A stretch of 64,000 nt of DNA from Bacteroides fragilis. Its GTDB lineage: Bacteria; Bacteroidota; Bacteroidia; Bacteroidales; Bacteroidaceae. The stretch covers positions 310,001 through 374,000 of the forward strand of contig NZ_SZUU01000003.1 of assembly GCF_019583405.1 (NCBI RefSeq), given 5' to 3'. Shown piece by piece: positions 1-64,000 of the stretch. Positions within the stretch are counted from its first letter, which is position 1, and every line of letters starts with the position of its first letter. A program made the position numbers and the translations under genes. The notes under the pieces were generated by a model. The model worked only from the letters and a program-made list of their open reading frames with translations. It did not search any database and was not told the DNA's origin.

Positions 1-2
1 TC

Positions 3-3000
3 GTTAGAGAAGTGACACAACAAAACTTGAAGATCGTTAGTGCAAAGAAAATCAATCCGACTACGATTGAAGTATTATTCTCTAATAATCAGAGAATGAC
101 ATTCGATTTCTACGGGGAAAACATCTTCAGAGTATTTCAGGACAATGCCGGAGGAATCATCCGTGATCCGGAAGCAAAACCTGAAGCACAAATTCTGGTA
201 AACAATCCCAGAAACACAGTTTCTACACTCAACTTGAATGATGGCAGCAATCTCATCTCTATCACTACGGGGAAAATCAAAGTGGAAATCGACAAGAATA
301 CTTCTTTGATGAAAGTGATCGACCTGGAAAAGAATGCTGTAGCTTTTGAAGAGGCCGAACCGGTACTTTTTGATAAAGGAAAAGTTACTGTAACTCTGAA
401 AGAGAACCCCAACGAATACTTCTATGGCGGTGGTGTGCAGAACGGACGTTTTTCACACAAAGGAAAAGCAATTAATATTGTAAACGAAAATAGCTGGACA
501 GACGGTGGAGTAGCTTCACCCACACCTTTCTATTGGTCTACTAACGGCTATGGTATGATGTGGTATACTTTCAAACCGGGTAAATATGATTTCGGTGCGG
601 AAGAAAAAGGTAAAGTGAAGCTTATGCACGATTCTCCTTATCTTGATGTATTCTATATGGTTAGTGATGGTGCCGTAGGGATTCTGAATGACTTTTATCA
701 ATTGACCGGTAATCCGGTGCTGTTGCCTAAGTTCGGTTTTTATCAGGGTCACTTGAATGCCTATAACCGTGATTACTGGAAGGAAGACGAAAAAGGAATC
801 TTGTTCGAAGATGGAAAGCGTTATAAAGAAAGTCAGAAAGATAATGGCGGAATCAAAGAATCATTGAACGGTGAAAAGAATAATTATCAGTTCTCGGCCC
901 GTGCAGTGATTGACCGTTACAAGAATCACGATATGCCGTTGGGTTGGCTCCTGCCGAATGATGGATATGGTGCCGGATACGGACAGACGGAAACACTCGA
1001 CGGAAATATTCAGAATCTGAAAAGTCTGGGTGACTATGCCCGTAAGAATGGCGTTGAAATTGGATTGTGGACACAATCGGATTTACATCCGAAAGAAGGC
1101 GTCAGTGCATTGCTGCAAAGAGATATCGTGAAAGAAGTTAGAGATGCCGGTGTGCGTGTGTTGAAAACAGACGTAGCATGGGTCGGTTGGGGATATTCGT
1201 TCGGATTGAATGGAGTAGCAGATGTGGGTCACATTATGCCTTATTACGGTAACGATGCACGTCCATTCATTATTTCACTTGACGGTTGGGCCGGTACGCA
1301 ACGATATGCCGGAATCTGGTCGGGTGACCAGACAGGCGGTGTATGGGAGTACATCCGTTTCCATATCCCGACTTATATCGGTTCAGGCCTGTCAGGTCAG
1401 CCTAATATTTCTTCGGATATGGATGGTATCTTTGGCGGCAAGAATATGATTGTCAACACCAGAGACTTCCAGTGGAAAACTTTCACTCCGATGCAGTTGA
1501 ATATGGACGGATGGGGATCTAATGAAAAGTATCCTCACGCTCTGGGCGAACCTGCCACTTCTATCAATCGCTGGTATCTGAAACTGAAATCGGAATTACT
1601 GCCTTACACTTATAGTTTCGCAAAAGAGGCTGTAACCGGTATGCCGCTTATCCGTGCCATGTTCCTGGAATATCCGAATGCTTACACCTTGGGAACAACT
1701 ACGCAGTATCAGTTTATGTATGGTACCGATTTTTTAGTAGCCCCCATTTACAAAGCTACCAAAGCAGATGCTGAAGGCAATGATATCCGTGATGGCATTT
1801 ATTTGCCCGAAGGAGAGTGGATCGATTATTTTACCGGAGAGAAATATCAGGGTAACTGTGTTCTCAACAATTTTGCCGCTCCTCTCTGGAAGCTTCCGGT
1901 ATTCGTAAAGAACGGAGCTATCATCCCGATGACCAATCCTAATAATAACGTTGCTGAAATTAATAAGGGACTTCGTATCTACGAAATCTATCCGTATAAG
2001 CACATGATGACCGTTGAATATGACGATGACGGTGTATCGGAAGCATATAAAGAGGGTAAAGGAACCACTACTTTCATTGAATCGAATGTTGATTCAAAGA
2101 ATAATGTGAAGATTTCGATTCGTCCTACACAGGGTGATTTCGATGGCTTTGTAAAAGAGAAAGCCACAGAATTCAGAGTAAATGTTACTGCTAAGCCGAA
2201 GAAGGTTTCTGCTCAGATAGGTAAAGGCAAAGTGAAGTTGACCGAAGTGTCTTCTATGGATGATTTCCGGAAAGGTGAAAACGTATACTTCTATGACGCT
2301 GCTCCTAATTTGAATAAGTTTGCTACAAAGGGCAGTGAATTTGAGAAGAAGGTTATCACTAAGAATCCTCAAGTTCTTGTGAAACTGGCCGCTACCGATA
2401 TTACTAAAAATCAAGTTGTAATGGATATCGAAGGCTTCCAATATGCACCTGCCGATAATTACAGAGTAACCTCCGGTTCGTTGACCGCTCCTGCTGCCCG
2501 AATTGCTGCCGAAGATATTGAGGCTTATACCTTGAAGCCGACATGGAACAAAGTGCCGAATGCTGATTTCTATGAAATAGAATTCAATGGCATGCTGTAT
2601 ACAACAATAAAGGATACTGAGTTGCTGTTTGACGGACTGGCTGCTGAAACAGACTATACATTTAAGATTCGTGCCGTAAACAAGGATGGCTATTCGGATT
2701 GGGCTGAATTCGGTGCTAAGACAAAAGCTAATCCGCTGGAATTTGCTCTTCACGGAATCAAGGGTGAAACAACTGCGAAGAATCAGGAAGGATTTGATAT
2801 CGATCGTTTGTTCGACTTTGCCGAGCTGGGTGATATGTGGCATACGAAGTATGGAGCAAAAGCACTGCCTTATGATATGATTATCGATCTGAGAACAGTG
2901 AACCAGCTGGATAAATTCGAATACCTGCCACGTACCGATGGTGGTAACGGAACGATCCTGAAAGGTACTGTATATTATAGTATGGATAAGGAAAACTGGA

Positions 3001-3758
3001 CCGAGGCCGGAGCAATCGACTGGAAACGTAATGGTGATGTGAAAGTATTTACATTTACTGAACGTCCGACTGCACGCTATATCAAACTGGCTGTAACAGA
3101 AGGTGTAAACAACTATGGTTCGGGTAGGGAATTGTATGTATTTAAAGTTCCCGGAACCGAGAGCCGTTTGCAGGGTGATATCAATAACGATGGTAAGATC
3201 GACAATAACGATTTAACCTCGTATACCAACTATACCGGTCTGAGAAAAGGTGATTCCGACTATGAAGGCTATATCAGTGTAGGCGACATTGATCAGAATG
3301 GTTTGATTGACGCTTATGATATTTCTGTAGTGGCAACACAATTGGAAGATGGTGTAAGTGAAGAGCCGATTGAGAAACTGGATGGTACCATTGAAATCAG
3401 TACTGCTAAACGGAATTACAGTAAGGGTGAGGTTGTTGAAGTACTTGTAAAAGGTGTCAACCTCCGCTCTGTAAATGCGTTGAGTTTTGCGTTGCCATAC
3501 AATCAGCAGGATTATGAATTCGTGGGTGTAGAACCTCTGAACCTCAAAGCTATGGAAAATCTGACTTATGACAGACTCCATACCAATGGTACAAAAGCAC
3601 TCTATCCTACATTTGTTAACCTCGGAGCTAAAGAAGCCCTCGAAGGAACAAACGATCTGTTTATTCTGAAGCTGAAAGCGAAACGCGCTGTGAAGTTTGA
3701 TCTGAAAGCTATTGATGGCGTTTTGGTCGACAAGAACCTGAACACACGTAAGTTTTAA
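3..3758 (+). CDS. Glycoside hydrolase family 31 enzyme with FN3, F5/8-type, dockerin and cohesin-like modules (5' end outside window)
   Basis: The frame is open to the left edge, so the true start and signal peptide lie outside; a GTG at 12 is only an internal codon. Counting from that GTG: an N-terminal mutarotase-like domain, then a GH31 barrel in which KTDVAW supplies the probable nucleophile (Asp387) and WSGDQTG the probable general acid (Asp439). These follow: an FN3 domain (about 831-906), an F5/8 C/CBM32-like domain (about 907-1047), two dockerin-type calcium repeats (GDINNDGKIDNND and GDIDQNGLIDAYD) and a C-terminal cohesin-like beta domain ending at a normal stop. Such enzymes release alpha-linked glucose, xylose or galactose from glycans; the substrate cannot be told from sequence. 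The enzyme is probably exported. A strong terminator follows directly. Confidence 0.88.
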   Translation, partial: VREVTQQNLKIVSAKKINPTTIEVLFSNNQRMTFDFYGENIFRVFQDNAGGIIRDPEAKPEAQILVNNPRNTVSTLNLNDGSNLISITTGKIKVEIDKNTSLMKVIDLEKNAVAFEEAEPVLFDKGKVTVTLKENPNEYFYGGGVQNGRFSHKGKAINIVNENSWTDGGVASPTPFYWSTNGYGMMWYTFKPGKYDFGAEEKGKVKLMHDSPYLDVFYMVSDGAVGILNDFYQLTGNPVLLPKFGFYQGHLNAYNRDYWKEDEKGILFEDGKRYKESQKDNGGIKESLNGEKNNYQFSARAVIDRYKNHDMPLGWLLPNDGYGAGYGQTETLDGNIQNLKSLGDYARKNGVEIGLWTQSDLHPKEGVSALLQRDIVKEVRDAGVRVLKTDVAWVGWGYSFGLNGVADVGHIMPYYGNDARPFIISLDGWAGTQRYAGIWSGDQTGGVWEYIRFHIPTYIGSGLSGQPNISSDMDGIFGGKNMIVNTRDFQWKTFTPMQLNMDGWGSNEKYPHALGEPATSINRWYLKLKSELLPYTYSFAKEAVTGMPLIRAMFLEYPNAYTLGTTTQYQFMYGTDFLVAPIYKATKADAEGNDIRDGIYLPEGEWIDYFTGEKYQGNCVLNNFAAPLWKLPVFVKNGAIIPMTNPNNNVAEINKGLRIYEIYPYKHMMTVEYDDDGVSEAYKEGKGTTTFIESNVDSKNNVKISIRPTQGDFDGFVKEKATEFRVNVTAKPKKVSAQIGKGKVKLTEVSSMDDFRKGENVYFYDAAPNLNKFATKGSEFEKKVITKNPQVLVKLAATDITKNQVVMDIEGFQYAPADNYRVTSGSLTAPAARIAAEDIEAYTLKPTWNKVPNADFYEIEFNGMLYTTIKDTELLFDGLAAETDYTFKIRAVNKDGYSDWAEFGAKTKANPLEFALHGIKGETTAKNQEGFDIDRLFDFAELGDMWHTKYGAKALPYDMIIDLRTVNQLDKFEYLPRTDGGNGTILKGTVYYSMDKENWTEAGAIDWKRNGDVKVFTFTERPTARYIKLAVTEGVNNYGSGRELYVFKVPGTESRLQGDINNDGKIDNNDLTSYTNYTGLRKGDSDYEGYISVGDIDQNGLIDAYDISVVATQLEDGVSEEPIEKLDGTIEISTAKRNYSKGEVVEVLVKGVNLRSVNALSFALPYNQQDYEFVGVEPLNLKAMENLTYDRLHTNGTKALYPTFVNLGAKEALEGTNDLFILKLKAKRAVKFDLKAIDGVLVDKNLNTRKF

Positions 3759-3800
3759 ACTTCTGTAAAAGAATACTCCGTTGTTTGAACGGAGGCAAAT

Positions 3801-3835
3801 AAAAAGCTGCCCGGAAATTTTCCGGGCAGCTTTTT
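3801..3835 (+). terminator. Rho-independent terminator of the GH31 gene
   Basis: An inverted repeat of AAAAAGCTGCCCGGAAA with its complement is followed by a T run, 43 bases after the GH31 stop. It reads as a terminator on both strands, so it could also serve the convergent dehydrogenase gene. Confidence 0.88.
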
Positions 3836-3967
3836 ATTTGGAGTATCATTTAAATAGAAACAAGGACTTTAAAGTAAAATGTATCATGGAGTGGAAAAGT
3901 GGAGATGGTTTTAGTACGTTATAATACCATATTCCATTTATTTCTGTATGTTTGGTTTGGAACTATA

Positions 3968-4852
3968 TTATTCCGTGTAAATCATCTTTTTAGTTATCCC
4001 TCCGTCAATCGTGATGTTTTCACCGTTGATAAAGTCATTTCCTTCTTCACAAAGGAATCTACACATGCGGGCTATATCTTCCGGTTTACCGACTCTTCTT
4101 GAAGGGTGTTGCGCATGGTCCTCCGGACGGAGACGATCGTAGTCATGGGTTTGTATCCAGCCCGGCGCAATAGAATTGACTGTGATATGGAATTGGGCAA
4201 GTGACAAGGCTAACGCGTGTGTCAGTGAATAGATTCCCCCTTTAGAGGCTGCATATCCCTCGCTGCCGGATTCACTCATTAAATATCTGGTAGAGCAGAT
4301 GTTGATGATTCTTCCGTACGGATTGGATGTCGTTTGCGATTGACGGTGGATAGCCATGAAGTGTGAAGTAATAAATACCGGGCGTAGATTAATGGATAGA
4401 ATCCTGTCGAAGTCTTCTACGCTTGTTTCAGTGATAGGAGAGAAGTCACTGATACCTGCATTATTGATTAAGATATCAATGTCATCCCATTCCTCAATGA
4501 TGGATTGCATGCAGTGTTCAAGCATATCCTTGTCGCTTATGTCAACTTGATGAAAAATGGCTCCTGTTTCTTCTGCAGTATGTTTTCCTGCTATTTCGTC
4601 TTTGTCACAAAATGCCACCCGGTACCCACTTTTACAGAATATTTCTACAATGGCTTTACCAATTCCATTGGCTCCTCCCGTAACAAATACTCTTTTATAA
4701 TTATGGGGCTCTGTTGTCGTTTGGCCCGGTTGTTCAGTTCTAGCAGGGTGAGTGATCCCCGTTTTCTTTTTGCCATATTTGCGTGCTTTTTCCCAAGCCG
4801 CTTTTCTGGCTTCATATTGCTCGTATTGTCTTTCGATATAATTGTCTGCCAT
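3968..4852 (-). CDS. Short-chain dehydrogenase/reductase with charged N-terminal extension
   Basis: A classical SDR of 294 residues. The cofactor motif TGGANGIG, the NNAG motif, and a catalytic Ser with YAASK are all present, so an NAD(P)-dependent oxidoreductase fold is secure; the substrate is unknown. The frame can be extended upstream to a TTG at 4927, but the ATG at 4852 is preferred: it gives a product starting MADNYIERQYEQYEARKA, and the upstream extension runs close to the element boundary. About 50 residues of charged, probably helical sequence precede the Rossmann domain, which is unusual for the family. The gene lies just outside the left end of the integrated element, so it is probably the original chromosomal neighbour downstream of mnmE. 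Confidence 0.82.
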   Translation of the reverse strand: MADNYIERQYEQYEARKAAWEKARKYGKKKTGITHPARTEQPGQTTTEPHNYKRVFVTGGANGIGKAIVEIFCKSGYRVAFCDKDEIAGKHTAEETGAIFHQVDISDKDMLEHCMQSIIEEWDDIDILINNAGISDFSPITETSVEDFDRILSINLRPVFITSHFMAIHRQSQTTSNPYGRIINICSTRYLMSESGSEGYAASKGGIYSLTHALALSLAQFHITVNSIAPGWIQTHDYDRLRPEDHAQHPSRRVGKPEDIARMCRFLCEEGNDFINGENITIDGGITKKMIYTE

Positions 4853-4942
4853 ACTTTCTATTTTATCTGTAATCCTCGGATGCAAATCTAAGGTAATATT
4901 TAGGTATTCAAATTGGGTATAAGGCAATGAATCTTAGGTTGT

Positions 4943-4960
4943 TTACTTGCCGATGCAGCA
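4943..4960 (-). other. Putative attachment site, far end (orphan mnmE 3' end)
   Basis: On the minus strand it reads TGCTGCATCGGCAAGTAA, which in frame is Cys-Ile-Gly-Lys-stop, with no mnmE body upstream. It matches the mnmE terminus at 15453-15470 in direct orientation at 15 of 18 positions, with a perfect 9-bp core CTGCATCGG. Two of the three differences are third-codon (synonymous) changes, as expected for the displaced original gene end. Confidence 0.7.
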
Positions 4961-5247
4961 TATTTGCACTATTAATTGTCAGCGTTTTGCTCTTTTAAAC
5001 GGTACAAACCTTATTTTTACAATTACATTGAAAGTACCAGGAAATTCAATGTGCTGGTTTTCAGTGTTTTCGATATACGTGTTGTACCGCGTTTTTTTAG
5101 CCCTGTTTGCGGAAGTTCCCAATCAATTTTAGAGGATTGATTTGGTGGGTGTTACCGCATTGTGGTTACAAATGGTTTGCAGAGGCAAAGATAGAACTTA
5201 TTATTGAATACGACACTATTCATTTGCAAGATTAGTTTTTCTGATTA
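4961..5247. other. Non-coding left end of the integrated element
   Basis: No convincing gene is seen. A 61-codon frame (4947-5132, plus) lacks a ribosome site and resembles nothing I know. Short GTACC/GGTAC words (near 4999, 5034 and 5084) recall the GTACC cluster at the other end of the element and could be recombinase arm sites, but this is weak. Confidence 0.4.
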
Positions 5248-6066
5248 TTACTTTAGTCGAACTACTTTTCCCAAAGTACTGTCTTTAATTTGAGCTTTGG
5301 GAGCATATTTGTCAATTAAGGCCTGTGTTATTATTTTCTCAGCTTCAGAAGCGGATGGGCTGAGTGTGATTTCTATTTTTTCTAAAACCTCATCTTTAAG
5401 TTGCATATCATAGTATGTGAAAGGTAAAGACTTGTTACCTAAAAGGCTTTGCATAACTATGCTGGAGACTTCTGGATTAGCTTCCTCTAACATGGGGTTG
5501 CAGGGAAGCACATAGAGCACAAATCTTGTTTCATCTTGAAATGCCCAACGTTTGTTTTTGTAATATCCAAAAGGCTTCATTTGCATATTCATATCTCCTC
5601 GACCATCTTTAATATTAGTAATCTGAATACAATCTTTGGTGTATTGAAAAACATCATCTACGTATTCTACGTGTCGATAAAACAAGTCATTATTGTAATC
5701 TAATATAGGGATAATCAAGAAATCTGGATGAGTTAGGCTTTGTGGTGGAATTTTTGTTATAATAGAGCCTTGTGATTTCTGACCTCCAAAATCTAAATCA
5801 GATACGAGATACTCTTGAAACATTTCTTTCTCTACTGAAATTCGAATACCGCCAAAATCGCCACCATACATCTTCCAAAGGGGAACACTTTCCTCCGAAT
5901 TTTCCGTCCAACATGAAACAAATACATATTTGCAAAAGCGAACGCCTAATGACTCAGCATTACCTTCTTCAAGGTCATCTACTTTATCAAGGCGATTAAA
6001 TCTAATAGTCCTATTCTTTAGAATCATTGCTAATGATTCTAAGTTTGTATAGTGATGTATTTTCAT
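5248..6066 (-). CDS. DUF2971 family protein
   Basis: Begins MKIHHYTNLESLAMILKN and contains the family's FNRLDKVDDLEEG and FVSCWTENSEESVPLWKMYG stretches, typical of DUF2971. It is a 272-residue soluble protein without signal peptide. The biochemical function is not established; the family is common on mobile and accessory DNA. Its start lies 20 bases downstream of the metallophosphoesterase stop, so it is the last gene of a probable Fic-phosphoesterase-DUF2971 transcription unit and the last gene before the left attachment site. Toxin-, nuclease- or defence-type roles are possible, but the sequence does not decide. Confidence 0.75.
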   Translation of the reverse strand: MKIHHYTNLESLAMILKNRTIRFNRLDKVDDLEEGNAESLGVRFCKYVFVSCWTENSEESVPLWKMYGGDFGGIRISVEKEMFQEYLVSDLDFGGQKSQGSIITKIPPQSLTHPDFLIIPILDYNNDLFYRHVEYVDDVFQYTKDCIQITNIKDGRGDMNMQMKPFGYYKNKRWAFQDETRFVLYVLPCNPMLEEANPEVSSIVMQSLLGNKSLPFTYYDMQLKDEVLEKIEITLSPSASEAEKIITQALIDKYAPKAQIKDSTLGKVVRLK

Positions 6067-6086
6067 GTTTATATTCTTTTGATTTT

Positions 6087-6851
6087 TTATAACTCAATAA
6101 ATCGACTTGTACTGAATTCCTCTGTTTGGCCTCCATTGAGCAAATACCCCAACTGATTGGATATAATTTTAGTAGCCGCAATCTTGGTATTAATATTTTT
6201 GTGAGAATGACCATATATCCAATAATCAATTCGACTATTGGCAATGAAGTTTCCCAACTCTGTAGCATAGGCATTATTCATGCTATCATTTATTCGCTCT
6301 TTGGCAACAACTTGAAGAGTAGGTAGGTGATGGGTTACGACAACAATGTGTTTAGCGGTACTTTCGAGGACACTTTGCTTGATAAAGGCAAGGCATTTTT
6401 TATGTTCTACATTAAAATTCTCTATGCGTAAACGATGCTTATCATATAATATCTGGCAAAAATCGTTCATTCCTCTGAATACACTAACCTCGTTTTCTTC
6501 ACGAATGTGTGACCACAAAGTTGAGAGAATAATATCAACATCACCTATTTGTATTACCTTATTATAATAGTAACCCACATTTTCGAGAAACATATATTGC
6601 CAAGAGTCACCACGAGCAGTTATGTCACCATTGTTATAAAATTCATGGTTGCCCGGCACCAATATCACTTGTTGATAGTTCTGAGAAGCCCATCTCCAAA
6701 ACTTAATATTTGGCATAGTCCTGTCTTTGAGGTAGAAAGTATCTCCAGCTAATATCAAAATATCTCCTGTTATCTCAAACGGGATACTCTGAATATAAGC
6801 GAGGTTCTCTTTGAACTCCAAATGTAGGTCGGATGCAAACTGTATGCGCAT
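6087..6851 (-). CDS. Calcineurin-like metallophosphoesterase
   Basis: All five metal-binding blocks of the family are present in order: SDLHLEF (Asp, His), LAGDTFY (Asp), VPGNHEFY (Asn, His), VVTHHLP (His) and YGHSHKN (His-x-His). At 254 residues it is essentially one catalytic domain, cytoplasmic, with two metals expected. The substrate could be a phosphodiester such as a cyclic nucleotide, a nucleic-acid end or a small phosphate ester. It lies between the Fic remnant (31-base gap) and the DUF2971 gene (20-base gap), suggesting a shared transcript. Full length, with no sign of damage. Confidence 0.85.
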   Translation of the reverse strand: MRIQFASDLHLEFKENLAYIQSIPFEITGDILILAGDTFYLKDRTMPNIKFWRWASQNYQQVILVPGNHEFYNNGDITARGDSWQYMFLENVGYYYNKVIQIGDVDIILSTLWSHIREENEVSVFRGMNDFCQILYDKHRLRIENFNVEHKKCLAFIKQSVLESTAKHIVVVTHHLPTLQVVAKERINDSMNNAYATELGNFIANSRIDYWIYGHSHKNINTKIAATKIISNQLGYLLNGGQTEEFSTSRFIEL

Positions 6852-6882
6852 AGGGTATTTATTTGCTAATTTCTACAGATAT

Positions 6883-7671
6883 TTATGGCTCATTCAACTC
6901 CCAATGCCCCGATTTATTAGAGCCAATACGTTTAATTAAACCTTTCTCCTTAAGTGTTGCCATAATACGTTCACCCTGCCGTAAGGAAACCGAGAGCGAT
7001 TCTGCGACCTCTTTTGCAGTTGTCCGATTATTAATTCGAATAAGTTCCAATGTACGCTGTTCGTTTATACCGACATTTATGCCGACATTTATACCGACAT
7101 CAACACGAGGCTCTATACCTTCATCCTCTATTGATGCCTGATAATTACGAATTGTCTCCTCCAAGTTACGAATATGTTCATCAAACATAAAGTTACGAAA
7201 CAACTCAATATCATCATTTTCACGGGTGGCAATAAGGGCTTCAATATATTCCGCTTTACGATCTTTGTTAATATTGGTGGGGATGAGCCCAAATTCAAAC
7301 TGCAACTGATTCATCAGCAAACGAGACATTCGGCCGTTGCCGTCAGCCCAAGGGTGGATAGTTACCAAATGAAAGTGAGCATCGAAGCTCAATTTGTAGC
7401 ATTCGCTAATATTTTCCTTTGAAAGAACCTTTCGTCTTTGATTTATACTTTCGCAGAGTTCTGATAACTTTATTGGCACCTTAGAGTAGTTCATATAAGA
7501 ACGGCCTCCAGTACCAGCTGTGACATTTAGTAAACGTAGATCTCCATTTGCTGACGAAAATTCACCCAAAGCGGTTTGATAGCTTGTTGGAAAATTCACT
7601 CGTAGCTGCCCCCCTCCGTTCACTTTAAAGTGATCCCCTAAATTCACTCGAAAGTGCCCCCTTAAATTCAC
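6883..7671 (-). pseudogene. Fic/DOC family protein, N-terminally truncated by an IS21 end
   Basis: The core motif HPWADGNGR is intact (canonical HPFxxGNGR), so the AMP/NMP-transferase active site survives, followed by a C-terminal winged-helix-like region (TAKEVAESLSVSLRQGERIM, then GLIKRIGS). The upstream part is abnormal: native sequence starts near TSYQTALGEF, and the first 28 or so residues are read from the terminal repeats of the adjacent IS21 element. The usual N-terminal region, where many Fic proteins carry their inhibitory helix or substrate domain, is missing. A short GIN-VGIN-VGIN repeat lies at about residues 200-210. The chimeric frame could still be translated from an IS-derived start, giving a Fic core without its N-terminal control. 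Confidence 0.8.
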
Positions 7672-7685
7672 TCGAAAGTGATCCC
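7588..7685. repeat. Left-end subterminal repeats of the IS21 element
   Basis: Four tandem, degenerate units around TTCACTCGAAAGTG followed by a C run (first unit at 7595, others near 7619, 7642 and 7665). Read on the minus strand they encode the artificial leader of the neighbouring Fic frame (HFRVNLGDHFKVNGGGQLRV). Confidence 0.75.
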
Positions 7686-7760
7686 TAGAAATTGCGCATC
7701 ATTCTTGTTTATCCGGCCTATAATTCTATTTTGTTTGTTAAAAACAAATAAAAGTCAGTT

Positions 7761-9315
7761 ATGCCCAATAAACAATTAGGAATGGAAAAGATTCGTCAAG
7801 TGTTACGTTGTTACTCCCAGGGTCATGGGACTAAAAGTATCAGCAGTATGTTAACCGTCTCCCGCAACACGGTAAAGAAATACTTACAGGTATTTCAACG
7901 CAGTGGTTTGGATTATGAAGGGATACTGTCCCTTTCAGATCAGGAACTCTCTGAGTTATTCCACGAAAAGACCAAAGTGAAGACCGAAAGTGAGCGGATG
8001 GAAGAACTAAAGTCGTTGCTGCCTGAGTATTGCAAGCGGCTTCAGAAGAAAGGGGTTACGCGTGAGGCTCTACACCGCGAGTATCTCTCTTCCCATCCGG
8101 ATGGTTATGGACGCACCCGCTTCTATATTCTGATTCAGCAGCATATAGCTTGCAGCCGTCCTATCATGCATCTTGAGCATAAAGCCGGTGATAAAGTGTT
8201 CATAGACTTTGCCGGGGACAAACTCTCCATCATCGATCTTGATACGGGAGAAATCATCCCTGTCGAGGTTTTTGTCTCGATTCTGCCCTGCAGCCAGTTA
8301 ACCTATGTGGAAGCGGTCATGAGCCAGAAAAAGGAGGATTTGATCCGTGCTTCGGAAAACGCTTTGTTATACTACCAGGGAGTTCCATCTGCCATCATCC
8401 CGGATAACCTCAAGTCCGCTGTTACCAAGAGCAGTAAATACGAGGCGATCCTGAATGAGGATTTTGCAGCCTTCGCCGAACATTACGGTTGCACCGTAAT
8501 CCCCGCCAGGGCTTACAAGCCACGTGACAAGGCACTGGTCGAAGGCGCGGTCAAGCTAATCTACCGCAGTATCTATCCCAAGATACAGGAACGTGAGTTT
8601 TATGACCTGGATTCACTGAACGCGGCTATCCGTGTTGCACTGGAACTCCACAACAACGCTCCCCTGACAGGTCGTAAATGCAGCCGGCGGGAACAGTTCG
8701 AGGAGGTAGAACGGGATTCCTTGCGCAAACAACCCTATCCGCTTTGAGCTAAAACAGCGTTATAGGGCTACCGTCATGAAAAACGGCCATGTCCGCCTGG
8801 GAGAAGACGCCCATTACTACAGCGTGCCTTGCCGTTATATAGGCAAGAAGGTCATCTTGCTGTATAGCTCACGCGAGGTATGCATCTATTGCGGTTACGA
8901 GCTGATCGCTTCCCATATCCGTAATAGAGCCCGTTGCCGGTACACGACCATGGAAGAGCACCTGGCCTCACATCATCGCTATATCACGGAATGGAATCCG
9001 GACAAATTTATACGTGAGGCGGCGGCTATCCATCCGGATGTGGAGGCATATATCCGTCAGGTGATGGAAGAGAAAAAGCATCCGGAGCAAGCCTATAAAT
9101 CATGCCAGGGCATTCTTAGCTTCGCACGCAGGGTCGGCAATACCCGACTGACCAATGCCTGCCGTTGGGCCACAAGCTACGGGCTGTACAATTATCCCAT
9201 CATCGAACGCATACTTAACAACCGGCAAGATGAGTTTCCGCTGGAAGACAGTGCCGGGCAAGAAAAGGAAATGCCTTCCCACGGGAATATCAGAGGAAAA
9301 GAATATTATCAATAA
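7761..9315 (+). pseudogene. istA: IS21 transposase IstA, frameshifted
   Basis: DDE integrase-type transposase of the IS21 family. The 5' part (7761-8747) begins with an HTH (KSISSMLTVSRNTVKKYLQ) and holds the catalytic region (VFIDFAGDKLSI, IIPDNLKSAV, HYGCTVIPARAYKPRDKALVE). It stops at 8747 after QPYPL. The rest (in frame from about 8734, first ATG 8776, to 9315) continues as IRFELKQRYRATVMKNG and carries the C-terminal domain. The two parts sum to about 520 residues, a normal IstA length. The break lies at a repeated ATCCGCT word and is explained by loss of about 14 bp, which restores one frame arithmetically. Translation would end at two thirds of the protein. Confidence 0.85.
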
Positions 9316-9331
9316 ACTAATCAGACGCAAT

Positions 9332-10084
9332 ATGGAAATGAATCAAGACACATTGGAAAAGATGTTCGGCATGAACCTCAAAGGCATGTATTATGCCTTT
9401 AAAACAAGTTTGGAGACACATCGGACGGAGAGCATGACCACTGACCAGTTCGTCTCGTGGCTGATCTCGAGTGAATGGGATGACCGCAGAAACCGTGCGG
9501 TGGAGAGGGCTATCCGGCAGGCCTCATTCAGATACAAGGCCACCATTGAAGAAATAGACTTCTCGGTGGAAAGAGGGCTGGACAAGAATCTTACCGGGCG
9601 TTTGGCTGACCTGACTTTTGTCAAAGAACGCAAAGACCTGTTCATTACCGGAAGTGCCGGAACAGGAAAGAGTTATCTGGCAACCGCTTTTGGCTTCCAG
9701 GCTTGCCAAAAAGGATATAAAGTTTTATATGCCAACACATCCAGACTTATGGGGATACTTAAGGTCGCCAAGGCGAAAGGTACGATCCTGCAAGAACTTA
9801 AGAAAATCGAGAGGTTGGACATGCTCATATTGGATGATTTTGGCATACAACCCTTCGATTCCCAGGGACGGATGAACCTGATGGACATCATAGAGGACAG
9901 GCATGGTAAAAAATCTACCGTCATAACATCACAGGTTCCGGTAAGGGATTGGTATGATGTTATCGGAGAAAAGACGATTGCCGATGCCGTCCTGGACAGA
10001 ATTGTACACCAGGCTATACGCATAGAACTCTTCGGAGAGTCGCTACGGAAATGCAAAAGTAAAAAAGAATCATTATATTTATAA
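9332..10084 (+). CDS. istB: IS21 helper ATPase IstB
   Basis: A 250-residue AAA+ ATPase of the DnaC/IstB type: Walker A GSAGTGKSYLA, Walker B LILDDFG, and a sensor region STVITSQVPVRDWYDVIG. It remodels target DNA and stimulates IstA. A longer frame reaches back into istA, but the ATG at 9332, 17 bases after the istA stop, gives the standard start MEMNQDTLEKM. It appears intact, so it could still act in trans even though its own istA is broken. Confidence 0.9.
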   Translation: MEMNQDTLEKMFGMNLKGMYYAFKTSLETHRTESMTTDQFVSWLISSEWDDRRNRAVERAIRQASFRYKATIEEIDFSVERGLDKNLTGRLADLTFVKERKDLFITGSAGTGKSYLATAFGFQACQKGYKVLYANTSRLMGILKVAKAKGTILQELKKIERLDMLILDDFGIQPFDSQGRMNLMDIIEDRHGKKSTVITSQVPVRDWYDVIGEKTIADAVLDRIVHQAIRIELFGESLRKCKSKKESLYL

Positions 10085-10193
10085 ACGAAATTTAATGTAT
10101 AACCTGGTATAACTGACAAGAAGAATAAGAAGAAAACAAGAATGATTAGGATGGAAGAATGGAAAAATTTAACAGGGGTCAAATTGCTGTGAA

Positions 10194-10427
10194 TTAAGGG
10201 GGATAGTTTGAGTGGATTTTCCACCCCTTTCGCACAAGAGCATAGATGGTGGGTTTTGCTTTTTGGATAATACGGCAAGCATCATCAATTCCTACTAACT
10301 GATGTTTTTCAGGTTGTGGCAGTTGGAGCTCTGATACTAATTGTTTTAACTCTGCGACTTGTTCGGTCAGATAAGTTATCGCTTGCGGTAGCTTATCAAA
10401 AGTGATTTCTTGTTTGCACATAAACAT
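10194..10427 (-). pseudogene. Excisionase-type HTH protein, C-terminus cut by the IS21 end
   Basis: Reads MFMCKQEITFDKLPQAITYL, a short coiled-coil, then a helix-turn-helix start (VGIDDACRIIQKAKPTIYAL, then VRKG). Family members continue with a wing and a final helix; here the frame runs into the right IS end and stops after ten foreign residues (WKIHSNYPP). Native sequence is therefore 10224-10427. Such proteins usually sit near recombinases of Bacteroides elements as excision or regulatory factors. Function is probably lost. Confidence 0.75.
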
Positions 10428-10601
10428 TTTGTTTTTAATTGTTCGTGTGCAAAGAAAACTGGTGATGTTATGGTGAAATTAGCCACCGGAGTATAACTGC
10501 GAAGTAACTGTTTAAAGATAATTGTTGCTTTATATCAGTTGGTTACGGTGTGAAATAGAGGTCGTGAGCAGGATTACTGAAGTATTCATAGAATATTGAG
10601 C

Positions 10602-11312
10602 TTATAACTTCTCTTTGATTTTGATGATACAGGTTCCTTCTACTCTGAGTTTTCGTTTCAAGGTAGAAATTTCACTATCTTGCAGGCTTTGGGCAAATAC
10701 TCGTTTAATAAATGTTGCTGTTTCTATACCTGACTTTTTGAACTGATTACCGATGTTCCAACCGAAGTGCATAAGGTCGATTGGACGTAGTTTTGAATTG
10801 ACAGTAACTGATGATTGAATTTTATCACACTCTTGTTCAGTGGCATATTGATAGAATCGAATATGTTCACAAAGTTTTTGTATCTCGCTTTCATCCATAT
10901 ACAAGGAGAGCTCTTGACTTGTATAGATTAGTACGTTTTCTAAAAGTAGACTTTGTTCCTGCTGAATCTTTTGCTGTGCGGTTAATCTGTATTCCTCATA
11001 GTTGGGTACGTTTATGTTTTCTTGTATGGCAGGTGGTGTAATGGAAATCAAATCCAACGTTGGTTCTACTTGTGGATACTTCTTTCTGAAAATGCACTCT
11101 ACCTTTGGTAATAGCCAGTCGTTAATAATTGATTGAAAACTGAGATAGGAAGCCGTTAATAAAAGACATACAACAATAAAAGCCATAATTCCTGAAAAGT
11201 TATCCATTTTCAGTTCTGTTATAACAAATAGGCGAGCCAACACAGCAATACTTAATATTGATGCGCAAAGGAATGAATATATAATAATGTAGTCGTACTT
11301 TTTAGCTGTCAT
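10602..11312 (-). CDS. Membrane-anchored hypothetical protein of the integrated element
   Basis: About 236 residues. Two hydrophobic segments near the N-terminus (YIIIYSFLCASILSIAVLA and FSGIMAFIVVCLLLTASYL) suggest a two-helix membrane anchor with a soluble, largely helical C-terminal part of about 160 residues. I do not recognise a catalytic motif. Start at the ATG of MTAKKYDY (11312); another ATG lies three codons upstream (11321). A -7 element TATATTTG (minus strand, 11346-11339) lies about 27 bases before the start, so it probably has its own promoter. It sits between HipA and the truncated HTH gene, all on the same strand. Confidence 0.6.
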   Translation of the reverse strand: MTAKKYDYIIIYSFLCASILSIAVLARLFVITELKMDNFSGIMAFIVVCLLLTASYLSFQSIINDWLLPKVECIFRKKYPQVEPTLDLISITPPAIQENINVPNYEEYRLTAQQKIQQEQSLLLENVLIYTSQELSLYMDESEIQKLCEHIRFYQYATEQECDKIQSSVTVNSKLRPIDLMHFGWNIGNQFKKSGIETATFIKRVFAQSLQDSEISTLKRKLRVEGTCIIKIKEKL

Positions 11313-11338
11313 ATTAATCAATAGTTATCATTTGTGCG

Positions 11339-11346
11339 CAAATATA
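11339..11346 (-). promoter_or_regulatory. Promoter -7 element for the membrane protein gene
   Basis: TATATTTG on the minus strand fits the Bacteroides consensus TAnnTTTG and lies 27 bases upstream of the start codon. No clear TTTG at the -33 position. Confidence 0.5.
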
Positions 11347-11478
11347 TACTAATAACTTATTGATTTGAAATTTCTGGATAAAGTGGCAGCTTGTGTCGTT
11401 GAAATGGTATTATTTGTCTACCCTAACAAGAGGAAAATCCACAATAGCAAAAGTTGCTACTGTGGATTTATAGACTAT

Positions 11479-12735
11479 TCAATACCGAAAAGCTCCAGCA
11501 TTATCTTCCTGTTCAGAGCGTGAAATTCCATATTGGGTGGCAAGTTGTTGCCAATTTGATACTACTTTCTTTGTCTGATTTATTATTTCATTCGAGGTTG
11601 CATTATCTAATCCGAAATAGCCAGCAACACTCAATGCTAATTCGAAGTCAAGAGAATTATCATCTTCTGAAATATTCAGTTTTAATCCCATGCCATGCTC
11701 ATCTGGGTTGATGTCATACGCAGGTGAGAGTGTCCAACCTTTAGGCGTAAGTAAGAAACCATGATTGCGAAGATGGTCGTCACAGTTCGACACAGCGATA
11801 TTGAAAACGATGCGTCGCCATAATTGTTCGAGATTCTGCGACACGTTGTCGCAGTTTCGGGCAATCCACTCTGCAAGTTCTAAATAGCTGATGCCTTCTG
11901 CCGAGTCTGCACCATCCGTATAACCCAACAATGTCATAGCAGAAGCGAAGTGAATTCGTTTTCCATTTATCCTATCAAATCGTTTTGTGAGAAAAGTATG
12001 CTGTCTGTTGCTGAACTTTTGTGCCCGGCATTCAGCCATCTCGATACCACACTTTTTTGCCATCTCTGCGGTAGCAGCTTCCCATGCTCCCATATCCTTG
12101 GTGTCGTGTCCGCTTGGGAATTTTGCAATCCAAAGTGCTCCGTCATTATCCAGAATGTTAGCTTTTGGTCGAGCTCCTCCTAATGAGGAGCCGGGTGCTA
12201 TGAGCATATTGAGCCACTTTGCATATTCTGCATCGTTTTTCAAATTTTCTTTTTCAAGTTGAAGACTTGCATATTCAAGGTCACGAATAGATGTCCACGG
12301 TGGCGTTGCCATCGCTTTATCATTGTCCATAAATTCATCATCGGGCGATAGTTTAAATCGTAAAGCTCCCATTCGGTTTCCATCGTAAACACCTAATAGA
12401 TAATCAGCTTCGGTGAGTGTTCTACTCGGTCTGTTTTCTAAGCGGGCATTTATCGCTTCCCGTCTGCGCATCAACATACGTCCCCAACGATCCGGGGATG
12501 AATCGAGAAACATTCCAAAATTACTTTTGTCAGCAGGCAAGTATTGTTTCCCTGAGAATTGAGCTAAGTCAGGATCCAAGGCTCTGAATTGTTTGTAGGT
12601 TAGCCAGTCGGTGCTATTCTCAAAAGAAAACACCTCTTTGCCGCGTAAAACTTCACTATGCAATACGCCCATTTGAATTGGAGAATCGCTTTCTTGCCAA
12701 TCCATATATACATATATATCTTTGCTCTGTGCCAT
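11479..12735 (-). CDS. hipA: HipA-family serine/threonine kinase toxin
   Basis: A 418-residue HipA-like kinase. The N-terminal domain has the family's FGMFLDSSPDRWGR block; the kinase domain has the SSLGGARPKA loop (activation/P-loop region), IAKFPS lysine, the catalytic SNCDDHLRNHGF and the metal-binding LSPAYDINP. All residues needed for activity are visible. In studied members the kinase phosphorylates an aminoacyl-tRNA synthetase and halts growth unless bound by HipB. It starts three bases after the hipB stop, so the pair is translated as one toxin-antitoxin operon inside the integrated element, where it could stabilise the element or act in defence. Confidence 0.88.
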   Translation of the reverse strand: MAQSKDIYVYMDWQESDSPIQMGVLHSEVLRGKEVFSFENSTDWLTYKQFRALDPDLAQFSGKQYLPADKSNFGMFLDSSPDRWGRMLMRRREAINARLENRPSRTLTEADYLLGVYDGNRMGALRFKLSPDDEFMDNDKAMATPPWTSIRDLEYASLQLEKENLKNDAEYAKWLNMLIAPGSSLGGARPKANILDNDGALWIAKFPSGHDTKDMGAWEAATAEMAKKCGIEMAECRAQKFSNRQHTFLTKRFDRINGKRIHFASAMTLLGYTDGADSAEGISYLELAEWIARNCDNVSQNLEQLWRRIVFNIAVSNCDDHLRNHGFLLTPKGWTLSPAYDINPDEHGMGLKLNISEDDNSLDFELALSVAGYFGLDNATSNEIINQTKKVVSNWQQLATQYGISRSEQEDNAGAFRY

Positions 12736-12738
12736 TTT

Positions 12739-13041
12739 CTATTTTTTTGAAGCTCGTTCTTTTACGGTTAATTTAGCGTCCTGCAATCTACGACCAAGTT
12801 CATCATCTTTTGCGACTAATAAAATATCCTTGTCTAATCCGAGGACTGCTAACACACGAAAATAATACCCGATAGCGACACCCTCGTCTCCTTTTTCTAT
12901 CTTGATAAGAGTGTTTCGTGATATTCCGGCACGCTCTGCAACCTGTTCAGAAGAGAGGTCACGGCGGAGGCGTGCATATTTGATATTTTCTCCTAAGGTT
13001 GTCAGCGTTCGCTGTTGACTGGGTAATAAAGCTCTTTTCAT
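12739..13041 (-). CDS. hipB: HipB-family antitoxin, XRE repressor
   Basis: One HTH_XRE domain (LGENIKYARLRRDLSSEQVA, SRNTLIKIEKGD) in 100 residues. The ATG at 13041 (MKRALLPSQQ) is chosen because the predicted transcript starts near 13059, downstream of the longer alternative start at 13068. It binds HipA and represses its own promoter in the family. The C-terminal tail (TVKERASKK) is short and basic, suited to proteolytic turnover. A symmetric site in the promoter is a good operator candidate. Confidence 0.85.
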   Translation of the reverse strand: MKRALLPSQQRTLTTLGENIKYARLRRDLSSEQVAERAGISRNTLIKIEKGDEGVAIGYYFRVLAVLGLDKDILLVAKDDELGRRLQDAKLTVKERASKK

Positions 13042-13065
13042 GATGATAATGTATCTGATAATGCG

Positions 13066-13097
13066 CAAATATAATGAATATTGTTCATGATTGCAAA
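13066..13097 (-). promoter_or_regulatory. hipBA promoter with overlapping operator
   Basis: Minus strand: TTTG (13097-13094), 20-base spacer, TATATTTG (13073-13066), a full match to the Bacteroides promoter form. The spacer contains the palindrome ATGAACAATATTCAT (13087-13073), and ATTCAT-AT-TTTG occurs twice as a direct repeat. HipB bound here would cover the -7 box. Confidence 0.7.
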
Positions 13098-13107
13098 CAT
13101 TATGAAT

Positions 13108-14214
13108 CTATTTCAATGATATCTTATTTGCCGACTCCCGTTTCTTTTCGCTCACCAGTTCCGCATATATTTGCGTAGTCGATACATTCCGATGAGTCAG
13201 CATCTTGCTGACGGTGTAAATATCTGTTCCGGCAGCAATTTGAATAGTTGCAAAGCTGTGTCTAAAACAATGGAAAGTGATATGTTTATGTATCTTAGCT
13301 TGCTTTAGCCAGTTTTTAAGCGGGTAATTTATCATGCTTCGGCTAAGTTCCTTAAATACTTTCCCCGTTCCAGCCTCTCCACAGAGTTCAAAAGCCTCTT
13401 GGCTGATAGGTAGTGTGGCTTCGGTTTTGGTCTTTTGGGTACGGATACGAATGCAATAGCCGTGGTCAGGGGCAATGCCAAAGTCCGACCATTGCAGGTT
13501 CATGATATCACTGATACGAAGTCCTGTCAGACAAGAGAAGAGAGAGGCTGCTTTGAGAACAGGAATGTCGCATGGTGTGGCTGCTAACTGTTTCACCTCG
13601 TCCAATGTTAGATACTCTTTCTTAACGTCCTGATATTCTATCTTATCCAGAAAGTCGTTGATATTTTCACGAAGCAACTTATCACGATACGCGATTTTTA
13701 GCAAACCTCTAAACGTGGAGTAGTAGCCTGCTGCGGAGTTCAGAGATACTTTGTGTTGCGTATGCTTTAGCTGCTTGGCATTCAGCAGATAAGTTCTGAA
13801 TCGCTTGCATAGATCAACATTCACTTCACCAAACGTGCATTTGCCCTGCACGAAGTTAGAAAAGTGAGCATAAACCACTTTCCATTTCTGATCTTTGTTA
13901 CGCATCATTTTGGCAAAGTACGCAAGAAAGTCAGCTTTCATCTTGTGTTTATCTAAGAAGCCGAACTCTTCATTGATTAGTGACTGTACCCGGATACAGC
14001 GAATAGCTTCTGCCTTGTTCAACATATCGTTGTTGAACTCACGCTCCATTTCATTTTTCGGATGAGCGTAGATATAAATACCGAGATATTCCCTACGGCT
14101 CATTTGCATGGTTTCGGGGTTACGAACTGCCGGATAATAATCCAGATAAAGTGAAATCTTGTCGTTACGGATCGCTCTTTGGCGTACTGTAACTTTGGTA
14201 CATGTGTGTGTCAT
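13108..14214 (-). CDS. Tyrosine recombinase (integrase) of the element
   Basis: A 368-residue phage-type integrase. The N-terminal arm-binding and SAM-like core-binding domains are followed by the catalytic domain with TGLRISDIMNLQW (Arg I), a Lys in the beta hairpin (TQKTKTEATLP), HCFRHSFAT (His-x-x-Arg), LTHRNVSTTQIYAEL (His and nucleophile Tyr). Complete and apparently active. It lies 1.2 kb from the mnmE attachment site with only the HTH protein between, the usual position for the enzyme that inserted the element. Related Bacteroides recombinases act on tRNA ends or short cores; here the target is the mnmE 3' end. Confidence 0.9.
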   Translation of the reverse strand: MTHTCTKVTVRQRAIRNDKISLYLDYYPAVRNPETMQMSRREYLGIYIYAHPKNEMEREFNNDMLNKAEAIRCIRVQSLINEEFGFLDKHKMKADFLAYFAKMMRNKDQKWKVVYAHFSNFVQGKCTFGEVNVDLCKRFRTYLLNAKQLKHTQHKVSLNSAAGYYSTFRGLLKIAYRDKLLRENINDFLDKIEYQDVKKEYLTLDEVKQLAATPCDIPVLKAASLFSCLTGLRISDIMNLQWSDFGIAPDHGYCIRIRTQKTKTEATLPISQEAFELCGEAGTGKVFKELSRSMINYPLKNWLKQAKIHKHITFHCFRHSFATIQIAAGTDIYTVSKMLTHRNVSTTQIYAELVSEKKRESANKISLK

Positions 14215-14301
14215 ACAATTGTTATTTAAAAGTTATACATATAAATTTGATCGCAAAGGAAATCAGTGATATAGTGGTGACCACCATCACCCCGAAATAA
14301 C

Positions 14302-15204
14302 TTATTCTATTTTTGGAGCTTCAAAAAGCTTATCGAGTTCGGGTCGTGATATCTTGACGTATTTGCCCACTTTTACCCGTGGGATATTGTGATACTTGGC
14401 ATAATGGTAAAGTTGATCACGTGTAAGGTTGAACTTAGCCATTGCTTCAGCTACCGTATAATATTGCGGTTCATCTGGCTGAGCTATTCCTTTGGCAATA
14501 TCAAAGTGCTTTTTAGAGTAACTCACCATCACCCCCTCTTTCTTTTTAGGAATCGCATTCTTTGAAGCAAGCGTATAGATGGCAGCCAAACTCATACCGA
14601 ATTTATCCTGAATCTCCTGCACGCTGTACCACTCAGTAATTCCCGGATCAGCAGCCTTCTTGCCAAAATAATTATCTATATGCTTTTTACTCCAGTAAGT
14701 TTTACCCCGATTAAAGGTTCGTGGAATATTATGCTTCTTGGCAACCACAAATATCCACGATTCAACCACATTATATTTCTCTTTTACTTCCGCAGTGGTG
14801 TAGAACTCGGTAATAGGGGCTTTTTCTTTTGGCTTGCTTTCTATATCTTGTACTTGTAAGAAGTCAAACATTTGTTCGATGTCGATGCGTCTTACCAAGG
14901 TCTTACCATTAAATCGAACAACTTTTATTTGTCCGGTTCTGATATATCTATAAGTAGATGTTCTACCAATACCGAGTAGTTTTGATACTTCGGTAGGTGT
15001 TAAATACTCTTTTTCTAAATCAGGATTCTTTTGAGTTTTCTTGTTAAACTCAATTTGTAGACTTTCGACACGCTGTTTTCTGATTCTGTCTTTGTAGGCA
15101 CGGTTTGCACACTTGTGAGAACAATATGCCGTAGTTGTCTTACGTGCAGTGAAAATTGTCCCACAACAATCACATTTTTTCTGAATTTCGATTTTACTGC
15201 TCAT
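14302..15204 (-). CDS. Zinc-finger protein with four tandem excisionase-type HTH domains
   Basis: Residues about 10-35 form a treble-clef-like finger (CDCCGTIF ... AYCSHKC). Four similar units then follow, each starting with an aromatic-T/S-x-x-E-like helix: YLTPTEVSKLLGIGRTSTYR, FYTTAEVKEKYNVVESWIF, WYSVQEIQDKFGMSLAAIY and YYTVAEAMAKFNLTRDQLYH, each ending in a basic wing. This is the HTH_17/MerR-like fold of excisionases, repeated four times in 300 residues; such proteins usually carry one. It sits between the integrase and the attachment site, so a directionality factor or attachment-site organiser is the natural inference. It could wrap several arm sites at once. Confidence 0.75.
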   Translation of the reverse strand: MSSKIEIQKKCDCCGTIFTARKTTTAYCSHKCANRAYKDRIRKQRVESLQIEFNKKTQKNPDLEKEYLTPTEVSKLLGIGRTSTYRYIRTGQIKVVRFNGKTLVRRIDIEQMFDFLQVQDIESKPKEKAPITEFYTTAEVKEKYNVVESWIFVVAKKHNIPRTFNRGKTYWSKKHIDNYFGKKAADPGITEWYSVQEIQDKFGMSLAAIYTLASKNAIPKKKEGVMVSYSKKHFDIAKGIAQPDEPQYYTVAEAMAKFNLTRDQLYHYAKYHNIPRVKVGKYVKISRPELDKLFEAPKIE

Positions 15205-15380
15205 TTTTTTCTCTTGTTATTTCGCCAAAACTGTTTCATTGCGTACCAACACGTACCAGTGCGTACCACAGTGACCACAACCTTGCCGATGGTTTTTACT
15301 ATGCAAACCACCGAGACCCAAATACGGTACAAAAATGAGCTGAAAAACGAGTATCAACGATAACCATCGTTCATACGAGC
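15205..15380. other. Non-coding right end of the element with GTACC repeats
   Basis: No gene is seen. CGTACC occurs three times within about 27 bases (15241-15267) next to GTGACC and other short repeats, a plausible arm-type site cluster for the recombinase or the four-HTH protein. Confidence 0.4.
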
Positions 15381-15410
15381 AAAAAGAAAGGCGCTCATAA
15401 TGAACGCCTT
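15381..15410 (-). terminator. Rho-independent terminator of mnmE, inside the element
   Basis: On the minus strand an AAGGCG...CGCCTT hairpin with further pairing (TTCAT/ATGAG) is followed by TTTCTTTTT. It lies 43 bases after the mnmE stop and within the element boundaries, so the element appears to supply both the replacement gene end and its terminator. Confidence 0.75.
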
Positions 15411-15452
15411 ATCAATCAATAGTAATTTATGCTAATCGTTGGTAATCATCAA

Positions 15453-15470
15453 TTATTTTCCGATGCAGAA
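15453..15470 (-). other. Putative attachment site at the mnmE terminus
   Basis: Minus strand TTCTGCATCGGAAAATAA: the last codons and stop of mnmE. Direct-repeat partner of 4943-4960; shared core CTGCATCGG. Confidence 0.7.
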
Positions 15471-16850
15471 ATGCGCAAATATATTTTGCAGCACCATATC
15501 ATTTGTCACTTCCCCTGCTATATCGGATAAATGGAAAATACATTCGCGTATGTCTTGTGAAAGAAAATCTCCGGAGATATTTGCGTCCAATCCTTCTTGT
15601 ACCCGGTGAATTGCATCCAGCGCACGTGTTAGTGCTTCGTAATGGCGGACGTTTGTTACAATGACATCATTCTGGGTGACTGTTGGTAAATGAGCGGCTG
15701 CTACGAGTTTCTGTTGGAGTTCATCCGTGTGCAAACGTTGTTTCGCAGAAATAAAAATAGATTCTATTTCCGAACCTATATGCTTAGGAAATTGTGAGGC
15801 AAGTTCGTTTTTCTGAGTTTCATTTATCAGTTCTACCTTATTAAAGACTAAAATCAATTGTTTGTGTTCACAACGAGGAAGAATCTTATCGGAGAGCAGT
15901 GTCAACTGTGAAATTGCGTCAGCCGAATCAATCATCCAAAGTACAATCTCTGCCTGATCGAGTTTTTGAAAAGTCCGTTCGATACCCAGACTTTCGATCG
16001 TATCACTGGTCTCCCGGATGCCGGCTGTATCGATAAAACGGAAAGTGATGCCACCTATATTCACAGTATCCTCGATGACATCCCGTGTAGTGCCGTGAAT
16101 ATCGCTTACAATAGCCTTGTCTTCATTCAGCAGGACATTCAGTAGAGTTGATTTTCCTGCATTGGTTTCTCCGATAATAGCTACCGGTACACCATTTTTT
16201 ATGACATTCCCTACACTGAACGAATTGGCCAGACGTGCAATGACTTCTTCTATCTCGTCAGCCAGTCGGCGTAGGGCGGAACGGTCCGCAAACTCTACAT
16301 CTTCTTCACTGAAGTCCAGTTCCAGTTCAATCATTGAGGTGAAGTTCAGCAGTTTCTCACGTAGAGCTGTCAATTCTTTGCTAAAGCCACCGCGCATTTG
16401 GCTCAAGGCAAGACGGTGGGTAGCAGCAGAGGAAGATGCAATCAGGTCGGCAACGGCTTCAGCCTGACTTAAATCCATTTTACCATTAAGAAACGCTCGT
16501 TGAGTATATTCTCCCGGTTGTGCCATGCGACACCCGTTCTTAATCAGTAGTTGCATCACTTGTTGTAAAATATAAGATGATCCGTGACAGGTAATTTCAG
16601 TACTGTCTTCCCCTGTATAAGAGTGTGGAGCCCGGAAGAGACTGACAAGAACTTCATCTATCATTTCTTCTCTGTTATAAATTCGGCCGAAAGTAAGCGT
16701 ATAAGGCTTTTGTTCACTCAGTAGCTTTCCGGGTTTAGCCGGAGTAAAAATACGGCTGGTGATGGTAATAGCTTCAGGTCCGGAAACACGAATGCTTCCG
16801 ATGGCTCCTCCTTGAGCGGTTGCTATGGCGCAAATTGTGTCTTGATTCAT
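15453..16850 (-). CDS. mnmE: tRNA modification GTPase MnmE (TrmE)
   Basis: A 465-residue full-length MnmE. The N-terminal folate-binding domain starts DTICAIATAQGGAIGSIRVS; the inserted G domain has GETNAGKSTLLN (P loop), GTTRD (switch), DTAG and FNKVE; the C-terminus ends in the conserved FCIGK, whose Cys is functionally important. With MnmG it installs the 5-aminomethyl group on wobble uridine of certain tRNAs in the cytoplasm. Its last codons form one attachment site of the integrated element but encode the normal terminus, so function should be preserved. A TATCTTTG box (minus, 16879-16872) lies 22 bases upstream. Confidence 0.96.
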   Translation of the reverse strand: MNQDTICAIATAQGGAIGSIRVSGPEAITITSRIFTPAKPGKLLSEQKPYTLTFGRIYNREEMIDEVLVSLFRAPHSYTGEDSTEITCHGSSYILQQVMQLLIKNGCRMAQPGEYTQRAFLNGKMDLSQAEAVADLIASSSAATHRLALSQMRGGFSKELTALREKLLNFTSMIELELDFSEEDVEFADRSALRRLADEIEEVIARLANSFSVGNVIKNGVPVAIIGETNAGKSTLLNVLLNEDKAIVSDIHGTTRDVIEDTVNIGGITFRFIDTAGIRETSDTIESLGIERTFQKLDQAEIVLWMIDSADAISQLTLLSDKILPRCEHKQLILVFNKVELINETQKNELASQFPKHIGSEIESIFISAKQRLHTDELQQKLVAAAHLPTVTQNDVIVTNVRHYEALTRALDAIHRVQEGLDANISGDFLSQDIRECIFHLSDIAGEVTNDMVLQNIFAHFCIGK

Positions 16851-16871
16851 TATCTAATTCATTTTGAGAAG

Positions 16872-16879
16872 CAAAGATA
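16872..16879 (-). promoter_or_regulatory. mnmE promoter -7 element
   Basis: TATCTTTG on the minus strand, 22 bases before the mnmE start; a CAAA (TTTG on minus) at 16904-16907 is slightly too far for a standard -33 box. Confidence 0.5.
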
Positions 16880-16933
16880 GAGCTTTCTTGGTAAAAAACA
16901 GAGCAAACAGATAGAAGTTATACTTTATTATTT

Positions 16934-16941
16934 TATCTTTG
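16934..16941 (+). promoter_or_regulatory. Promoter -7 element of the hybrid kinase gene
   Basis: TATCTTTG; predicted transcription start near 16948. This lies downstream of a possible ATG at 16939 and so favours the ATG at 16972 as the real start. Confidence 0.55.
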
Positions 16942-16971
16942 TTCGCATACAGCAAGACAAACTTTATAGCT

Positions 16972-18879
16972 ATGGAACACACACTGGATTCATTCCCGGA
17001 TACCGGAGACCTTGAGAATTTGAAAGATAATTATCAGAAAATCACTTCTGTCCTGGCAGGACATCAGATTGCATTTTGGGAATATGACATTCCTACAGGA
17101 AAGTGCAATTTCACAGATGAATATTTCCGTATTTTAGGGCTGAAGGAGGCCGGAATCATATTCAGAGATATTAATGACTTTTATAGGTTTGCCCATCCGG
17201 AGGATGTTATCTCTTATCAAACGACTTTTGCGCGGATGCTTGAGTCGGAAACAAAAATCTCCCAAATTGTGGTACGTTGTGTAGGGAGGCAAGGAGAAAC
17301 AATTTGGCTTGAAGATAATTTTATTGCTTATAAGAAGAATAAGGAGAATGGCTCTGATAAAATTATAGCATATACTGCCAATATCACTTCACGTTGTGAA
17401 AAAGAAGCCCAGATCAGGCAGCTTGAGGAACGAAACCGGAAAATTATTGAAGCACTACCGGAGTTCATATTTATTTTTGATGACAATTTTTTTATTACGG
17501 ATGTATTGATGGCACCCGATACAGAGTTGTTGCATCCGGTGGAAGTGTTGAAAGGAGCAGATGGGCGATCTATTTATTCTTCTGAGGTCAGTGACTTGTT
17601 TATTAGCAGTATTCATGAATGCCTAAAAAGTGGGAAGTTAAAAGAAATAGAGTATCCTGTGGATGTCGAAGCCGGCAGACATTTTTTTCAGGCACGCATT
17701 GCTCCGTTTGAGGGGAATAAAGTATTAGCTCTGATTCATGATATTGGTGATCGGATACGACGTTCGCAAGAATTGCTCGATGCTAAACGACGGGCAGAAG
17801 AGGCGGATCGGATGAAATCGCTGTTCTTGGCTAATATGAGCCATGAGATACGTACTCCTTTAAATGCTATTGTAGGCTTTTCGGAAATTATAGCTTTGAC
17901 TGAGGATGAAAAGGAGAAAGAAGAGTATTTAGGGATCATTCAGCAGAATAGTAATCTACTGTTACAACTGATTAATGATATTCTCGATTTGTCACGAATA
18001 GAGTCAGGTAAGTCGGAAATGCATTGTCAGTTGATGGAAATGAGCGGATTGGTGGATGAAGTGGATAAGGTACATCGTCTTAAAATGAAGAAAGGAGTCG
18101 AGCTGAATGTGATTCGTCCATCAGAGGAAATTTGGATTTCGACAGATAGGAATCGTGTGACGCAGGTATTGTTCAATTTCTTGTCGAATGCAATTAAAAA
18201 TACAATTGAGGGTAGCATTACTTTCGGACTTGTAAAAGAGGAAGAATGGGTTAAACTTTATGTAACAGATACCGGTTGCGGTATTTCCAAAGAGAAATTA
18301 CCTTTGATATTTACCCGTTTTGAGAAGTTGAATGATTTTGTACAAGGAACAGGACTGGGATTACCTATCTGTAAGAGTATTGTAGAGCGGTTGGGCGGTC
18401 GGATCGAGGTGGAATCCGAGTTTGGGAAGGGTAGCACTTTCACTCTTTATCTGCCCAATAGGCAAGAGCAAAAAGTTACGGTTGGTGAAAGAGGAAATGC
18501 AACCGTCACTGTGGGATTGAGCAACCGGCAGAAGAAGATACTGATTGCGGAAGATGTGGAGTCCAGTTATCTGCAGATTAATGCCTTTCTGAAGAAAGAA
18601 TATACGATTCTTTGGGTGCCTAATGGAGAAGAAGCTGTAAAAAGTTTCATACGTGAGAAGCCCGACTTGATTTTGATGGATATCCGAATGCCGGTGATGA
18701 ATGGCATTCAGGCAACAGCAAAGATTCGTGCTATCTCACAAGAGATACCGATTATAGCAGTTACAGCATATGCATTTTGTCCGGAAGGAGAGCGAGCTCT
18801 TGAAGCAGGGTGTAACGAAGTGATTGCAAAACCATATCCTTTGGAGAAACTGAAAGAAACTATCGAAACTTATTTATAG
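16972..18879 (+). CDS. PAS-domain hybrid sensor histidine kinase/response regulator
   Basis: 635 residues from MEHTLDSFPDTG. Domains in order: PAS (AFWEYDIPTGKCNFTDEYF), second PAS-like domain (EALPEFIFIFDDNFFITDVL), HisKA with phospho-His in NMSHEIRTPLNAI, HATPase (NFLSNAIKN N box, DTGCGISKEKL G1, GTGLGLPICKSI G2), and a C-terminal receiver with phospho-acceptor Asp in LILMDIRMPVMNG. No membrane segment or signal peptide, so it should sense a cytoplasmic signal. There is no dedicated output domain; phosphoryl groups may pass to a separate phosphotransfer protein. Neighbours give no hint of the signal. Monocistronic. Confidence 0.93.
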   Translation: MEHTLDSFPDTGDLENLKDNYQKITSVLAGHQIAFWEYDIPTGKCNFTDEYFRILGLKEAGIIFRDINDFYRFAHPEDVISYQTTFARMLESETKISQIVVRCVGRQGETIWLEDNFIAYKKNKENGSDKIIAYTANITSRCEKEAQIRQLEERNRKIIEALPEFIFIFDDNFFITDVLMAPDTELLHPVEVLKGADGRSIYSSEVSDLFISSIHECLKSGKLKEIEYPVDVEAGRHFFQARIAPFEGNKVLALIHDIGDRIRRSQELLDAKRRAEEADRMKSLFLANMSHEIRTPLNAIVGFSEIIALTEDEKEKEEYLGIIQQNSNLLLQLINDILDLSRIESGKSEMHCQLMEMSGLVDEVDKVHRLKMKKGVELNVIRPSEEIWISTDRNRVTQVLFNFLSNAIKNTIEGSITFGLVKEEEWVKLYVTDTGCGISKEKLPLIFTRFEKLNDFVQGTGLGLPICKSIVERLGGRIEVESEFGKGSTFTLYLPNRQEQKVTVGERGNATVTVGLSNRQKKILIAEDVESSYLQINAFLKKEYTILWVPNGEEAVKSFIREKPDLILMDIRMPVMNGIQATAKIRAISQEIPIIAVTAYAFCPEGERALEAGCNEVIAKPYPLEKLKETIETYL

Positions 18880-18969
18880 GAGGGAGAGATAGTCGGTTTT
18901 TCAATGCAACAATTTATGATATAGTATGTTATGTAGTAAATAAATAATGCTATAAAGATAAATTGGATT

Positions 18970-19620
18970 ATGAAGAAAGTAGTACTAATCGGAGCCAGCG
19001 GCTTCGTGGGTTCGGCTATTCTGAATGAAGCTTTGAACCGTGGATTCCATGTGACGGCGGTAGTCCGTCATCCTGAAAAGATCAAGATAGAGAATGAAAA
19101 TCTGGAAGTGAAGAGAGCTGATGTTTCTTCATTGGATGAAGTCTGTAAGGTTTGTAAAGGTGCTGAGGCCGTGATCAGTGCTTTCAACCCGGGGTGGAAT
19201 AATCCCGATATATACAAGGAAACCATTGAGGTTTATCTGACGATTATCGATGGTGTAAAAAAGGCTGGAGTTAATCGTTTTTTGATGGTGGGTGGTGCCG
19301 GTTCACTGTTTATTGCTCCCGGCATCCGACTGGTCGATTCGGGAGAAGTTCCCGAAAAGATATTGCCTGGTGTGAGAGCCTTGAGTGATTTTTATCTTGA
19401 TTTTCTGAAGAAAGAAAAAGAGGTTGACTGGGTTTTCTTCTCGCCGGCGGCAGATATGGCTCCTGGAGTACGTACAGGCAGATATCGCCTGGGGAAAGAT
19501 GAGATGATTGTGGATATGGTAGGTAACAGTCATATATCTGTGGAAGATTATGCGGCTGCCATGATTGATGAGCTTGAGAAGCCGGAGCATCATCAGGAGC
19601 GCTTCACCATAGGGTACTGA
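18970..19620 (+). CDS. NAD(P)-dependent epimerase/reductase-like protein (NAD(P)H-binding, atypical SDR)
   Basis: 216 residues with an N-terminal GASGFVGSAILNEAL dinucleotide-binding loop and VGGAGSLFIAPG after the central strands. The fold is that of NAD(P)H-binding atypical SDRs of the YwnB/BVR-B-like group, cytoplasmic; the substrate is unknown. Its 3' end overlaps by 17 bases that of the convergent exonuclease gene. No strong promoter is seen in the 90-base AT-rich gap before it. Confidence 0.82.
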   Translation: MKKVVLIGASGFVGSAILNEALNRGFHVTAVVRHPEKIKIENENLEVKRADVSSLDEVCKVCKGAEAVISAFNPGWNNPDIYKETIEVYLTIIDGVKKAGVNRFLMVGGAGSLFIAPGIRLVDSGEVPEKILPGVRALSDFYLDFLKKEKEVDWVFFSPAADMAPGVRTGRYRLGKDEMIVDMVGNSHISVEDYAAAMIDELEKPEHHQERFTIGY

Positions 19621-20131
19621 GCGGACGGTATTTCTCAAGGAAATTGAGATATAGCTTTGCACATCCCCGGGCGTCGGAAAGGGCTTCATGGTGCTTAAGT
19701 TCAATTCCCTCCCGTTCGCAGCAAGCATTTAGATTGACCGGCTTATATCCCAAAGAACGATAGATGCGGCAGGTACATTCCCAACGTTCCGGAAGCGATA
19801 ACTCGTCATAATCCAGTCCGTACATCCGCATGGTATTCTTCAGTACATTGCGGTCGAATTGTTCATTGTGCGCAACTACTACGTTGCCTTGTAAACGCTT
19901 TTTGACTTCGGGATAGATGGCATGAAATCCCGGGAGTGACTCTGTCATTCCCGGGGTTATTCCATGTACAAGGATATTTGCACGCCAATATTCATTCTCC
20001 GGTGGTTGAATCAGGCTGTAATATTCGTCTGTAATCTCTCCGTCTGTGACGGTAACGATACCTACCGCACAAGCACTTTCCATGTATCCTGTGGCGGTTT
20101 CAAAGTCAATGGCGGCAAATGATAGATTCAT
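19604..20131 (-). CDS. DnaQ-like 3'-5' exonuclease (DEDDh)
   Basis: 175 residues. Exo I AIDFETATG (Asp, Glu), Exo II NVVVAHNEQFDRNVL (Asp) and Exo III HHEALSDARGCAKLYL (His, Asp) match the DEDDh exonuclease fold of DNA polymerase III epsilon and related proofreading or RNA-trimming enzymes. There is no polymerase or helicase domain attached. The start codon overlaps the stop of the nucleoside phosphorylase by one base (TGATG), so the two are translationally coupled. Confidence 0.87.
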   Translation of the reverse strand: MNLSFAAIDFETATGYMESACAVGIVTVTDGEITDEYYSLIQPPENEYWRANILVHGITPGMTESLPGFHAIYPEVKKRLQGNVVVAHNEQFDRNVLKNTMRMYGLDYDELSLPERWECTCRIYRSLGYKPVNLNACCEREGIELKHHEALSDARGCAKLYLNFLEKYRPLSTLW

Positions 20132-21009
20132 CAGATTCGATCGAGAACTGTTTTAATTAATGTATCGATGGTATTCTTATAGCCTGTGTTCGCTTCTTTG
20201 ATCAAGCGGTTAGCTATAACCATACAAACGGTCATGGCTTTGTGTCCCATCAGCTTGCTGAGGCCGGCAAGGGCGGAACTCTCCATTTCAAAGTTAGTTA
20301 TCTTGTAACCTTTATATTCAAACTTTTCGATTTTATCATTCTGCTTGGGGTCCGCCAAGGGAACACGGAGTTCGCGTCCTTGTGGTCCGAAGAAACCACC
20401 GGCTGCAATAGTAACACCACGCACCATATCTTCTTGGGCAATACGGTCTATTAATTCTGCATTGGCATCAATAACATAAGGTGCGGGAGCACACATGTTA
20501 CCGGACCAGCCCATGTGATTCAGAAATGCCCGTTCAAAGGGAAGATCACAAACAGCATTGCGTCCGGCATAGAAGTTCAGCAGTCCGTCAAAACCGATTG
20601 ATTTTTCGGAACAGACAAATGTGCCGACCGGTGTGTTGGGTTGCAGTCCTCCGCATGTACCGATGCGAACTAACTCTAAAGAGCGGAGATGCTCTTTTTC
20701 TTCCCGAGTCTGAAAGTCGATATTGGCCAAAGCATCCAGTTCATTGACCACAATGTCGATATTGTCACAACCGATACCGGTAGAAACGACAGTTATCCGC
20801 TTGCCTTTGTAAGTTCCGGTAATTGTTTTAAATTCGCGGCTTTCCACTTCACATTCTTTATTTTCGAAGTGAGAAGCTACGAGTGCCACCCGTCCGGGAT
20901 CACCTACCAATATTACTTTGTCTGCCAACCATTCCGGCTTTACATGCAAATGGAACACCGAACCGTCTTCGTTGATAATTAATTCGGAGGAAGGAAAATA
21001 CTTTTTCAT
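20131..21009 (-). CDS. Nucleoside phosphorylase (uridine phosphorylase-like)
   Basis: 292 residues of the PNP/UDP family: VILVGDPGRVALVASHF phosphate-binding start, VVSTGIGCDNIDIVVNEL, RIGTCGGLQPNTPVGTFV, and the nucleoside-binding FEMESSALAGLSKLMG. It cleaves a nucleoside with phosphate to base plus ribose-1-phosphate in the cytoplasm; uridine is the likely but unproven substrate. It forms a two-gene operon with the exonuclease downstream, which would suit nucleotide salvage from degraded RNA or DNA. Confidence 0.88.
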   Translation of the reverse strand: MKKYFPSSELIINEDGSVFHLHVKPEWLADKVILVGDPGRVALVASHFENKECEVESREFKTITGTYKGKRITVVSTGIGCDNIDIVVNELDALANIDFQTREEKEHLRSLELVRIGTCGGLQPNTPVGTFVCSEKSIGFDGLLNFYAGRNAVCDLPFERAFLNHMGWSGNMCAPAPYVIDANAELIDRIAQEDMVRGVTIAAGGFFGPQGRELRVPLADPKQNDKIEKFEYKGYKITNFEMESSALAGLSKLMGHKAMTVCMVIANRLIKEANTGYKNTIDTLIKTVLDRI

Positions 21010-21042
21010 GCTATTGAAAGGTTTTAGTTTAATAAATAAGAG

Positions 21043-21128
21043 TTCACCACAAACTACATAGATTAACCGCTTGTTTCCCGAGATTGTTCTCTCCGGCGGT
21101 TGTACTGCTCTCTGTTGTTTGTGGTGAA
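21043..21128. terminator. Long-range hairpin between floA and the phosphorylase gene
   Basis: TTCACCACAAAC (21043-21054) pairs perfectly with GTTTGTGGTGAA (21117-21128), and an inner AACCGC/GCGGTT helix (21065-21070 with 21096-21101) stacks inside. It occupies the gap between two genes of the same strand. There is no clean U run, so a processing or stability element is as likely as a terminator. Confidence 0.45.
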
Positions 21129-21136
21129 TACTTTCT

Positions 21137-22138
21137 CTAATCGCTCAACGGTTTACTGGTAGCTCCACCGATAGGTTTAGCTATGTTTTCACGCATTGAT
21201 GTATCAGCTTGAATATTTTTCATTTTATAATAATCCATAATACCGAGATTTCCACTGCGGAAAGCTTCAGCCATGGCCTTCGGAACTTCCGCTTCTGCCT
21301 GAATTACATTAGCACGGGCCTCTTCCGCTTTGGCTTTCATTTCTTGTTCGGTAGCCACAGCCATTGCGCGGCGTTCTTCTGCTTTGGCCTGCGCGATATT
21401 CTTGTCGGCATTTGCCTGGTCTATTTGCAGGGCGGCACCAATATTCTTACCTATATCAATGTCAGCGATATCAATAGAGAGAATTTCAAATGCAGTACCG
21501 GCATCGAGTCCTTTTCGCAGCACCAGTTTTGAGATGGAATCAGGATTCTCAAGTACTGACTTATGATTTTCTGAGGAACCGATTGACGAAACGATACCTT
21601 CACCTACACGTGCCAGGATTGTATCTTCACCGGCACCACCCACCAATTGGCGAATATTGGCACGTACCGTCACACGTGCTTTGGCTATCAGCTGGATACC
21701 GTCTTTCGCAACAGCCGTTACGGGTGGTGTGTCGATAACTTTAGGATTAACCGACATCTGCACGGCTTCGAAGACATCGCGACCTGCAAGATCAATTGCG
21801 GTAGCCATTTGGAATGGAAGTTCGATATTGGCCTTCGATGCAGATACCAATGCATGAACTACCCGTTCTACGTGTCCGCCTGCCAGATAGTGTGCTTCAA
21901 GTTCATCACGGGTGATGTTGCTCAGACCTGCTTTATGTGCTTCAATCATACCCGGTACGATGATGTATGGCGGAACATTACGGATACGCATCAGAAAAAG
22001 TTGTACCAAAGAGATATTAACTCCTGATACTTTGGCTGATAGCCATAGGAAAAAAGGTACATAATGAAAGAAAAGAACCAGGAAGATAATACCTCCCGCT
22101 ATCAAGAAGATAGTCAGATACATAGGTTCGACATTCAT
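21137..22138 (-). CDS. floA: Flotillin-like protein FloA
   Basis: 333 residues. One N-terminal membrane hairpin ([20 protein letters not shown]) is followed by the FloA-type SPFH domain ([40 protein letters not shown]) and a C-terminal Ala/Glu/Lys coiled coil ([20 protein letters not shown]). FloA proteins organise membrane microdomains. The gene follows an NfeD-family gene by 25 bases, the usual partner arrangement, and both follow a TPR protein gene. Confidence 0.93.
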
Positions 22139-22163
22139 AATTGTGCTTGATTTTAAGTGAATA

Positions 22164-22634
22164 TTAGGATTTTAATTTTTCGACAAAGATTATTCCATCA
22201 GTGATCCGATTGACTACAATCGGAGTTTTTTCATTCAGTAATCCGTCCATTGACTTGACCTCTATGATATTGCCATTGATTTCAGCATTGCCAATTTGAG
22301 CCAGTCGGGTAATCGTGATACCTGTATCGCCAACTTTTACTTTTTCGGCAGCGCTTCGGTCTATTTTGGATGTTATGTCTTTCTTCAATGCCAATTTATC
22401 CAGGGTTTTCGACCGCATGAACCAGACAAGCGAGCCGATACAGGCAATTCCCGATATAATGAGTGTTATAAACCCTGCACCTGTTCCCAGGTTAGCAAAA
22501 GCATAATAGTTTGCATAGATAATGCAGACCAAAGCTGAAATACCGGCGAGGCTGATACCCGGGATTACGAACAGTTCGACTAAAAAGAGTATTACTGCGG
22601 CAGCTATCAGTGCAATGATGATCAGTACATCCAT
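22164..22634 (-). CDS. NfeD-family membrane protein
   Basis: 156 residues: short-form NfeD. Three to four hydrophobic segments ([51 protein letters not shown]) precede a C-terminal OB-fold domain ([37 protein letters not shown]). It is the standard partner of the flotillin gene downstream. It starts six bases after the TPR protein stop, so all three form one operon. Confidence 0.88.
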
Positions 22635-22640
22635 AGTTTG

Positions 22641-24068
22641 TTATTTTAAATTTTGTTTTTCTGCGTTCCGGACTTCAATCGCCTGTTTATCCAACTCTTC
22701 TGACATCTGAAGTACCCTTTTCTCAAGATCGCGGATAGCCGGTGCCATTTTACTTTGTTCGTCTTTATTAGACCGTGCGAACCCTTCACGCTGGTTCTTC
22801 AGTTTACCGGTTTGCTGGCGGTAATCTTTTTCCATCTGTTCATATTTCAGGTACAGTTGTTTGGCTTTTGGAGACTTGAAATCCGTCAAGTGGTGATAAG
22901 TAGAGTTGTCATCAATGACAAATTCAAAATCGAAGTTTTGCTCTACAGCCGGTTTATGGTTGATAACCGCTTCAAGTCGTTGACGAGCGTCATCCACTAT
23001 TTTAGAGTCTTTCCAAGTGCTCTCCAGGGAGTGGAGCTGGGCTAATCCAATCATTTTCTCCGGTTCCATAGCTTCGTAGTTGTAAGTTCGTTTGGAATCA
23101 TTGGGTACGAATACGTAGATACAAACTTTATCTTCAGGTTGATGCCGGTCAGAAGCAAACCATCCTAAATTATTATATTCATCAATGACATACATGTAGT
23201 CGTTATAAGGTGAGTTGAAAGGCATACCCACGTTTTCCGGTACCAGATAGGTATCAGTGTTTGTGTTATATCGGGTTACAAAAATGTCATATCCTCCCAT
23301 GGAGCCATCACCATCCGAGGCATAATAAATGGTCACTCCATCCGACAGTACATACGGATAATTGGCATTTCCGGAGGCGTTGATGCTTCCCGGAAGTGGT
23401 TTCCCCTGGCTCCACTCGTCCAGCATCTTGGTTTTAGAAAGAATATTCAGACTCTCTTCTCCCTGCTCGCTGTAGTAAATACGGTTTCCGATTTCTGTTT
23501 CGTAAACCGTTCCCGGATGATAGCCTTTCGTCTTGAAATAGTCATTGTAAGTGAAGAGCTTTCCGGACTCTTCACTGATTTTATAAGCTTTGAGGAAATT
23601 GGCTTTGTCTATTACAAAACTGTCAATAACACATACGTCTTCCACCCCTTTCAGCATGCGAAGATTTCCTTTAGCCTTTTCTAAAAGTTGCTCGGCTTCT
23701 TCTGTCGGCTTTTTGCGTTTAGACAAGTCTGCAATGTATTCTTCGTAGCAATCTACTGCATCTTGAAAGCGGTATAAATCATTATAAGTCTGAGCCAGAT
23801 ATAGCTGTCCGCTCGGAATGCGTTTTTTTACTGCCGTCTCCAGGTATTTTAGGGCCTCGGCAGCATTACCTGTTTTAAGGCAACACACGCCGTACCATAG
23901 GTTGTAATTACCGTTTGCCGGTTGCGATTTGACATATTTTTGAAAAACAGGTTTGGCTTCAGCGTATTGCCCTCTGCCATACATGCCCCTTGCTTGTTCC
24001 AAAGTTTGTGCCGATAGGCTTGGCAGGAGAAAGCATAATATAAAGAATACGATATTTTTTTTCTTCAT
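22641..24068 (-). CDS. Exported TPR protein with WD40-like (PD40) segment
   Basis: 475 residues. The signal peptide MKKKNIVFFILCFLLPSLSA is followed by TPR units (YGRGQYAEAKPVFQKYVKSQ and QLYLAQTYNDLYRFQDAVDC), a beta-propeller-like region with repeated D/G/Y motifs (VTIYYASDGDGSMGGYDIFV, LGWFASDRHQPEDK), and a C-terminal coiled coil. Similar proteins in Bacteroidetes are periplasmic or outer-membrane-associated, and some work with gliding or OmpA-like systems; no OmpA domain is visible here. Operon head of the NfeD-FloA cluster. Confidence 0.72.
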   Translation of the reverse strand: MKKKNIVFFILCFLLPSLSAQTLEQARGMYGRGQYAEAKPVFQKYVKSQPANGNYNLWYGVCCLKTGNAAEALKYLETAVKKRIPSGQLYLAQTYNDLYRFQDAVDCYEEYIADLSKRKKPTEEAEQLLEKAKGNLRMLKGVEDVCVIDSFVIDKANFLKAYKISEESGKLFTYNDYFKTKGYHPGTVYETEIGNRIYYSEQGEESLNILSKTKMLDEWSQGKPLPGSINASGNANYPYVLSDGVTIYYASDGDGSMGGYDIFVTRYNTNTDTYLVPENVGMPFNSPYNDYMYVIDEYNNLGWFASDRHQPEDKVCIYVFVPNDSKRTYNYEAMEPEKMIGLAQLHSLESTWKDSKIVDDARQRLEAVINHKPAVEQNFDFEFVIDDNSTYHHLTDFKSPKAKQLYLKYEQMEKDYRQQTGKLKNQREGFARSNKDEQSKMAPAIRDLEKRVLQMSEELDKQAIEVRNAEKQNLK

Positions 24069-24179
24069 AAATGGTCTTGGGTTATTATTCAGAAGTTCAA
24101 AAATACAAATTAATTGGAAATAAACCTTTTTTCTCCTCTTTCTATTATGTTAATTCTTCTTTAAATCATTCTTTTCTCT

Positions 24180-24187
24180 TACTTTTG
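24180..24187 (+). promoter_or_regulatory. Promoter -7 element of the ttcA-like gene
   Basis: TACTTTTG, 22 bases before the ATG at 24210. Confidence 0.5.
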
Positions 24188-24209
24188 CAACCGATTTTTC
24201 AAAAAAGTT

Positions 24210-24959
24210 ATGGCACAGTTTACGAAAGAAGAGAAAACCATTCGGCGTATCGAAAAGCGTTTTAACAAAGGTATGGTTCAATATGGATTGATTGAAGAGG
24301 GTGACAAAGTGCTTGTCGGCCTTTCAGGAGGAAAAGATTCTCTGGCATTAGTCGAATTGCTGGGTAAACGTTCGCATATTTTCAAACCTCGTTTTTCGGT
24401 GGTGGCTGTACATGTGGTTATGAAGAATATTCCATACCAGAGTGATTGGGATTACCTCCGTGAACATGCTGAGAAGAATGGTGTTCCTTTAGTTGTTTAC
24501 GAGACTTCTTTCGATCCTTCTACCGATACGCGTAAATCACCTTGTTTTCTCTGTTCATGGAACCGGAGGAAAGCTCTGTTTACTGTTGCTAAAGAGCAGG
24601 GTTGCAATAAAATAGCCCTTGGACACCATATGGACGATATTTTGGAAACTTTATTAATGAACATTACCTATCAGGGTGCATTCAGCACAATGCCACCACG
24701 TTTGGTAATGAACAAATTTGATATGACCATTATTCGTCCGATGTGCCTGGTGCATGAAGCGGATTTGTTGGAGTTGGCGCAAATACGGGGATATCGCAAA
24801 CAAGTGAAAAATTGTCCTTATGAATCCCAATCGAGCCGTAGCGATATGAAGGGGATACTCCGACAATTGGAAAAGATGAATCCGGAGGCTCGGTACAGTC
24901 TGTGGGGGAGCATGACAAATGTACAGGAAGAATTGTTACCCAAAGAAGTGGAGTTTTAA
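24210..24959 (+). CDS. ttcA: TtcA-family tRNA 2-thiocytidine synthetase-like ATPase
   Basis: 249 residues. The PP-loop SGGKDSLALVELL binds ATP; a C-x-x-C (SPCFLCSWNRRKALF) and another Cys (VKNCPYESQSSR) match the cysteines that hold the Fe-S cluster in TtcA. GHHMDDILETLLMNITYQG is also family-typical. TtcA thiolates cytidine 32 of some tRNAs. The precise tRNA position modified in Bacteroides is inferred from the family. A DUF486 gene follows after 13 bases. Confidence 0.85.
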   Translation: MAQFTKEEKTIRRIEKRFNKGMVQYGLIEEGDKVLVGLSGGKDSLALVELLGKRSHIFKPRFSVVAVHVVMKNIPYQSDWDYLREHAEKNGVPLVVYETSFDPSTDTRKSPCFLCSWNRRKALFTVAKEQGCNKIALGHHMDDILETLLMNITYQGAFSTMPPRLVMNKFDMTIIRPMCLVHEADLLELAQIRGYRKQVKNCPYESQSSRSDMKGILRQLEKMNPEARYSLWGSMTNVQEELLPKEVEF

Positions 24960-24972
24960 TTTTGAATAAAAT

Positions 24973-25341
24973 ATGAAAGGTATTTATGCTATTTCGCTGT
25001 TGGTCGTTTCCAATATTTTTATGACATTTGCCTGGTACGGGCATTTGAAACTACAGGAAACAAAAATAATCAGTAATTGGCCTTTGTATGGCGTGGTTTT
25101 GTTTTCATGGGTGATTGCGTTGGCCGAGTATTCTTGTCAGGTTCCTGCCAACCGGCTGGGGTTCAGCGGAAACGGAGGACCGTTTTCATTGATGCAACTC
25201 AAAATTATCCAAGAGGTGATCACACTGATTATATTTACCGTTTTTTCTACCTTATTATTTAAAGGGGAGTCACTGCATTGGAATCATGTGGCAGCTTTTG
25301 TCTGCTTGATAGCAGCGGTATATTTCGTGTTTATGAGGTAG
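24973..25341 (+). CDS. DUF486/DMT-family small membrane protein
   Basis: 122 residues with four predicted helices (YAISLLVVSNIFMTFAWYGH, WPLYGVVLFSWVIALAEY, LKIIQEVITLIIFTVFSTLL, HVAAFVCLIAAVYFVFMR). The central CQVPANRLGFSGNGGPFS is the DUF486 signature. Probably an inner-membrane transporter-like protein of unknown substrate. It lies 13 bases downstream of the ttcA-like gene, likely co-transcribed. Confidence 0.82.
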   Translation: MKGIYAISLLVVSNIFMTFAWYGHLKLQETKIISNWPLYGVVLFSWVIALAEYSCQVPANRLGFSGNGGPFSLMQLKIIQEVITLIIFTVFSTLLFKGESLHWNHVAAFVCLIAAVYFVFMR

Positions 25342-25405
25342 GCGGTTTGTGCCGGTATGGGGTGTCAAAAGCATTTTTAGCCCTCTCATACGAAAAATGC
25401 ATTCC

Positions 25406-25520
25406 GATCTTCCATCTTCCACCTTTTAGGACGTATGTTGTTGATTACAAGATATCTGTCCCGGTGGAAGATGCAGTTTTTATGCCATTTATCTTCCACC
25501 TTCATCTTCCATCTTCCACC
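25406..25520. repeat. ATCTTCCACC word cluster with a hairpin
   Basis: ATCTTCCAYC-type words occur at 25407-25423, 25491-25500 and 25504-25520, and once inverted (GGTGGAAGAT, 25463-25472). The inverted copy and 25491-25500 form a perfect 10-bp stem with an 18-base loop. Confidence 0.6.
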
Positions 25521-25656
25521 CTCGATTTGGTAGGTCTGATTCAGGGTATAGGTTTGATATGCAGATAGATGTATCTGTTATCCTATCCGTTTATACCATT
25601 TAAAGCAGTTTGTTTTTCTTAGTATCTTTAGTGAAAATGGTAGGGAGCTTATCTTG

Positions 25657-25742
25657 GCCCGCATGCCCGGGCTGATGAGCCCGCATACCCGGGCTGATGG
25701 GCCCGCATACCTGGGCTCGTGGGCCCGTGTACCCGGGCTGAG
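25657..25742. repeat. GC-rich 22-bp tandem repeat, four copies
   Basis: Units start at 25657, 25679, 25701 and 25723; unit form GCCCGCATACCCGGGCTGAT plus two bases, with a few changes per copy. Each unit holds GCCCGGG-type dyads so that units can pair with each other. GC content is far above the surroundings. No spacers separate the units, so it is not a CRISPR array. Confidence 0.85.
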
Positions 25743-25885
25743 ATAAAGATGCCTTAAAAAGAGGTAATGTGTTTATTGATAATGCGTTATGCTTGCTTCA
25801 GAATCAACTTGCTTTCTTGGTAATTTCTGTGCCGGTCATTCTGAATACCTGCTCGCATGGATTCCGTTATGGGAAGCAATTCATG

Positions 25886-26902
25886 CTATTTGTCAAGATA
25901 TTGCTCCATGTTCTTTGTAAAATAGCTTTTCAATTCTCCTTTTTCATCACTGTAGATAAAATAAGCACCTATGTTGGAGTGTGATTTTGTAAAAGCTTCC
26001 GCTTCATCCAGCCCCATCACCATAAAAGCTGTGGCTAATGCGTCGGCAGTCATACAATCATCGGCAACTACGGTTGCTGAAAGAATATTATGTTGAACCG
26101 GATATCCGGTACGTGGGTCGATGGTGTGGGCATACTTTTTGCCATCTTTGTAGTAAAAGTTGCGATAGTTTCCGGAAGTTGCTATACCTACATTGGTCAG
26201 TTTTAATGTTGTTTGTATCTCTTGGTTAAGCGACAGGGAATCGTCTACAGGCTTGTTTATACCGATTCTCCATGCTTCCTCTTTGGGATTCACCCCTTTT
26301 ACCACCAGTTCGCCACCTATATCTACCATATAGTTTTTGATACCTTTACTATCCAAATACCGGGCTACTACATCTACGGAATATCCTTTGGCTACAGCAC
26401 TACAGCTTAGCATCACCCGAGGGTCTTCTTTGATCACTTTGCCGTTTTCCAGTTTTACTTTTTGGTATCCTGTGATTTGGAGTAGACTATCTATCATGAT
26501 CGAGTCGGGGAAGGCTCCTTTTTTGAAACCGAATCCCCAGGCATTGGCTAATGGAGCTACTGTGATATCGAAAGCTCCGCGAGTTTCGGCAGAGATTTCC
26601 ATAGATCGGTTAAAACAGGTTTGGAAGAAAGTGTCTGTGACGATTTCTTCATTACGGTTAACACGGGTAATGACAGACGTATCATTGAATGGAGAAAGTG
26701 AACCGTCGAATTTTTTTAATTCGGCATCGATCTCCGCTTTCAGATTGCCGTCATATTGATAGGTAATATTATATACTGTGCCGAATACAAGCCCATTGAC
26801 ACTGTTATAAGGTATTTGTTTATTTCGTTGGGCTAGTATCCAAATTGTTCCCAACAGCAGGATAGCCAGCCAAATGAAGCTTTTTCTTGTTTTCTTTTCC
26901 AT
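25886..26902 (-). CDS. apbE: FAD:protein FMN transferase (ApbE)
   Basis: 338 residues from MEKKTRKSFIWLAILLLGTI, an N-terminal membrane anchor or signal. ApbE features: SPFNDTSVITRVNRNE, AFDITVAPLANAWGFG, SCSAVAKGYSVDVVARYLD, VDIGGELVVKGVNP and the catalytic/metal-binding HTIDPRTGYPV and DDCMTADALATAFMVMG. It transfers FMN to Thr of periplasmic redox proteins such as NqrC/RnfG. The ATG at 26902 is favoured over one 27 bases upstream because the longer form puts ten extra residues before the basic n-region. Confidence 0.92.
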   Translation of the reverse strand: MEKKTRKSFIWLAILLLGTIWILAQRNKQIPYNSVNGLVFGTVYNITYQYDGNLKAEIDAELKKFDGSLSPFNDTSVITRVNRNEEIVTDTFFQTCFNRSMEISAETRGAFDITVAPLANAWGFGFKKGAFPDSIMIDSLLQITGYQKVKLENGKVIKEDPRVMLSCSAVAKGYSVDVVARYLDSKGIKNYMVDIGGELVVKGVNPKEEAWRIGINKPVDDSLSLNQEIQTTLKLTNVGIATSGNYRNFYYKDGKKYAHTIDPRTGYPVQHNILSATVVADDCMTADALATAFMVMGLDEAEAFTKSHSNIGAYFIYSDEKGELKSYFTKNMEQYLDK

Positions 26903-26973
26903 AATAAGTAAAAAGTAAGTAAGCAACAAATCTGTTTATGATTACACAGCCCTTTGTTGTTTGAGGTTGATAG

Positions 26974-27558
26974 CTAATTATTAAAAAATAAGTGTTCGAT
27001 TAATATTTTCGTTCCAATAAGGATCAGTATGATTCCTCCCCATAATTCAGCACGAAGTTTTCTGGCAATGCCGCATCCGAAGCGAATGCCGAAGATTAAT
27101 CCTATAAGGGACATAAAAAAAGAAACAAATCCGATGATTCCTGCCGGGTAAAGGATAGACGAACAGCTTTTGATACCCAGAAAAGCAAAGGATACTCCTA
27201 CGGCCAATGCATCAATGCTGGTTGCAACAGCCATTGTCATCACTACTTTCAGGCTTGCAGGGTTAAATCTTTGGCAGCAATCTTCTTCTTTAAAAGATTC
27301 TTTGATCATTCGTCCACCCAGAAAGGCCAGAATAGCAAAGGCAATCCAGTGATCAACCGATTCGATAAGGTGACTGAATGTGCTTGCTCCTAACCATCCC
27401 AATAAAGGCATTATAGCCTGGAAAAGTCCGAAAAAAAATGCCATGATGAGCATAGGTCGCCATTGGATACGCCTTAAAATAATACCACTTGCAATAGAGA
27501 CAGCGAGGCAATCCATCGCTAAACCAATTGCAAGTAGCCAGATCTCTAATCCTGTCAT
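26974..27558 (-). CDS. mntP: Manganese efflux pump MntP
   Basis: 194 residues, six hydrophobic helices, with the paired family motifs AIGLAMDCLAVSIASG and AVATSIDALAVGVSFAF (conserved membrane Asp residues) that define MntP/YebN. It exports Mn2+ across the inner membrane. It starts four bases after the DUF6048 stop, and apbE follows after 71 bases. No Mn-responsive riboswitch was recognised. Confidence 0.92.
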   Translation of the reverse strand: MTGLEIWLLAIGLAMDCLAVSIASGIILRRIQWRPMLIMAFFFGLFQAIMPLLGWLGASTFSHLIESVDHWIAFAILAFLGGRMIKESFKEEDCCQRFNPASLKVVMTMAVATSIDALAVGVSFAFLGIKSCSSILYPAGIIGFVSFFMSLIGLIFGIRFGCGIARKLRAELWGGIILILIGTKILIEHLFFNN

Positions 27559-27562
27559 GTCG

Positions 27563-28318
27563 TTAAAATGGTAATTTATAAATCAGTGTATATGTGATAC
27601 CTATGTTTGAGGAGTCATATTCACCAAAACCCGGCACATACCATGGATTTCCATGTTCGCTGATCGAGGCTGCAGTTTTAAATTTGAAGCGTAAGGTCCA
27701 TCCCATATAGAAGCTTTTATAGATTTGAACATTGACTCCGGCCACCAACTCAAGCCATTGCATGTTAGATTTCAGTCCGTTGTAACGATAAGGCACGCTT
27801 CCTCCCCAAATGCCGTCTATCAATCCGGGATTAGCCATACTGCCGCCATAAATAGGGTCAGAAAAAGGTGTACTTGAGATGTCGTACTTGAAACTGCTAA
27901 ATCCATAACGTAGCCCTACATACAAATATTCTTTAACGACATTATAGTCAACTCCAACGCGAAAATAAGGAGCGGCGCTTTTATAATGGATACCGGTATC
28001 ACTCCAGGTATCTGTTTGTCCGAAACCGATTTCTGCTGTAGGAATAAATTTCTTTTTTAAGTTTACTCTCACATTTACTTCAGAACTTAGAAAATCTCCT
28101 CCGAGTAGTTTACTGCCCAACCCGAATAAGTCTACACCGACATACGTCCCATTGTAAAAGGGAATCGTATCCACTTTTATCTCCTCTTTAGCTTTCTGCT
28201 TGACAGCAGGACGTGCACCGGTGGCCCTTTGCTGTTGTGCTTGAAGCGGAAGGCTGAATACGAGGCACAGCAGGCTAACGATTGTAGCGGTAGAATATTT
28301 TGAGATTTTCTGTTCCAT
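27563..28318 (-). CDS. Exported beta-barrel-like protein (DUF6048 family)
   Basis: About 251 residues. A signal peptide (TATIVSLLCLVFSLPLQAQ) is followed by alternating strands rich in aromatic residues (GTYVGVDLFGLGSKLLGGDF, EYLYVGLRYGFSSFKYDI) and a C-terminal strand ending in Phe, as in outer-membrane barrels. I match it from memory to DUF6048. Start MEQKISKYS (28318). It overlaps the upstream DUF6452 gene by 44 bases, so translation is probably coupled. Confidence 0.72.
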   Translation of the reverse strand: MEQKISKYSTATIVSLLCLVFSLPLQAQQQRATGARPAVKQKAKEEIKVDTIPFYNGTYVGVDLFGLGSKLLGGDFLSSEVNVRVNLKKKFIPTAEIGFGQTDTWSDTGIHYKSAAPYFRVGVDYNVVKEYLYVGLRYGFSSFKYDISSTPFSDPIYGGSMANPGLIDGIWGGSVPYRYNGLKSNMQWLELVAGVNVQIYKSFYMGWTLRFKFKTAASISEHGNPWYVPGFGEYDSSNIGITYTLIYKLPF

Positions 28319-28802
28319 TAATGTTAGCTGCATTTGATTTGATATATAGAGAGTCTATGCTATGATATTTCTTTTTATTGGTATCTGTATAATCGATCGG
28401 ATGAATACTGATGATATTTTGTTTCATACTATATCCGCAATCCATCGACTGAAAATAAGGAGTATTGGTTTGCAGGATAACCATTGTATCTTTTAACAAC
28501 CGGGTGTAATGAAATACAAGAATAGTCGAGTCACTTGTATAGCGTAGTGGGAGAGCGATATCATGCACCTTTTTCTGGTTATTGATGATTATTGAATCAC
28601 TCCCGAATGCTGTCACACTCAATGAATCGAGGGTGTCATTTAGTACAGCCTTAGTTTCCGGATTGATGGTATACATTTTTGCATAGACCATCGGGCGTCC
28701 GGTCATGGAGCAATCACTCTCTTCCGAGCAAGCCGAAAGGATAGCACCCGTTAACGGATAGGCTACCATCAGGAAGAGTACCAGTTTTATTAATTTTTTC
28801 AT
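28275..28802 (-). CDS. Lipoprotein, DUF6452 family
   Basis: 175 residues. The N-terminus MKKLIKLVLFLMVAYPLTGA runs to ILSACSEESDC, a lipobox with acidic residues after Cys, the signal for surface or outer-membrane lipoproteins in Bacteroides. The rest is beta-rich with a conserved YTRLLKDTMVI and DCGYSMKQNI. Function unknown. It is followed by the overlapping DUF6048 gene and preceded by a GT2 gene 24 bases upstream. Confidence 0.72.
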   Translation of the reverse strand: MKKLIKLVLFLMVAYPLTGAILSACSEESDCSMTGRPMVYAKMYTINPETKAVLNDTLDSLSVTAFGSDSIIINNQKKVHDIALPLRYTSDSTILVFHYTRLLKDTMVILQTNTPYFQSMDCGYSMKQNIISIHPIDYTDTNKKKYHSIDSLYIKSNAANINGTENLKIFYRYNR

Positions 28803-28826
28803 TGTACAGGTTTCATTAATCGTTCG

Positions 28827-29780
28827 TTATATTGTTTTTTCTATCTGATAATTATTGCGTTCCGGGGCGTTGCGTGAAATCAGTTCGCCAAGAAATCCTG
28901 CCAAAAAGAGTTGTGTTCCAATAATCATGGCAGTCAACGACAGATAGAAATAGGGAGAATCTGTTACCAGCCGATAAGGCATACCGTGATTCATACTATA
29001 TAATTTACTGGCTCCGACAATAACCACTGAAATAAATCCCAGTATAAACATCAATGAGCCTAATAAGCCGAAAAAGTGCATTGGTTTAATTCCAAACTTT
29101 GAGAGGAACCAAAGAGAGATTAAATCGAGATATCCGTTAAAGAAGCGATTCCATCCTCCAAATTTAGTTTTTCCGAATTTACGTGCCTGATGGTGCACCA
29201 CCTTTTCGCCTATTTTCTGGAATCCGGCATTTTTTGCCAGATACGGGATATAGCGATGCATCTCTCCGTATACTTCGATGTTTTTTACAACAGCTTTGCG
29301 ATAAGCTTTCAATCCACAATTAAAGTCGTGCAGATTATGAATCCCTGAAACTTTACGTGCTGTGGCATTAAATAGTTTGGTAGGTAGAGTTTTCGACAGC
29401 GGGTCGTATCTTTTCTGTTTATAGCCTGAAACCAAGTCATATCCGTCTTCGGTAATCATACGGTATAATTCCGGTATTTCATCGGGACTATCCTGTAGGT
29501 CGGCATCCATCGTGATCACCACATTTCCTTCGGCACGTTCAAAACCGCAGTACAGAGCCGGAGATTTTCCGTAATTTCGTCGGAATTTGATCCCTTTCAC
29601 AGTGGGCGACTGTTTCTGAAGCTCTTCGATAATTTCCCAAGAACGGTCGGTACTACCATCATTTACAAAGATAACTTCGTATGAAAAGCTATTGGCTTTC
29701 ATCACTCTTTCAATCCAGGAAAAAAGTTCCGGAATGGATTCTTCTTCATTGAACAATGGTACTACAACAGATATATCCAT
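28827..29780 (-). CDS. Family 2 glycosyltransferase, DPM1/GtrB-like
   Basis: 317 residues. GT-A fold with VVPLFNEEESIPELFSWI, FVNDGSTDRSW and the DxD-type TMDADLQDSPDEIPEL, then two C-terminal membrane helices (FGLLGSLMFILGFISVVIVG, YLSLTAMIIGTQLFLAGFLG). This is the polyprenyl-phosphate hexosyltransferase architecture (ArnC/GtrB/DPM synthase). It likely charges undecaprenyl phosphate with a sugar for envelope glycan modification. It follows the DUF4199 gene by 26 bases. Confidence 0.88.
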   Translation of the reverse strand: MDISVVVPLFNEEESIPELFSWIERVMKANSFSYEVIFVNDGSTDRSWEIIEELQKQSPTVKGIKFRRNYGKSPALYCGFERAEGNVVITMDADLQDSPDEIPELYRMITEDGYDLVSGYKQKRYDPLSKTLPTKLFNATARKVSGIHNLHDFNCGLKAYRKAVVKNIEVYGEMHRYIPYLAKNAGFQKIGEKVVHHQARKFGKTKFGGWNRFFNGYLDLISLWFLSKFGIKPMHFFGLLGSLMFILGFISVVIVGASKLYSMNHGMPYRLVTDSPYFYLSLTAMIIGTQLFLAGFLGELISRNAPERNNYQIEKTI

Positions 29781-29806
29781 TTTACTTATAAATTAGATAT
29801 TACAAA

Positions 29807-30355
29807 CTATAGAGGTTGCACCTCCGGTGATTTGGGCTTTCTCATCACAAACAAGGCAGTGGGGACAGCCAATATGCTGCCATAGAACACATTCTGTGAC
29901 ATCAGTTGCATAGTAATGTCTATCGGCGTCAATGTACTGATCATTTCCATCACTTCTTTCAGTTGGCTGATGTACCCTTCTATTCCCGGTACTTCTTTAT
30001 TGGTCAGTTCGTCAAACATGCCCATGTAAGTGTTTACGATGAAACCATGGTCGATGAACCGGAAATAAATGTAGTGGGCCACTGCCGTAAGGAGTGCCGC
30101 AAACATATACATAAAAACGATGAATACCCATGCTTGCAGGAAGCGGATCGAGCCGCCACATACTTTGTCACGATAGGTACGTGCATAATAATATCCCATA
30201 AACGGAACTCCTAAAGTAAGCCCGAAAAACAGGAATAAAAGAAACGGAATGGACAATCCCAATGGGAATAGAATGAACTTAAGTATCCAGTATACTCCCA
30301 TATAGGTGCCAAAATGCATGGCATATTTTTGTAAGTTGCTTCTGCTTTCTGTCAT
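29807..30355 (-). CDS. DUF4199 family membrane protein
   Basis: 182 residues with four hydrophobic segments (FGTYMGVYWILKFILFPLGL, IPFLLFLFFGLTLGVPFMG, WVFIVFMYMFAALLTAVAHY, FYGSILAVPTALFVM). DUF4199 proteins are conserved in Bacteroidetes beside a GT2 gene, as here; function unknown. The ATG at 30355 is chosen because a -7 element (TACCTTTG, minus, 30382-30375) leaves no room for the longer frame beginning at 30385. Confidence 0.82.
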   Translation of the reverse strand: MTESRSNLQKYAMHFGTYMGVYWILKFILFPLGLSIPFLLFLFFGLTLGVPFMGYYYARTYRDKVCGGSIRFLQAWVFIVFMYMFAALLTAVAHYIYFRFIDHGFIVNTYMGMFDELTNKEVPGIEGYISQLKEVMEMISTLTPIDITMQLMSQNVFYGSILAVPTALFVMRKPKSPEVQPL

Positions 30356-30374
30356 TTTATTAATAAATAGCGCA

Positions 30375-30382
30375 CAAAGGTA
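30375..30382 (-). promoter_or_regulatory. Promoter -7 element of the DUF4199-GT2 operon
   Basis: TACCTTTG on the minus strand, 20 bases upstream of the start at 30355. Confidence 0.5.
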
Positions 30383-30527
30383 CAAATAATATTGTTTGGT
30401 ATGGAATTTATGCCTGTTAAAGTTAATAAAGCTATCCGGTCAGAAAAAAAACATTTTTTTTTTGATTTTAAATCTCTGAAAAGTAGGAGCTTACCGGTAA
30501 AGCATGCAAAAAAGTACCGATCCCCTA

Positions 30528-30557
30528 TTGCAGGTTTAATAAAAATACCTACCTTTG
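30528..30557 (+). promoter_or_regulatory. Promoter of the 4.5S RNA / tRNA-Thr transcript
   Basis: TTG (30528-30530), 19 bases, TACCTTTG (30550-30557). The predicted first base coincides with the beginning of the 4.5S RNA terminal stem at 30563. Confidence 0.75.
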
Positions 30558-30562
30558 CACCC

Positions 30563-30658
30563 GGGTAAGTCCTATACGGCCAGCTCCCTTCGAATCCTCC
30601 AGGGCTTGATCGCAGCAAAGGTAGTTGGTTGTAGCGGCGCGATATAGTAAGCTTACCC
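30563..30658 (+). ncRNA. ffs: Signal recognition particle RNA, 4.5S type
   Basis: 96 nucleotides closed by a perfect terminal stem GGGTAAG/CTTACCC. Inside, CCTATA can pair with TATAG; CCAGCTCCCTT (30580-30590) pairs with AAGGTAGTTGG at ten of eleven positions; and the apical part has the SRP domain IV layout, with CTTCGAA and CCAGG on one side and GCAGCA on the other of the asymmetric/symmetric loops that bind Ffh. A TTGATC loop replaces the usual GGAA. Identification rests on this structure and motif match. It begins six bases after a Bacteroides -7 box. tRNA-Thr starts four bases after it, so both are probably cut from one precursor. Confidence 0.82.
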
Positions 30659-30662
30659 ACTT

Positions 30663-30736
30663 GCCTCTTTAGCTCAGTTGGCCAGAGCACGTGATTTGTA
30701 ATCTCGGGGTCGTTGGTTCGAATCCGACAAGAGGCT
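30663..30736 (+). tRNA. tRNA-Thr (anticodon TGT)
   Basis: Cloverleaf: acceptor GCCTCTT/AAGAGGC, D arm GCTC...GAGC, anticodon stem CGTGA/TCTCG with one mismatch and loop TTTGTAA (anticodon TGT, Thr ACA), T arm GTTGG-TTCGAAT-CCGAC, discriminator T. CCA is not encoded. It is joined by a four-base linker to the 4.5S RNA and followed by a terminator ten bases later. Confidence 0.95.
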
Positions 30737-30745
30737 CAAAAAAGG

Positions 30746-30778
30746 AAAAGCATCTCGGTATTGCCGGGGTGCTTTTTT
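30746..30778 (+). terminator. Terminator of the 4.5S RNA / tRNA-Thr transcript
   Basis: AAAAGCATCTCGG pairs with CCGGGGTGCTTTT (few mismatches) and runs into TTTTTT. Confidence 0.82.
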
Positions 30779-30908
30779 GTTTTTATTTTCCTGATGATTC
30801 ATGAGAAATGAAAGGGATGACCATAATACCGGTACATCCCTTTTGCGTTTACATTCAATTATTATAAATAACTAACCTTTCATCATGCTATGCTTATCAT
30901 GATTTTAT

Positions 30909-32237
<1,329 letters not shown>

Positions 32238-32346
32238 TTATGGGAAGCGGTAGAATAACTATTAATAGGTATTCCGTGCGGCCTCTTTCCCTATAAATCA
32301 GTATTATCGCTTTTATACTATAAAACAAAGAGAGGGGTGGAAAAGT

Positions 32347-33012
32347 TCAGTCGTCTTCAACCTTGACTCCTAACAGAGGCAGTAAGTCCATTGCCTGTAA
32401 TGAACTGACTATGGCCCCTTTCAGGTCGGCTATGTTTAGTTGAATGCCTGTTATTCTTGAGCTCCTGAGGTCGATACCTTTTAAAGACGTATGCGAAAAA
32501 TCTGCTTCAAGCAGTTCACAATTGTCGAAAGCTGCCGGTATTAATTTACTGTCATTGAGGCTGGCGTTTCGAAAATCACAATGGCTGAAACGAACGGTTC
32601 GCATTTTCGTCATGGAAAGATTGATATATTGTCCATAACAATGCTCCATCCGGACATGGTTTAGGGTGGCTTCCGGAAAACCTGTTCCTAAGAGCTTGCA
32701 TGATATAAATTCTACCCGGTAGAAAGTAGTTCCGGCAAAGGACACGTTGGATAAGTCGCAATTTTCAAAACGTATGTCTGTTAATTGGGCTGATTTCAAC
32801 CGACATTCGTTGAATATTTGTTGTTTGAAAGTACAATTGTTAATACTTAGATAGGGCTTATTTACTTGTCGGACAACTCCCTTAGAGAAATATAAATCAG
32901 AAATTTTCTCTTCATCCACCAAAATATCGAGCGGAGTGATGCTTTCGGACTGCTCATTGATGAATGGGGCTATGACTTTAACAGGTTGGACTTTCTTAAT
33001 TGCTGGTTTCAT
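32347..33012 (-). CDS. Pentapeptide-repeat protein
   Basis: 221 residues. From about residue 60 onward A(D/N)LxX-like five-residue periodicity is clear (CTFKQ, CRLKS, IRFEN CDLSN VSFAG TTFYR, FRNAS LNDSK, EADFS HTSLK GIDLR), building a right-handed quadrilateral beta helix. Some members protect DNA gyrase from quinolones or toxins; others have unknown roles. No signal peptide. It starts eight bases after the crcB stop on the same strand, so the two are co-transcribed. Confidence 0.85.
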   Translation of the reverse strand: MKPAIKKVQPVKVIAPFINEQSESITPLDILVDEEKISDLYFSKGVVRQVNKPYLSINNCTFKQQIFNECRLKSAQLTDIRFENCDLSNVSFAGTTFYRVEFISCKLLGTGFPEATLNHVRMEHCYGQYINLSMTKMRTVRFSHCDFRNASLNDSKLIPAAFDNCELLEADFSHTSLKGIDLRSSRITGIQLNIADLKGAIVSSLQAMDLLPLLGVKVEDD

Positions 33013-33020
33013 ATATTAGT

Positions 33021-33407
33021 CTATTGTTTTAAATGTTCTCCGAGGTATCCTCCACCTAATACGGCTAAAAGCCCGAGTATCATACTGGCTAATGTATAAA
33101 ATGCGAATATGCCGTAGAAGCCTCCTTTCAGTAAACTCAGGCCATCATTAGCCAAAGTAGAAAATGTGGTAAAGCCTCCACAGAAACCAACAGTCAGAAA
33201 TAGCCTTAATTCGAAAGATAGATCAAGACGTTCCGAAAGTGAATAAAATAATCCTATTAACAAACTCCCTGCAATGTTCACGGCAAACGTTCCCCACGGA
33301 AAGGGGAAAAAAGTAGGGCTAAGTTTCTCGTTGACGGCTATTTGTGCCAGATAGCGGGTTACACTTCCTATCCCTCCTCCGATAAATATATAAATAATCT
33401 CTTTCAT
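33021..33407 (-). CDS. crcB: Fluoride channel FluC/CrcB
   Basis: 128 residues, four helices, with GGGIGSVTRYLAQI, GTFAVNIAGSLLIGLFYSL and GFCGGFTTFSTLANDGLSLL: the conserved Asn and Phe-box residues of the Fluc dimer. It exports fluoride passively. It has a full promoter (TTTG, 19 bases, TAACTTTG) directly upstream. I looked for a fluoride riboswitch in the short leader and saw none; the distance from start site to ATG is too short. Confidence 0.94.
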   Translation of the reverse strand: MKEIIYIFIGGGIGSVTRYLAQIAVNEKLSPTFFPFPWGTFAVNIAGSLLIGLFYSLSERLDLSFELRLFLTVGFCGGFTTFSTLANDGLSLLKGGFYGIFAFYTLASMILGLLAVLGGGYLGEHLKQ

Positions 33408-33424
33408 CTTTTTTGTTTTGTTGG

Positions 33425-33455
33425 CAAAGTTACCACTGTCAACTGTTTATGCAAA
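33425..33455 (-). promoter_or_regulatory. crcB promoter
   Basis: Minus strand TTTG (33455-33452), 19 bases, TAACTTTG (33432-33425); ATG 17 bases further. Confidence 0.72.
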
Positions 33456-33517
33456 CGTTTTCTGATAAATCTTCTTTATTTCGGTTCTATTCGTCGAACC
33501 GGAATCTGCTTCTTGCT

Positions 33518-33525
33518 TATCTTTG
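33518..33525 (+). promoter_or_regulatory. GH97 promoter -7 element
   Basis: TATCTTTG, 33 bases before the GH97 start; divergent from the crcB promoter. Confidence 0.55.
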
Positions 33526-33540
33526 TTGCATGATTACTAA

Positions 33541-35718
<2,178 letters not shown>

Positions 35719-35768
35719 AGGTGGGTTAGTGGTAAAAAGATTAGTTTGGTTATTTTTTTGAAATGAAA

Positions 35769-35806
35769 GAGTCCGGATACACAATATGTATGTCCGGACT
35801 CCTTTT
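35769..35806 (+). terminator. Terminator of the GH97 gene
   Basis: GAGTCCGGA/TCCGGACTC stem followed by CTTTTG, 50 bases after the GH97 stop. Confidence 0.78.
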
Positions 35807-36131
35807 GTTGATAGTTACTATATTGTCAATTAAGTGAGTCATCTCTTGACTTTCTCTTTTTATCTGCTGTTCTTATCTTTATTGATTATATCGTTTTTAA
35901 TCAATTGATTAATAGCCTAATGTTGAATGTTTATAAAGCTAACTTTAACATAGAGTTAAAGCTTGTTTTTTAAATGCAAAGAACAAGTTGTTTGCATTTA
36001 AAAGATTTGTTCTTTGTACAGAGGGAATAATGATCTTTGTTTCTTCCTTAACATTGTTAAATTATTCTGTAGGGGCTATATCTTTTCTTTGATAGCTTTT
36101 GTTCCCTATATATAATAAGGTATAAACAACT
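35807..36131. other. AT-rich gene-free stretch with overlapping inverted repeats
   Basis: No gene is recognised. CTTTAAC/GTTAAAG (35943-35949 and 35955-35961), a 13-bp pair (35968-35980 with 35991-36003) and a 10-bp pair CAAAGAACAA/TTGTTCTTTG (35977-35986 with 36007-36016) overlap, so the last two hairpins exclude each other. Confidence 0.55.
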
Positions 36132-36491
36132 CTACTTATTAGCTCTTCCATCCAGTAACTCGGCTATTTTCTTTTTCAGGTTTAGCTTGATAATTTCATC
36201 TTGCTGCAGTTCTATCTCTACTGTAATTTTGGCATTTCCCAATTTATATCTGATATCTTCGTTATCACAATTTATCTGTTCTTGTTTGATGCTATATAAA
36301 AGGGCAAAATCATAATCTAACGCCAGTGAAATATTATATAATGTATCCGTATCAATGCTTTTCCTTGTCAGTAGATAATCTACACTTTGAGGCTTAACGT
36401 CCAATCTTCTTGCGAGTTCGGCTTTAGTAATCTGCCTCTCGGACATTATATTCTTGATAATTTCACCTATATAAATATTGCTTTTTTTCAT
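36132..36491 (-). CDS. XRE-family HTH regulator
   Basis: About 119 residues. The HTH (IIKNIMSERQITKAELARRL, then VKPQSVDYLLTRKSID) occupies the first 65; the rest is acidic and helical (ITVEIELQQDEIIKLNLKKK) and may dimerise. Two adjacent ATGs (36497, 36491) are possible; MKKSNIYIG at 36491 is taken. It is divergent from the lipoprotein/beta-barrel pair, and the shared 226-base spacer contains that pair's promoter, so it is a candidate regulator of it. Confidence 0.75.
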   Translation of the reverse strand: MKKSNIYIGEIIKNIMSERQITKAELARRLDVKPQSVDYLLTRKSIDTDTLYNISLALDYDFALLYSIKQEQINCDNEDIRYKLGNAKITVEIELQQDEIIKLNLKKKIAELLDGRANK

Positions 36492-36578
36492 TTGCATGAA
36501 AGTACAACATAATCCGAAGAGTTAGGTTTATCGGTATAAAAGAATATCTGTCTATTTTTGAATTTTGTTCATAATTTA

Positions 36579-36610
36579 TTTGTTTTATCAGATAAATTGG
36601 GATATATTTG
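36579..36610 (+). promoter_or_regulatory. Promoter of the coiled-coil lipoprotein operon
   Basis: TTTG (36579-36582), 20 bases, TATATTTG (36603-36610). It leaves a leader of about 100 bases before the ATG at 36718. Confidence 0.72.
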
Positions 36611-36717
36611 CTGCGAATTACTGGAAGAAGTGGACCAACACTCTTCTGGTAGCGGAAGAAAAACAGAGTGGAACATAACATTTATATTATTATTATTAAC
36701 ACTAAAATTTTGAGATT

Positions 36718-38232
36718 ATGAAAAAGAAACTCATGATGGTTGCAATGCTCCTGGGTGCTTTGTCACTGGGAGCTTGCGTAGATAACAACGAATCAGCTTC
36801 TGTGGAGGCGGTACGTAATGCGAAAGCTGAACAGTTGAAAGGTTTGGCAGCATTGGCAAATGCACAAGCTGAGGCTACGAAAATTACAGCTGAGGCTGAG
36901 GCAGCATTAAAAAATGCACAAGCTGAATACCAGAAAGAAATGACTGAAGAGGCTAAACAGAAATTTGCTGTTGAAATTGAAAAAATTAAAGCCGAGGCAG
37001 AAAAAGCAATTGCTGAAGCAAAGAAAGCTGCTTCTGAAGCTGAACTGGCTATTTTAAAAAATGCTGATGAACGTGTTCAGTGGTTATACGGACAGTATAC
37101 TATAGCTGCTGGTGAATTGGCTGTTTTGAATGAAAACTTTCTTACCAGAACAGCCGGTCTTGCTCAGTTAGAAGCAGGTATAACTACAGCAGAAGCAAAT
37201 GCTAAGATTAACACTATTACTTTGAATAGAAGTATCGCAGCGGAAACTGCTAAATTGGAGGTTCTGAAAGACCCAGTTAATGCAAATATTGATAAGGATG
37301 CGCTTAACGCTAAAAAGGAGGCTGCTCTTCAAAAGTATAGGTTAGCCAATAGTACAGTGATGAATAATGAAGGTGCTGCTTTGGATGCAGACGCCAAAGG
37401 TATTCAGGAGGCTATTGATGCTTTGGATAGAGATGCAATTGATGAGGTAAATAATCTTTATTATGGTGTCGTTGCATTTACAGGAACAGAATATTTGCAG
37501 TGGGAATCGACTACTGGTATTAAATCTGATGTTGTTAATTTAGGGGCTTATATAAGTGAAAGCCAAAAACTTGAAGCAGAAACATCTTTTGCAAATCGTG
37601 TAAAAAATGCTGCAGATGCTTTGGGTACGTCAGCAGATACTAAGGATAAGAATACTGCTTATGGTCGTCTTGCTGCTGCTAATGCACAGTTGGAAGATGC
37701 AAATAAGATGGGTGAAACAACAGATGCAGAAAAGGAGGCTAAAGAGCAAGCTATAGAAAATGCAAAGCGTGCAATTGCTTCTGCGAAAGATGGTATTGTG
37801 ATTGCACAAGCTGAGTATGATAAAGAAAAGGCTGCTTCTGATGAATTTGCTGCTGCTCTTGCAGCTGTTGATGTAAAAGCATATAATGATGCCGTTAGTG
37901 CAATTGTAGCATTGGTTAAAGCGAATGAAACTGTTGCTAAAGCATTTAATGATGCAAATGAGACTCCGATGAAACTTTGGAGTGAGTATAGTGTTCTTAA
38001 TGCACTTTATAATAATAGTCAGAACCTTGAAGAATTAATTGCTCAATGTGAATATAATATTGCTTATGCTAAAGAGCAGATTAAATTCTATGAAGTTAAT
38101 ATCACGAATGCTGAGGCCCAATTAGCTAAAGAAAAAGAAGAGTTGGCTAACCTGGAAAAAGAGATTGCTGCTAAGAAAATTATTGTTGACAATGCAAAAG
38201 CTGCGTTAGACGCAGAATTAAACGCTGAATAA
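36718..38232 (+). CDS. Long Ala/Glu/Lys-rich coiled-coil lipoprotein
   Basis: 504 residues. The signal MKKKLMMVAMLLGALSLGAC ends in a lipobox Cys. Two long helical stretches (about 28-115 and 290-500) are built on A-E-A-x-K heptads (AEATKITAEAEAALKNAQ, AEKAIAEAKKAASEAELA), typical of an extended coiled coil; a less repetitive part lies between. No known domain. It probably forms a rod attached to the outer membrane and partners the beta-barrel protein encoded 47 bases downstream. Codon use is more A/T-rich than in the housekeeping genes around it, partly because of composition. Confidence 0.75.
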   Translation: MKKKLMMVAMLLGALSLGACVDNNESASVEAVRNAKAEQLKGLAALANAQAEATKITAEAEAALKNAQAEYQKEMTEEAKQKFAVEIEKIKAEAEKAIAEAKKAASEAELAILKNADERVQWLYGQYTIAAGELAVLNENFLTRTAGLAQLEAGITTAEANAKINTITLNRSIAAETAKLEVLKDPVNANIDKDALNAKKEAALQKYRLANSTVMNNEGAALDADAKGIQEAIDALDRDAIDEVNNLYYGVVAFTGTEYLQWESTTGIKSDVVNLGAYISESQKLEAETSFANRVKNAADALGTSADTKDKNTAYGRLAAANAQLEDANKMGETTDAEKEAKEQAIENAKRAIASAKDGIVIAQAEYDKEKAASDEFAAALAAVDVKAYNDAVSAIVALVKANETVAKAFNDANETPMKLWSEYSVLNALYNNSQNLEELIAQCEYNIAYAKEQIKFYEVNITNAEAQLAKEKEELANLEKEIAAKKIIVDNAKAALDAELNAE

Positions 38233-38279
38233 TCGCCAATAGTAACGGCAAATAAACAACAAATCAAAAAAAGTATCGT

Positions 38280-39038
38280 ATGAAAATAAAAAGACTTTTA
38301 GTGTTGGCCGTTCTACCCATAATGTGTCTTGCAGCTAATGCGCAGAACTGTAGTAAAGACAATACTCCTAAAAAAGGAGACTTTACGGTAGCGGCTACTG
38401 TTGGATACAATAGTTACACAAATGTCACAGCCCCTTCGGGGCTGCTGACTGACTATGAAGTCAGAGCGCTTTCAACCAACTGGGCAGATAAAAAGCTGAT
38501 GGTTGGTTTCGAAGGGGGCTGGTTCTTCAAAGATCAGTGGAAACTAAATTTGGGTGGCGGTGTCAGCTTCACGAATAACCCCGGTTATCCGGCTGTTCCC
38601 GGTACAATAGACGAAAATACGGAGATCGGTGATGGGAGTATTCCTAACTACCGTGCCGTAGCCAGTGCTCAGTCGTTCGCTTATAATGTGTCGGCAGGTG
38701 TTGATCGTTATTTCAACATCAAGCGTGTTCCTAACCTGATGTGGTATACAGGCGTTCGCGTAGGTTTTGCTTACGGCGAAAATGAAATGAAGTATGATGA
38801 AGAGACCTCTATGGGTAAATCGGTTGCCGAGAGCTGGAATCTTCGTGGCGCCCTGACTATCGGTGTCGATTACTATGTTCTTCCTGCCCTTTACATCGGT
38901 GCACAGATCGATCCGTTTGCTTATACGTACAACAAGACTACGTATAATCCGCAAGCCGGTCTTGGCGATCTTTCGGCGGACAGCCACAACTACAGTGTTT
39001 TGGCGGCTCCGACATTGAAGATCGGATTTAAGTTTTGA
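38280..39038 (+). CDS. Outer-membrane beta-barrel protein
   Basis: 252 residues: a signal peptide (LLVLAVLPIMCLAANAQ), then alternating strands (GDFTVAATVGYNSYTNV, KLMVGFEGGWFFKDQWKLNL, SFAYNVSAGVDRYFNI) ending in TLKIGFKF, a C-terminal Phe strand as needed for barrel insertion. Size suits an 8- to 10-strand barrel. It is the second gene after the coiled-coil lipoprotein and is followed by a terminator, so the two form one operon. Confidence 0.8.
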   Translation: MKIKRLLVLAVLPIMCLAANAQNCSKDNTPKKGDFTVAATVGYNSYTNVTAPSGLLTDYEVRALSTNWADKKLMVGFEGGWFFKDQWKLNLGGGVSFTNNPGYPAVPGTIDENTEIGDGSIPNYRAVASAQSFAYNVSAGVDRYFNIKRVPNLMWYTGVRVGFAYGENEMKYDEETSMGKSVAESWNLRGALTIGVDYYVLPALYIGAQIDPFAYTYNKTTYNPQAGLGDLSADSHNYSVLAAPTLKIGFKF

Positions 39039-39111
39039 CCTCTATCTCCATCCGGCCGATAGGTTATCGGTCGGGTGGGTGATTTTATAAATAAGTCCAT
39101 TTATTTATACC

Positions 39112-39148
39112 TCCCCGATGTCCGTGACGGCTGTCGGGGATTTTTATT
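39112..39148 (+). terminator. Terminator of the lipoprotein/beta-barrel operon
   Basis: CCCCGA...TCGGGG with an inner CCGT/ACGG pair, then ATTTTTATTT. It touches the 3' end of the convergent S4-protein gene. Confidence 0.82.
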
Positions 39149-39569
39149 TATTGTCTTCTTCAAAATCAAAGTCAAAATCAAAATCGTCTATAAATTCCGG
39201 AGTAGTGAATTCTTCAATGCTTCGACGGTCTTTTTTAGTCGGGCGTCCGGTGCCTCTTGCGCGATCAATGAACCCACTGATTTTGCTCATTTCCAAAAGT
39301 TCATATTGATCGGGTGTCGTTACGTTTTCCATCATCTCGGATACAAGCTTTGCTCCGATTCGTTTCTCGATAGCTTGTAATACTTTGAAAGAGTATGTAA
39401 TGGGGGGCTTTTTTACTTGAATTACGTCTCCTGGCTTTATCATACGAGATGCTTTCACAAACGATCCGTTGATGCTGATTCGTCCTTTTTTGCAGGCCTC
39501 AGCGGCGATGGTGCGGGTTTTGAAGATGCGGACTGCCCACATCCATTTATCTATTCTTGCTTCAGGCAT
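39144..39569 (-). CDS. S4-domain RNA-binding protein, HslR/RqcP-like
   Basis: 141 residues. The S4 domain MPEARIDKWMWAVRIFKTRT ... ACKKGRISINGSFVKASRMI is followed by a basic linker and a very acidic Asp/Phe-rich tail (DDFDFDFDFEEDN). HslR-type proteins bind 50S subunits carrying stalled nascent chains. Encoded 24 bases after pth, which fits a joint role in peptidyl-tRNA rescue. Confidence 0.86.
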   Translation of the reverse strand: MPEARIDKWMWAVRIFKTRTIAAEACKKGRISINGSFVKASRMIKPGDVIQVKKPPITYSFKVLQAIEKRIGAKLVSEMMENVTTPDQYELLEMSKISGFIDRARGTGRPTKKDRRSIEEFTTPEFIDDFDFDFDFEEDNK

Positions 39570-39593
39570 TGGTTATAAATTGAAAATGAATTA

Positions 39594-40157
39594 TTATTTT
39601 TTGTTGAATTGATTCATCGTTATGTCGATTCCTGCCAAACAAAAGCTTTTGGCAATCTCTCCGGCTGTCTCCAGGCGCTCGTTCATTGTTGTCCAGTCTT
39701 CTTCCGTAAAATGTCCTAATACGAAATCAACCTGTCCGCCCTTTGGGAAGTCATTGCCAATGCCAAATCTCAACCGTGCATAATTCTGAGTTCCCAAGAT
39801 AGCTGCGATATGTTTTAATCCGTTATGACCTGCATCGCTACCTTTGCTTTTCAGACGTAATGTTCCAAAAGGAAGAGCCAAGTCATCAACGATGATTAGC
39901 ATATTCTCCAATGGAATATTTTCCTTTTGCATCCAATAACGCACGGCATTGCCACTTAGATTCATAAATGTCGAAGGCTTTAACAGAATCATTTGTCTTC
40001 CTTTCACGGATAGGGTAGCTGTAAAGCCATAACGACCGTCCTTGAATGATAGGTTGTTTGCTTTGGCCAAAGCATCCAACACCATAAAGCCTATATTATG
40101 GCGAGTTTCATGGTATTCTGGACCAATGTTGCCTAATCCGACAATTAAGTATTTCAT
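39594..40157 (-). CDS. pth: Peptidyl-tRNA hydrolase
   Basis: 187 residues. [19 protein letters not shown] includes the catalytic His; [25 protein letters not shown] (catalytic Asp) and [12 protein letters not shown] complete the family pattern. Hydrolyses peptidyl-tRNA dropped from ribosomes. Separated from rplY by a terminator, so its level may be set below that of L25. Confidence 0.96.
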
Positions 40158-40185
40158 ATCTTTCAGTTTATTTGTTTTAAATAAA

Positions 40186-40230
40186 AAACGCAGATTAACA
40201 CAGATGTGAAATCTGCATTAATCTGCGTTT
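40186..40230 (-). terminator. Intercistronic terminator between rplY and pth
   Basis: A 13-bp perfect stem AAACGCAGATTAA/TTAATCTGCGTTT; read on the minus strand it runs into TTTTTATTT. It probably lowers readthrough from rplY into pth. Confidence 0.75.
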
Positions 40231-40261
40231 GAATGATATCTCTAATAAAGGGATAGCGATA

Positions 40262-40852
40262 TTATTTTCCTGCTGCAGCAGCTGCACCTCTTGCCGCACG
40301 AGTCAACTTAACGGCACATACGACAGCGTCTTTTGCGTTCAGAAGTTCCAGTCCTTCATAGCTCAATTCGCCTACTTTAACTGTTTTGCCAAGACCCAAG
40401 TGAGATACATTGACAGTCAGTTTCTCAGGAATAACGTTGTACAAAGCTTTAACTTTCAGTTTACGCATCTGCAATGCTAATTTACCACCGGCTTTCACAC
40501 CTTCAGCAAGACCTTCAAGTTGTACCGGTACTTCCATTACGATAGGTTTAGCTTCGTCAATCTGATAGAAGTCTACGTGCAGGATAGTATCTTTTACAGG
40601 GTGAAATTGAATGTCTTTCAAAATCGCATTCACTTTTTTGCCATCGATAATCAGGTCTACTACGTGGATGTGCGGAGTATAAACCAGATTGCGAAGTCCT
40701 TCGTTAGTCACTGTGAAGTGAACAACTTCTCCACCACCGTAAAGTACACAAGGTACACCACCGTTGTTACGAATTTCTTTCAAAGCTCTTGCCTGTTCAG
40801 AAGAGCGTTCTGCAATTGTTCTTGCAGTTCCTTTAACTTCAATTGATCTCAT
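40262..40852 (-). CDS. rplY: Ribosomal protein bL25, CTC form
   Basis: 196 residues: the N-terminal L25 domain (GGVPCVLYGGGEVVHFTV, DLIIDGKKVNAILKDIQFHP, ILHVDFYQIDE) binds 5S rRNA; the C-terminal TL5 beta domain (PVQLEGLAEGVKAGGKLAL, VNVSHLGLGKTVKVGEL) makes this the long CTC type. The Ala-rich tail (RAARGAAAAAGK) is unusual but common in Bacteroides. A full promoter lies upstream, and the start of the leader contains two tandem hairpins. Confidence 0.95.
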   Translation of the reverse strand: MRSIEVKGTARTIAERSSEQARALKEIRNNGGVPCVLYGGGEVVHFTVTNEGLRNLVYTPHIHVVDLIIDGKKVNAILKDIQFHPVKDTILHVDFYQIDEAKPIVMEVPVQLEGLAEGVKAGGKLALQMRKLKVKALYNVIPEKLTVNVSHLGLGKTVKVGELSYEGLELLNAKDAVVCAVKLTRAARGAAAAAGK

Positions 40853-40908
40853 TTCTTGAAATTTTTTGTGTTACTCTAAATTAAGTTATTTTGCTTGCTT
40901 AATTCACC

Positions 40909-40937
40909 ATCACACGATGTGATTATCACACGATGTG
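40909..40937 (-). promoter_or_regulatory. Tandem hairpins in the rplY leader
   Basis: ATCACACGATGTG occurs twice with 16-bp spacing. On the transcribed strand each forms a small stem (ATCACA-TCG-TGTGAT in the second). They lie within about 35 bases of the predicted rplY transcription start and could be an autoregulatory site or a repressor operator. Confidence 0.55.
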
Positions 40938-40949
40938 CAAAAAGCGGTG

Positions 40950-40980
40950 CAAAAGTACACTTTCTTTCTGAAATATCAAA
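40950..40980 (-). promoter_or_regulatory. rplY promoter
   Basis: Minus strand TTTG (40980-40977), 19 bases, TACTTTTG (40957-40950). Confidence 0.72.
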
Positions 40981-40996
40981 GAATTGATGCTTTTAA

Positions 40997-41383
40997 TTAT
41001 TCAAAATCAATGTCGATCTTGATTTCGCTATCTAAAACTGTAGTCTCTGGTTCACTTTCAGATTCGATTTTTCTCTCCGATTCGGAATCTTCTGTATATT
41101 CTTGATTCTGATTGATGAAATTAATAGCCTGTTCGAGTCCGGCCATGAACTTACCAAAATCCTCTTTATACAAGAAAATTTTATGTTTTTCAAAACTTAC
41201 CTGAGAATCATCTCCTTCGCCCATCACAACCTTTTTGCTTTCGGTAATGGCAAGAAACATTTCATCTTTGCGGTTCTTTTTAACGTCCAGGTAATATATA
41301 CGTTTACCAGCCTTTATTGATTTTGAAAATACGATCTCTTTATCATTCATATCTGTTCCTATTTTCTTTTTTAAATCTTCCAT
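40997..41383 (-). CDS. PUR-domain nucleic-acid-binding protein (DUF3276)
   Basis: 128 residues from MEDLKKKIGTD. The single PUR-alpha-like repeat (EIVFSKSIKAGKRIYYLDVK, RKDEMFLAITESKKV, KHKIFLYKEDFGKFMAGLEQ) is followed by an acidic tail (SESERKIESESEPET). PUR proteins bind single-stranded purine-rich DNA or RNA; its cellular role in Bacteroidetes is not settled. The longer frame from 41413 adds ten residues without a better start signal. Confidence 0.87.
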   Translation of the reverse strand: MEDLKKKIGTDMNDKEIVFSKSIKAGKRIYYLDVKKNRKDEMFLAITESKKVVMGEGDDSQVSFEKHKIFLYKEDFGKFMAGLEQAINFINQNQEYTEDSESERKIESESEPETTVLDSEIKIDIDFE

Positions 41384-41487
41384 ATTGTTAGGTCTGTTTA
41401 TAATTGGCTTCAAAATTGGATATTTTTTTTAAACTGTCAAAAGAAAAAGGAAAGAGAATGAAATACTGCATTAAAAAATGTGATTTA

Positions 41488-41520
41488 TTTGTGTAAACTC
41501 ATTAAAAATGTCTATTTTTG
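41488..41520 (+). promoter_or_regulatory. nusB operon promoter
   Basis: TTTG (41488-41491), 21 bases, TATTTTTG (41513-41520). It lies downstream of a possible earlier start (41480), supporting the nusB ATG at 41552. Confidence 0.72.
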
Positions 41521-41551
41521 CAATTCGTTAATAACAGTATTAATTAAAATT

Positions 41552-42478
41552 ATGATTAACAGAGTTCTTATTCGTCTAAAGATCATACAGATAGTGTATG
41601 CTTACTATCAAAACGGCAGCAAAAATTTAGACTCAGCGGAGAAAGAGTTGTTCTTTAGCCTCTCAAAGGCTTACGATCTGTACAACTATTTGCTGATGCT
41701 TATGATTGCTTTGACGGAATATGCACAAAAACGCATCGACACAGCGAAAGCTAAACTGGCACCTACCAAAGAAGAGTTGTATCCCAACATGAAATTTGTG
41801 GAAAATAAATTTGTGGCACAACTCGAAGTGAATAAACAATTAAGCGAATTTATAGCTAATCAGAAAAGGACCTGGGCTAATGATCAGGACTTTATTAAAG
41901 AATTATACGAAAAGATTATTGCATCTGATATATACAAGGAGTATATGGCTTCTTCCGACAAATCTTATGAGGCGGATCGTGAATTATGGAGAAAACTCTA
42001 TAAAACTTTCGTTTTTAACAATGATTCATTAGATCAGGTGTTGGAGGATCAGAGTTTATACTGGAATGATGATAAAGAGATTGTCGATACATTTGTATTG
42101 AAGACTATTAAGCGTTTTGAAGAAAAACAGGGAGCTAACCAACCACTGTTACCCGAATTCAAAGATGACGAAGATCAGGAGTTTGCACGCCGTTTGTTCC
42201 GTCGAACCATTTTAAATGCCGATTATTACCGGCATCTGATCAGCGAAAATACAAAGAACTGGGATCTGGATCGCGTAGCTTTCATGGATGTAATTATTAT
42301 GCAATGTGCATTAGCAGAAATTCTTAGTTTTCCGAACATTCCGGTTAGTGTTTCGTTAAATGAGTATGTAGAGATTGCTAAACTCTATAGTACAGTGAAG
42401 AGCGGTAGCTTTATCAATGGTACATTGGACGGAATAGTTAATCAATTAAAAAAAGAAGGTAAGTTGACAAAAAACTAA
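41552..42478 (+). CDS. nusB: Transcription antitermination factor NusB (long Bacteroidetes form)
   Basis: 308 residues from MINRVLIRLKIIQIVYAYYQ. The C-terminal half is the canonical all-helical NusB fold (ARRLFRRTILNADYYRHLIS, WDLDRVAFMDVIIMQCALAE, PVSVSLNEYVEIAKLYST, GSFINGTLDGIVNQL). The N-terminal half is the extension seen in Bacteroidetes. NusB with S10 binds boxA RNA in rRNA antitermination. First gene of a run nusB-yajC-ybbR-coaE-DUF5606 with short gaps. Confidence 0.92.
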   Translation: MINRVLIRLKIIQIVYAYYQNGSKNLDSAEKELFFSLSKAYDLYNYLLMLMIALTEYAQKRIDTAKAKLAPTKEELYPNMKFVENKFVAQLEVNKQLSEFIANQKRTWANDQDFIKELYEKIIASDIYKEYMASSDKSYEADRELWRKLYKTFVFNNDSLDQVLEDQSLYWNDDKEIVDTFVLKTIKRFEEKQGANQPLLPEFKDDEDQEFARRLFRRTILNADYYRHLISENTKNWDLDRVAFMDVIIMQCALAEILSFPNIPVSVSLNEYVEIAKLYSTVKSGSFINGTLDGIVNQLKKEGKLTKN

Positions 42479-42524
42479 TACCTTTGTCTAAATAGATTAA
42501 AAAACTAATAAAACAGATTATTTT

Positions 42525-42851
42525 ATGAACCTATTAACTGTATTTTTTCAAGCTCCTGCTGCTGGTCCTGACGGTAGTTTGATGTGGATCATGCTGATAG
42601 CAATGTTTGTTATCATGTATTTTTTCATGATTCGTCCGCAGAACAAGAAGCAGAAAGAGATCGCTAATTTCCGCAAATCTCTCCAGGTTAACCAGAATGT
42701 AATTACGGCTGGTGGCATTCACGGTGTGATTAAGGAAATCAATGATGATTACATTGTTCTTGAAATCGCTTCTAATGTAAAAATTAAGATAGATAAGAAC
42801 TCTATTTTTGCAGACGCTTCTGCTGCCAATAGCCAGTCTGCTACAAAATAA
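42525..42851 (+). CDS. yajC: Preprotein translocase accessory subunit YajC
   Basis: 108 residues; one membrane helix (MWIMLIAMFVIMYFFMIRPQ) followed by the soluble part NQNVITAGGIHGVIKEINDD typical of YajC, which associates with SecDF at the inner membrane. 46 bases after nusB and 23 before the ybbR-like gene. Confidence 0.93.
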   Translation: MNLLTVFFQAPAAGPDGSLMWIMLIAMFVIMYFFMIRPQNKKQKEIANFRKSLQVNQNVITAGGIHGVIKEINDDYIVLEIASNVKIKIDKNSIFADASAANSQSATK

Positions 42852-42874
42852 GGAACTAAAAATAAATAAAGCCT

Positions 42875-43888
42875 ATGTTCGAACGTAGGAACATAAAGTA
42901 TATTTATTTGAAATTATCAAAAAGGATTAAGGACTTTCTGCTTAGTGATAAGAGCAGAGAGTTCTTAATTTTTTTATTCTTCTTTTTTATTGCAGGTGGA
43001 TTTTGGTTGCTTCAAACGCTAAACAATGATTATGAAGCCGAATTTTCTATTCCTGTCCGTCTGAAAGGAGTTCCCAATCATGTGGTTTTAACTTCTGAAC
43101 CTCCTTCTGAACTCCGCATTAAAGTAAAAGATAAAGGAACGGTATTGCTAAACTATATGTTGGGCAAAAGTTTCTTTCCGGTTAATATCGATTTTTCCGA
43201 GTCGAAAGTACCTGATAATCATGTGAAGATTTATACGTCAGAACTTGAGAAAAAAATTGCGGGGCAACTTAATGTATCGACCCGGTTGCTGTCTGTAAAG
43301 CCTGATACTTTGGAGTATATTTATTCTACCGGAAAGTCTAAATTAGTGCCTGTTAAATTGGAGGGTAAAGTTGTTGCAGGACGTCAATATTATATTTCGG
43401 ATACGATCTATTCTCCGGATTCTGTTTTGGTATATGCTCCCGTGGCTATATTGGATACAATAACGGCAGCTTATACACAAAAAGTTAATTTTGAAAATGT
43501 AATGGATACATTGAAGCAACGAATAGCGCTTGCCGGAGTAAAAGGTGCGAAATTTGTTCCCGGAGCTATTGATTTGACTTTACCCGTGGATATATATACG
43601 GAGAAAACAGTTGAAGTCTTATTACATGGTATCAATTTTCCTGCAGATAAGGTGTTAAGGGCATTTCCATCTAAAGTTCAGATTACGTTTCAGGTTGGAT
43701 TAAGTCGTTTTCGCGAGATTAAGGCAAGTGACTTTGTTGTGAATGTTTCTTATGAAGAACTTTTGAAATTAGGTACTGATAAATATACTGTAAAATTAAA
43801 ATCTCTTCCGCGTGGAGTAAGTCATGTGCGAATCCATCCGGAACAGGTTGATTTCCTGATAGAACAACTCTCTTCTGATGGCAATTAA
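42875..43888 (+). CDS. YbbR-domain membrane protein
   Basis: 337 residues. One N-terminal helix ([20 protein letters not shown]) and at least two YbbR repeats ([54 protein letters not shown]). In Firmicutes YbbR (CdaR) regulates the diadenylate cyclase CdaA; no cdaA is in this window, so that role is only a family hint. It overlaps coaE by 11 bases. Confidence 0.82.
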
Positions 43889-44495
43889 AATTGGAATAAC
43901 CGGTGGAATCGGTAGTGGTAAAAGTGTTGTTTCACATTTACTTGAAGTGATGGGGATTCCTGTCTATATCTCGGATGAAGAGTCAAAGAGAGTGGTGGCG
44001 ACTGATCCTGTTATTCGTAAAGAATTGTGTGATTTAGTAGGAGAGGAGGTCTTTTCTGATGGCAAATTAAATAAGACTTTACTGGCCACATATCTTTTTG
44101 CTTCTTCGACGCATGCTTATCAGGTTAATGGAATCATACATCCGAGGGTTAAGGAGCATTTCAGGGAATGGAGCTCACACAAAGAGTGTCTGGACATAAT
44201 AGGTATGGAGTCGGCAATTCTGATAGAATCGGGTTTTGCGGATGAAGTTGATTGTATAGTGATGGTCTACGCCCCTTTGGAACTCAGAGTAGAACGTGCG
44301 GTACGGCGTGACAATGCTTCATGCGAGCAGATTATGCAGCGTATCCGGAGCCAAATGAGTGATGAAGAAAAATGTGAGAGGGCTTCTTTCGTCATAATAA
44401 ACGATGGTGAAAAGCCGTTGATACCACAGATTTTAGATCTAATTGCTTTTCTATATCAAAAGATTCATTACCTTTGTTCCGCAAAAAATAACTAA
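43878..44495 (+). CDS. coaE: Dephospho-CoA kinase
   Basis: 205 residues. Walker [30 protein letters not shown] (substrate Asp), HPRVKEHF and [17 protein letters not shown] (lid region, Arg) are all typical. Catalyses the last step of coenzyme A synthesis. Its start overlaps the end of the YbbR gene. Confidence 0.95.
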
Positions 44496-44512
44496 TATAA
44501 AAGTAATATACT

Positions 44513-44929
44513 ATGTTAAAGACTATTTTGTCTATCTCCGGTAAACCGGGGTTGTATAAGCTTATTTCGCAGGGTAAAAATATGTTGATTGTAGAAACAA
44601 TTGATGCAACTAAGAAACGTTTTCCTGCTTATGGTAACGAAAAAATTATCTCTTTGGCAGATATAGCAATGTACACAAACGATTCAGAAGTGCCTTTACG
44701 TGACGTGTTGCGTTCAATAAAAGAAAAAGAAAATGCAGCTATCGCTTCTATAGATGTGAAGAAAGCTACTTCTGAGCAATTACGTGAGTATTTGGCTGAG
44801 GTTTTGCCTGACTTTGATCGTGACAGAGTATATGCCAATGATATCAAGAAATTGATCTTGTGGTATAACATCTTAGTCTCTAACGGAATTACAGACTTTG
44901 GTGAAGAGACTGCTGTTGAAGCAGAATAA
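44513..44929 (+). CDS. DUF5606 family protein
   Basis: 138 residues: MLKTILSISGKPGLYKLISQ, then KKRFPAYGNEKIISLADIAM and SEQLREYLAEVLPDFDRDRV. A small SH3-like N-terminal part followed by helices; conserved next to coaE in Bacteroidales in my memory. Function unknown. Last gene of the nusB operon, 17 bases after coaE. Confidence 0.75.
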   Translation: MLKTILSISGKPGLYKLISQGKNMLIVETIDATKKRFPAYGNEKIISLADIAMYTNDSEVPLRDVLRSIKEKENAAIASIDVKKATSEQLREYLAEVLPDFDRDRVYANDIKKLILWYNILVSNGITDFGEETAVEAE

Positions 44930-45078
44930 ATCTACCATACTTTTAGTTAAAAGCATAATGTCCTTTATTAAAGGGTATTGTGCTTTTATTTTTTTATTAT
45001 ATCTCTATAAACAAAAGTTTTTTTAAGCTGTTCTTGCAGGACTATATCAAATTTGCATAGAATATTTTAGAGAACTTA

Positions 45079-45111
45079 TTTGTCGTATTCAGGGCTTTTT
45101 AATTATCTTTG
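45079..45111 (+). promoter_or_regulatory. Promoter of the structured RNA at 45.1-45.36 kb
   Basis: TTTG (45079-45082), 21 bases, TATCTTTG (45104-45111); predicted start near 45117. Confidence 0.72.
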
Positions 45112-45116
45112 TTGCA

Positions 45117-45360
45117 ATCCGTCGGAACCTGAAGAGTCAGTGTTACGAGGAATATTACACAAAAAGAACAAAAGCGTTTTTAAGATATTATTCTGTACTT
45201 GAAATCTGGACAATTTCACTATTCAGGAATAATGTAACGAACGCTCATGCTCTGCTGTATATGCAAATATATAGTATCGAGCGTGGGTTGTTGTACATTA
45301 TTTGAATAGTGGCAGTCCAGAGCCTCAGGTACGATAATTACAACGTTCCCACGCTTTTTT
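45117..45360 (+). ncRNA. Structured RNA with two exclusive folds (6S-like RNA or attenuator leader)
   Basis: Starts six bases after a full promoter. A closing helix (45122-45132 with 45325-45334, including ACCTGA/TCAGGT) encloses a long hairpin 45206-45320: CTGGAC/GTCCAG, CACTATTC/GAATAGTG, AATAATGTA/TACATTATT, ACGCTC/GAGCGT and CTGTATAT/ATATATAG with a GCAA loop. The 3' half of this hairpin (GCGTGGG and GTTGTA, 45281-45295) can instead pair with TACAAC and CCCACGC (45339-45354), which is followed by six T: a strong terminator. The size, closing helix and long hairpin recall 6S-type RNAs; the exclusive terminator recalls an attenuator for the small gene at 45416. Confidence 0.6.
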
Positions 45361-45415
45361 ATATACGAAAGATTCTTTCGAGGGAACCGGGAGGGATAGA
45401 AGGAAGGAAAAGAGC

Positions 45416-45655
45416 ATGAAAGCAGCAAGAAATAGCGGGATTTGTATGAAACTGGATGATTTTACCGGAGTTTTATCGATAGAGCATCTGGATGTTAATA
45501 CGATGGTATATCTGTATAGTGAGAAGGGTGAGTTAATAGGGAAAATTCACTCAACAAAATCTTCTGCTACTTTTACATTACCCCAAAAAGGTATGTATGT
45601 GCTTGTAATTCACTGTTTATCCTATCCGGTGGAAGTTAGGCGAGTTATTTATTGA
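45416..45655 (+). CDS. Small protein resembling the C-terminal part of DUF3244 proteins
   Basis: 79 residues: beta-rich (VLSIEHLDVNTMVYLYSEKG, SATFTLPQKGMYVLVIHCLS, YPVEVRRVIY), like the sorting-type or DUF3244 beta sandwich, but with no signal peptide, so it may be cytoplasmic or a remnant. A purine-rich stretch (AGGAAGGAAAAGAGC) precedes the ATG and gives it a credible ribosome site. It lies 56 bases after the structured RNA's terminator. Confidence 0.55.
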   Translation: MKAARNSGICMKLDDFTGVLSIEHLDVNTMVYLYSEKGELIGKIHSTKSSATFTLPQKGMYVLVIHCLSYPVEVRRVIY

Positions 45656-45662
45656 ACTTTTC

Positions 45663-45700
45663 AATAAAAGAAAAGCCGGTATACCATAAGGCATACCGGC
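45663..45700 (-). terminator. clpB terminator
   Basis: GCCGGTAT/ATACCGGC stem; on the minus strand it is followed by TTTTCTTTTATT. Confidence 0.82.
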
Positions 45701-45731
45701 AAATCGCTGTTGTTTATTACTTCTTAATCCT

Positions 45732-48320
45732 TTAGTTACGGAAAACTAATCCGTCTCCTTGTGCATCTACAATGATTGCTTTACTACGGTCTACTTCCTG
45801 TGCCAATAATTTTTTCGATAGATCATTGAGCAAATATCTCTGAATAGCCCTTTTTACAGGACGTGCACCGAATTCCGGATCATAGCCGACCTGTGAAAGG
45901 AAATCCAAAGCCGCATCTGTCAGCTCTAGCTCTACTCCATTACCGGCAAGCATCTTTTGTACGCTCTTAATCTGTAACAAGACAATCTGTTTGATGTCTT
46001 TTTCCGTTAATGGCAGGAACATGATAGTCTCATCGATACGGTTTAGGAATTCCGGACGGATGGTTTTCTTTAGCATGTTCATTACCTCTTTCTTGGTTTC
46101 TTCCACTACTTCCTCGTTGTTGGCACCATTCAGTTTTTCCATCTGGCTCTGTATGTAGCCACTGCCCATATTAGAGGTCATAATGATAATTGTATTTTTA
46201 AAGTTTACCACGCGGCCTTTGTTGTCTGTCAATCGTCCGTCATCAAGTACCTGCAACAAGATATTAAATACATCCGGATGTGCTTTCTCGATTTCATCAA
46301 ACAATACTACAGAATAAGGTTTACGACGAATCGCTTCTGTCAATTGTCCGCCTTCATCATATCCGACATATCCCGGAGGCGCTCCAACTAAACGCGAAAC
46401 GCTGTGCTTCTCCTGGTATTCGCTCATGTCGATACGGGTCATCATCGTTTCATCGTCAAACAGAAATTCGGCAAGAGCTTTGGCAAGTTCGGTTTTACCA
46501 ACTCCTGTAGTGCCCAAGAAGATGAAAGAACCAATAGGTCGTTTGGGATCCTGTAAACCTGCACGGCTGCGGCGTACAGCATCAGATACGGCTGCAATAG
46601 CCTCGTCTTGTCCGATAACACGCTGATGTAATTCCTCTTCAAGGTGGAGCAACTTGTCCTTTTCACTCTGCATCATTTTGCTTACAGGAATTCCGGTCCA
46701 ACGGGATACTACGTCAGCGATGTCTTCAGCATCCACCTCTTCTTTTATCATGGCTGTATCCCCTTGCATTTCGTGCAGTTTTTTCTGGGTATCTTCAATT
46801 TCCTTATGCAGTTCCTGCAATTTGCCATAGCGAATCTCTGCAACTTTGCCATAGTTTCCCTCACGTTCTGCCTTGTCAGCTTCGAATTTAAGATTTTCTA
46901 TTTCAACTTTGTTCTGCTGGATTATATCCATCAGGCTTTTTTCGCTTTGCCATTTTGCTTTATATGATTTTTCCTGTTCTTTCAATTCAGCCAATTCTTT
47001 GCCGATTGTCTGTAATTTCGGTTCATCATTTTCCCGTTTTATAGCTTCTCGCTCAATCTCCAGCTGTTTAATCTTTCGTGAGATTTCATCTAATCCTTCA
47101 GGGACGGAATCCACCTCCATGCGAAGTTTTGCGGCAGCTTCATCCATCAGGTCAATTGCTTTATCGGGCAAAAAACGGTCAGTGATGTACCGGCTGCTTA
47201 ATTCTACGGCAGCAATGATTGCGTCATCTTTGATACGTACGTGATGGTGATTTTCATACCGTTCTTTTAATCCACGTAAGATAGATATTGTGCTCAGATT
47301 GTCCGGTTCATCTACCTGTACTATTTGAAAACGACGTTCCAAAGCTTTATCTTTCTCAAAATATTTCTGATATTCGTCGAGAGTGGTAGCACCGATAGAG
47401 CGTAATTCTCCACGGGCAAGTGCAGGTTTCAGAATATTAGCTGCGTCCATAGCACCTTCTCCTTTTCCTGCTCCTACCAAAGTATGGATTTCATCAATGA
47501 ATAATATGATGTTACCTTCTGATTTCTTCACCTCATTCACTACCGATTTCAGTCGTTCCTCAAATTCTCCTTTATATTTAGCTCCTGCAACGAGTGCGCC
47601 CATATCAAGTGAGTATACCTGTTTATTTTTCAGGTTTTCAGGGACATCACCACGAAGAATACGGTGTGCCAGCCCCTCAACAATAGCTGTTTTACCGGTA
47701 CCCGGTTCACCTATTAATATAGGATTGTTTTTTGTGCGCCGACTTAGAATCTGAAGTACCCGTCGGATTTCTTCATCACGTCCGATCACAGGGTCGAGCT
47801 TACCGCTACGGGCTGCTTCATTTAAGTTAATGGCATATTTTTCCAGTGACTGGTAATTATCTTCACTGGATTGAGAGGTTACCTTTTCTCCTTTTCTCAA
47901 TTCACTGATGGCACCACGCAATTCCTTTTCGGTCATTCCTGCATCTTTCAGGATGGTAGACACTGTGCTCTTTACTGTCAGTAAGGCCAGTAAAAGATGT
48001 TCCAATGAAACAAACTCATCGCCCATTTCTTTGGAATACTGTGTAGCTTTTTGAAAGACTTCGTTCGCTTCCCTGCTCAAGTAAGGTTCTCCACCGGAAA
48101 CTTTTGGGAAAGAGTCGATCTGCTTATCGAGTACGAGGGAGATTTGTTGTCCGTTCAGTCCCAACTTCTGAAAGATAAAGTTAGTCACATTTTCGCCTAC
48201 CTTCATCACTCCGTACAGGATATGAGCCGTTTCGATGGCTTGTTGCCCCCGACTTTGTGCCAGGTTAATAGCCTCTTGTACAGCTTCCTGAGATTTAATG
48301 GTAAAATTGTTAAAGTTCAT
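45732..48320 (-). CDS. clpB: ClpB disaggregase
   Basis: 862 residues. N-domain ([20 protein letters not shown]), first AAA+ ring ([27 protein letters not shown]), the coiled-coil middle domain (about 400-530) that distinguishes ClpB from ClpA/C, and second AAA+ ring ([39 protein letters not shown] sensor 2). With DnaK it resolves protein aggregates. Strong ribosome site (AAGGAG) upstream. I do not see a standard -7 box or CIRCE element, so heat control may be by other means. Confidence 0.97.
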
Positions 48321-48542
48321 ATCGTTTGTTCTCCTTTCTTATTCTTGTTTTCAATAACACTATTAGAGGCGCAAAAGATTTGCCATGGGGTAAAAACTGA
48401 CTTTTTTTCAGCTTTTTAAGAAAAATAAAAGCCAAAATGTCATGTATTTTCTTTTATGGAGGAAATTGTGTCCGAATGTAAGAGCATTTTAGAAGTATGT
48501 TGTATCTTTATGCCCTCAATATAATGATTAAGGAATTACGAT

Positions 48543-49124
48543 ATGGACGAAAAAATAAAGTTTCCTTCGAATGTGGTACTGATTGATGCAGCATTTCTGA
48601 ATTTAGTTGTAATGGATCTGAAGAAATACTTTGAGAAAACCTTGATGCGTGAACTGCAAGAGATTGATCTCTCGGAACTGATAACCTATATAGTACTTGA
48701 TGCAGGTATGGCAGTAGGCGATAATCAAATCCAAATATTAATGGTATATGATAAGGATTCGACTCAGTTGTCTAATTGCCGACCTTCCGATTTATCGGCA
48801 GAGTTGAATGGGGTGGCATTTAAGAGTCAGTTCGGAGAGTTTTCTTTTGCCAGTGTACCTTGCGAGGAAATGGTATCTCGTGAAGAATTATATTTGGATT
48901 TGTTGAATATCGTTTCAGATTCTGCTGATGTGGAACGGCTGATTTTGGTCTCTTTCAATGAAGAATATGGTGCTAAGGTAATGGAGCGGTTAAAAGCTAT
49001 CAAGAATAAGGAAATCATTCAATTCCGTATGAATGAACCGGAGGAGAATATTGAAGGACATCAGTGGGAGATGTTGGCATATCCCGTGATGCAAGCATTG
49101 GGAATCAAGGGAGAAGAGTTGTAA
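48543..49124 (+). CDS. Conserved hypothetical protein
   Basis: 193 residues, no signal peptide or membrane helix; acidic, alpha/beta (VVLIDAAFLNLVVMDLKKYF, ADVERLILVSFNEEYGAKVM). I do not recognise a domain. It begins a run of three genes on the plus strand with the LysR regulator (24-base gap) and YeiH. A near-consensus -7 box (TATCTTTA) lies about 40 bases upstream. Confidence 0.6.
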   Translation: MDEKIKFPSNVVLIDAAFLNLVVMDLKKYFEKTLMRELQEIDLSELITYIVLDAGMAVGDNQIQILMVYDKDSTQLSNCRPSDLSAELNGVAFKSQFGEFSFASVPCEEMVSREELYLDLLNIVSDSADVERLILVSFNEEYGAKVMERLKAIKNKEIIQFRMNEPEENIEGHQWEMLAYPVMQALGIKGEEL

Positions 49125-49148
49125 TATTAGCAATAAGCCTTTATATTT

Positions 49149-50045
49149 ATGTCTGATTTTCGTCTGAAAGTATTTTTAAGCGTTGCTAAGAACCTCAGTT
49201 TCACTAAGGCCTCACAAGAGTTGTTTGTCAGTCAGCCTGCCATAACCAAACATATTCAGGAATTGGAGACCTGTTATCAGGTTCGGTTGTTTGATCGGCA
49301 GGGAAATAAGATTTCTTTGACAGAAGCGGGTAAACTTTTGCAGGAACATAGTGAAAAGATATTGGAGGACTACAAGCGGTTGGAATATGAAATGCATTTG
49401 CTGCATAACGAGTGTATAGGTGATTTGAAATTAGGTGCCAGCACTACCATTTCTCAATATGTGCTTCCTCCTTTGCTTGCTAATTTTATAGCCAAGTTTC
49501 CCCAAGTAAATCTTTCTTTGTTGAATGGGAATTCCAGAGAGATAGAGGCTGCTTTGCAGGAACATCGTATCGATTTAGGATTGGTAGAAGGTATTTGCCG
49601 CCTACCCAATCTTAAATATACTACATTTTTGCAGGATGAATTAGTGGCAGTTGTCCATACAGGTAGCAAACTTTCATTGCCAGATGAGATAGCGCCGGAA
49701 GATTTATCCAGAATTCCGCTTGTGCTCAGGGAGAGAGGTTCGGGCACATTGGATGTTTTCGAGAGAGCTTTATCCGAGCATAATATGAAGTTATCATCCT
49801 TGAACGTACTTTTATATTTAGGCAGTACAGAGAGTATCAAGCTGTTTTTAGAATATACAGATTGTATCGGAATTGTTTCTATCCGTTCTATCAGTCGTGA
49901 ATTACTTTCAGGTACTTTCCGTGTTATTGAGATTAAAGGTATGCCAATGCTACGTGAGTTCTGTTTTGCTCAACCTCAAGGCCAAGAGAGTGGGTTATCA
50001 CAAGTTTTGATGCAGTTTGCTATGCATCATAACAAAAAGTTATAG
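49149..50045 (+). CDS. LysR-type transcriptional regulator
   Basis: 298 residues. N-terminal winged HTH (LKVFLSVAKNLSFTKASQEL, SQPAITKHIQELE, RLFDRQGNKISLTEAGKLL) and a two-lobe effector domain (LKLGASTTISQYVLPPLLAN). The Cys/sulfur or similar effector is unknown. The target is likely the YeiH-family transporter gene 78 bases downstream, a common LysR-YeiH pairing. Confidence 0.9.
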   Translation: MSDFRLKVFLSVAKNLSFTKASQELFVSQPAITKHIQELETCYQVRLFDRQGNKISLTEAGKLLQEHSEKILEDYKRLEYEMHLLHNECIGDLKLGASTTISQYVLPPLLANFIAKFPQVNLSLLNGNSREIEAALQEHRIDLGLVEGICRLPNLKYTTFLQDELVAVVHTGSKLSLPDEIAPEDLSRIPLVLRERGSGTLDVFERALSEHNMKLSSLNVLLYLGSTESIKLFLEYTDCIGIVSIRSISRELLSGTFRVIEIKGMPMLREFCFAQPQGQESGLSQVLMQFAMHHNKKL

Positions 50046-50062
50046 AGTATAATTAGATGCAA

Positions 50063-50094
50063 TTGGCATATACCGACAAGTAGCCGTATCTTTG
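50063..50094 (+). promoter_or_regulatory. Promoter of the YeiH-family gene
   Basis: TTG (50063-50065), 21 bases, TATCTTTG (50087-50094), between the LysR stop and the transporter start. Confidence 0.65.
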
Positions 50095-50123
50095 CACCCG
50101 AAAAATAAAAAAGATAATAAGAT

Positions 50124-51116
50124 ATGGTATCAGCTATTACGAAAACGTTACAGACAAACAATAAAAAGGTCTATGTTTCTTTACTTTCTATTTTGACTTT
50201 CTTTTTAATGTTGGATTATGTTCCAGGATTGCAGGCACTTTCTGCATGGGTAACTCCACCGTTAGCGCTCTTTCTTGGATTGGCTTTTGCGTTAACTTGT
50301 GGACAGGCTCATCCGAAATTTAATAAAAAGACATCTAAATATTTGTTGCAATACTCTGTTGTTGGATTAGGTTTTGGTATGAATTTGCATTCGGCACTTG
50401 CTTCCGGTAAAGAAGGAATGGAGTTTACTGTTATTTCAGTAATCGGTACATTGATCATAGGATGGTTTATTGGTCGTAAGTTCTTGAAAGTAGATCGTAA
50501 TACCTCTTATCTTATCAGTTCGGGTACGGCGATTTGTGGTGGTAGTGCTATTGCTGCTGTAGGTCCCGTAGTAAAGGCGAATGATAGTGAAATGTCTGTA
50601 GCGTTGGCTACAATATTCATATTAAACGCACTTGCTCTTTTTATCTTTCCAGTAATCGGGCATGCTTTAAATATGAGTCAACATGAGTTCGGAACTTGGG
50701 CTGCCATTGCTATTCATGATACAAGTTCTGTGGTAGGTGCCGGTGCTGCATACGGTGAGGAGGCGCTAAAAGTTGCTACTACTATTAAATTGACCCGTGC
50801 CCTTTGGATTATTCCAATGGCATTTGCTACTTCATTTATCTTTAAAAGTAAAGGACAGAAGATCAGCATTCCTTGGTTTATCTTCTTCTTTGTATTGGCT
50901 ATGATTGTGAATACCTATTTGTTGGGTAGTGTGCCCGCATTGGGGGCAGCTATCAATGGATTGGCTCGTAAGACTTTAACTATTACTATGTTTTTCATCG
51001 GGGCTTCTCTTTCTTTGGATGTTGTGAAGTCCGTAGGTATCAAACCTTTGATACAGGGAGTACTTTTGTGGGCAGTGATTAGTCTGAGCACTTTAGCATA
51101 TATTTATTGGTGCTGA
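50124..51116 (+). CDS. YeiH/UPF0324 family putative sulfate exporter
   Basis: 330 residues, about ten membrane helices. Family motifs: PPLALFLGLAFALTCGQAHP, VVGLGFGMNLHSAL, SSGTAICGGSAIAAVGPVV, WAAIAIHDTSSVVGAGAAYG. Annotated in related bacteria as a sulfate or organosulfur exporter under LysR control; the substrate is not demonstrated. Ends at a bidirectional terminator. Confidence 0.88.
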   Translation: MVSAITKTLQTNNKKVYVSLLSILTFFLMLDYVPGLQALSAWVTPPLALFLGLAFALTCGQAHPKFNKKTSKYLLQYSVVGLGFGMNLHSALASGKEGMEFTVISVIGTLIIGWFIGRKFLKVDRNTSYLISSGTAICGGSAIAAVGPVVKANDSEMSVALATIFILNALALFIFPVIGHALNMSQHEFGTWAAIAIHDTSSVVGAGAAYGEEALKVATTIKLTRALWIIPMAFATSFIFKSKGQKISIPWFIFFFVLAMIVNTYLLGSVPALGAAINGLARKTLTITMFFIGASLSLDVVKSVGIKPLIQGVLLWAVISLSTLAYIYWC

Positions 51117-51137
51117 TTAAATATAAACAGAACTATA

Positions 51138-51178
51138 TGTAAAGAGGTACGATGTATTTAGACATCGTACCTCTTACA
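51138..51178. terminator. Bidirectional terminator between YeiH and DUF4252 genes
   Basis: AGAGGTACGATGT pairs with ACATCGTACCTCT, loop ATTTAG; A- and T-rich on both sides, so it can stop both convergent transcripts. Confidence 0.82.
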
Positions 51179-51200
51179 TTTAATAAATATCCTATATCAT

Positions 51201-51884
51201 TTACTCTATACTTATGTTCTTTAGTTCTTTCCCAAGGTTTTTTAGTTCCTCATTCAAAGCGTTTAATTCTTCCCTATAATTCGCATCTATAGTGTTCAAA
51301 TTATAAGTTCCGCTTAATTCTATCATACCTTTTTGTTTGCTTATATCTTTCTTGCTGTCATAAATGGCAGGTTTATTATTGGTATAGAGCCTATCTCCTG
51401 ATATTATAAAGCACTGACTGGTATTTTGATACAACATTAGTTTTTTGATATCATCCGTCGTCATATCTCCTTCCATATATACGAATTTTATGGAAGATGC
51501 CCGGTCCATTACCATAATTAGTTCTTTTATCTTACTTCCTTTACGATTTACATAGATTTCTGAACCGGAAGTTGTCCCTTTTTGTTTCATCAACAGTTCA
51601 TATTTGGATGACTGCATCAAAGAACGAATATCTTTAGCCATCTCTTCACGTATCTTATTATCACGCGTAGAAAGAACCTGAACAGAGTTCAAGTGTTCTG
51701 CCACCTTACCTATATAAAGGTCTTTCATAAATAAGTTCGGATTTAGTTCCATCATAGCTTTAGAGATATAAACTGATGATACTCCTTTCATGTCGTTGTA
51801 TTTGTTGAACAAATTTTTTTGTGCCTGACAAAAGAGAGGTGACAATAACAGTACACAAACCAGAATAAATTTCATTGTTTTCAT
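51201..51884 (-). CDS. Exported DUF4252 protein
   Basis: 227 residues. Signal peptide MKFILVCVLLLSPLFCQA, then KYNDMKGVSSVYISKAMMEL and IKELIMVMDRASSIKFVYME, which fit DUF4252. A periplasmic or outer-membrane-associated protein of unknown role, typically encoded with an ECF sigma factor, as here. Starts six bases after the membrane-protein stop. Confidence 0.82.
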   Translation of the reverse strand: MKTMKFILVCVLLLSPLFCQAQKNLFNKYNDMKGVSSVYISKAMMELNPNLFMKDLYIGKVAEHLNSVQVLSTRDNKIREEMAKDIRSLMQSSKYELLMKQKGTTSGSEIYVNRKGSKIKELIMVMDRASSIKFVYMEGDMTTDDIKKLMLYQNTSQCFIISGDRLYTNNKPAIYDSKKDISKQKGMIELSGTYNLNTIDANYREELNALNEELKNLGKELKNISIE

Positions 51885-51890
51885 AACCGT

Positions 51891-52418
51891 TTATTTTTTT
51901 ATTTCGTTTTTTACTTCTTGATGTATTCTTCTCATGTCTATTTGGCTTTCTTTTACTTCATTGAACCCATTGTTCAGGTTAATGGAAATCTCCAGTAAAG
52001 TCGCCTGGAACATTCGGTAGGCTTCTTCCGGGTCAGAAAATGTGTCTTGCGGTGTAGGTGGACACACATTTTTACCCAGATTTTCGATACCATATCCAAG
52101 GCCGACAAGTAATAGCATAGTGGCTGCTATACTTCCAATCCACCGCCAGTTGTTCTTGGAACTGTTGGGGTGGAAGAAGCGTTGTTCTTTCTCGGCCATT
52201 TCATCAATCAACAAGTTTAGTTTGTCCTCCAAATATGCAGGAATTTCCACATCTTGATCTGCGTTTAAGTAAAGGTTAAGAAAGATTTCTTTATCCTTCA
52301 ACAGATATTCGGGTACTTCTGTTGTTCTGAAATAATCTCTCAGCGCCTCTTCCTGGCTCTCGGTAGTAGTCCCCTCATAAAACTCGGCGAGTAACCTTTC
52401 AATTTCTTCGACTTTCAT
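51891..52418 (-). CDS. Single-pass membrane protein, likely partner of the ECF sigma factor
   Basis: 175 residues from MKVEEIERLLAEFYEGTTTE, a short acidic helical N-terminal domain, then a membrane helix (WIGSIAATMLLLVGLGYGI) at about 100-118 and an outer part of about 55 residues. Architecture and position (start overlaps the sigma stop by 20 bases) suggest an anti-sigma or signal-transducing partner. No FecR or zinc anti-sigma motif is visible. Confidence 0.65.
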   Translation of the reverse strand: MKVEEIERLLAEFYEGTTTESQEEALRDYFRTTEVPEYLLKDKEIFLNLYLNADQDVEIPAYLEDKLNLLIDEMAEKEQRFFHPNSSKNNWRWIGSIAATMLLLVGLGYGIENLGKNVCPPTPQDTFSDPEEAYRMFQATLLEISINLNNGFNEVKESQIDMRRIHQEVKNEIKK

Positions 52419-52914
52419 AATTATTCCATTTATTAAATTCTTCACGTATCTTTTTCCTTGCTCGTGATAGCAGTACACGAACATTAATAGAATTCAATCC
52501 GGTGACTTGTTCTATCTCTTCGTAAGAACAGCCTTTGATATCGCGCATGTTTATGATCCGTTGCTGCTGTTCGGGTAAGTGGGCTATGATATCTTTTACC
52601 TGTCGTGCGCCTTCGCGTACTTCCAGGTTGTCCGACTGGGAAATATCCTGAACGGCAGACAGTTCTACGGTTTGTCGGGACAATATGTACTTTCCTGAGC
52701 GGAGCAAATCAAAACACATATTCTTTACCAAAGTGACACTAAATGCTTCCGGATTACTAATAACAGTCAGTCCTTCCCGCTTATCCCACAGCTTCAGGTA
52801 GGCTTCTTGCACTATATCCTCCGCATCGGCTGAATTCTCCAGTAGCCGGTAAGCTACACGGTACAGTTTGCGGTGATAAGGCAGAAACTCTTTTTTAAAA
52901 CTCTCAGCATCCAT
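52399..52914 (-). CDS. ECF-family RNA polymerase sigma factor
   Basis: 171 residues. Region 2 (YRVAYRLLENSADAEDIVQE, YLKLWDKREG) and region 4 (LPEQQQRIINMRDIKGCSYE, LNSINVRVLLSRARKKI). First gene of an operon with a membrane protein and a DUF4252 protein, so it probably responds to an envelope signal. Confidence 0.92.
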   Translation of the reverse strand: MDAESFKKEFLPYHRKLYRVAYRLLENSADAEDIVQEAYLKLWDKREGLTVISNPEAFSVTLVKNMCFDLLRSGKYILSRQTVELSAVQDISQSDNLEVREGARQVKDIIAHLPEQQQRIINMRDIKGCSYEEIEQVTGLNSINVRVLLSRARKKIREEFNKWNNYESRRN

Positions 52915-53055
52915 GGATTCGTTTTTGTCAATGTTTATATTTGTAAGACGTAACGGGACGAATTATGTTACAAAGAAAGAGAAAAAAGAGCAAGTAATAT
53001 GAAGATATTTGATGAAAAGGATGTACTTTTAATGACTTAATTAAAATGAAATACT

Positions 53056-53280
53056 ATGAGCGAAAGTGAAATTACGAAATTGGATATTATTGTAGAGGTA
53101 TTAGGTGAGAGAGAACCAGAGATACGGCGCTTGGTTACATTGGATGATCGGATAAGGACATTTGCAGAGTCTGGTGATGAAAATGGTCAGAGAATGCCAA
53201 TTGAACTTATAGCGGAGTGGGCGATGTTGCTGGATAAGTACTATCCGTTGGCATTGGAAAAACGGAATTCTCTGAATTGA
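53056..53280 (+). CDS. Small acidic hypothetical protein
   Basis: 74 residues, soluble and helical (ITKLDIIVEVLGEREPEIRR, IELIAEWAMLLDKYYPLALE). No domain recognised. It is real in appearance: an isolated frame with ATG, a TATATTTG box about 113 bases upstream (52936-52943) and a terminator after it. Confidence 0.55.
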   Translation: MSESEITKLDIIVEVLGEREPEIRRLVTLDDRIRTFAESGDENGQRMPIELIAEWAMLLDKYYPLALEKRNSLN

Positions 53281-53287
53281 TATATGA

Positions 53288-53330
53288 TAAACGACTGGCT
53301 GTATTTCATTGAATGACAGCCAGTCGTTAT
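53288..53330. terminator. Bidirectional terminator between the small acidic protein gene and recA
   Basis: A perfect 13-bp stem AACGACTGGCTGT/ACAGCCAGTCGTT with a 13-base loop, flanked by A/T-rich sequence on both sides. Confidence 0.8.
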
Positions 53331-53341
53331 CTGTTGATTAG

Positions 53342-54385
53342 TTATTTGTGTTCTCTCAATTTTTCGAAGATTAATCCTTCCAGTTCTTCGGCGAGTTCGG
53401 GATTATCGGCAATACATTGTTTAGCTGCGTCGCGACCCTGTCCCAGCTTCGTGTCATTATAGCTATACCATGAACCACTTTTCTTGATGATTCCCAAATC
53501 AGCACCCAGATCAATAATCTCTCCAGAATGTGATATACCTTCGCCAAACATGATATCGAATTCTGCTTTACGGAAAGGAGGAGCTACTTTATTCTTCACA
53601 ACCTTGACTTTTGTTTGTTTACCAATCACCTCTTCACCGTCTTTTATTTGTTGTGAACCGCGGATATCCAAACGTACCGAAGCATAGAACTTCAATGCAT
53701 TGCCACCGGTTGTTGTTTCGGGATTACCGAACATTACACCGATTTTCTCACGCAATTGGTTGATGAAAACACAAGTCGTACGGGTTTTACTCACTGCTGA
53801 TGTTAACTTGCGTAATGCCTGAGACATTAATCGAGCCTGCAAACCTACTTTATTGTCACCCATGTCTCCTTCTATTTCTGCTTTCGGAGTCAAGGCGGCT
53901 ACGGAGTCTACTACGATGATGTCGATGGCTGAAGAGCGGATCAATTGCTCCGCAATTTCCAATGCCTGTTCTCCGTTATCCGGTTGAGAGATAAACAGAT
54001 TATCTACATCCACTCCCAGCTTGGCCGCATAAAAACGATCAAAGGCATGTTCTGCATCAATGAAAGCGGCAATTCCACCGGCTTTTTGTGCTTCTGCAAT
54101 GGCGTGGATCGCCAGTGTGGTTTTACCGGATGATTCCGGACCATAAATTTCAATTATTCTTCCGCGGGGATAACCGCCTACGCCTAATGCTGCATTCAGT
54201 GCAATCGAACCTGTAGGAATTACTTCTACTTGTTCTACCACTTCTTCACCCATTTTCATGATAGAACCTTTACCGAAGCTTTTCTCTATCTTGTCCATGG
54301 CAGCCTGTAAGGCTTTTAATTTTTCGCTTGATGCCATTTTATTATTATCTGTTTCAAAATTTAACTCGTCTTCTTTCTTTGCCAT
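53342..54385 (-). CDS. recA: Recombinase RecA
   Basis: 347 residues: Walker [38 protein letters not shown] (L1 nearby), [20 protein letters not shown] (L2) and a C-terminal acidic tail. Central to homologous recombination and SOS. It starts ten bases after the peroxiredoxin stop and is the last gene of a three-gene run with bcp and carboxyspermidine dehydrogenase. No LexA-type operator was recognised. Confidence 0.98.
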
Positions 54386-54395
54386 AATGATCGAT

Positions 54396-54842
54396 TTATA
54401 AAATTTGTGAAGCGTGTTCTTTGGTCTTTACTTCTTTCGGACCGATGATTCGTTCAACGACTCCTTCTTCATTGATCAGGAAAGTAGTGCGTAAAGTACC
54501 CATATAGGCACGGCCATATAGCTTTTTCTCTCCCCATACTCCAAATTGTTCTACTAATTTTTTATCAGTATCGGCAATCAAGGTAAATGGCAGATTATTC
54601 TTTTCAATAAATTTTTGATGTGACTTTTCATTGTCTACACTGACACCGATCACTTCGTATCCGGCCTTACGCAATTCTGCATAATTGTCACGCAGGCTGC
54701 AAGCCTGAGCTGTACAGCCAGAAGTGCTATCTTTGGGGTAGAAATAAAGGACGATTTTTCTTCCTTTATAGTTGCTGAGGCGTACCTCTTCTCCCTTTTC
54801 ATTGATACCCAGCAATTCAGGGACTTTATCTCCTATATTCAT
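54396..54842 (-). CDS. bcp: Thioredoxin-dependent peroxiredoxin, Bcp type
   Basis: 148 residues from [40 protein letters not shown] holds the peroxidatic Cys and, five residues on, the resolving Cys of the Bcp/PrxQ class. Reduces hydroperoxides in the cytoplasm. The frame reaches upstream to 54914, but the 24 extra residues do not belong to the family. Confidence 0.94.
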
Positions 54843-54927
54843 CTTTGATGATTTTCCCAATGTATAAATTATGTCAATCCGTTTGCCACAAGGTGGCATA
54901 TAGCCAATTGACATATTGTTATGTTAA

Positions 54928-56121
54928 TTACAATTCCAGGTTTCCGTCGAATTCTTCGTGCCAAGGCAGACCTTGTTTGTTCAATTGTTCCATGAACGGA
55001 TCCGGATTAAACTCTTCTACATTATTCACACCCGGTCGATTCCATTCGCCTTTGAAGAACATCATGGCACCAATCATAGCCGGGACACCTGTGGTATAGC
55101 TTACTCCCTGCATACCCGTTTCTTTGTATGCTGCTTCGTGACTGCAGTTATTGTATACATAGTAGGTACGTTCTTTGCCATCTTTTAAGCCACGGATACG
55201 GCAACCGATTGAGGTTTCCCCTTCGTAATTTTCACCCAGATCTTGAGGATTAGGTAGCACGGCCTTCAAGAATTGCAGAGGAACAATTTTTTGCCCGTTG
55301 TAATCGATTTCGTCGATGCGGGCCATACCGATGTTCTGAATCACACGTAGGTGTGTCAGATATTCCTGGCCGAATGTCATCCAAAAGCGTGCTCGTTTGA
55401 TAGTTGGAAAGTGTTTTACAAGTGATTCCAACTCTTCGTGGTATAACAAGTATGAGTCACGAGGACCTATATTCGGATAGGTCAAGTCTTTATGAATTTC
55501 CAAGGGTCCGGTGGTTACCCACTGTCCGTTTTCATAATAACGTCCGTTTTGGGTTATTTCACGGATATTGATTTCCGGATTGAAGTTTGTAGCAAAAGCC
55601 TTGTGATGATTTCCGGCATTACAATCTACTATATCCAAGTATTGAATTTCATCGAAATAATGTTTGGCAGCATATGCCGTATAAATGCCACTTACTCCCG
55701 GGTCGAATCCACAACCTAAGATAGCAGTCAGACCTGCCTCTTTGAAACGTTCGTGATAAGCCCATTGCCAACTATATTCAAAGTGAGCTTCGTCTTTAGG
55801 CTCATAATTAGCGGTATCCAGGTAGTTTACACCTGCTTTCAGGCAGGCTTCCATGATAGTCAGATCTTGATAAGGCAAAGCAACGTTAATAACCATTTCC
55901 GGTTTGAAGTCGTTGAATAGTGCTACCAGTTCGTCTACATTATCAGCATCCACTTGGGCTGTTTTTATGCTGGGGTTGCCGATGGCTTTCACAATGTCGT
56001 CACATTTTGACTTCGTGCGGCTTGCGATCATGATATCAGTAAATACATCGGCATTTTGTGCCACTTTGTGTGCTACAACGGTACCTACACCGCCTGCACC
56101 GATAATAAGAACTCTACCCAT
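54928..56121 (-). CDS. Carboxynorspermidine/carboxyspermidine dehydrogenase (saccharopine dehydrogenase family)
   Basis: 397 residues. Rossmann start VLIIGAGGVGTVVAHKVAQN, AGVNYLDTANYEP, LGCGFDPGVSGIYTAYA and CNAGNHHKAFATNFNPEINI. This subgroup condenses aspartate semialdehyde with a diamine, the first step of the alternative spermidine route that Bacteroides uses; the decarboxylase partner is not in the window. It heads the operon with bcp and recA. A -7 box (TATATTTG, minus, 56178-56171) lies 50 bases upstream. Confidence 0.88.
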   Translation of the reverse strand: MGRVLIIGAGGVGTVVAHKVAQNADVFTDIMIASRTKSKCDDIVKAIGNPSIKTAQVDADNVDELVALFNDFKPEMVINVALPYQDLTIMEACLKAGVNYLDTANYEPKDEAHFEYSWQWAYHERFKEAGLTAILGCGFDPGVSGIYTAYAAKHYFDEIQYLDIVDCNAGNHHKAFATNFNPEINIREITQNGRYYENGQWVTTGPLEIHKDLTYPNIGPRDSYLLYHEELESLVKHFPTIKRARFWMTFGQEYLTHLRVIQNIGMARIDEIDYNGQKIVPLQFLKAVLPNPQDLGENYEGETSIGCRIRGLKDGKERTYYVYNNCSHEAAYKETGMQGVSYTTGVPAMIGAMMFFKGEWNRPGVNNVEEFNPDPFMEQLNKQGLPWHEEFDGNLEL

Positions 56122-56170
56122 TTCTTTAATTAAGAATTTTAAATTAAGAATTTAAGAATTGTTGATGGAA

Positions 56171-56178
56171 CAAATATA
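56171..56178 (-). promoter_or_regulatory. Promoter -7 element of the carboxyspermidine dehydrogenase-bcp-recA operon
   Basis: TATATTTG on the minus strand. Confidence 0.55.
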
Positions 56179-56215
56179 CGGCATTATTTCAGAATATTCG
56201 CCGATTTAAGTTTCT

Positions 56216-57466
56216 TTATTTGGCGCGAAGCAAGATACCATTTTCAAATTCGAGTATTTTCCCCCTGTATAACCATGTCTCAAAACGAGAGTCGGTCCGG
56301 ACTCTGATTTCGATAGGTTCGCCGATTGCCAATTTACACTCTTCGGTTGTCATACCCGGTTTTACCTCTCCTTTAGCAAGCATTAACCAATTGGCTTCGC
56401 TAATGTTCGGATATTTTTTTCGTATGTTGGTAAATGCAAAAAGATTTTCAATGAAATCTTCATTTCTAAGGATAGGATCATATCTCAAATCTACTTTTAT
56501 CTGGTATGTTGTTCCCAAAACATCTGCCAGTAGGAGTGTAGCTGACGTTCCTGTTTTTTCAGGTTGCACATCTTTGATTTGTAACGGAGTATAACGCAGT
56601 AAATCTGCTTGTTTTGTTCGTATTGTTTTTAAGGGATAAACGGCTTGTCCGATATATTTAGATTGAATGGACTCTTTGGCTTTAATGTCCGGATTGGTAA
56701 AAGAAAATGCGTTGGGGAAGTAGCTCATCCTCTTTTCTGCTTGAAAATCGTCAGGTTCCATACCGGAATTTGTTCTGGACATGGCTACGTCAATATAATA
56801 GGTGTTCCCTTTACTATCAGTAAAAATAATTCTCACAGGAAAAGCTTTGCTGCCAACACTGATTGCTATGACTTTTACGGGTTCACCTTTGGGAATACTG
56901 ACCTCTCTGTATCCGGAGTAACTGCTGACATCATTTATTTTTACTGTGGTAGTCCGGGTATAAAGTGTTTTTCCAATCAATAATTCTTTGGCGGTATTTA
57001 TATCTTGCAGGTAGATGAGTCCGTTGATACCGGCACGAGGATCTTTATCACACAGATCGTTCAGTTTGGTATCTTTCATTTCGTAATAGTATTTTTTACC
57101 TTCACATTCAAAAATGAAACGTGAAGTATATATTTTACCGATATATGTTTCATGCTCTGTTTCTTCGGATCCTACATATTCTACAGTTTTATTTTTGAGT
57201 AAGTCGTTAACTACTTCTTTCCCGTTTTCGTAACAACAAAATATGGGGATGAATTCGTCACCGCTATCCGGAATAAACATAAATTTTATTCCAGGTGTCC
57301 ACTTACATAATTGTTTCATCGGAAAATACGTTGTTATGAAATTCGTTTCTTCGTCAACCGATGGGGCCAAGGGGGAAGAGAGGGGTACGGAATAATCTTT
57401 CTGTGCAATTGCCGTGGAAGCGACTGTCAATAGAAGGAGTAATAAGGTTTTGATACGTCTTTTCAT
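56216..57466 (-). CDS. Exported hypothetical protein with BamE/SmpA-like C-terminus
   Basis: 416 residues. Signal peptide (TLLLLLLTVASTAIA), then several repeating beta units (about 60-150, 170-250 and 270-340) and a C-terminal LAKGEVKPGMTTEECKLAIG followed by EPIEI, which resembles the BamE/SmpA turn-helix found in small envelope lipoproteins. Function unknown. Its promoter box (TACATTTG, minus, 57530-57523) is back to back with that of the META lipoprotein gene. Confidence 0.65.
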   Translation of the reverse strand: MKRRIKTLLLLLLTVASTAIAQKDYSVPLSSPLAPSVDEETNFITTYFPMKQLCKWTPGIKFMFIPDSGDEFIPIFCCYENGKEVVNDLLKNKTVEYVGSEETEHETYIGKIYTSRFIFECEGKKYYYEMKDTKLNDLCDKDPRAGINGLIYLQDINTAKELLIGKTLYTRTTTVKINDVSSYSGYREVSIPKGEPVKVIAISVGSKAFPVRIIFTDSKGNTYYIDVAMSRTNSGMEPDDFQAEKRMSYFPNAFSFTNPDIKAKESIQSKYIGQAVYPLKTIRTKQADLLRYTPLQIKDVQPEKTGTSATLLLADVLGTTYQIKVDLRYDPILRNEDFIENLFAFTNIRKKYPNISEANWLMLAKGEVKPGMTTEECKLAIGEPIEIRVRTDSRFETWLYRGKILEFENGILLRAK

Positions 57467-57522
57467 GATTGTATATTGTTTGTTGAACTATTCGTATGTC
57501 TGTTCTGTTTATCTTAATTCGA

Positions 57523-57561
57523 CAAATGTATCAACTTTATATTATTTTTTATCTATATTTG
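57523..57561. promoter_or_regulatory. Divergent promoter pair
   Basis: TACATTTG on minus (57530-57523) for the exported protein and TATATTTG on plus (57554-57561) for the META lipoprotein. Their closeness implies the two transcripts may compete or share a regulator. Confidence 0.55.
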
Positions 57562-57590
57562 CGCCAATATTTAACTTAAATAGTATAACA

Positions 57591-58382
57591 ATGAAAAAAG
57601 TATTGTTTTCAATTTGCATGGCAGGTGCAGCATTCGCAATGTCATCTTGTGGTTCAACCAAAGAGACCGCTTCTTTATCATCTTTAAATGGTGAATGGAA
57701 CATTATTGAAGTGAACGGTTCGGCTATTGTTCCGGCAGAGAATCAGGAATTGCCGTTTATCGGTTTTGATACAGCAACTGGAAAAGTATATGGTAACAGC
57801 GGCTGTAACCGTATGATGGGTTCGATAGACCTAAATTCAAAACCCGGTACTATTGATATGAGTCGTTTGGGAAGTACTCGTATGGCTTGTCCTGATATGA
57901 CAACGGAACAAAATGTACTGAATGCATTGGGACAGGTAAAGAGTTATAAAAAACTGGGTAAACAGAACATAGCTCTTTGTAATGCTTCCAGTCGCCCGGT
58001 AGTTGTCCTTCAGAAGAAAGTATCTACGGTGAAGTTGTCTGCACTGAGCGGTGAATGGAAAATAGAGGAAGTGAATGGTGAGACTATCCCTTCCGGTATG
58101 GAGAAGCAGCCTTTTATCAGTTTTGACGTTAAAAAGAAATCTATTCATGGAAATGCCGGATGTAATCTGATTAATGGGGGATTTGAAACTGATAAAGAAA
58201 ATCCTCGTTCTATTTCTTTCCCAAATGTTATTTCTACTATGATGGCTTGTCCGGACATGGAGGTAGAAAGTAAAGTGATGAAGGCTATCAATGAGGTGAA
58301 ATCATTTGATGTGTTGTCCGGTGGTGGAATTGGTTTGTATAACGCAGACGGAACACTGGTAATGGTGTTAGTGAAAAAATAG
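57591..58382 (+). CDS. META-domain lipoprotein with two META repeats
   Basis: 263 residues. Lipoprotein signal MKKVLFSICMAGAAFAMSSC. Two similar META (HslJ-like) domains: first LNGEWNIIEVNGSAIVPA ... GNSGCNRMMGSID ... TRMACPDMTTEQNVLNAL; second LSGEWKIEEVNGETIPSG ... GNAGCNLINGGFE ... TMMACPDMEVESKVMKAI. Likely outer-membrane lipoprotein of stress or envelope function. The frame extends upstream to 57414, but the promoter at 57554 rules that out. Confidence 0.88.
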   Translation: MKKVLFSICMAGAAFAMSSCGSTKETASLSSLNGEWNIIEVNGSAIVPAENQELPFIGFDTATGKVYGNSGCNRMMGSIDLNSKPGTIDMSRLGSTRMACPDMTTEQNVLNALGQVKSYKKLGKQNIALCNASSRPVVVLQKKVSTVKLSALSGEWKIEEVNGETIPSGMEKQPFISFDVKKKSIHGNAGCNLINGGFETDKENPRSISFPNVISTMMACPDMEVESKVMKAINEVKSFDVLSGGGIGLYNADGTLVMVLVKK

Positions 58383-58387
58383 AAGTG

Positions 58388-58455
58388 CCTTAGTTAAAAG
58401 ATACAGAGAAGGGTGTCCTGCAAAGGACACCCTTCTCTGTATCTTTTAACTAAGG
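58388..58455. terminator. Perfect 32-bp hairpin with GCAA loop between convergent genes
   Basis: 58388-58419 and 58424-58455 are exact inverted copies (32 of 32) separated only by GCAA. The outer part is A/T-rich, the inner part carries GGGTGTCC. It lies six bases after the META gene stop and 22 bases before the stop of the convergent permease gene. It surely terminates both, but it is far longer than needed. Confidence 0.85.
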
Positions 58456-58477
58456 TTTAGTATAATAATGGTTCTTC

Positions 58478-59479
58478 TTATTTTAGATATGAGTTGCGGA
58501 ATATGATCCAAACGATTACTGGAGAGCCAAACAAAGCAGTTACTGCATTGATAGGTAATGTACCCTGCATTCCGGGCATTTGAGAAATTAAGTCACAAAT
58601 TAACAGCGTAATGGCACCACACAGTATGGAGCCCGGAAGAATAATACGGTGGTTAGGGCTCCCAAACAATCCTCTGGCTACATGGGGCATGGTGATGCCT
58701 ATGAAGGCTATAGGACCGGTAAAAGCTGTCGAAGTTCCGGCCAAAAGTGCAGTGGCCAGAATAATCCAGAGGCGTAATCTGGTCACAGAGACTCCCAATC
58801 CGTTGGCATAGTTTTTTCCCAACAACAAGATATTGAGTTGTTTTTGCAAGAGCAATGCAGTCAGAATTCCACAGGCAATGACGGGGGCCATCACACTCAT
58901 CTGTTCCCAGCCCACTGAAGAGAGGCTGCCAAAGGTCCAGGTAATAAAAAGCTTGAGAGTATCCGGATTGCTCATGCTTTGCAGGATACTGACGATGGCA
59001 CCGGCAAAGTTGCCGAACATCATGCCTATGATTAACAGGGAGACAGTCTGAGGTATTTTGATAGAAACGATTATTACCAATAATAAAACTCCTATAGCCC
59101 CAATGATAGCAGCTGTCACTTGCCCCCATCCTGCTATGAGCCACAGGGGAAGCGAAGAAGTGCCTAAAGTGAGTAAGGCTACTCCCAGGCTGGCGCCGGA
59201 AGTTACTCCCAATACGTCAGGACCGGCCAGTGGGTTATGAAACAAGGTCTGCATCAATACTCCGGCAACAGAAAGTGATGCTCCTGCTAAAATAGCTGTT
59301 AATGCTTTGGGAAGTCGGTGATTGATGATAATTTCACGATAGATAAGATTATCACTGCCTCCGGTAAGCGTATCCCATACGTCTCGTATGGAGAGGTTGA
59401 CGCTCCCAATAGCAATATCTGCCATGAAAGCAACGACTAACAATATGATTAATAATAAAAACAGCCGGTAGTTTTTCAT
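58478..59479 (-). CDS. FecCD-family ABC transporter permease
   Basis: 333 residues with about ten membrane helices. Signature stretches: HRLPKALTAILAGASLSVAG, FHNPLAGPDVLGVTSGASLG, GPIAFIGITMPHVARGLFG (contact with the ATPase), and LFGSPVIVWIIFRN. Imports a ferric siderophore, haem or cobalamin across the inner membrane. Its start overlaps the stop of the binding-protein gene by four bases. No ATPase gene follows; the operon ends at the hairpin. Confidence 0.92.
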   Translation of the reverse strand: MKNYRLFLLLIILLVVAFMADIAIGSVNLSIRDVWDTLTGGSDNLIYREIIINHRLPKALTAILAGASLSVAGVLMQTLFHNPLAGPDVLGVTSGASLGVALLTLGTSSLPLWLIAGWGQVTAAIIGAIGVLLLVIIVSIKIPQTVSLLIIGMMFGNFAGAIVSILQSMSNPDTLKLFITWTFGSLSSVGWEQMSVMAPVIACGILTALLLQKQLNILLLGKNYANGLGVSVTRLRLWIILATALLAGTSTAFTGPIAFIGITMPHVARGLFGSPNHRIILPGSILCGAITLLICDLISQMPGMQGTLPINAVTALFGSPVIVWIIFRNSYLK

Positions 59480-60618
59480 TCACTTTTTAATTTATCCATG
59501 TAAGTTAACTCGTAGTCAGGCAATAGTGTCGGATGAACGATCTTGATCATATCACTCAATAATAGATCTGGACGAGCTACTCCACTTTCCCAATAATCGT
59601 TTCCACCAGTAGCATTTGTCCGCTTGTTTATATGGTATACATTGTCGTCTTTATATGATTTGAATAGTTTGTATTTTGGGTCCATTCGTCCCAACTCTTC
59701 CAAAGTATTGGCTTGTACGCCTACCCATATGTCAGCTTGGTTGAAATGTATCAGAGCTTCTTCAATACTGCTGGATATACTACCGGAAGCTGTTGTGTCG
59801 TTGGCATAATAGTAATTGGCACCTGCATCGCGGAAGAGTTGTGAACTATAGCTTCTTCCTCCCGGCATAGACCAGGTTCCCCTGTAATCTTGCCCGGAAA
59901 GTATAGAAGGCGCATATGAAAATTTCTCGGCACTCTTTTTTACTTCATTGTATTGTTTTGCTATTTGCCCGAAAATGCTGTCAGCCAATGCTTCTTTGTC
60001 GAAAAAGGCTCCGACAAATTTAATCCATTCTGCACGTCCCAGAATAGATTTTTCTTGCCATTCAATATTATATAGGATAGGCAATCCCGTTTGTTTCATG
60101 CGTCGGCTGTTTTCGTCTTCGGTATTGTAGGCAGAAGTCATTACGGCCTGTGGGTGTAATAAAAGTAAGTTTTCTATGTCCAGATTGAAAGCATCGCCCA
60201 AATCTTTTATTTTACCCTCTTTGACACCTTGCAGAATGGTAGGATTGTAAATATAGGCCGAGTTGCACACCCCTGTCACTTTATGCAATTCCCCCAGAAG
60301 TTCAAGAAAACCCAAATGAGTAGCTGAGTTGGTCATCATACTTTTTAGTGGGATCACTATTTTGTGACCATTGGCAGGGACAGGCTGATCTTCGGTTTTC
60401 ACAAGATAATAGATATCATAGGCCTCTCCCGGTTTCCAGGGATTATATACTGTTACTGTAGTGTATTCAGGAGAATGTGTTATTCCGAATCCTTCTGCGT
60501 ATGAAAGAGGGGCCGGAACACCTTCTTCGACAGTGAGTGTTGCTTTCTGCTTTTCTTTGCAAGCAGTGAGCAGAAATGATATTAGTACAAAAAGAATAAA
60601 AGAAGATCGGTTCATCAT
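59476..60618 (-). CDS. ABC transporter periplasmic binding lipoprotein, iron/cobalamin type
   Basis: 380 residues; lipobox FLLTACKEK. Two-lobed helical-backbone fold of the FecB/BtuF class (LLLHPQAVMTSAYNTED, WIKFVGAFFDKEALADSIF, SMPGGRSYSSQLFRDAGANY). The ligand cannot be named. First gene of a two-gene operon with the permease. A -7 box (TATTTTTG, minus, 60652-60645) lies 27 bases upstream. Confidence 0.88.
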   Translation of the reverse strand: MMNRSSFILFVLISFLLTACKEKQKATLTVEEGVPAPLSYAEGFGITHSPEYTTVTVYNPWKPGEAYDIYYLVKTEDQPVPANGHKIVIPLKSMMTNSATHLGFLELLGELHKVTGVCNSAYIYNPTILQGVKEGKIKDLGDAFNLDIENLLLLHPQAVMTSAYNTEDENSRRMKQTGLPILYNIEWQEKSILGRAEWIKFVGAFFDKEALADSIFGQIAKQYNEVKKSAEKFSYAPSILSGQDYRGTWSMPGGRSYSSQLFRDAGANYYYANDTTASGSISSSIEEALIHFNQADIWVGVQANTLEELGRMDPKYKLFKSYKDDNVYHINKRTNATGGNDYWESGVARPDLLLSDMIKIVHPTLLPDYELTYMDKLKSE

Positions 60619-60644
60619 ACTTTAAATATTGATTAGTCGTGGTG

Positions 60645-60652
60645 CAAAAATA
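60645..60652 (-). promoter_or_regulatory. Promoter -7 element of the ABC binding-protein operon
   Basis: TATTTTTG on the minus strand, 27 bases before the start codon. Confidence 0.5.
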
Positions 60653-60727
60653 CAGGATTATTCCGGATTATAGGTCTGCCTAATAAGGAAAATGCCGTAA
60701 ATACGAGCAAAGGGAAAATTGATGGAG

Positions 60728-60959
60728 ATGTGTTTTTAAACGTACGTTTAAAAACACATTAAAAATAAATAATTCATTGAAAGAAAAGATTTATAAAATC
60801 ATAGAGATAAAATGAAAAGAGAAAGAACAGCCACTGATTTGAGAATGAGGTTATTTCAATAAAAATGAAAGTTAAATAAAAGTCTTTTTATTAAACACTT
60901 TGTGTATTTAAATATTAGCTTTATCTTTGTGACAAATAAACGTACGTTTAAAAACACAT
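60728..60959. promoter_or_regulatory. Invertible promoter segment of the capsule-type operon
   Basis: 23-bp perfect inverted repeats at 60728-60750 and 60937-60959, core AAACGTACGT, flank about 186 bp that contains a complete promoter facing the capsule genes. The core fits the ARACGTWCGT consensus I recall for Mpi-controlled capsule promoters of B. fragilis. The present orientation is ON. The left repeat is itself part of a perfect 32-bp palindrome (60728-60759). The rest of the 400-base gap up to 61023 holds no other gene. Confidence 0.8.
60899..60929 (+). promoter_or_regulatory. Capsule operon promoter inside the invertible segment
   Basis: TTTG (60899-60902), 19 bases, TATCTTTG (60922-60929). 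Transcription would start near 60935 and cross the right inverted repeat into the operon; inversion would point it away. Confidence 0.75.
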
Positions 60960-61023
60960 TTTTTAGATATAATATGCTGATAATAAGAATTTTTTATTGA
61001 GAATTTATTAAAAGTTAACCACT

Positions 61024-61137
61024 ATGAATTTATTGGGATTGATTCTTGGAAGTGTAATATTGGGGCTGCTTGCTTGCCTGATATGGATACTTTATGATTT
61101 TCGGCGATTTAAGAAGAAAAATAACCTTATAGAATGA
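61024..61137 (+). CDS. 37-residue single-helix membrane microprotein
   Basis: ATG at 61024 to TGA at 61137: MNLLGLILGSVILGLLACLI then WILYDFRRFKKK and a short end. One hydrophobic helix of about 21 residues followed by a basic tail, an inner-membrane protein with the tail in the cytoplasm by the positive-inside rule. It is the first frame after the invertible promoter and ends nine bases before the export gene. Too short for standard gene finders. Function unknown. Confidence 0.55.
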   Translation: MNLLGLILGSVILGLLACLIWILYDFRRFKKKNNLIE

Positions 61138-61146
61138 CTTAGGCAA

Positions 61147-63309
61147 ATGGGCAAGAAAGTATTAGTCTTTTTACTGCTTTTTTTATTTATTGGATGGGTA
61201 AGTGCTCAACAAGGAGAGTTGGGAAGAGTAGTAGGGCAGAGCACACAAACTCAGGTTTTTGGGCGCAATATATTTGCAAGTCGGAACTTGTCATTTGAAC
61301 CTAATCTGAATATTCCTACTCCGGAAAACTACATGTTAGGACCGGGAGATGAAGTGATAATTGATATATGGGGAACTTCGGAAAATACGGTAAGAGAGAC
61401 TATCTCTCCCGAAGGAAGTATTTTGGTGGAGAACATCGGTCCTATTTACCTGAGTGGTCTGAACATGCAGGAGGCCGAGCAGCATCTACGGCGTGAATTT
61501 AGTAAAATCTATGCAGCTATCTCCGGAGAATCGGTACATATCAAGGTGACATTAGGGAAGATACGTTCCATTATGGTTAATGTCATGGGGGAGGTTGAAG
61601 TTCCCGGTACCTACCGGTTATCTGCTTTTGCATCAGTGTTTCATGCTTTGTATCGGGCCGGAGGGGTCAATCGAATTGGCAGCTTGCGTACGATTCAAGT
61701 CGTGCGGAACGGTGAAAAGGTAGCCGATGTGGATGTATATAAATATATAATGGAGGGAAAACTGGCAGATGATATCCGTTTGTCGGAAGGAGATGTGATT
61801 CTGGTCTCTCCTTATGAGAATCTGGTCGGTATTTCAGGAAAAGTGAAACGACCGATGATTTATGAGATGAAACAGGGAGAGTCTCTGGCTGCCTTAATCA
61901 ACTATGCAGGCGGCTTTACGGGGGATGCTTATCGGAATACGGTTCGTTTATTGCGTCGTAGCGGAAGAGAGAAGCAAATATATAATGTAGATAAAGTGGA
62001 TTATGAAAACTTTATTCTGACTGATGATGATGAAGTTTCCGTAGAGGCGGTATTAGATCGTTTCTCTAATAAAGTGGAAGTTCGTGGGGCGGTATATCGT
62101 GCCGGTATGTATCAACTGGACAGTTTGACAGGAACTATAAAACAACTGATATGTCAGGCCGAAGGGCTTCGTGGGGATGCTTTTCTTAATAGAGCGTTGC
62201 TTAAGCGAGAGCGTGAGGATCTGTCACATGAAATGATTCCTGTTGATTTAAGGAAATTGATGGAAGGTATTATTCCGGATTTACCCCTTCAGAAAAATGA
62301 TGTACTTTATATATCGAGTATCCGGGAACTGGAAAAGGAAGGAACATTGGCTATTTATGGTGATGTGGCAAATCCGGGATATTTTCCTTTTGCTAAAAAT
62401 ATGACTATCCAGGATCTGATTTTAAAAGCCGGTGGTCTGTTGGAATCAGCTTCAACGGTTCGTATCGATGTATCGCGGCGTATTAAAGATGCTAAAAGCA
62501 CCTCTTCCTCTTCTGTAATAGGGAAAAGTTTTACGGTTGAATTGGAGAATGGCCTATTGGTAGGAGCAAAGCGGGTGTTTGAATTGGAACCTTATGATAT
62601 GGTTTTTATACGTAGAAGTCCGGGCTATCAGAAACAGGCGAATGTGACGGTTGACGGAGAAGTAATATTCACAGGCAACTATGCGCTGACTAAAAGGAAT
62701 GAACGGTTGAGTGATCTGATAGCTAAGGCCGGAGGATTATCGAAAGATGCCTATGTAAAAGGTGCACGCCTGATGCGTAGGATGACAGCTGATGAAATCC
62801 GGCAAAAACAAGATGCAGTCCGGTTTGCTGTTAAGGGAACCGGAAAAGATTCGGTATCTTTGGCTGCTCTGGAAGTCGATCAGACTTATTCAGTAGGTAT
62901 TGAACTTGAAAAAGCATTGGCAAAACCAAAGTCCGATGAAGATTTGGTGTTGCGTGAGGGAGATGTACTTTTTATTCCTAAATATGTCAGTACTGTGACC
63001 ATTACCGGAGCTGTGATGTATCCCAATACGGTTCTTTATCAAAAAGGAAGTGGAATTGATTATTATATAGGTCAAGCGGGCGGCTTTGGCAACCGGGCCT
63101 TGAAGCGACGTGCCTATGTTGTATATATGAATGGCACTGTTTCCCGATTAAGACACAATACGGCAAATGCCATTGAGCCCGGGTGTGAAATAATCGTTCC
63201 CACTAAAGAAGAACGGAAAAAAGCTACTGTGTCCGGAGCAGTAGGCATGAGTAGTTCCATTGCTTCTATTGCTGCAATGGTTGCTTCTATGGTGAGTTTA
63301 ACAAAATAA
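61147..63309 (+). CDS. Wza-like polysaccharide export protein with SLBB repeats
   Basis: 720 residues. Signal peptide (VLVFLLLFLFIGWVSAQ; no lipobox Cys at the usual place), Poly_export domain (YMLGPGDEVIIDIWGTSENT, ISPEGSILVENIGPIYLSGL) and at least four SLBB units (VMGEVEVPGTYRLSAFASVF, GISGKVKRPMIYEMKQGESL, IYGDVANPGYFPFAKNMTIQ, TGAVMYPNTVLYQKGSGIDY). The C-terminus has one helix (ASIAAMVASMVSL) that could cross the outer membrane. It would form the channel for capsule or exopolysaccharide exit. Missing here: a Wzc-like partner, likely beyond the window. Confidence 0.92.
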   Translation: MGKKVLVFLLLFLFIGWVSAQQGELGRVVGQSTQTQVFGRNIFASRNLSFEPNLNIPTPENYMLGPGDEVIIDIWGTSENTVRETISPEGSILVENIGPIYLSGLNMQEAEQHLRREFSKIYAAISGESVHIKVTLGKIRSIMVNVMGEVEVPGTYRLSAFASVFHALYRAGGVNRIGSLRTIQVVRNGEKVADVDVYKYIMEGKLADDIRLSEGDVILVSPYENLVGISGKVKRPMIYEMKQGESLAALINYAGGFTGDAYRNTVRLLRRSGREKQIYNVDKVDYENFILTDDDEVSVEAVLDRFSNKVEVRGAVYRAGMYQLDSLTGTIKQLICQAEGLRGDAFLNRALLKREREDLSHEMIPVDLRKLMEGIIPDLPLQKNDVLYISSIRELEKEGTLAIYGDVANPGYFPFAKNMTIQDLILKAGGLLESASTVRIDVSRRIKDAKSTSSSSVIGKSFTVELENGLLVGAKRVFELEPYDMVFIRRSPGYQKQANVTVDGEVIFTGNYALTKRNERLSDLIAKAGGLSKDAYVKGARLMRRMTADEIRQKQDAVRFAVKGTGKDSVSLAALEVDQTYSVGIELEKALAKPKSDEDLVLREGDVLFIPKYVSTVTITGAVMYPNTVLYQKGSGIDYYIGQAGGFGNRALKRRAYVVYMNGTVSRLRHNTANAIEPGCEIIVPTKEERKKATVSGAVGMSSSIASIAAMVASMVSLTK

Positions 63310-63316
63310 GAGATAG

Positions 63317-63841
63317 ATGAATATAAATGAAAAGCCCGAAATGGCGGAGAAACAGTCATGTCATTGGTATCTTGCTTTTACAGCTTCGCGGGCAGAGCAA
63401 CGTGTAAAACAAGAACTGGATCAACGAAAAGTGCGGAATTATCTTCCGTTGCGGAAAATTACTTATCAATGGCAGGGTCGTCCCAAGGAAACATTGTTAC
63501 CACAGATAACTCGTTGCATTCTTATCCGGGCTTCAGAATCTGATGTTTTGCAGTTGTCCGGAATACAAGGATTAATTATTCCTCACAATATATGGGAATA
63601 TCGGATACCGGAATGGCAGGTGAACAGTTATCAATTACTGTTTTCTCATATAGATACTGCTGTGGAGTGGATACCTGATTGTCCGGAACCGGCTCCTATG
63701 GTTCGTGTCACCGGAGGTTCTTTAAATGGACTGGTGGGCGAACTTGATACTTCGGAAACAGAAATGCGGATAATGATCCGTTTTCATGCTATGGGATGTT
63801 TTCGCATAACCATACCCGGAGAGTGGATTGAAAGGCTTTAG
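63317..63841 (+). CDS. UpxY-family transcription antiterminator (NusG-like)
   Basis: 174 residues. NGN domain (CHWYLAFTASRAEQRVKQEL, RKVRNYLPLRKITYQWQGRP, LLPQITRCILIRAS) and a C-terminal KOW-like part (PMVRVTGGSLNGLVGELDTS). Each B. fragilis capsule operon has its own UpxY that prevents premature termination in the long leader; there it is usually the first gene, whereas here it follows the export gene. No upxZ is seen before the window ends. Confidence 0.85.
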   Translation: MNINEKPEMAEKQSCHWYLAFTASRAEQRVKQELDQRKVRNYLPLRKITYQWQGRPKETLLPQITRCILIRASESDVLQLSGIQGLIIPHNIWEYRIPEWQVNSYQLLFSHIDTAVEWIPDCPEPAPMVRVTGGSLNGLVGELDTSETEMRIMIRFHAMGCFRITIPGEWIERL

Positions 63842-64000
63842 ATTATACTTTCTCTTTTTTTCATCTCAACGATAATTCCTCGTCTGTTACAGGGCGGGGA
63901 ATTATTATTTCATTTTCCCTGTAACTTTGACTCCTTTTCACCTTTTAGATGACATAAGAATACCAAAATCTGACTTTCTGTCAGAATCCTGTCATTTTCG
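63842..64000. other. Non-coding end of the window, with two hairpins
   Basis: TTACAGGG/CCCTGTAA (63887-63894 with 63917-63924) and TCTGAC/GTCAGA (63969-63974 with 63980-63985). No gene starts before the edge. These could be terminators or pause sites at which UpxY acts, but the run stops here. Confidence 0.45.

Follow-up and report, generated by a model that had tools for sequence, protein, structure and literature searches.

Two questions are raised by a Bacteroides fragilis locus in which a short DNA segment carrying a promoter lies between two matching repeats: why one of these repeats should be a perfect palindrome, and whether sites arranged in this way lead to inversion of the promoter, to its deletion or to both. 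The locus lies in a window of 64,000 nucleotides, the whole stretch of DNA analysed here, and all positions are counted from the first letter of that window.

Two recombination sites enclose a promoter that faces a polysaccharide-export operon

Recomputation confirmed the inverted repeats reported in the initial annotation, with arms of 23 nucleotides (60728-60750 and 60937-60959) that are 100% identical and spaced by 186 nucleotides. The promoter-distal recombination site is, as also annotated, a perfect 32-bp palindrome (60728-60759; like the other site and the segment, unstranded), composed of two identical half-sites, ATGTGTTTTTAAACGT, of 16 + 16 nucleotides without a loop, its centre falling between 60743 and 60744 with TA as the central dinucleotide. 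No other perfect palindrome in the 64-kb window has an arm of at least 9, and in 30 dinucleotide-Markov windows, representing the chance expectation, arms reached 10 at most. The promoter-proximal recombination site (60928-60959) also has TA as its central dinucleotide, and the centres of both sites read ACGT on the left and ACGT on the right. Its outer half (60944-60959) matches the arms of the palindrome; its inner half (60928-60943) is divergent and overlaps the final two bases of the −7 box. With crossover assumed at the two centres, the invertible segment would span 60744-60943, which is 200 bp in length. The same two sites also form the direct repeat that had been noted before, the length of identity being 24 nucleotides (60737-60760 and 60937-60960) rather than 23.

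Taking the core motif of Mpi-type sites to be of the form ARACGTWCGT, we found 5 matches in the window against 0.23 expected, with 4 of the 5 located at the two switch sites. The core of the switch, AAACGTACGT, fits this presumed form and not the ARACGTTCGTN quoted in PMC8375218; the Mpi motif and this locus are the same but for one base, so that the putative crossover is TA here and TT in the repeat as quoted there. No match to positions 60650-61140 was found among phage and plasmid records, and Rfam at the gathering threshold gave nothing in 58000-64000.

The complete promoter claimed to lie between the repeats was found inside the segment in the Bacteroides form TTTG-19-TATCTTTG (60899-60929, plus strand), with TTTG at 60899-60902 followed by 19 nucleotides and TATCTTTG at 60922-60929, the consensus used for this assignment being what we take the Bacteroides promoter to be. 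A sigma-70 scan of 60500-61300, which is uninformative for the Bacteroides phylum, gave 2 sites against 3.1 expected. The promoter points right, toward the polysaccharide-export operon, and this is the ON orientation. Downstream are a small ORF of 37 aa (61024-61137, plus strand) with counterparts at both orthologous loci, whose product is likely a small membrane protein, a polysaccharide export protein of 720 aa (61147-63309, plus strand) with Poly_export and SLBB domains, and a NusG-domain protein (63317-63841, plus strand) assigned as a UpxY-like antiterminator with a score of 76 bits, short of the 100 required by NCBIfam. The UpxY-like gene is followed by an ORF recognised by eye as DnaK-like. 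On the other side of the segment lies a divergent periplasmic binding protein gene (59476-60618, minus strand), which an inverted promoter would face, and after it comes a FecCD-family permease gene. The unit at 61024-63841 appears as a stand-alone phase-variable combination of small ORF, export protein and UpxY-like antiterminator without an adjoining glycosyltransferase, and we speculate that it may act on polysaccharide loci elsewhere.

The segment is inverted in two other genomes

The export gene has its closest named relative, at 99% identity, in B. fragilis Q1F2. In that genome the segment is inverted (OFF) between flanks of 99% and 92% identity, with the promoter directed away from the operon and the palindrome on the operon side. 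The orthologous segment of a second genome (G081) is likewise inverted (OFF), with flanks of 84% and 88% identity. These two orthologues uphold the proposal of a phase-variable promoter that is ON in the present genome: both orientations occur between genomes, the promoter inside the segment faces outward, and the segment flips between lineages, although a between-genome comparison of this kind gives no rate within a culture. Among the promoter-defined switches of this genome, 10 of 12 could be paired through both flanks with a segment in Q1F2 or G081; 3 of these, the polysaccharide-export switch included, were inverted in Q1F2 and/or G081.

Whichever way the segment lies, the palindrome is at its promoter-distal end. 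All of its 32 columns are identical in the three orthologues, and its inner half is invariant in 16 of 16 columns compared with 95 of 139 mid-segment (Fisher 0.006); the promoter is identical at 28 of 31 positions in three genomes. Being invariant across the three orthologues, the palindrome is therefore maintained and not newly grown, and the earlier description of one repeat grown into a palindrome was rejected.

An Mpi-family invertase accompanies the switches

Three Resolvase-family matches are present in the genome, one of which, at 315 bits, exceeds the cut-off of 272 bits that NCBIfam sets for 'master DNA invertase Mpi'. The gene of this Mpi-family invertase is open and adjoins a tyrosine recombinase gene, and in NCTC 9343 the same invertase/tyrosine recombinase neighbourhood is found with BF2779 and BF2780 (PMC3090145). 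At an identity of at least 76%, a line set after the data had been seen and lying at a gap between 76% and 57%, an Mpi-family enzyme was found in 22 of 95 genus genomes; at E 1e-40, a relative was found in 39 of the 95. Each of the 21 genomes with at least one two-site switch is among the 22 with Mpi (Fisher 4e-20). One genome, G140, carries the enzyme at this identity but has no switch-pattern match, and 7 further genomes gave one pattern match each, without a convincing partner site. We infer from this co-occurrence across 95 genomes that Mpi acts at the switch, and the presence of an Mpi-family invertase gene together with the inverted orthologues supports the original assignment to the Mpi type.

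In the mechanism that we propose, the Mpi orthologue, a small serine recombinase, would bind each site as a dimer with one subunit per half-site, cut at the central TA and swap half-sites, and the 200-bp segment would thereby flip. In the ON state the promoter would read toward the small ORF, the SLBB exporter and the UpxY-like genes, and in the OFF state it would point away from them. Judged from the sequence comparisons, the locus is very probably an Mpi-type invertible promoter with recombinase dimer sites at which inversion is normal and deletion is rare or absent.

The locus resembles the Mpi (FinA, BF2779) switches of B. fragilis, for which at least thirteen regions have been given (PMC5903667), in invertase family, in its Bacteroides-type promoter and in its polysaccharide-related target. 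Unlike known Mpi switches, however, it has a perfect palindrome at the distal site, and its target is an exporter with a UpxY-like gene and without an adjoining glycosyltransferase. IVp-I and IVp-II of B. fragilis are invertible promoters too, one of them preceding an exopolysaccharide operon (PMC4747536), but their recombinase is the tyrosine recombinase Tsr19, which is of another class than Mpi. In the portions of the literature available to us outside the founding Coyne 2003 and Kuwahara 2004 papers, palindromic distal sites and TA cores in Mpi switches are not described.

The promoter-distal site tends to be the more symmetric of the two

Outside the core, the outer and inner half-sites of this locus agree at 11 of 13 positions at the distal end and at 2 of 13 at the proximal end. 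Serine invertases bind their sites as dimers, so that each site comprises two half-sites; those that match here are both outer halves and the distal inner half, with the proximal inner half divergent. The comparison was extended to 132 promoter-proximal matches in 28 genomes, of which 90 were aligned with their distal site and 29, with a distal outer half-site ending in AATCGT, were counted apart. Two matches at contig ends (L268, L269) and 11 without a convincing partner (L198, L199, L200, L223, L263, L264, L265, L280, L287, L289, L303) were left out of the symmetry count, L264 and L287 having first been given a spurious partner before they were dropped; switches with another −7 box fall outside the promoter pattern.

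In the 90 aligned switches, which come from 15 genomes, symmetry is higher at the distal site in 68, equal at the two sites in 8 and lower at the distal site in 14; these counts are not independent because many switches are related by descent. A symmetry of 11/13 is reached by 33 distal sites and by 3 proximal ones. In the present genome, 6 of the 12 promoter-defined switches have a nearly symmetric distal site (at least 11/13) while no proximal site does (0), and the geometry can thus hardly be called unusual, as it had been at first. The rule of distal symmetry fails in the 29 AATCGT switches (distal more symmetric in 13, equal in 3, less in 13), and 14 of the 90 others run opposite to it; for all 119 switches, the distal site is more symmetric in 81, equal in 11 and less in 27. 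The 29 AATCGT loci are found among L180-L182, L242-L256 and L274-L296, and, among the rows listed for these switches, the inner halves of the two ends are more alike than the outer halves.

We propose that the left site is fully palindromic because both of its half-sites represent the same good target, and that the palindrome stays distal in both states because the distal inner half travels with the segment and both outer halves match. By this proposal, the proximal inner half-site could not match as well, because it also forms the promoter end and the transcript start. In B. intestinalis, RNA-seq located the transcript start of promoters of this kind, approximately, within the proximal repeat (PMC8375218). 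Were the proximal end a full palindrome, the mRNA would carry a hairpin at its 5' end. Thus, on the pattern of half-site matches, the palindrome would be best read as a recombinase dimer site with matching half-sites, and for annotation such a palindromic end would denote a good dimer site rather than a grown repeat. Upstream of 55 other homologues of the export gene with at least 600 bp of upstream sequence, no such switch was found; 3 more homologues had too short an upstream region.

Possible alternative roles of the palindrome and of the OFF state

The palindrome could instead be chiefly a transcription element, namely an intrinsic terminator that in the OFF state sits just before the operon and makes OFF tight. 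For a 71-nt stretch of the OFF orthologue that contains the palindrome, the folding energy is −15.9 kcal/mol (z −4.0), whereas the hybrid site present in the ON orientation shows almost no folding (−4.2, z 0.4), and in Q1F2 a run of seven T starts at the last base of the palindrome. For another B. fragilis switch, the number of repeats separating promoter and genes has been reported to correlate inversely with expression (PMC4747536). However, the T-run is broken in G081 (CTTTT after the palindrome), the gene on the other side is divergent and leaves no evident transcription in need of a stop, and many other switches also have a nearly symmetric distal site. We consider it unlikely that termination is the main role of the palindrome.

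The OFF orientation could also have a function of its own if the switch were a two-way toggle in which the divergent transporter genes are transcribed from the inverted promoter. The start of the divergent gene is at 60618, 125 nucleotides from the crossover centre and on the strand to which the inverted promoter would be directed, and the left flank is 98% identical in Q1F2. But the transporter gene has its own promoter-like TATTTTTG (60645-60652, minus strand), and in another B. fragilis switch the orientation was without effect on the upstream operon (PMC4747536). Such a toggle is, in our view, quite unlikely.

Inversion and deletion at sites with a TA core

Reading the palindrome as a dimer site leaves the choice between inversion and deletion to be considered. 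A serine recombinase joins the ends through a 2-base overlap. In the 90 aligned switches the presumptive crossover dinucleotide is TT in 75 and TA at both ends in 15. If this dinucleotide is indeed where crossover takes place, TT would pair only in the inverting alignment and TA in either one, so that deletion would in principle be permitted by the self-complementary TA rather than by the direct repeat. The Listeria phage A118 integrase yields both deletions and inversions at sites with a symmetric core dinucleotide, and in other serine recombinase systems the orientation of a site is set solely by the asymmetry of this dinucleotide (PMC3556126). Combined with the TA core seen here, the A118 result indicates that the chemistry would allow deletion. 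The 24-nt direct repeat, the self-complementary TA at both sites and the A118 precedent (PMC3556126) would all suit a dual-outcome switch, in which the two sites recombine in inverted or direct alignment and a regular subpopulation is left irreversibly OFF.

The scar expected from deletion is an outer half joined to an outer half, without the promoter. The pattern used required the exact core ACGTACGT and half-sites of the form TYWWWARACGT, would miss other half-sites or a changed core, and was run on 158 genus genomes; the TA-cored switches L183, L202 and L221 are outside its list. It returned 35 symmetric TA-cored sites in 9 genomes, 32 of which have a partner site 131-202 bp away (degenerate at G061:C36 and differing by one core base in G141 and G079). 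The remaining 3 are situated some 100 bp from the end of a contig, each with an inner promoter-side half-site; two of them have a promoter on the inner side, and the third shares the inner half-site of the paired site at G061:C36. None of these 35 pattern-matched sites in the 158 genomes is a promoter-less deletion scar. A tighter pattern, applied earlier to 95 genomes, had matched at 5 places in 3 of them, each inside a two-site switch. Three lone exact TA-cored sites from the two close genomes (G000:C5:232038, G124:C1:3552956 and G124:C1:4775022) have no such symmetric half-sites. The three orthologues found for the present locus are all whole, and a search of the upstream regions of 55 other export-gene homologues gave no lone symmetric site. 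Since one genome per species was searched with a strict pattern, the result opposes common fixed deletions and not rare ones in culture. Of the suggested irreversible OFF state, what holds is that the TA dinucleotide permits deletion, but none of the 35 sites carries its trace, and regular loss of the promoter seems very improbable.

Inversion may rather be imposed by the geometry of the synapse. For Hin, the enhancer complex gives the direction of inversion through such geometry (PMC3798978). The finding that core asymmetry alone sets orientation elsewhere speaks against a geometric bias at TA sites (PMC3556126). Were the dinucleotide the sole determinant of direction, TA switches would be expected to undergo deletion as well as inversion, and their persistence in several genomes hints that it is not the sole determinant. 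We know of no enhancer for Mpi switches, and their TA-cored segments are only 131-204 bp in length. No account of how Mpi-like enzymes invert rather than delete was found in the parts of the literature available to us. The presence of TA- and TT-cored switches in one genome, presumably served by one enzyme, represents a natural test of inversion versus deletion.

A symmetric invertase site is also known from the Hin system, in which hixC is reported to bind Hin more strongly and to invert 16-fold more slowly than hixL and hixR (PMC2427008). Whereas hixC is composite and is placed at every end in constructs, the symmetric site here is natural and occurs at one end only. The Mpi subset with a TA core and one fully symmetric end might, as a tentative suggestion, have given up its sequence cue for direction and be natural counterparts of hixC, with rare irreversible loss of the promoter in each culture or with inversion imposed by the shape of the synapse alone. 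That the repeats are a chance or fossil structure, inactive now, is scarcely credible in view of the opposite orientation between close relatives, the open invertase gene and the conserved sites.

Further switches and palindromes

In Q1F2, another TA-cored pair of sites 204 bp apart with a TATTTTTG box (L320 525-729; G124:C1:2924819-2925034) was missed by the TAYCTTTG pattern, so that the numbers of switches given here are minima. At L323 (11373-13721), L324 (3518-8961) and L325 (2332-9219), genes arranged in tandem encode proteins of about 490-540 aa that look lipoprotein-like on visual inspection, and each gene has its own 131-bp Mpi-type switch with an outward-facing promoter directed away from it. 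Both TT and TA cores occur in a single array, and we speculate that this mixing might keep neighbouring switches from recombining together. A two-site TA-cored element lies between divergent GT11 and GT90 glycosyltransferase genes (G000:C6:106600-106799; L313 456-644, L358 3006-3194), with the same orientation in Q1F2. Both of its ends are palindromes with different arms, one of them 40 bp in length, and after inversion these ends would turn into direct repeats. Finally, thirteen copies of the palindrome TCATTAAACGTACGTTTAATGA were observed at L345-L353 (G061, G149), most with a partner 177-189 bp away, and several contigs end in or near these copies, as if the assembly broke at the switch.
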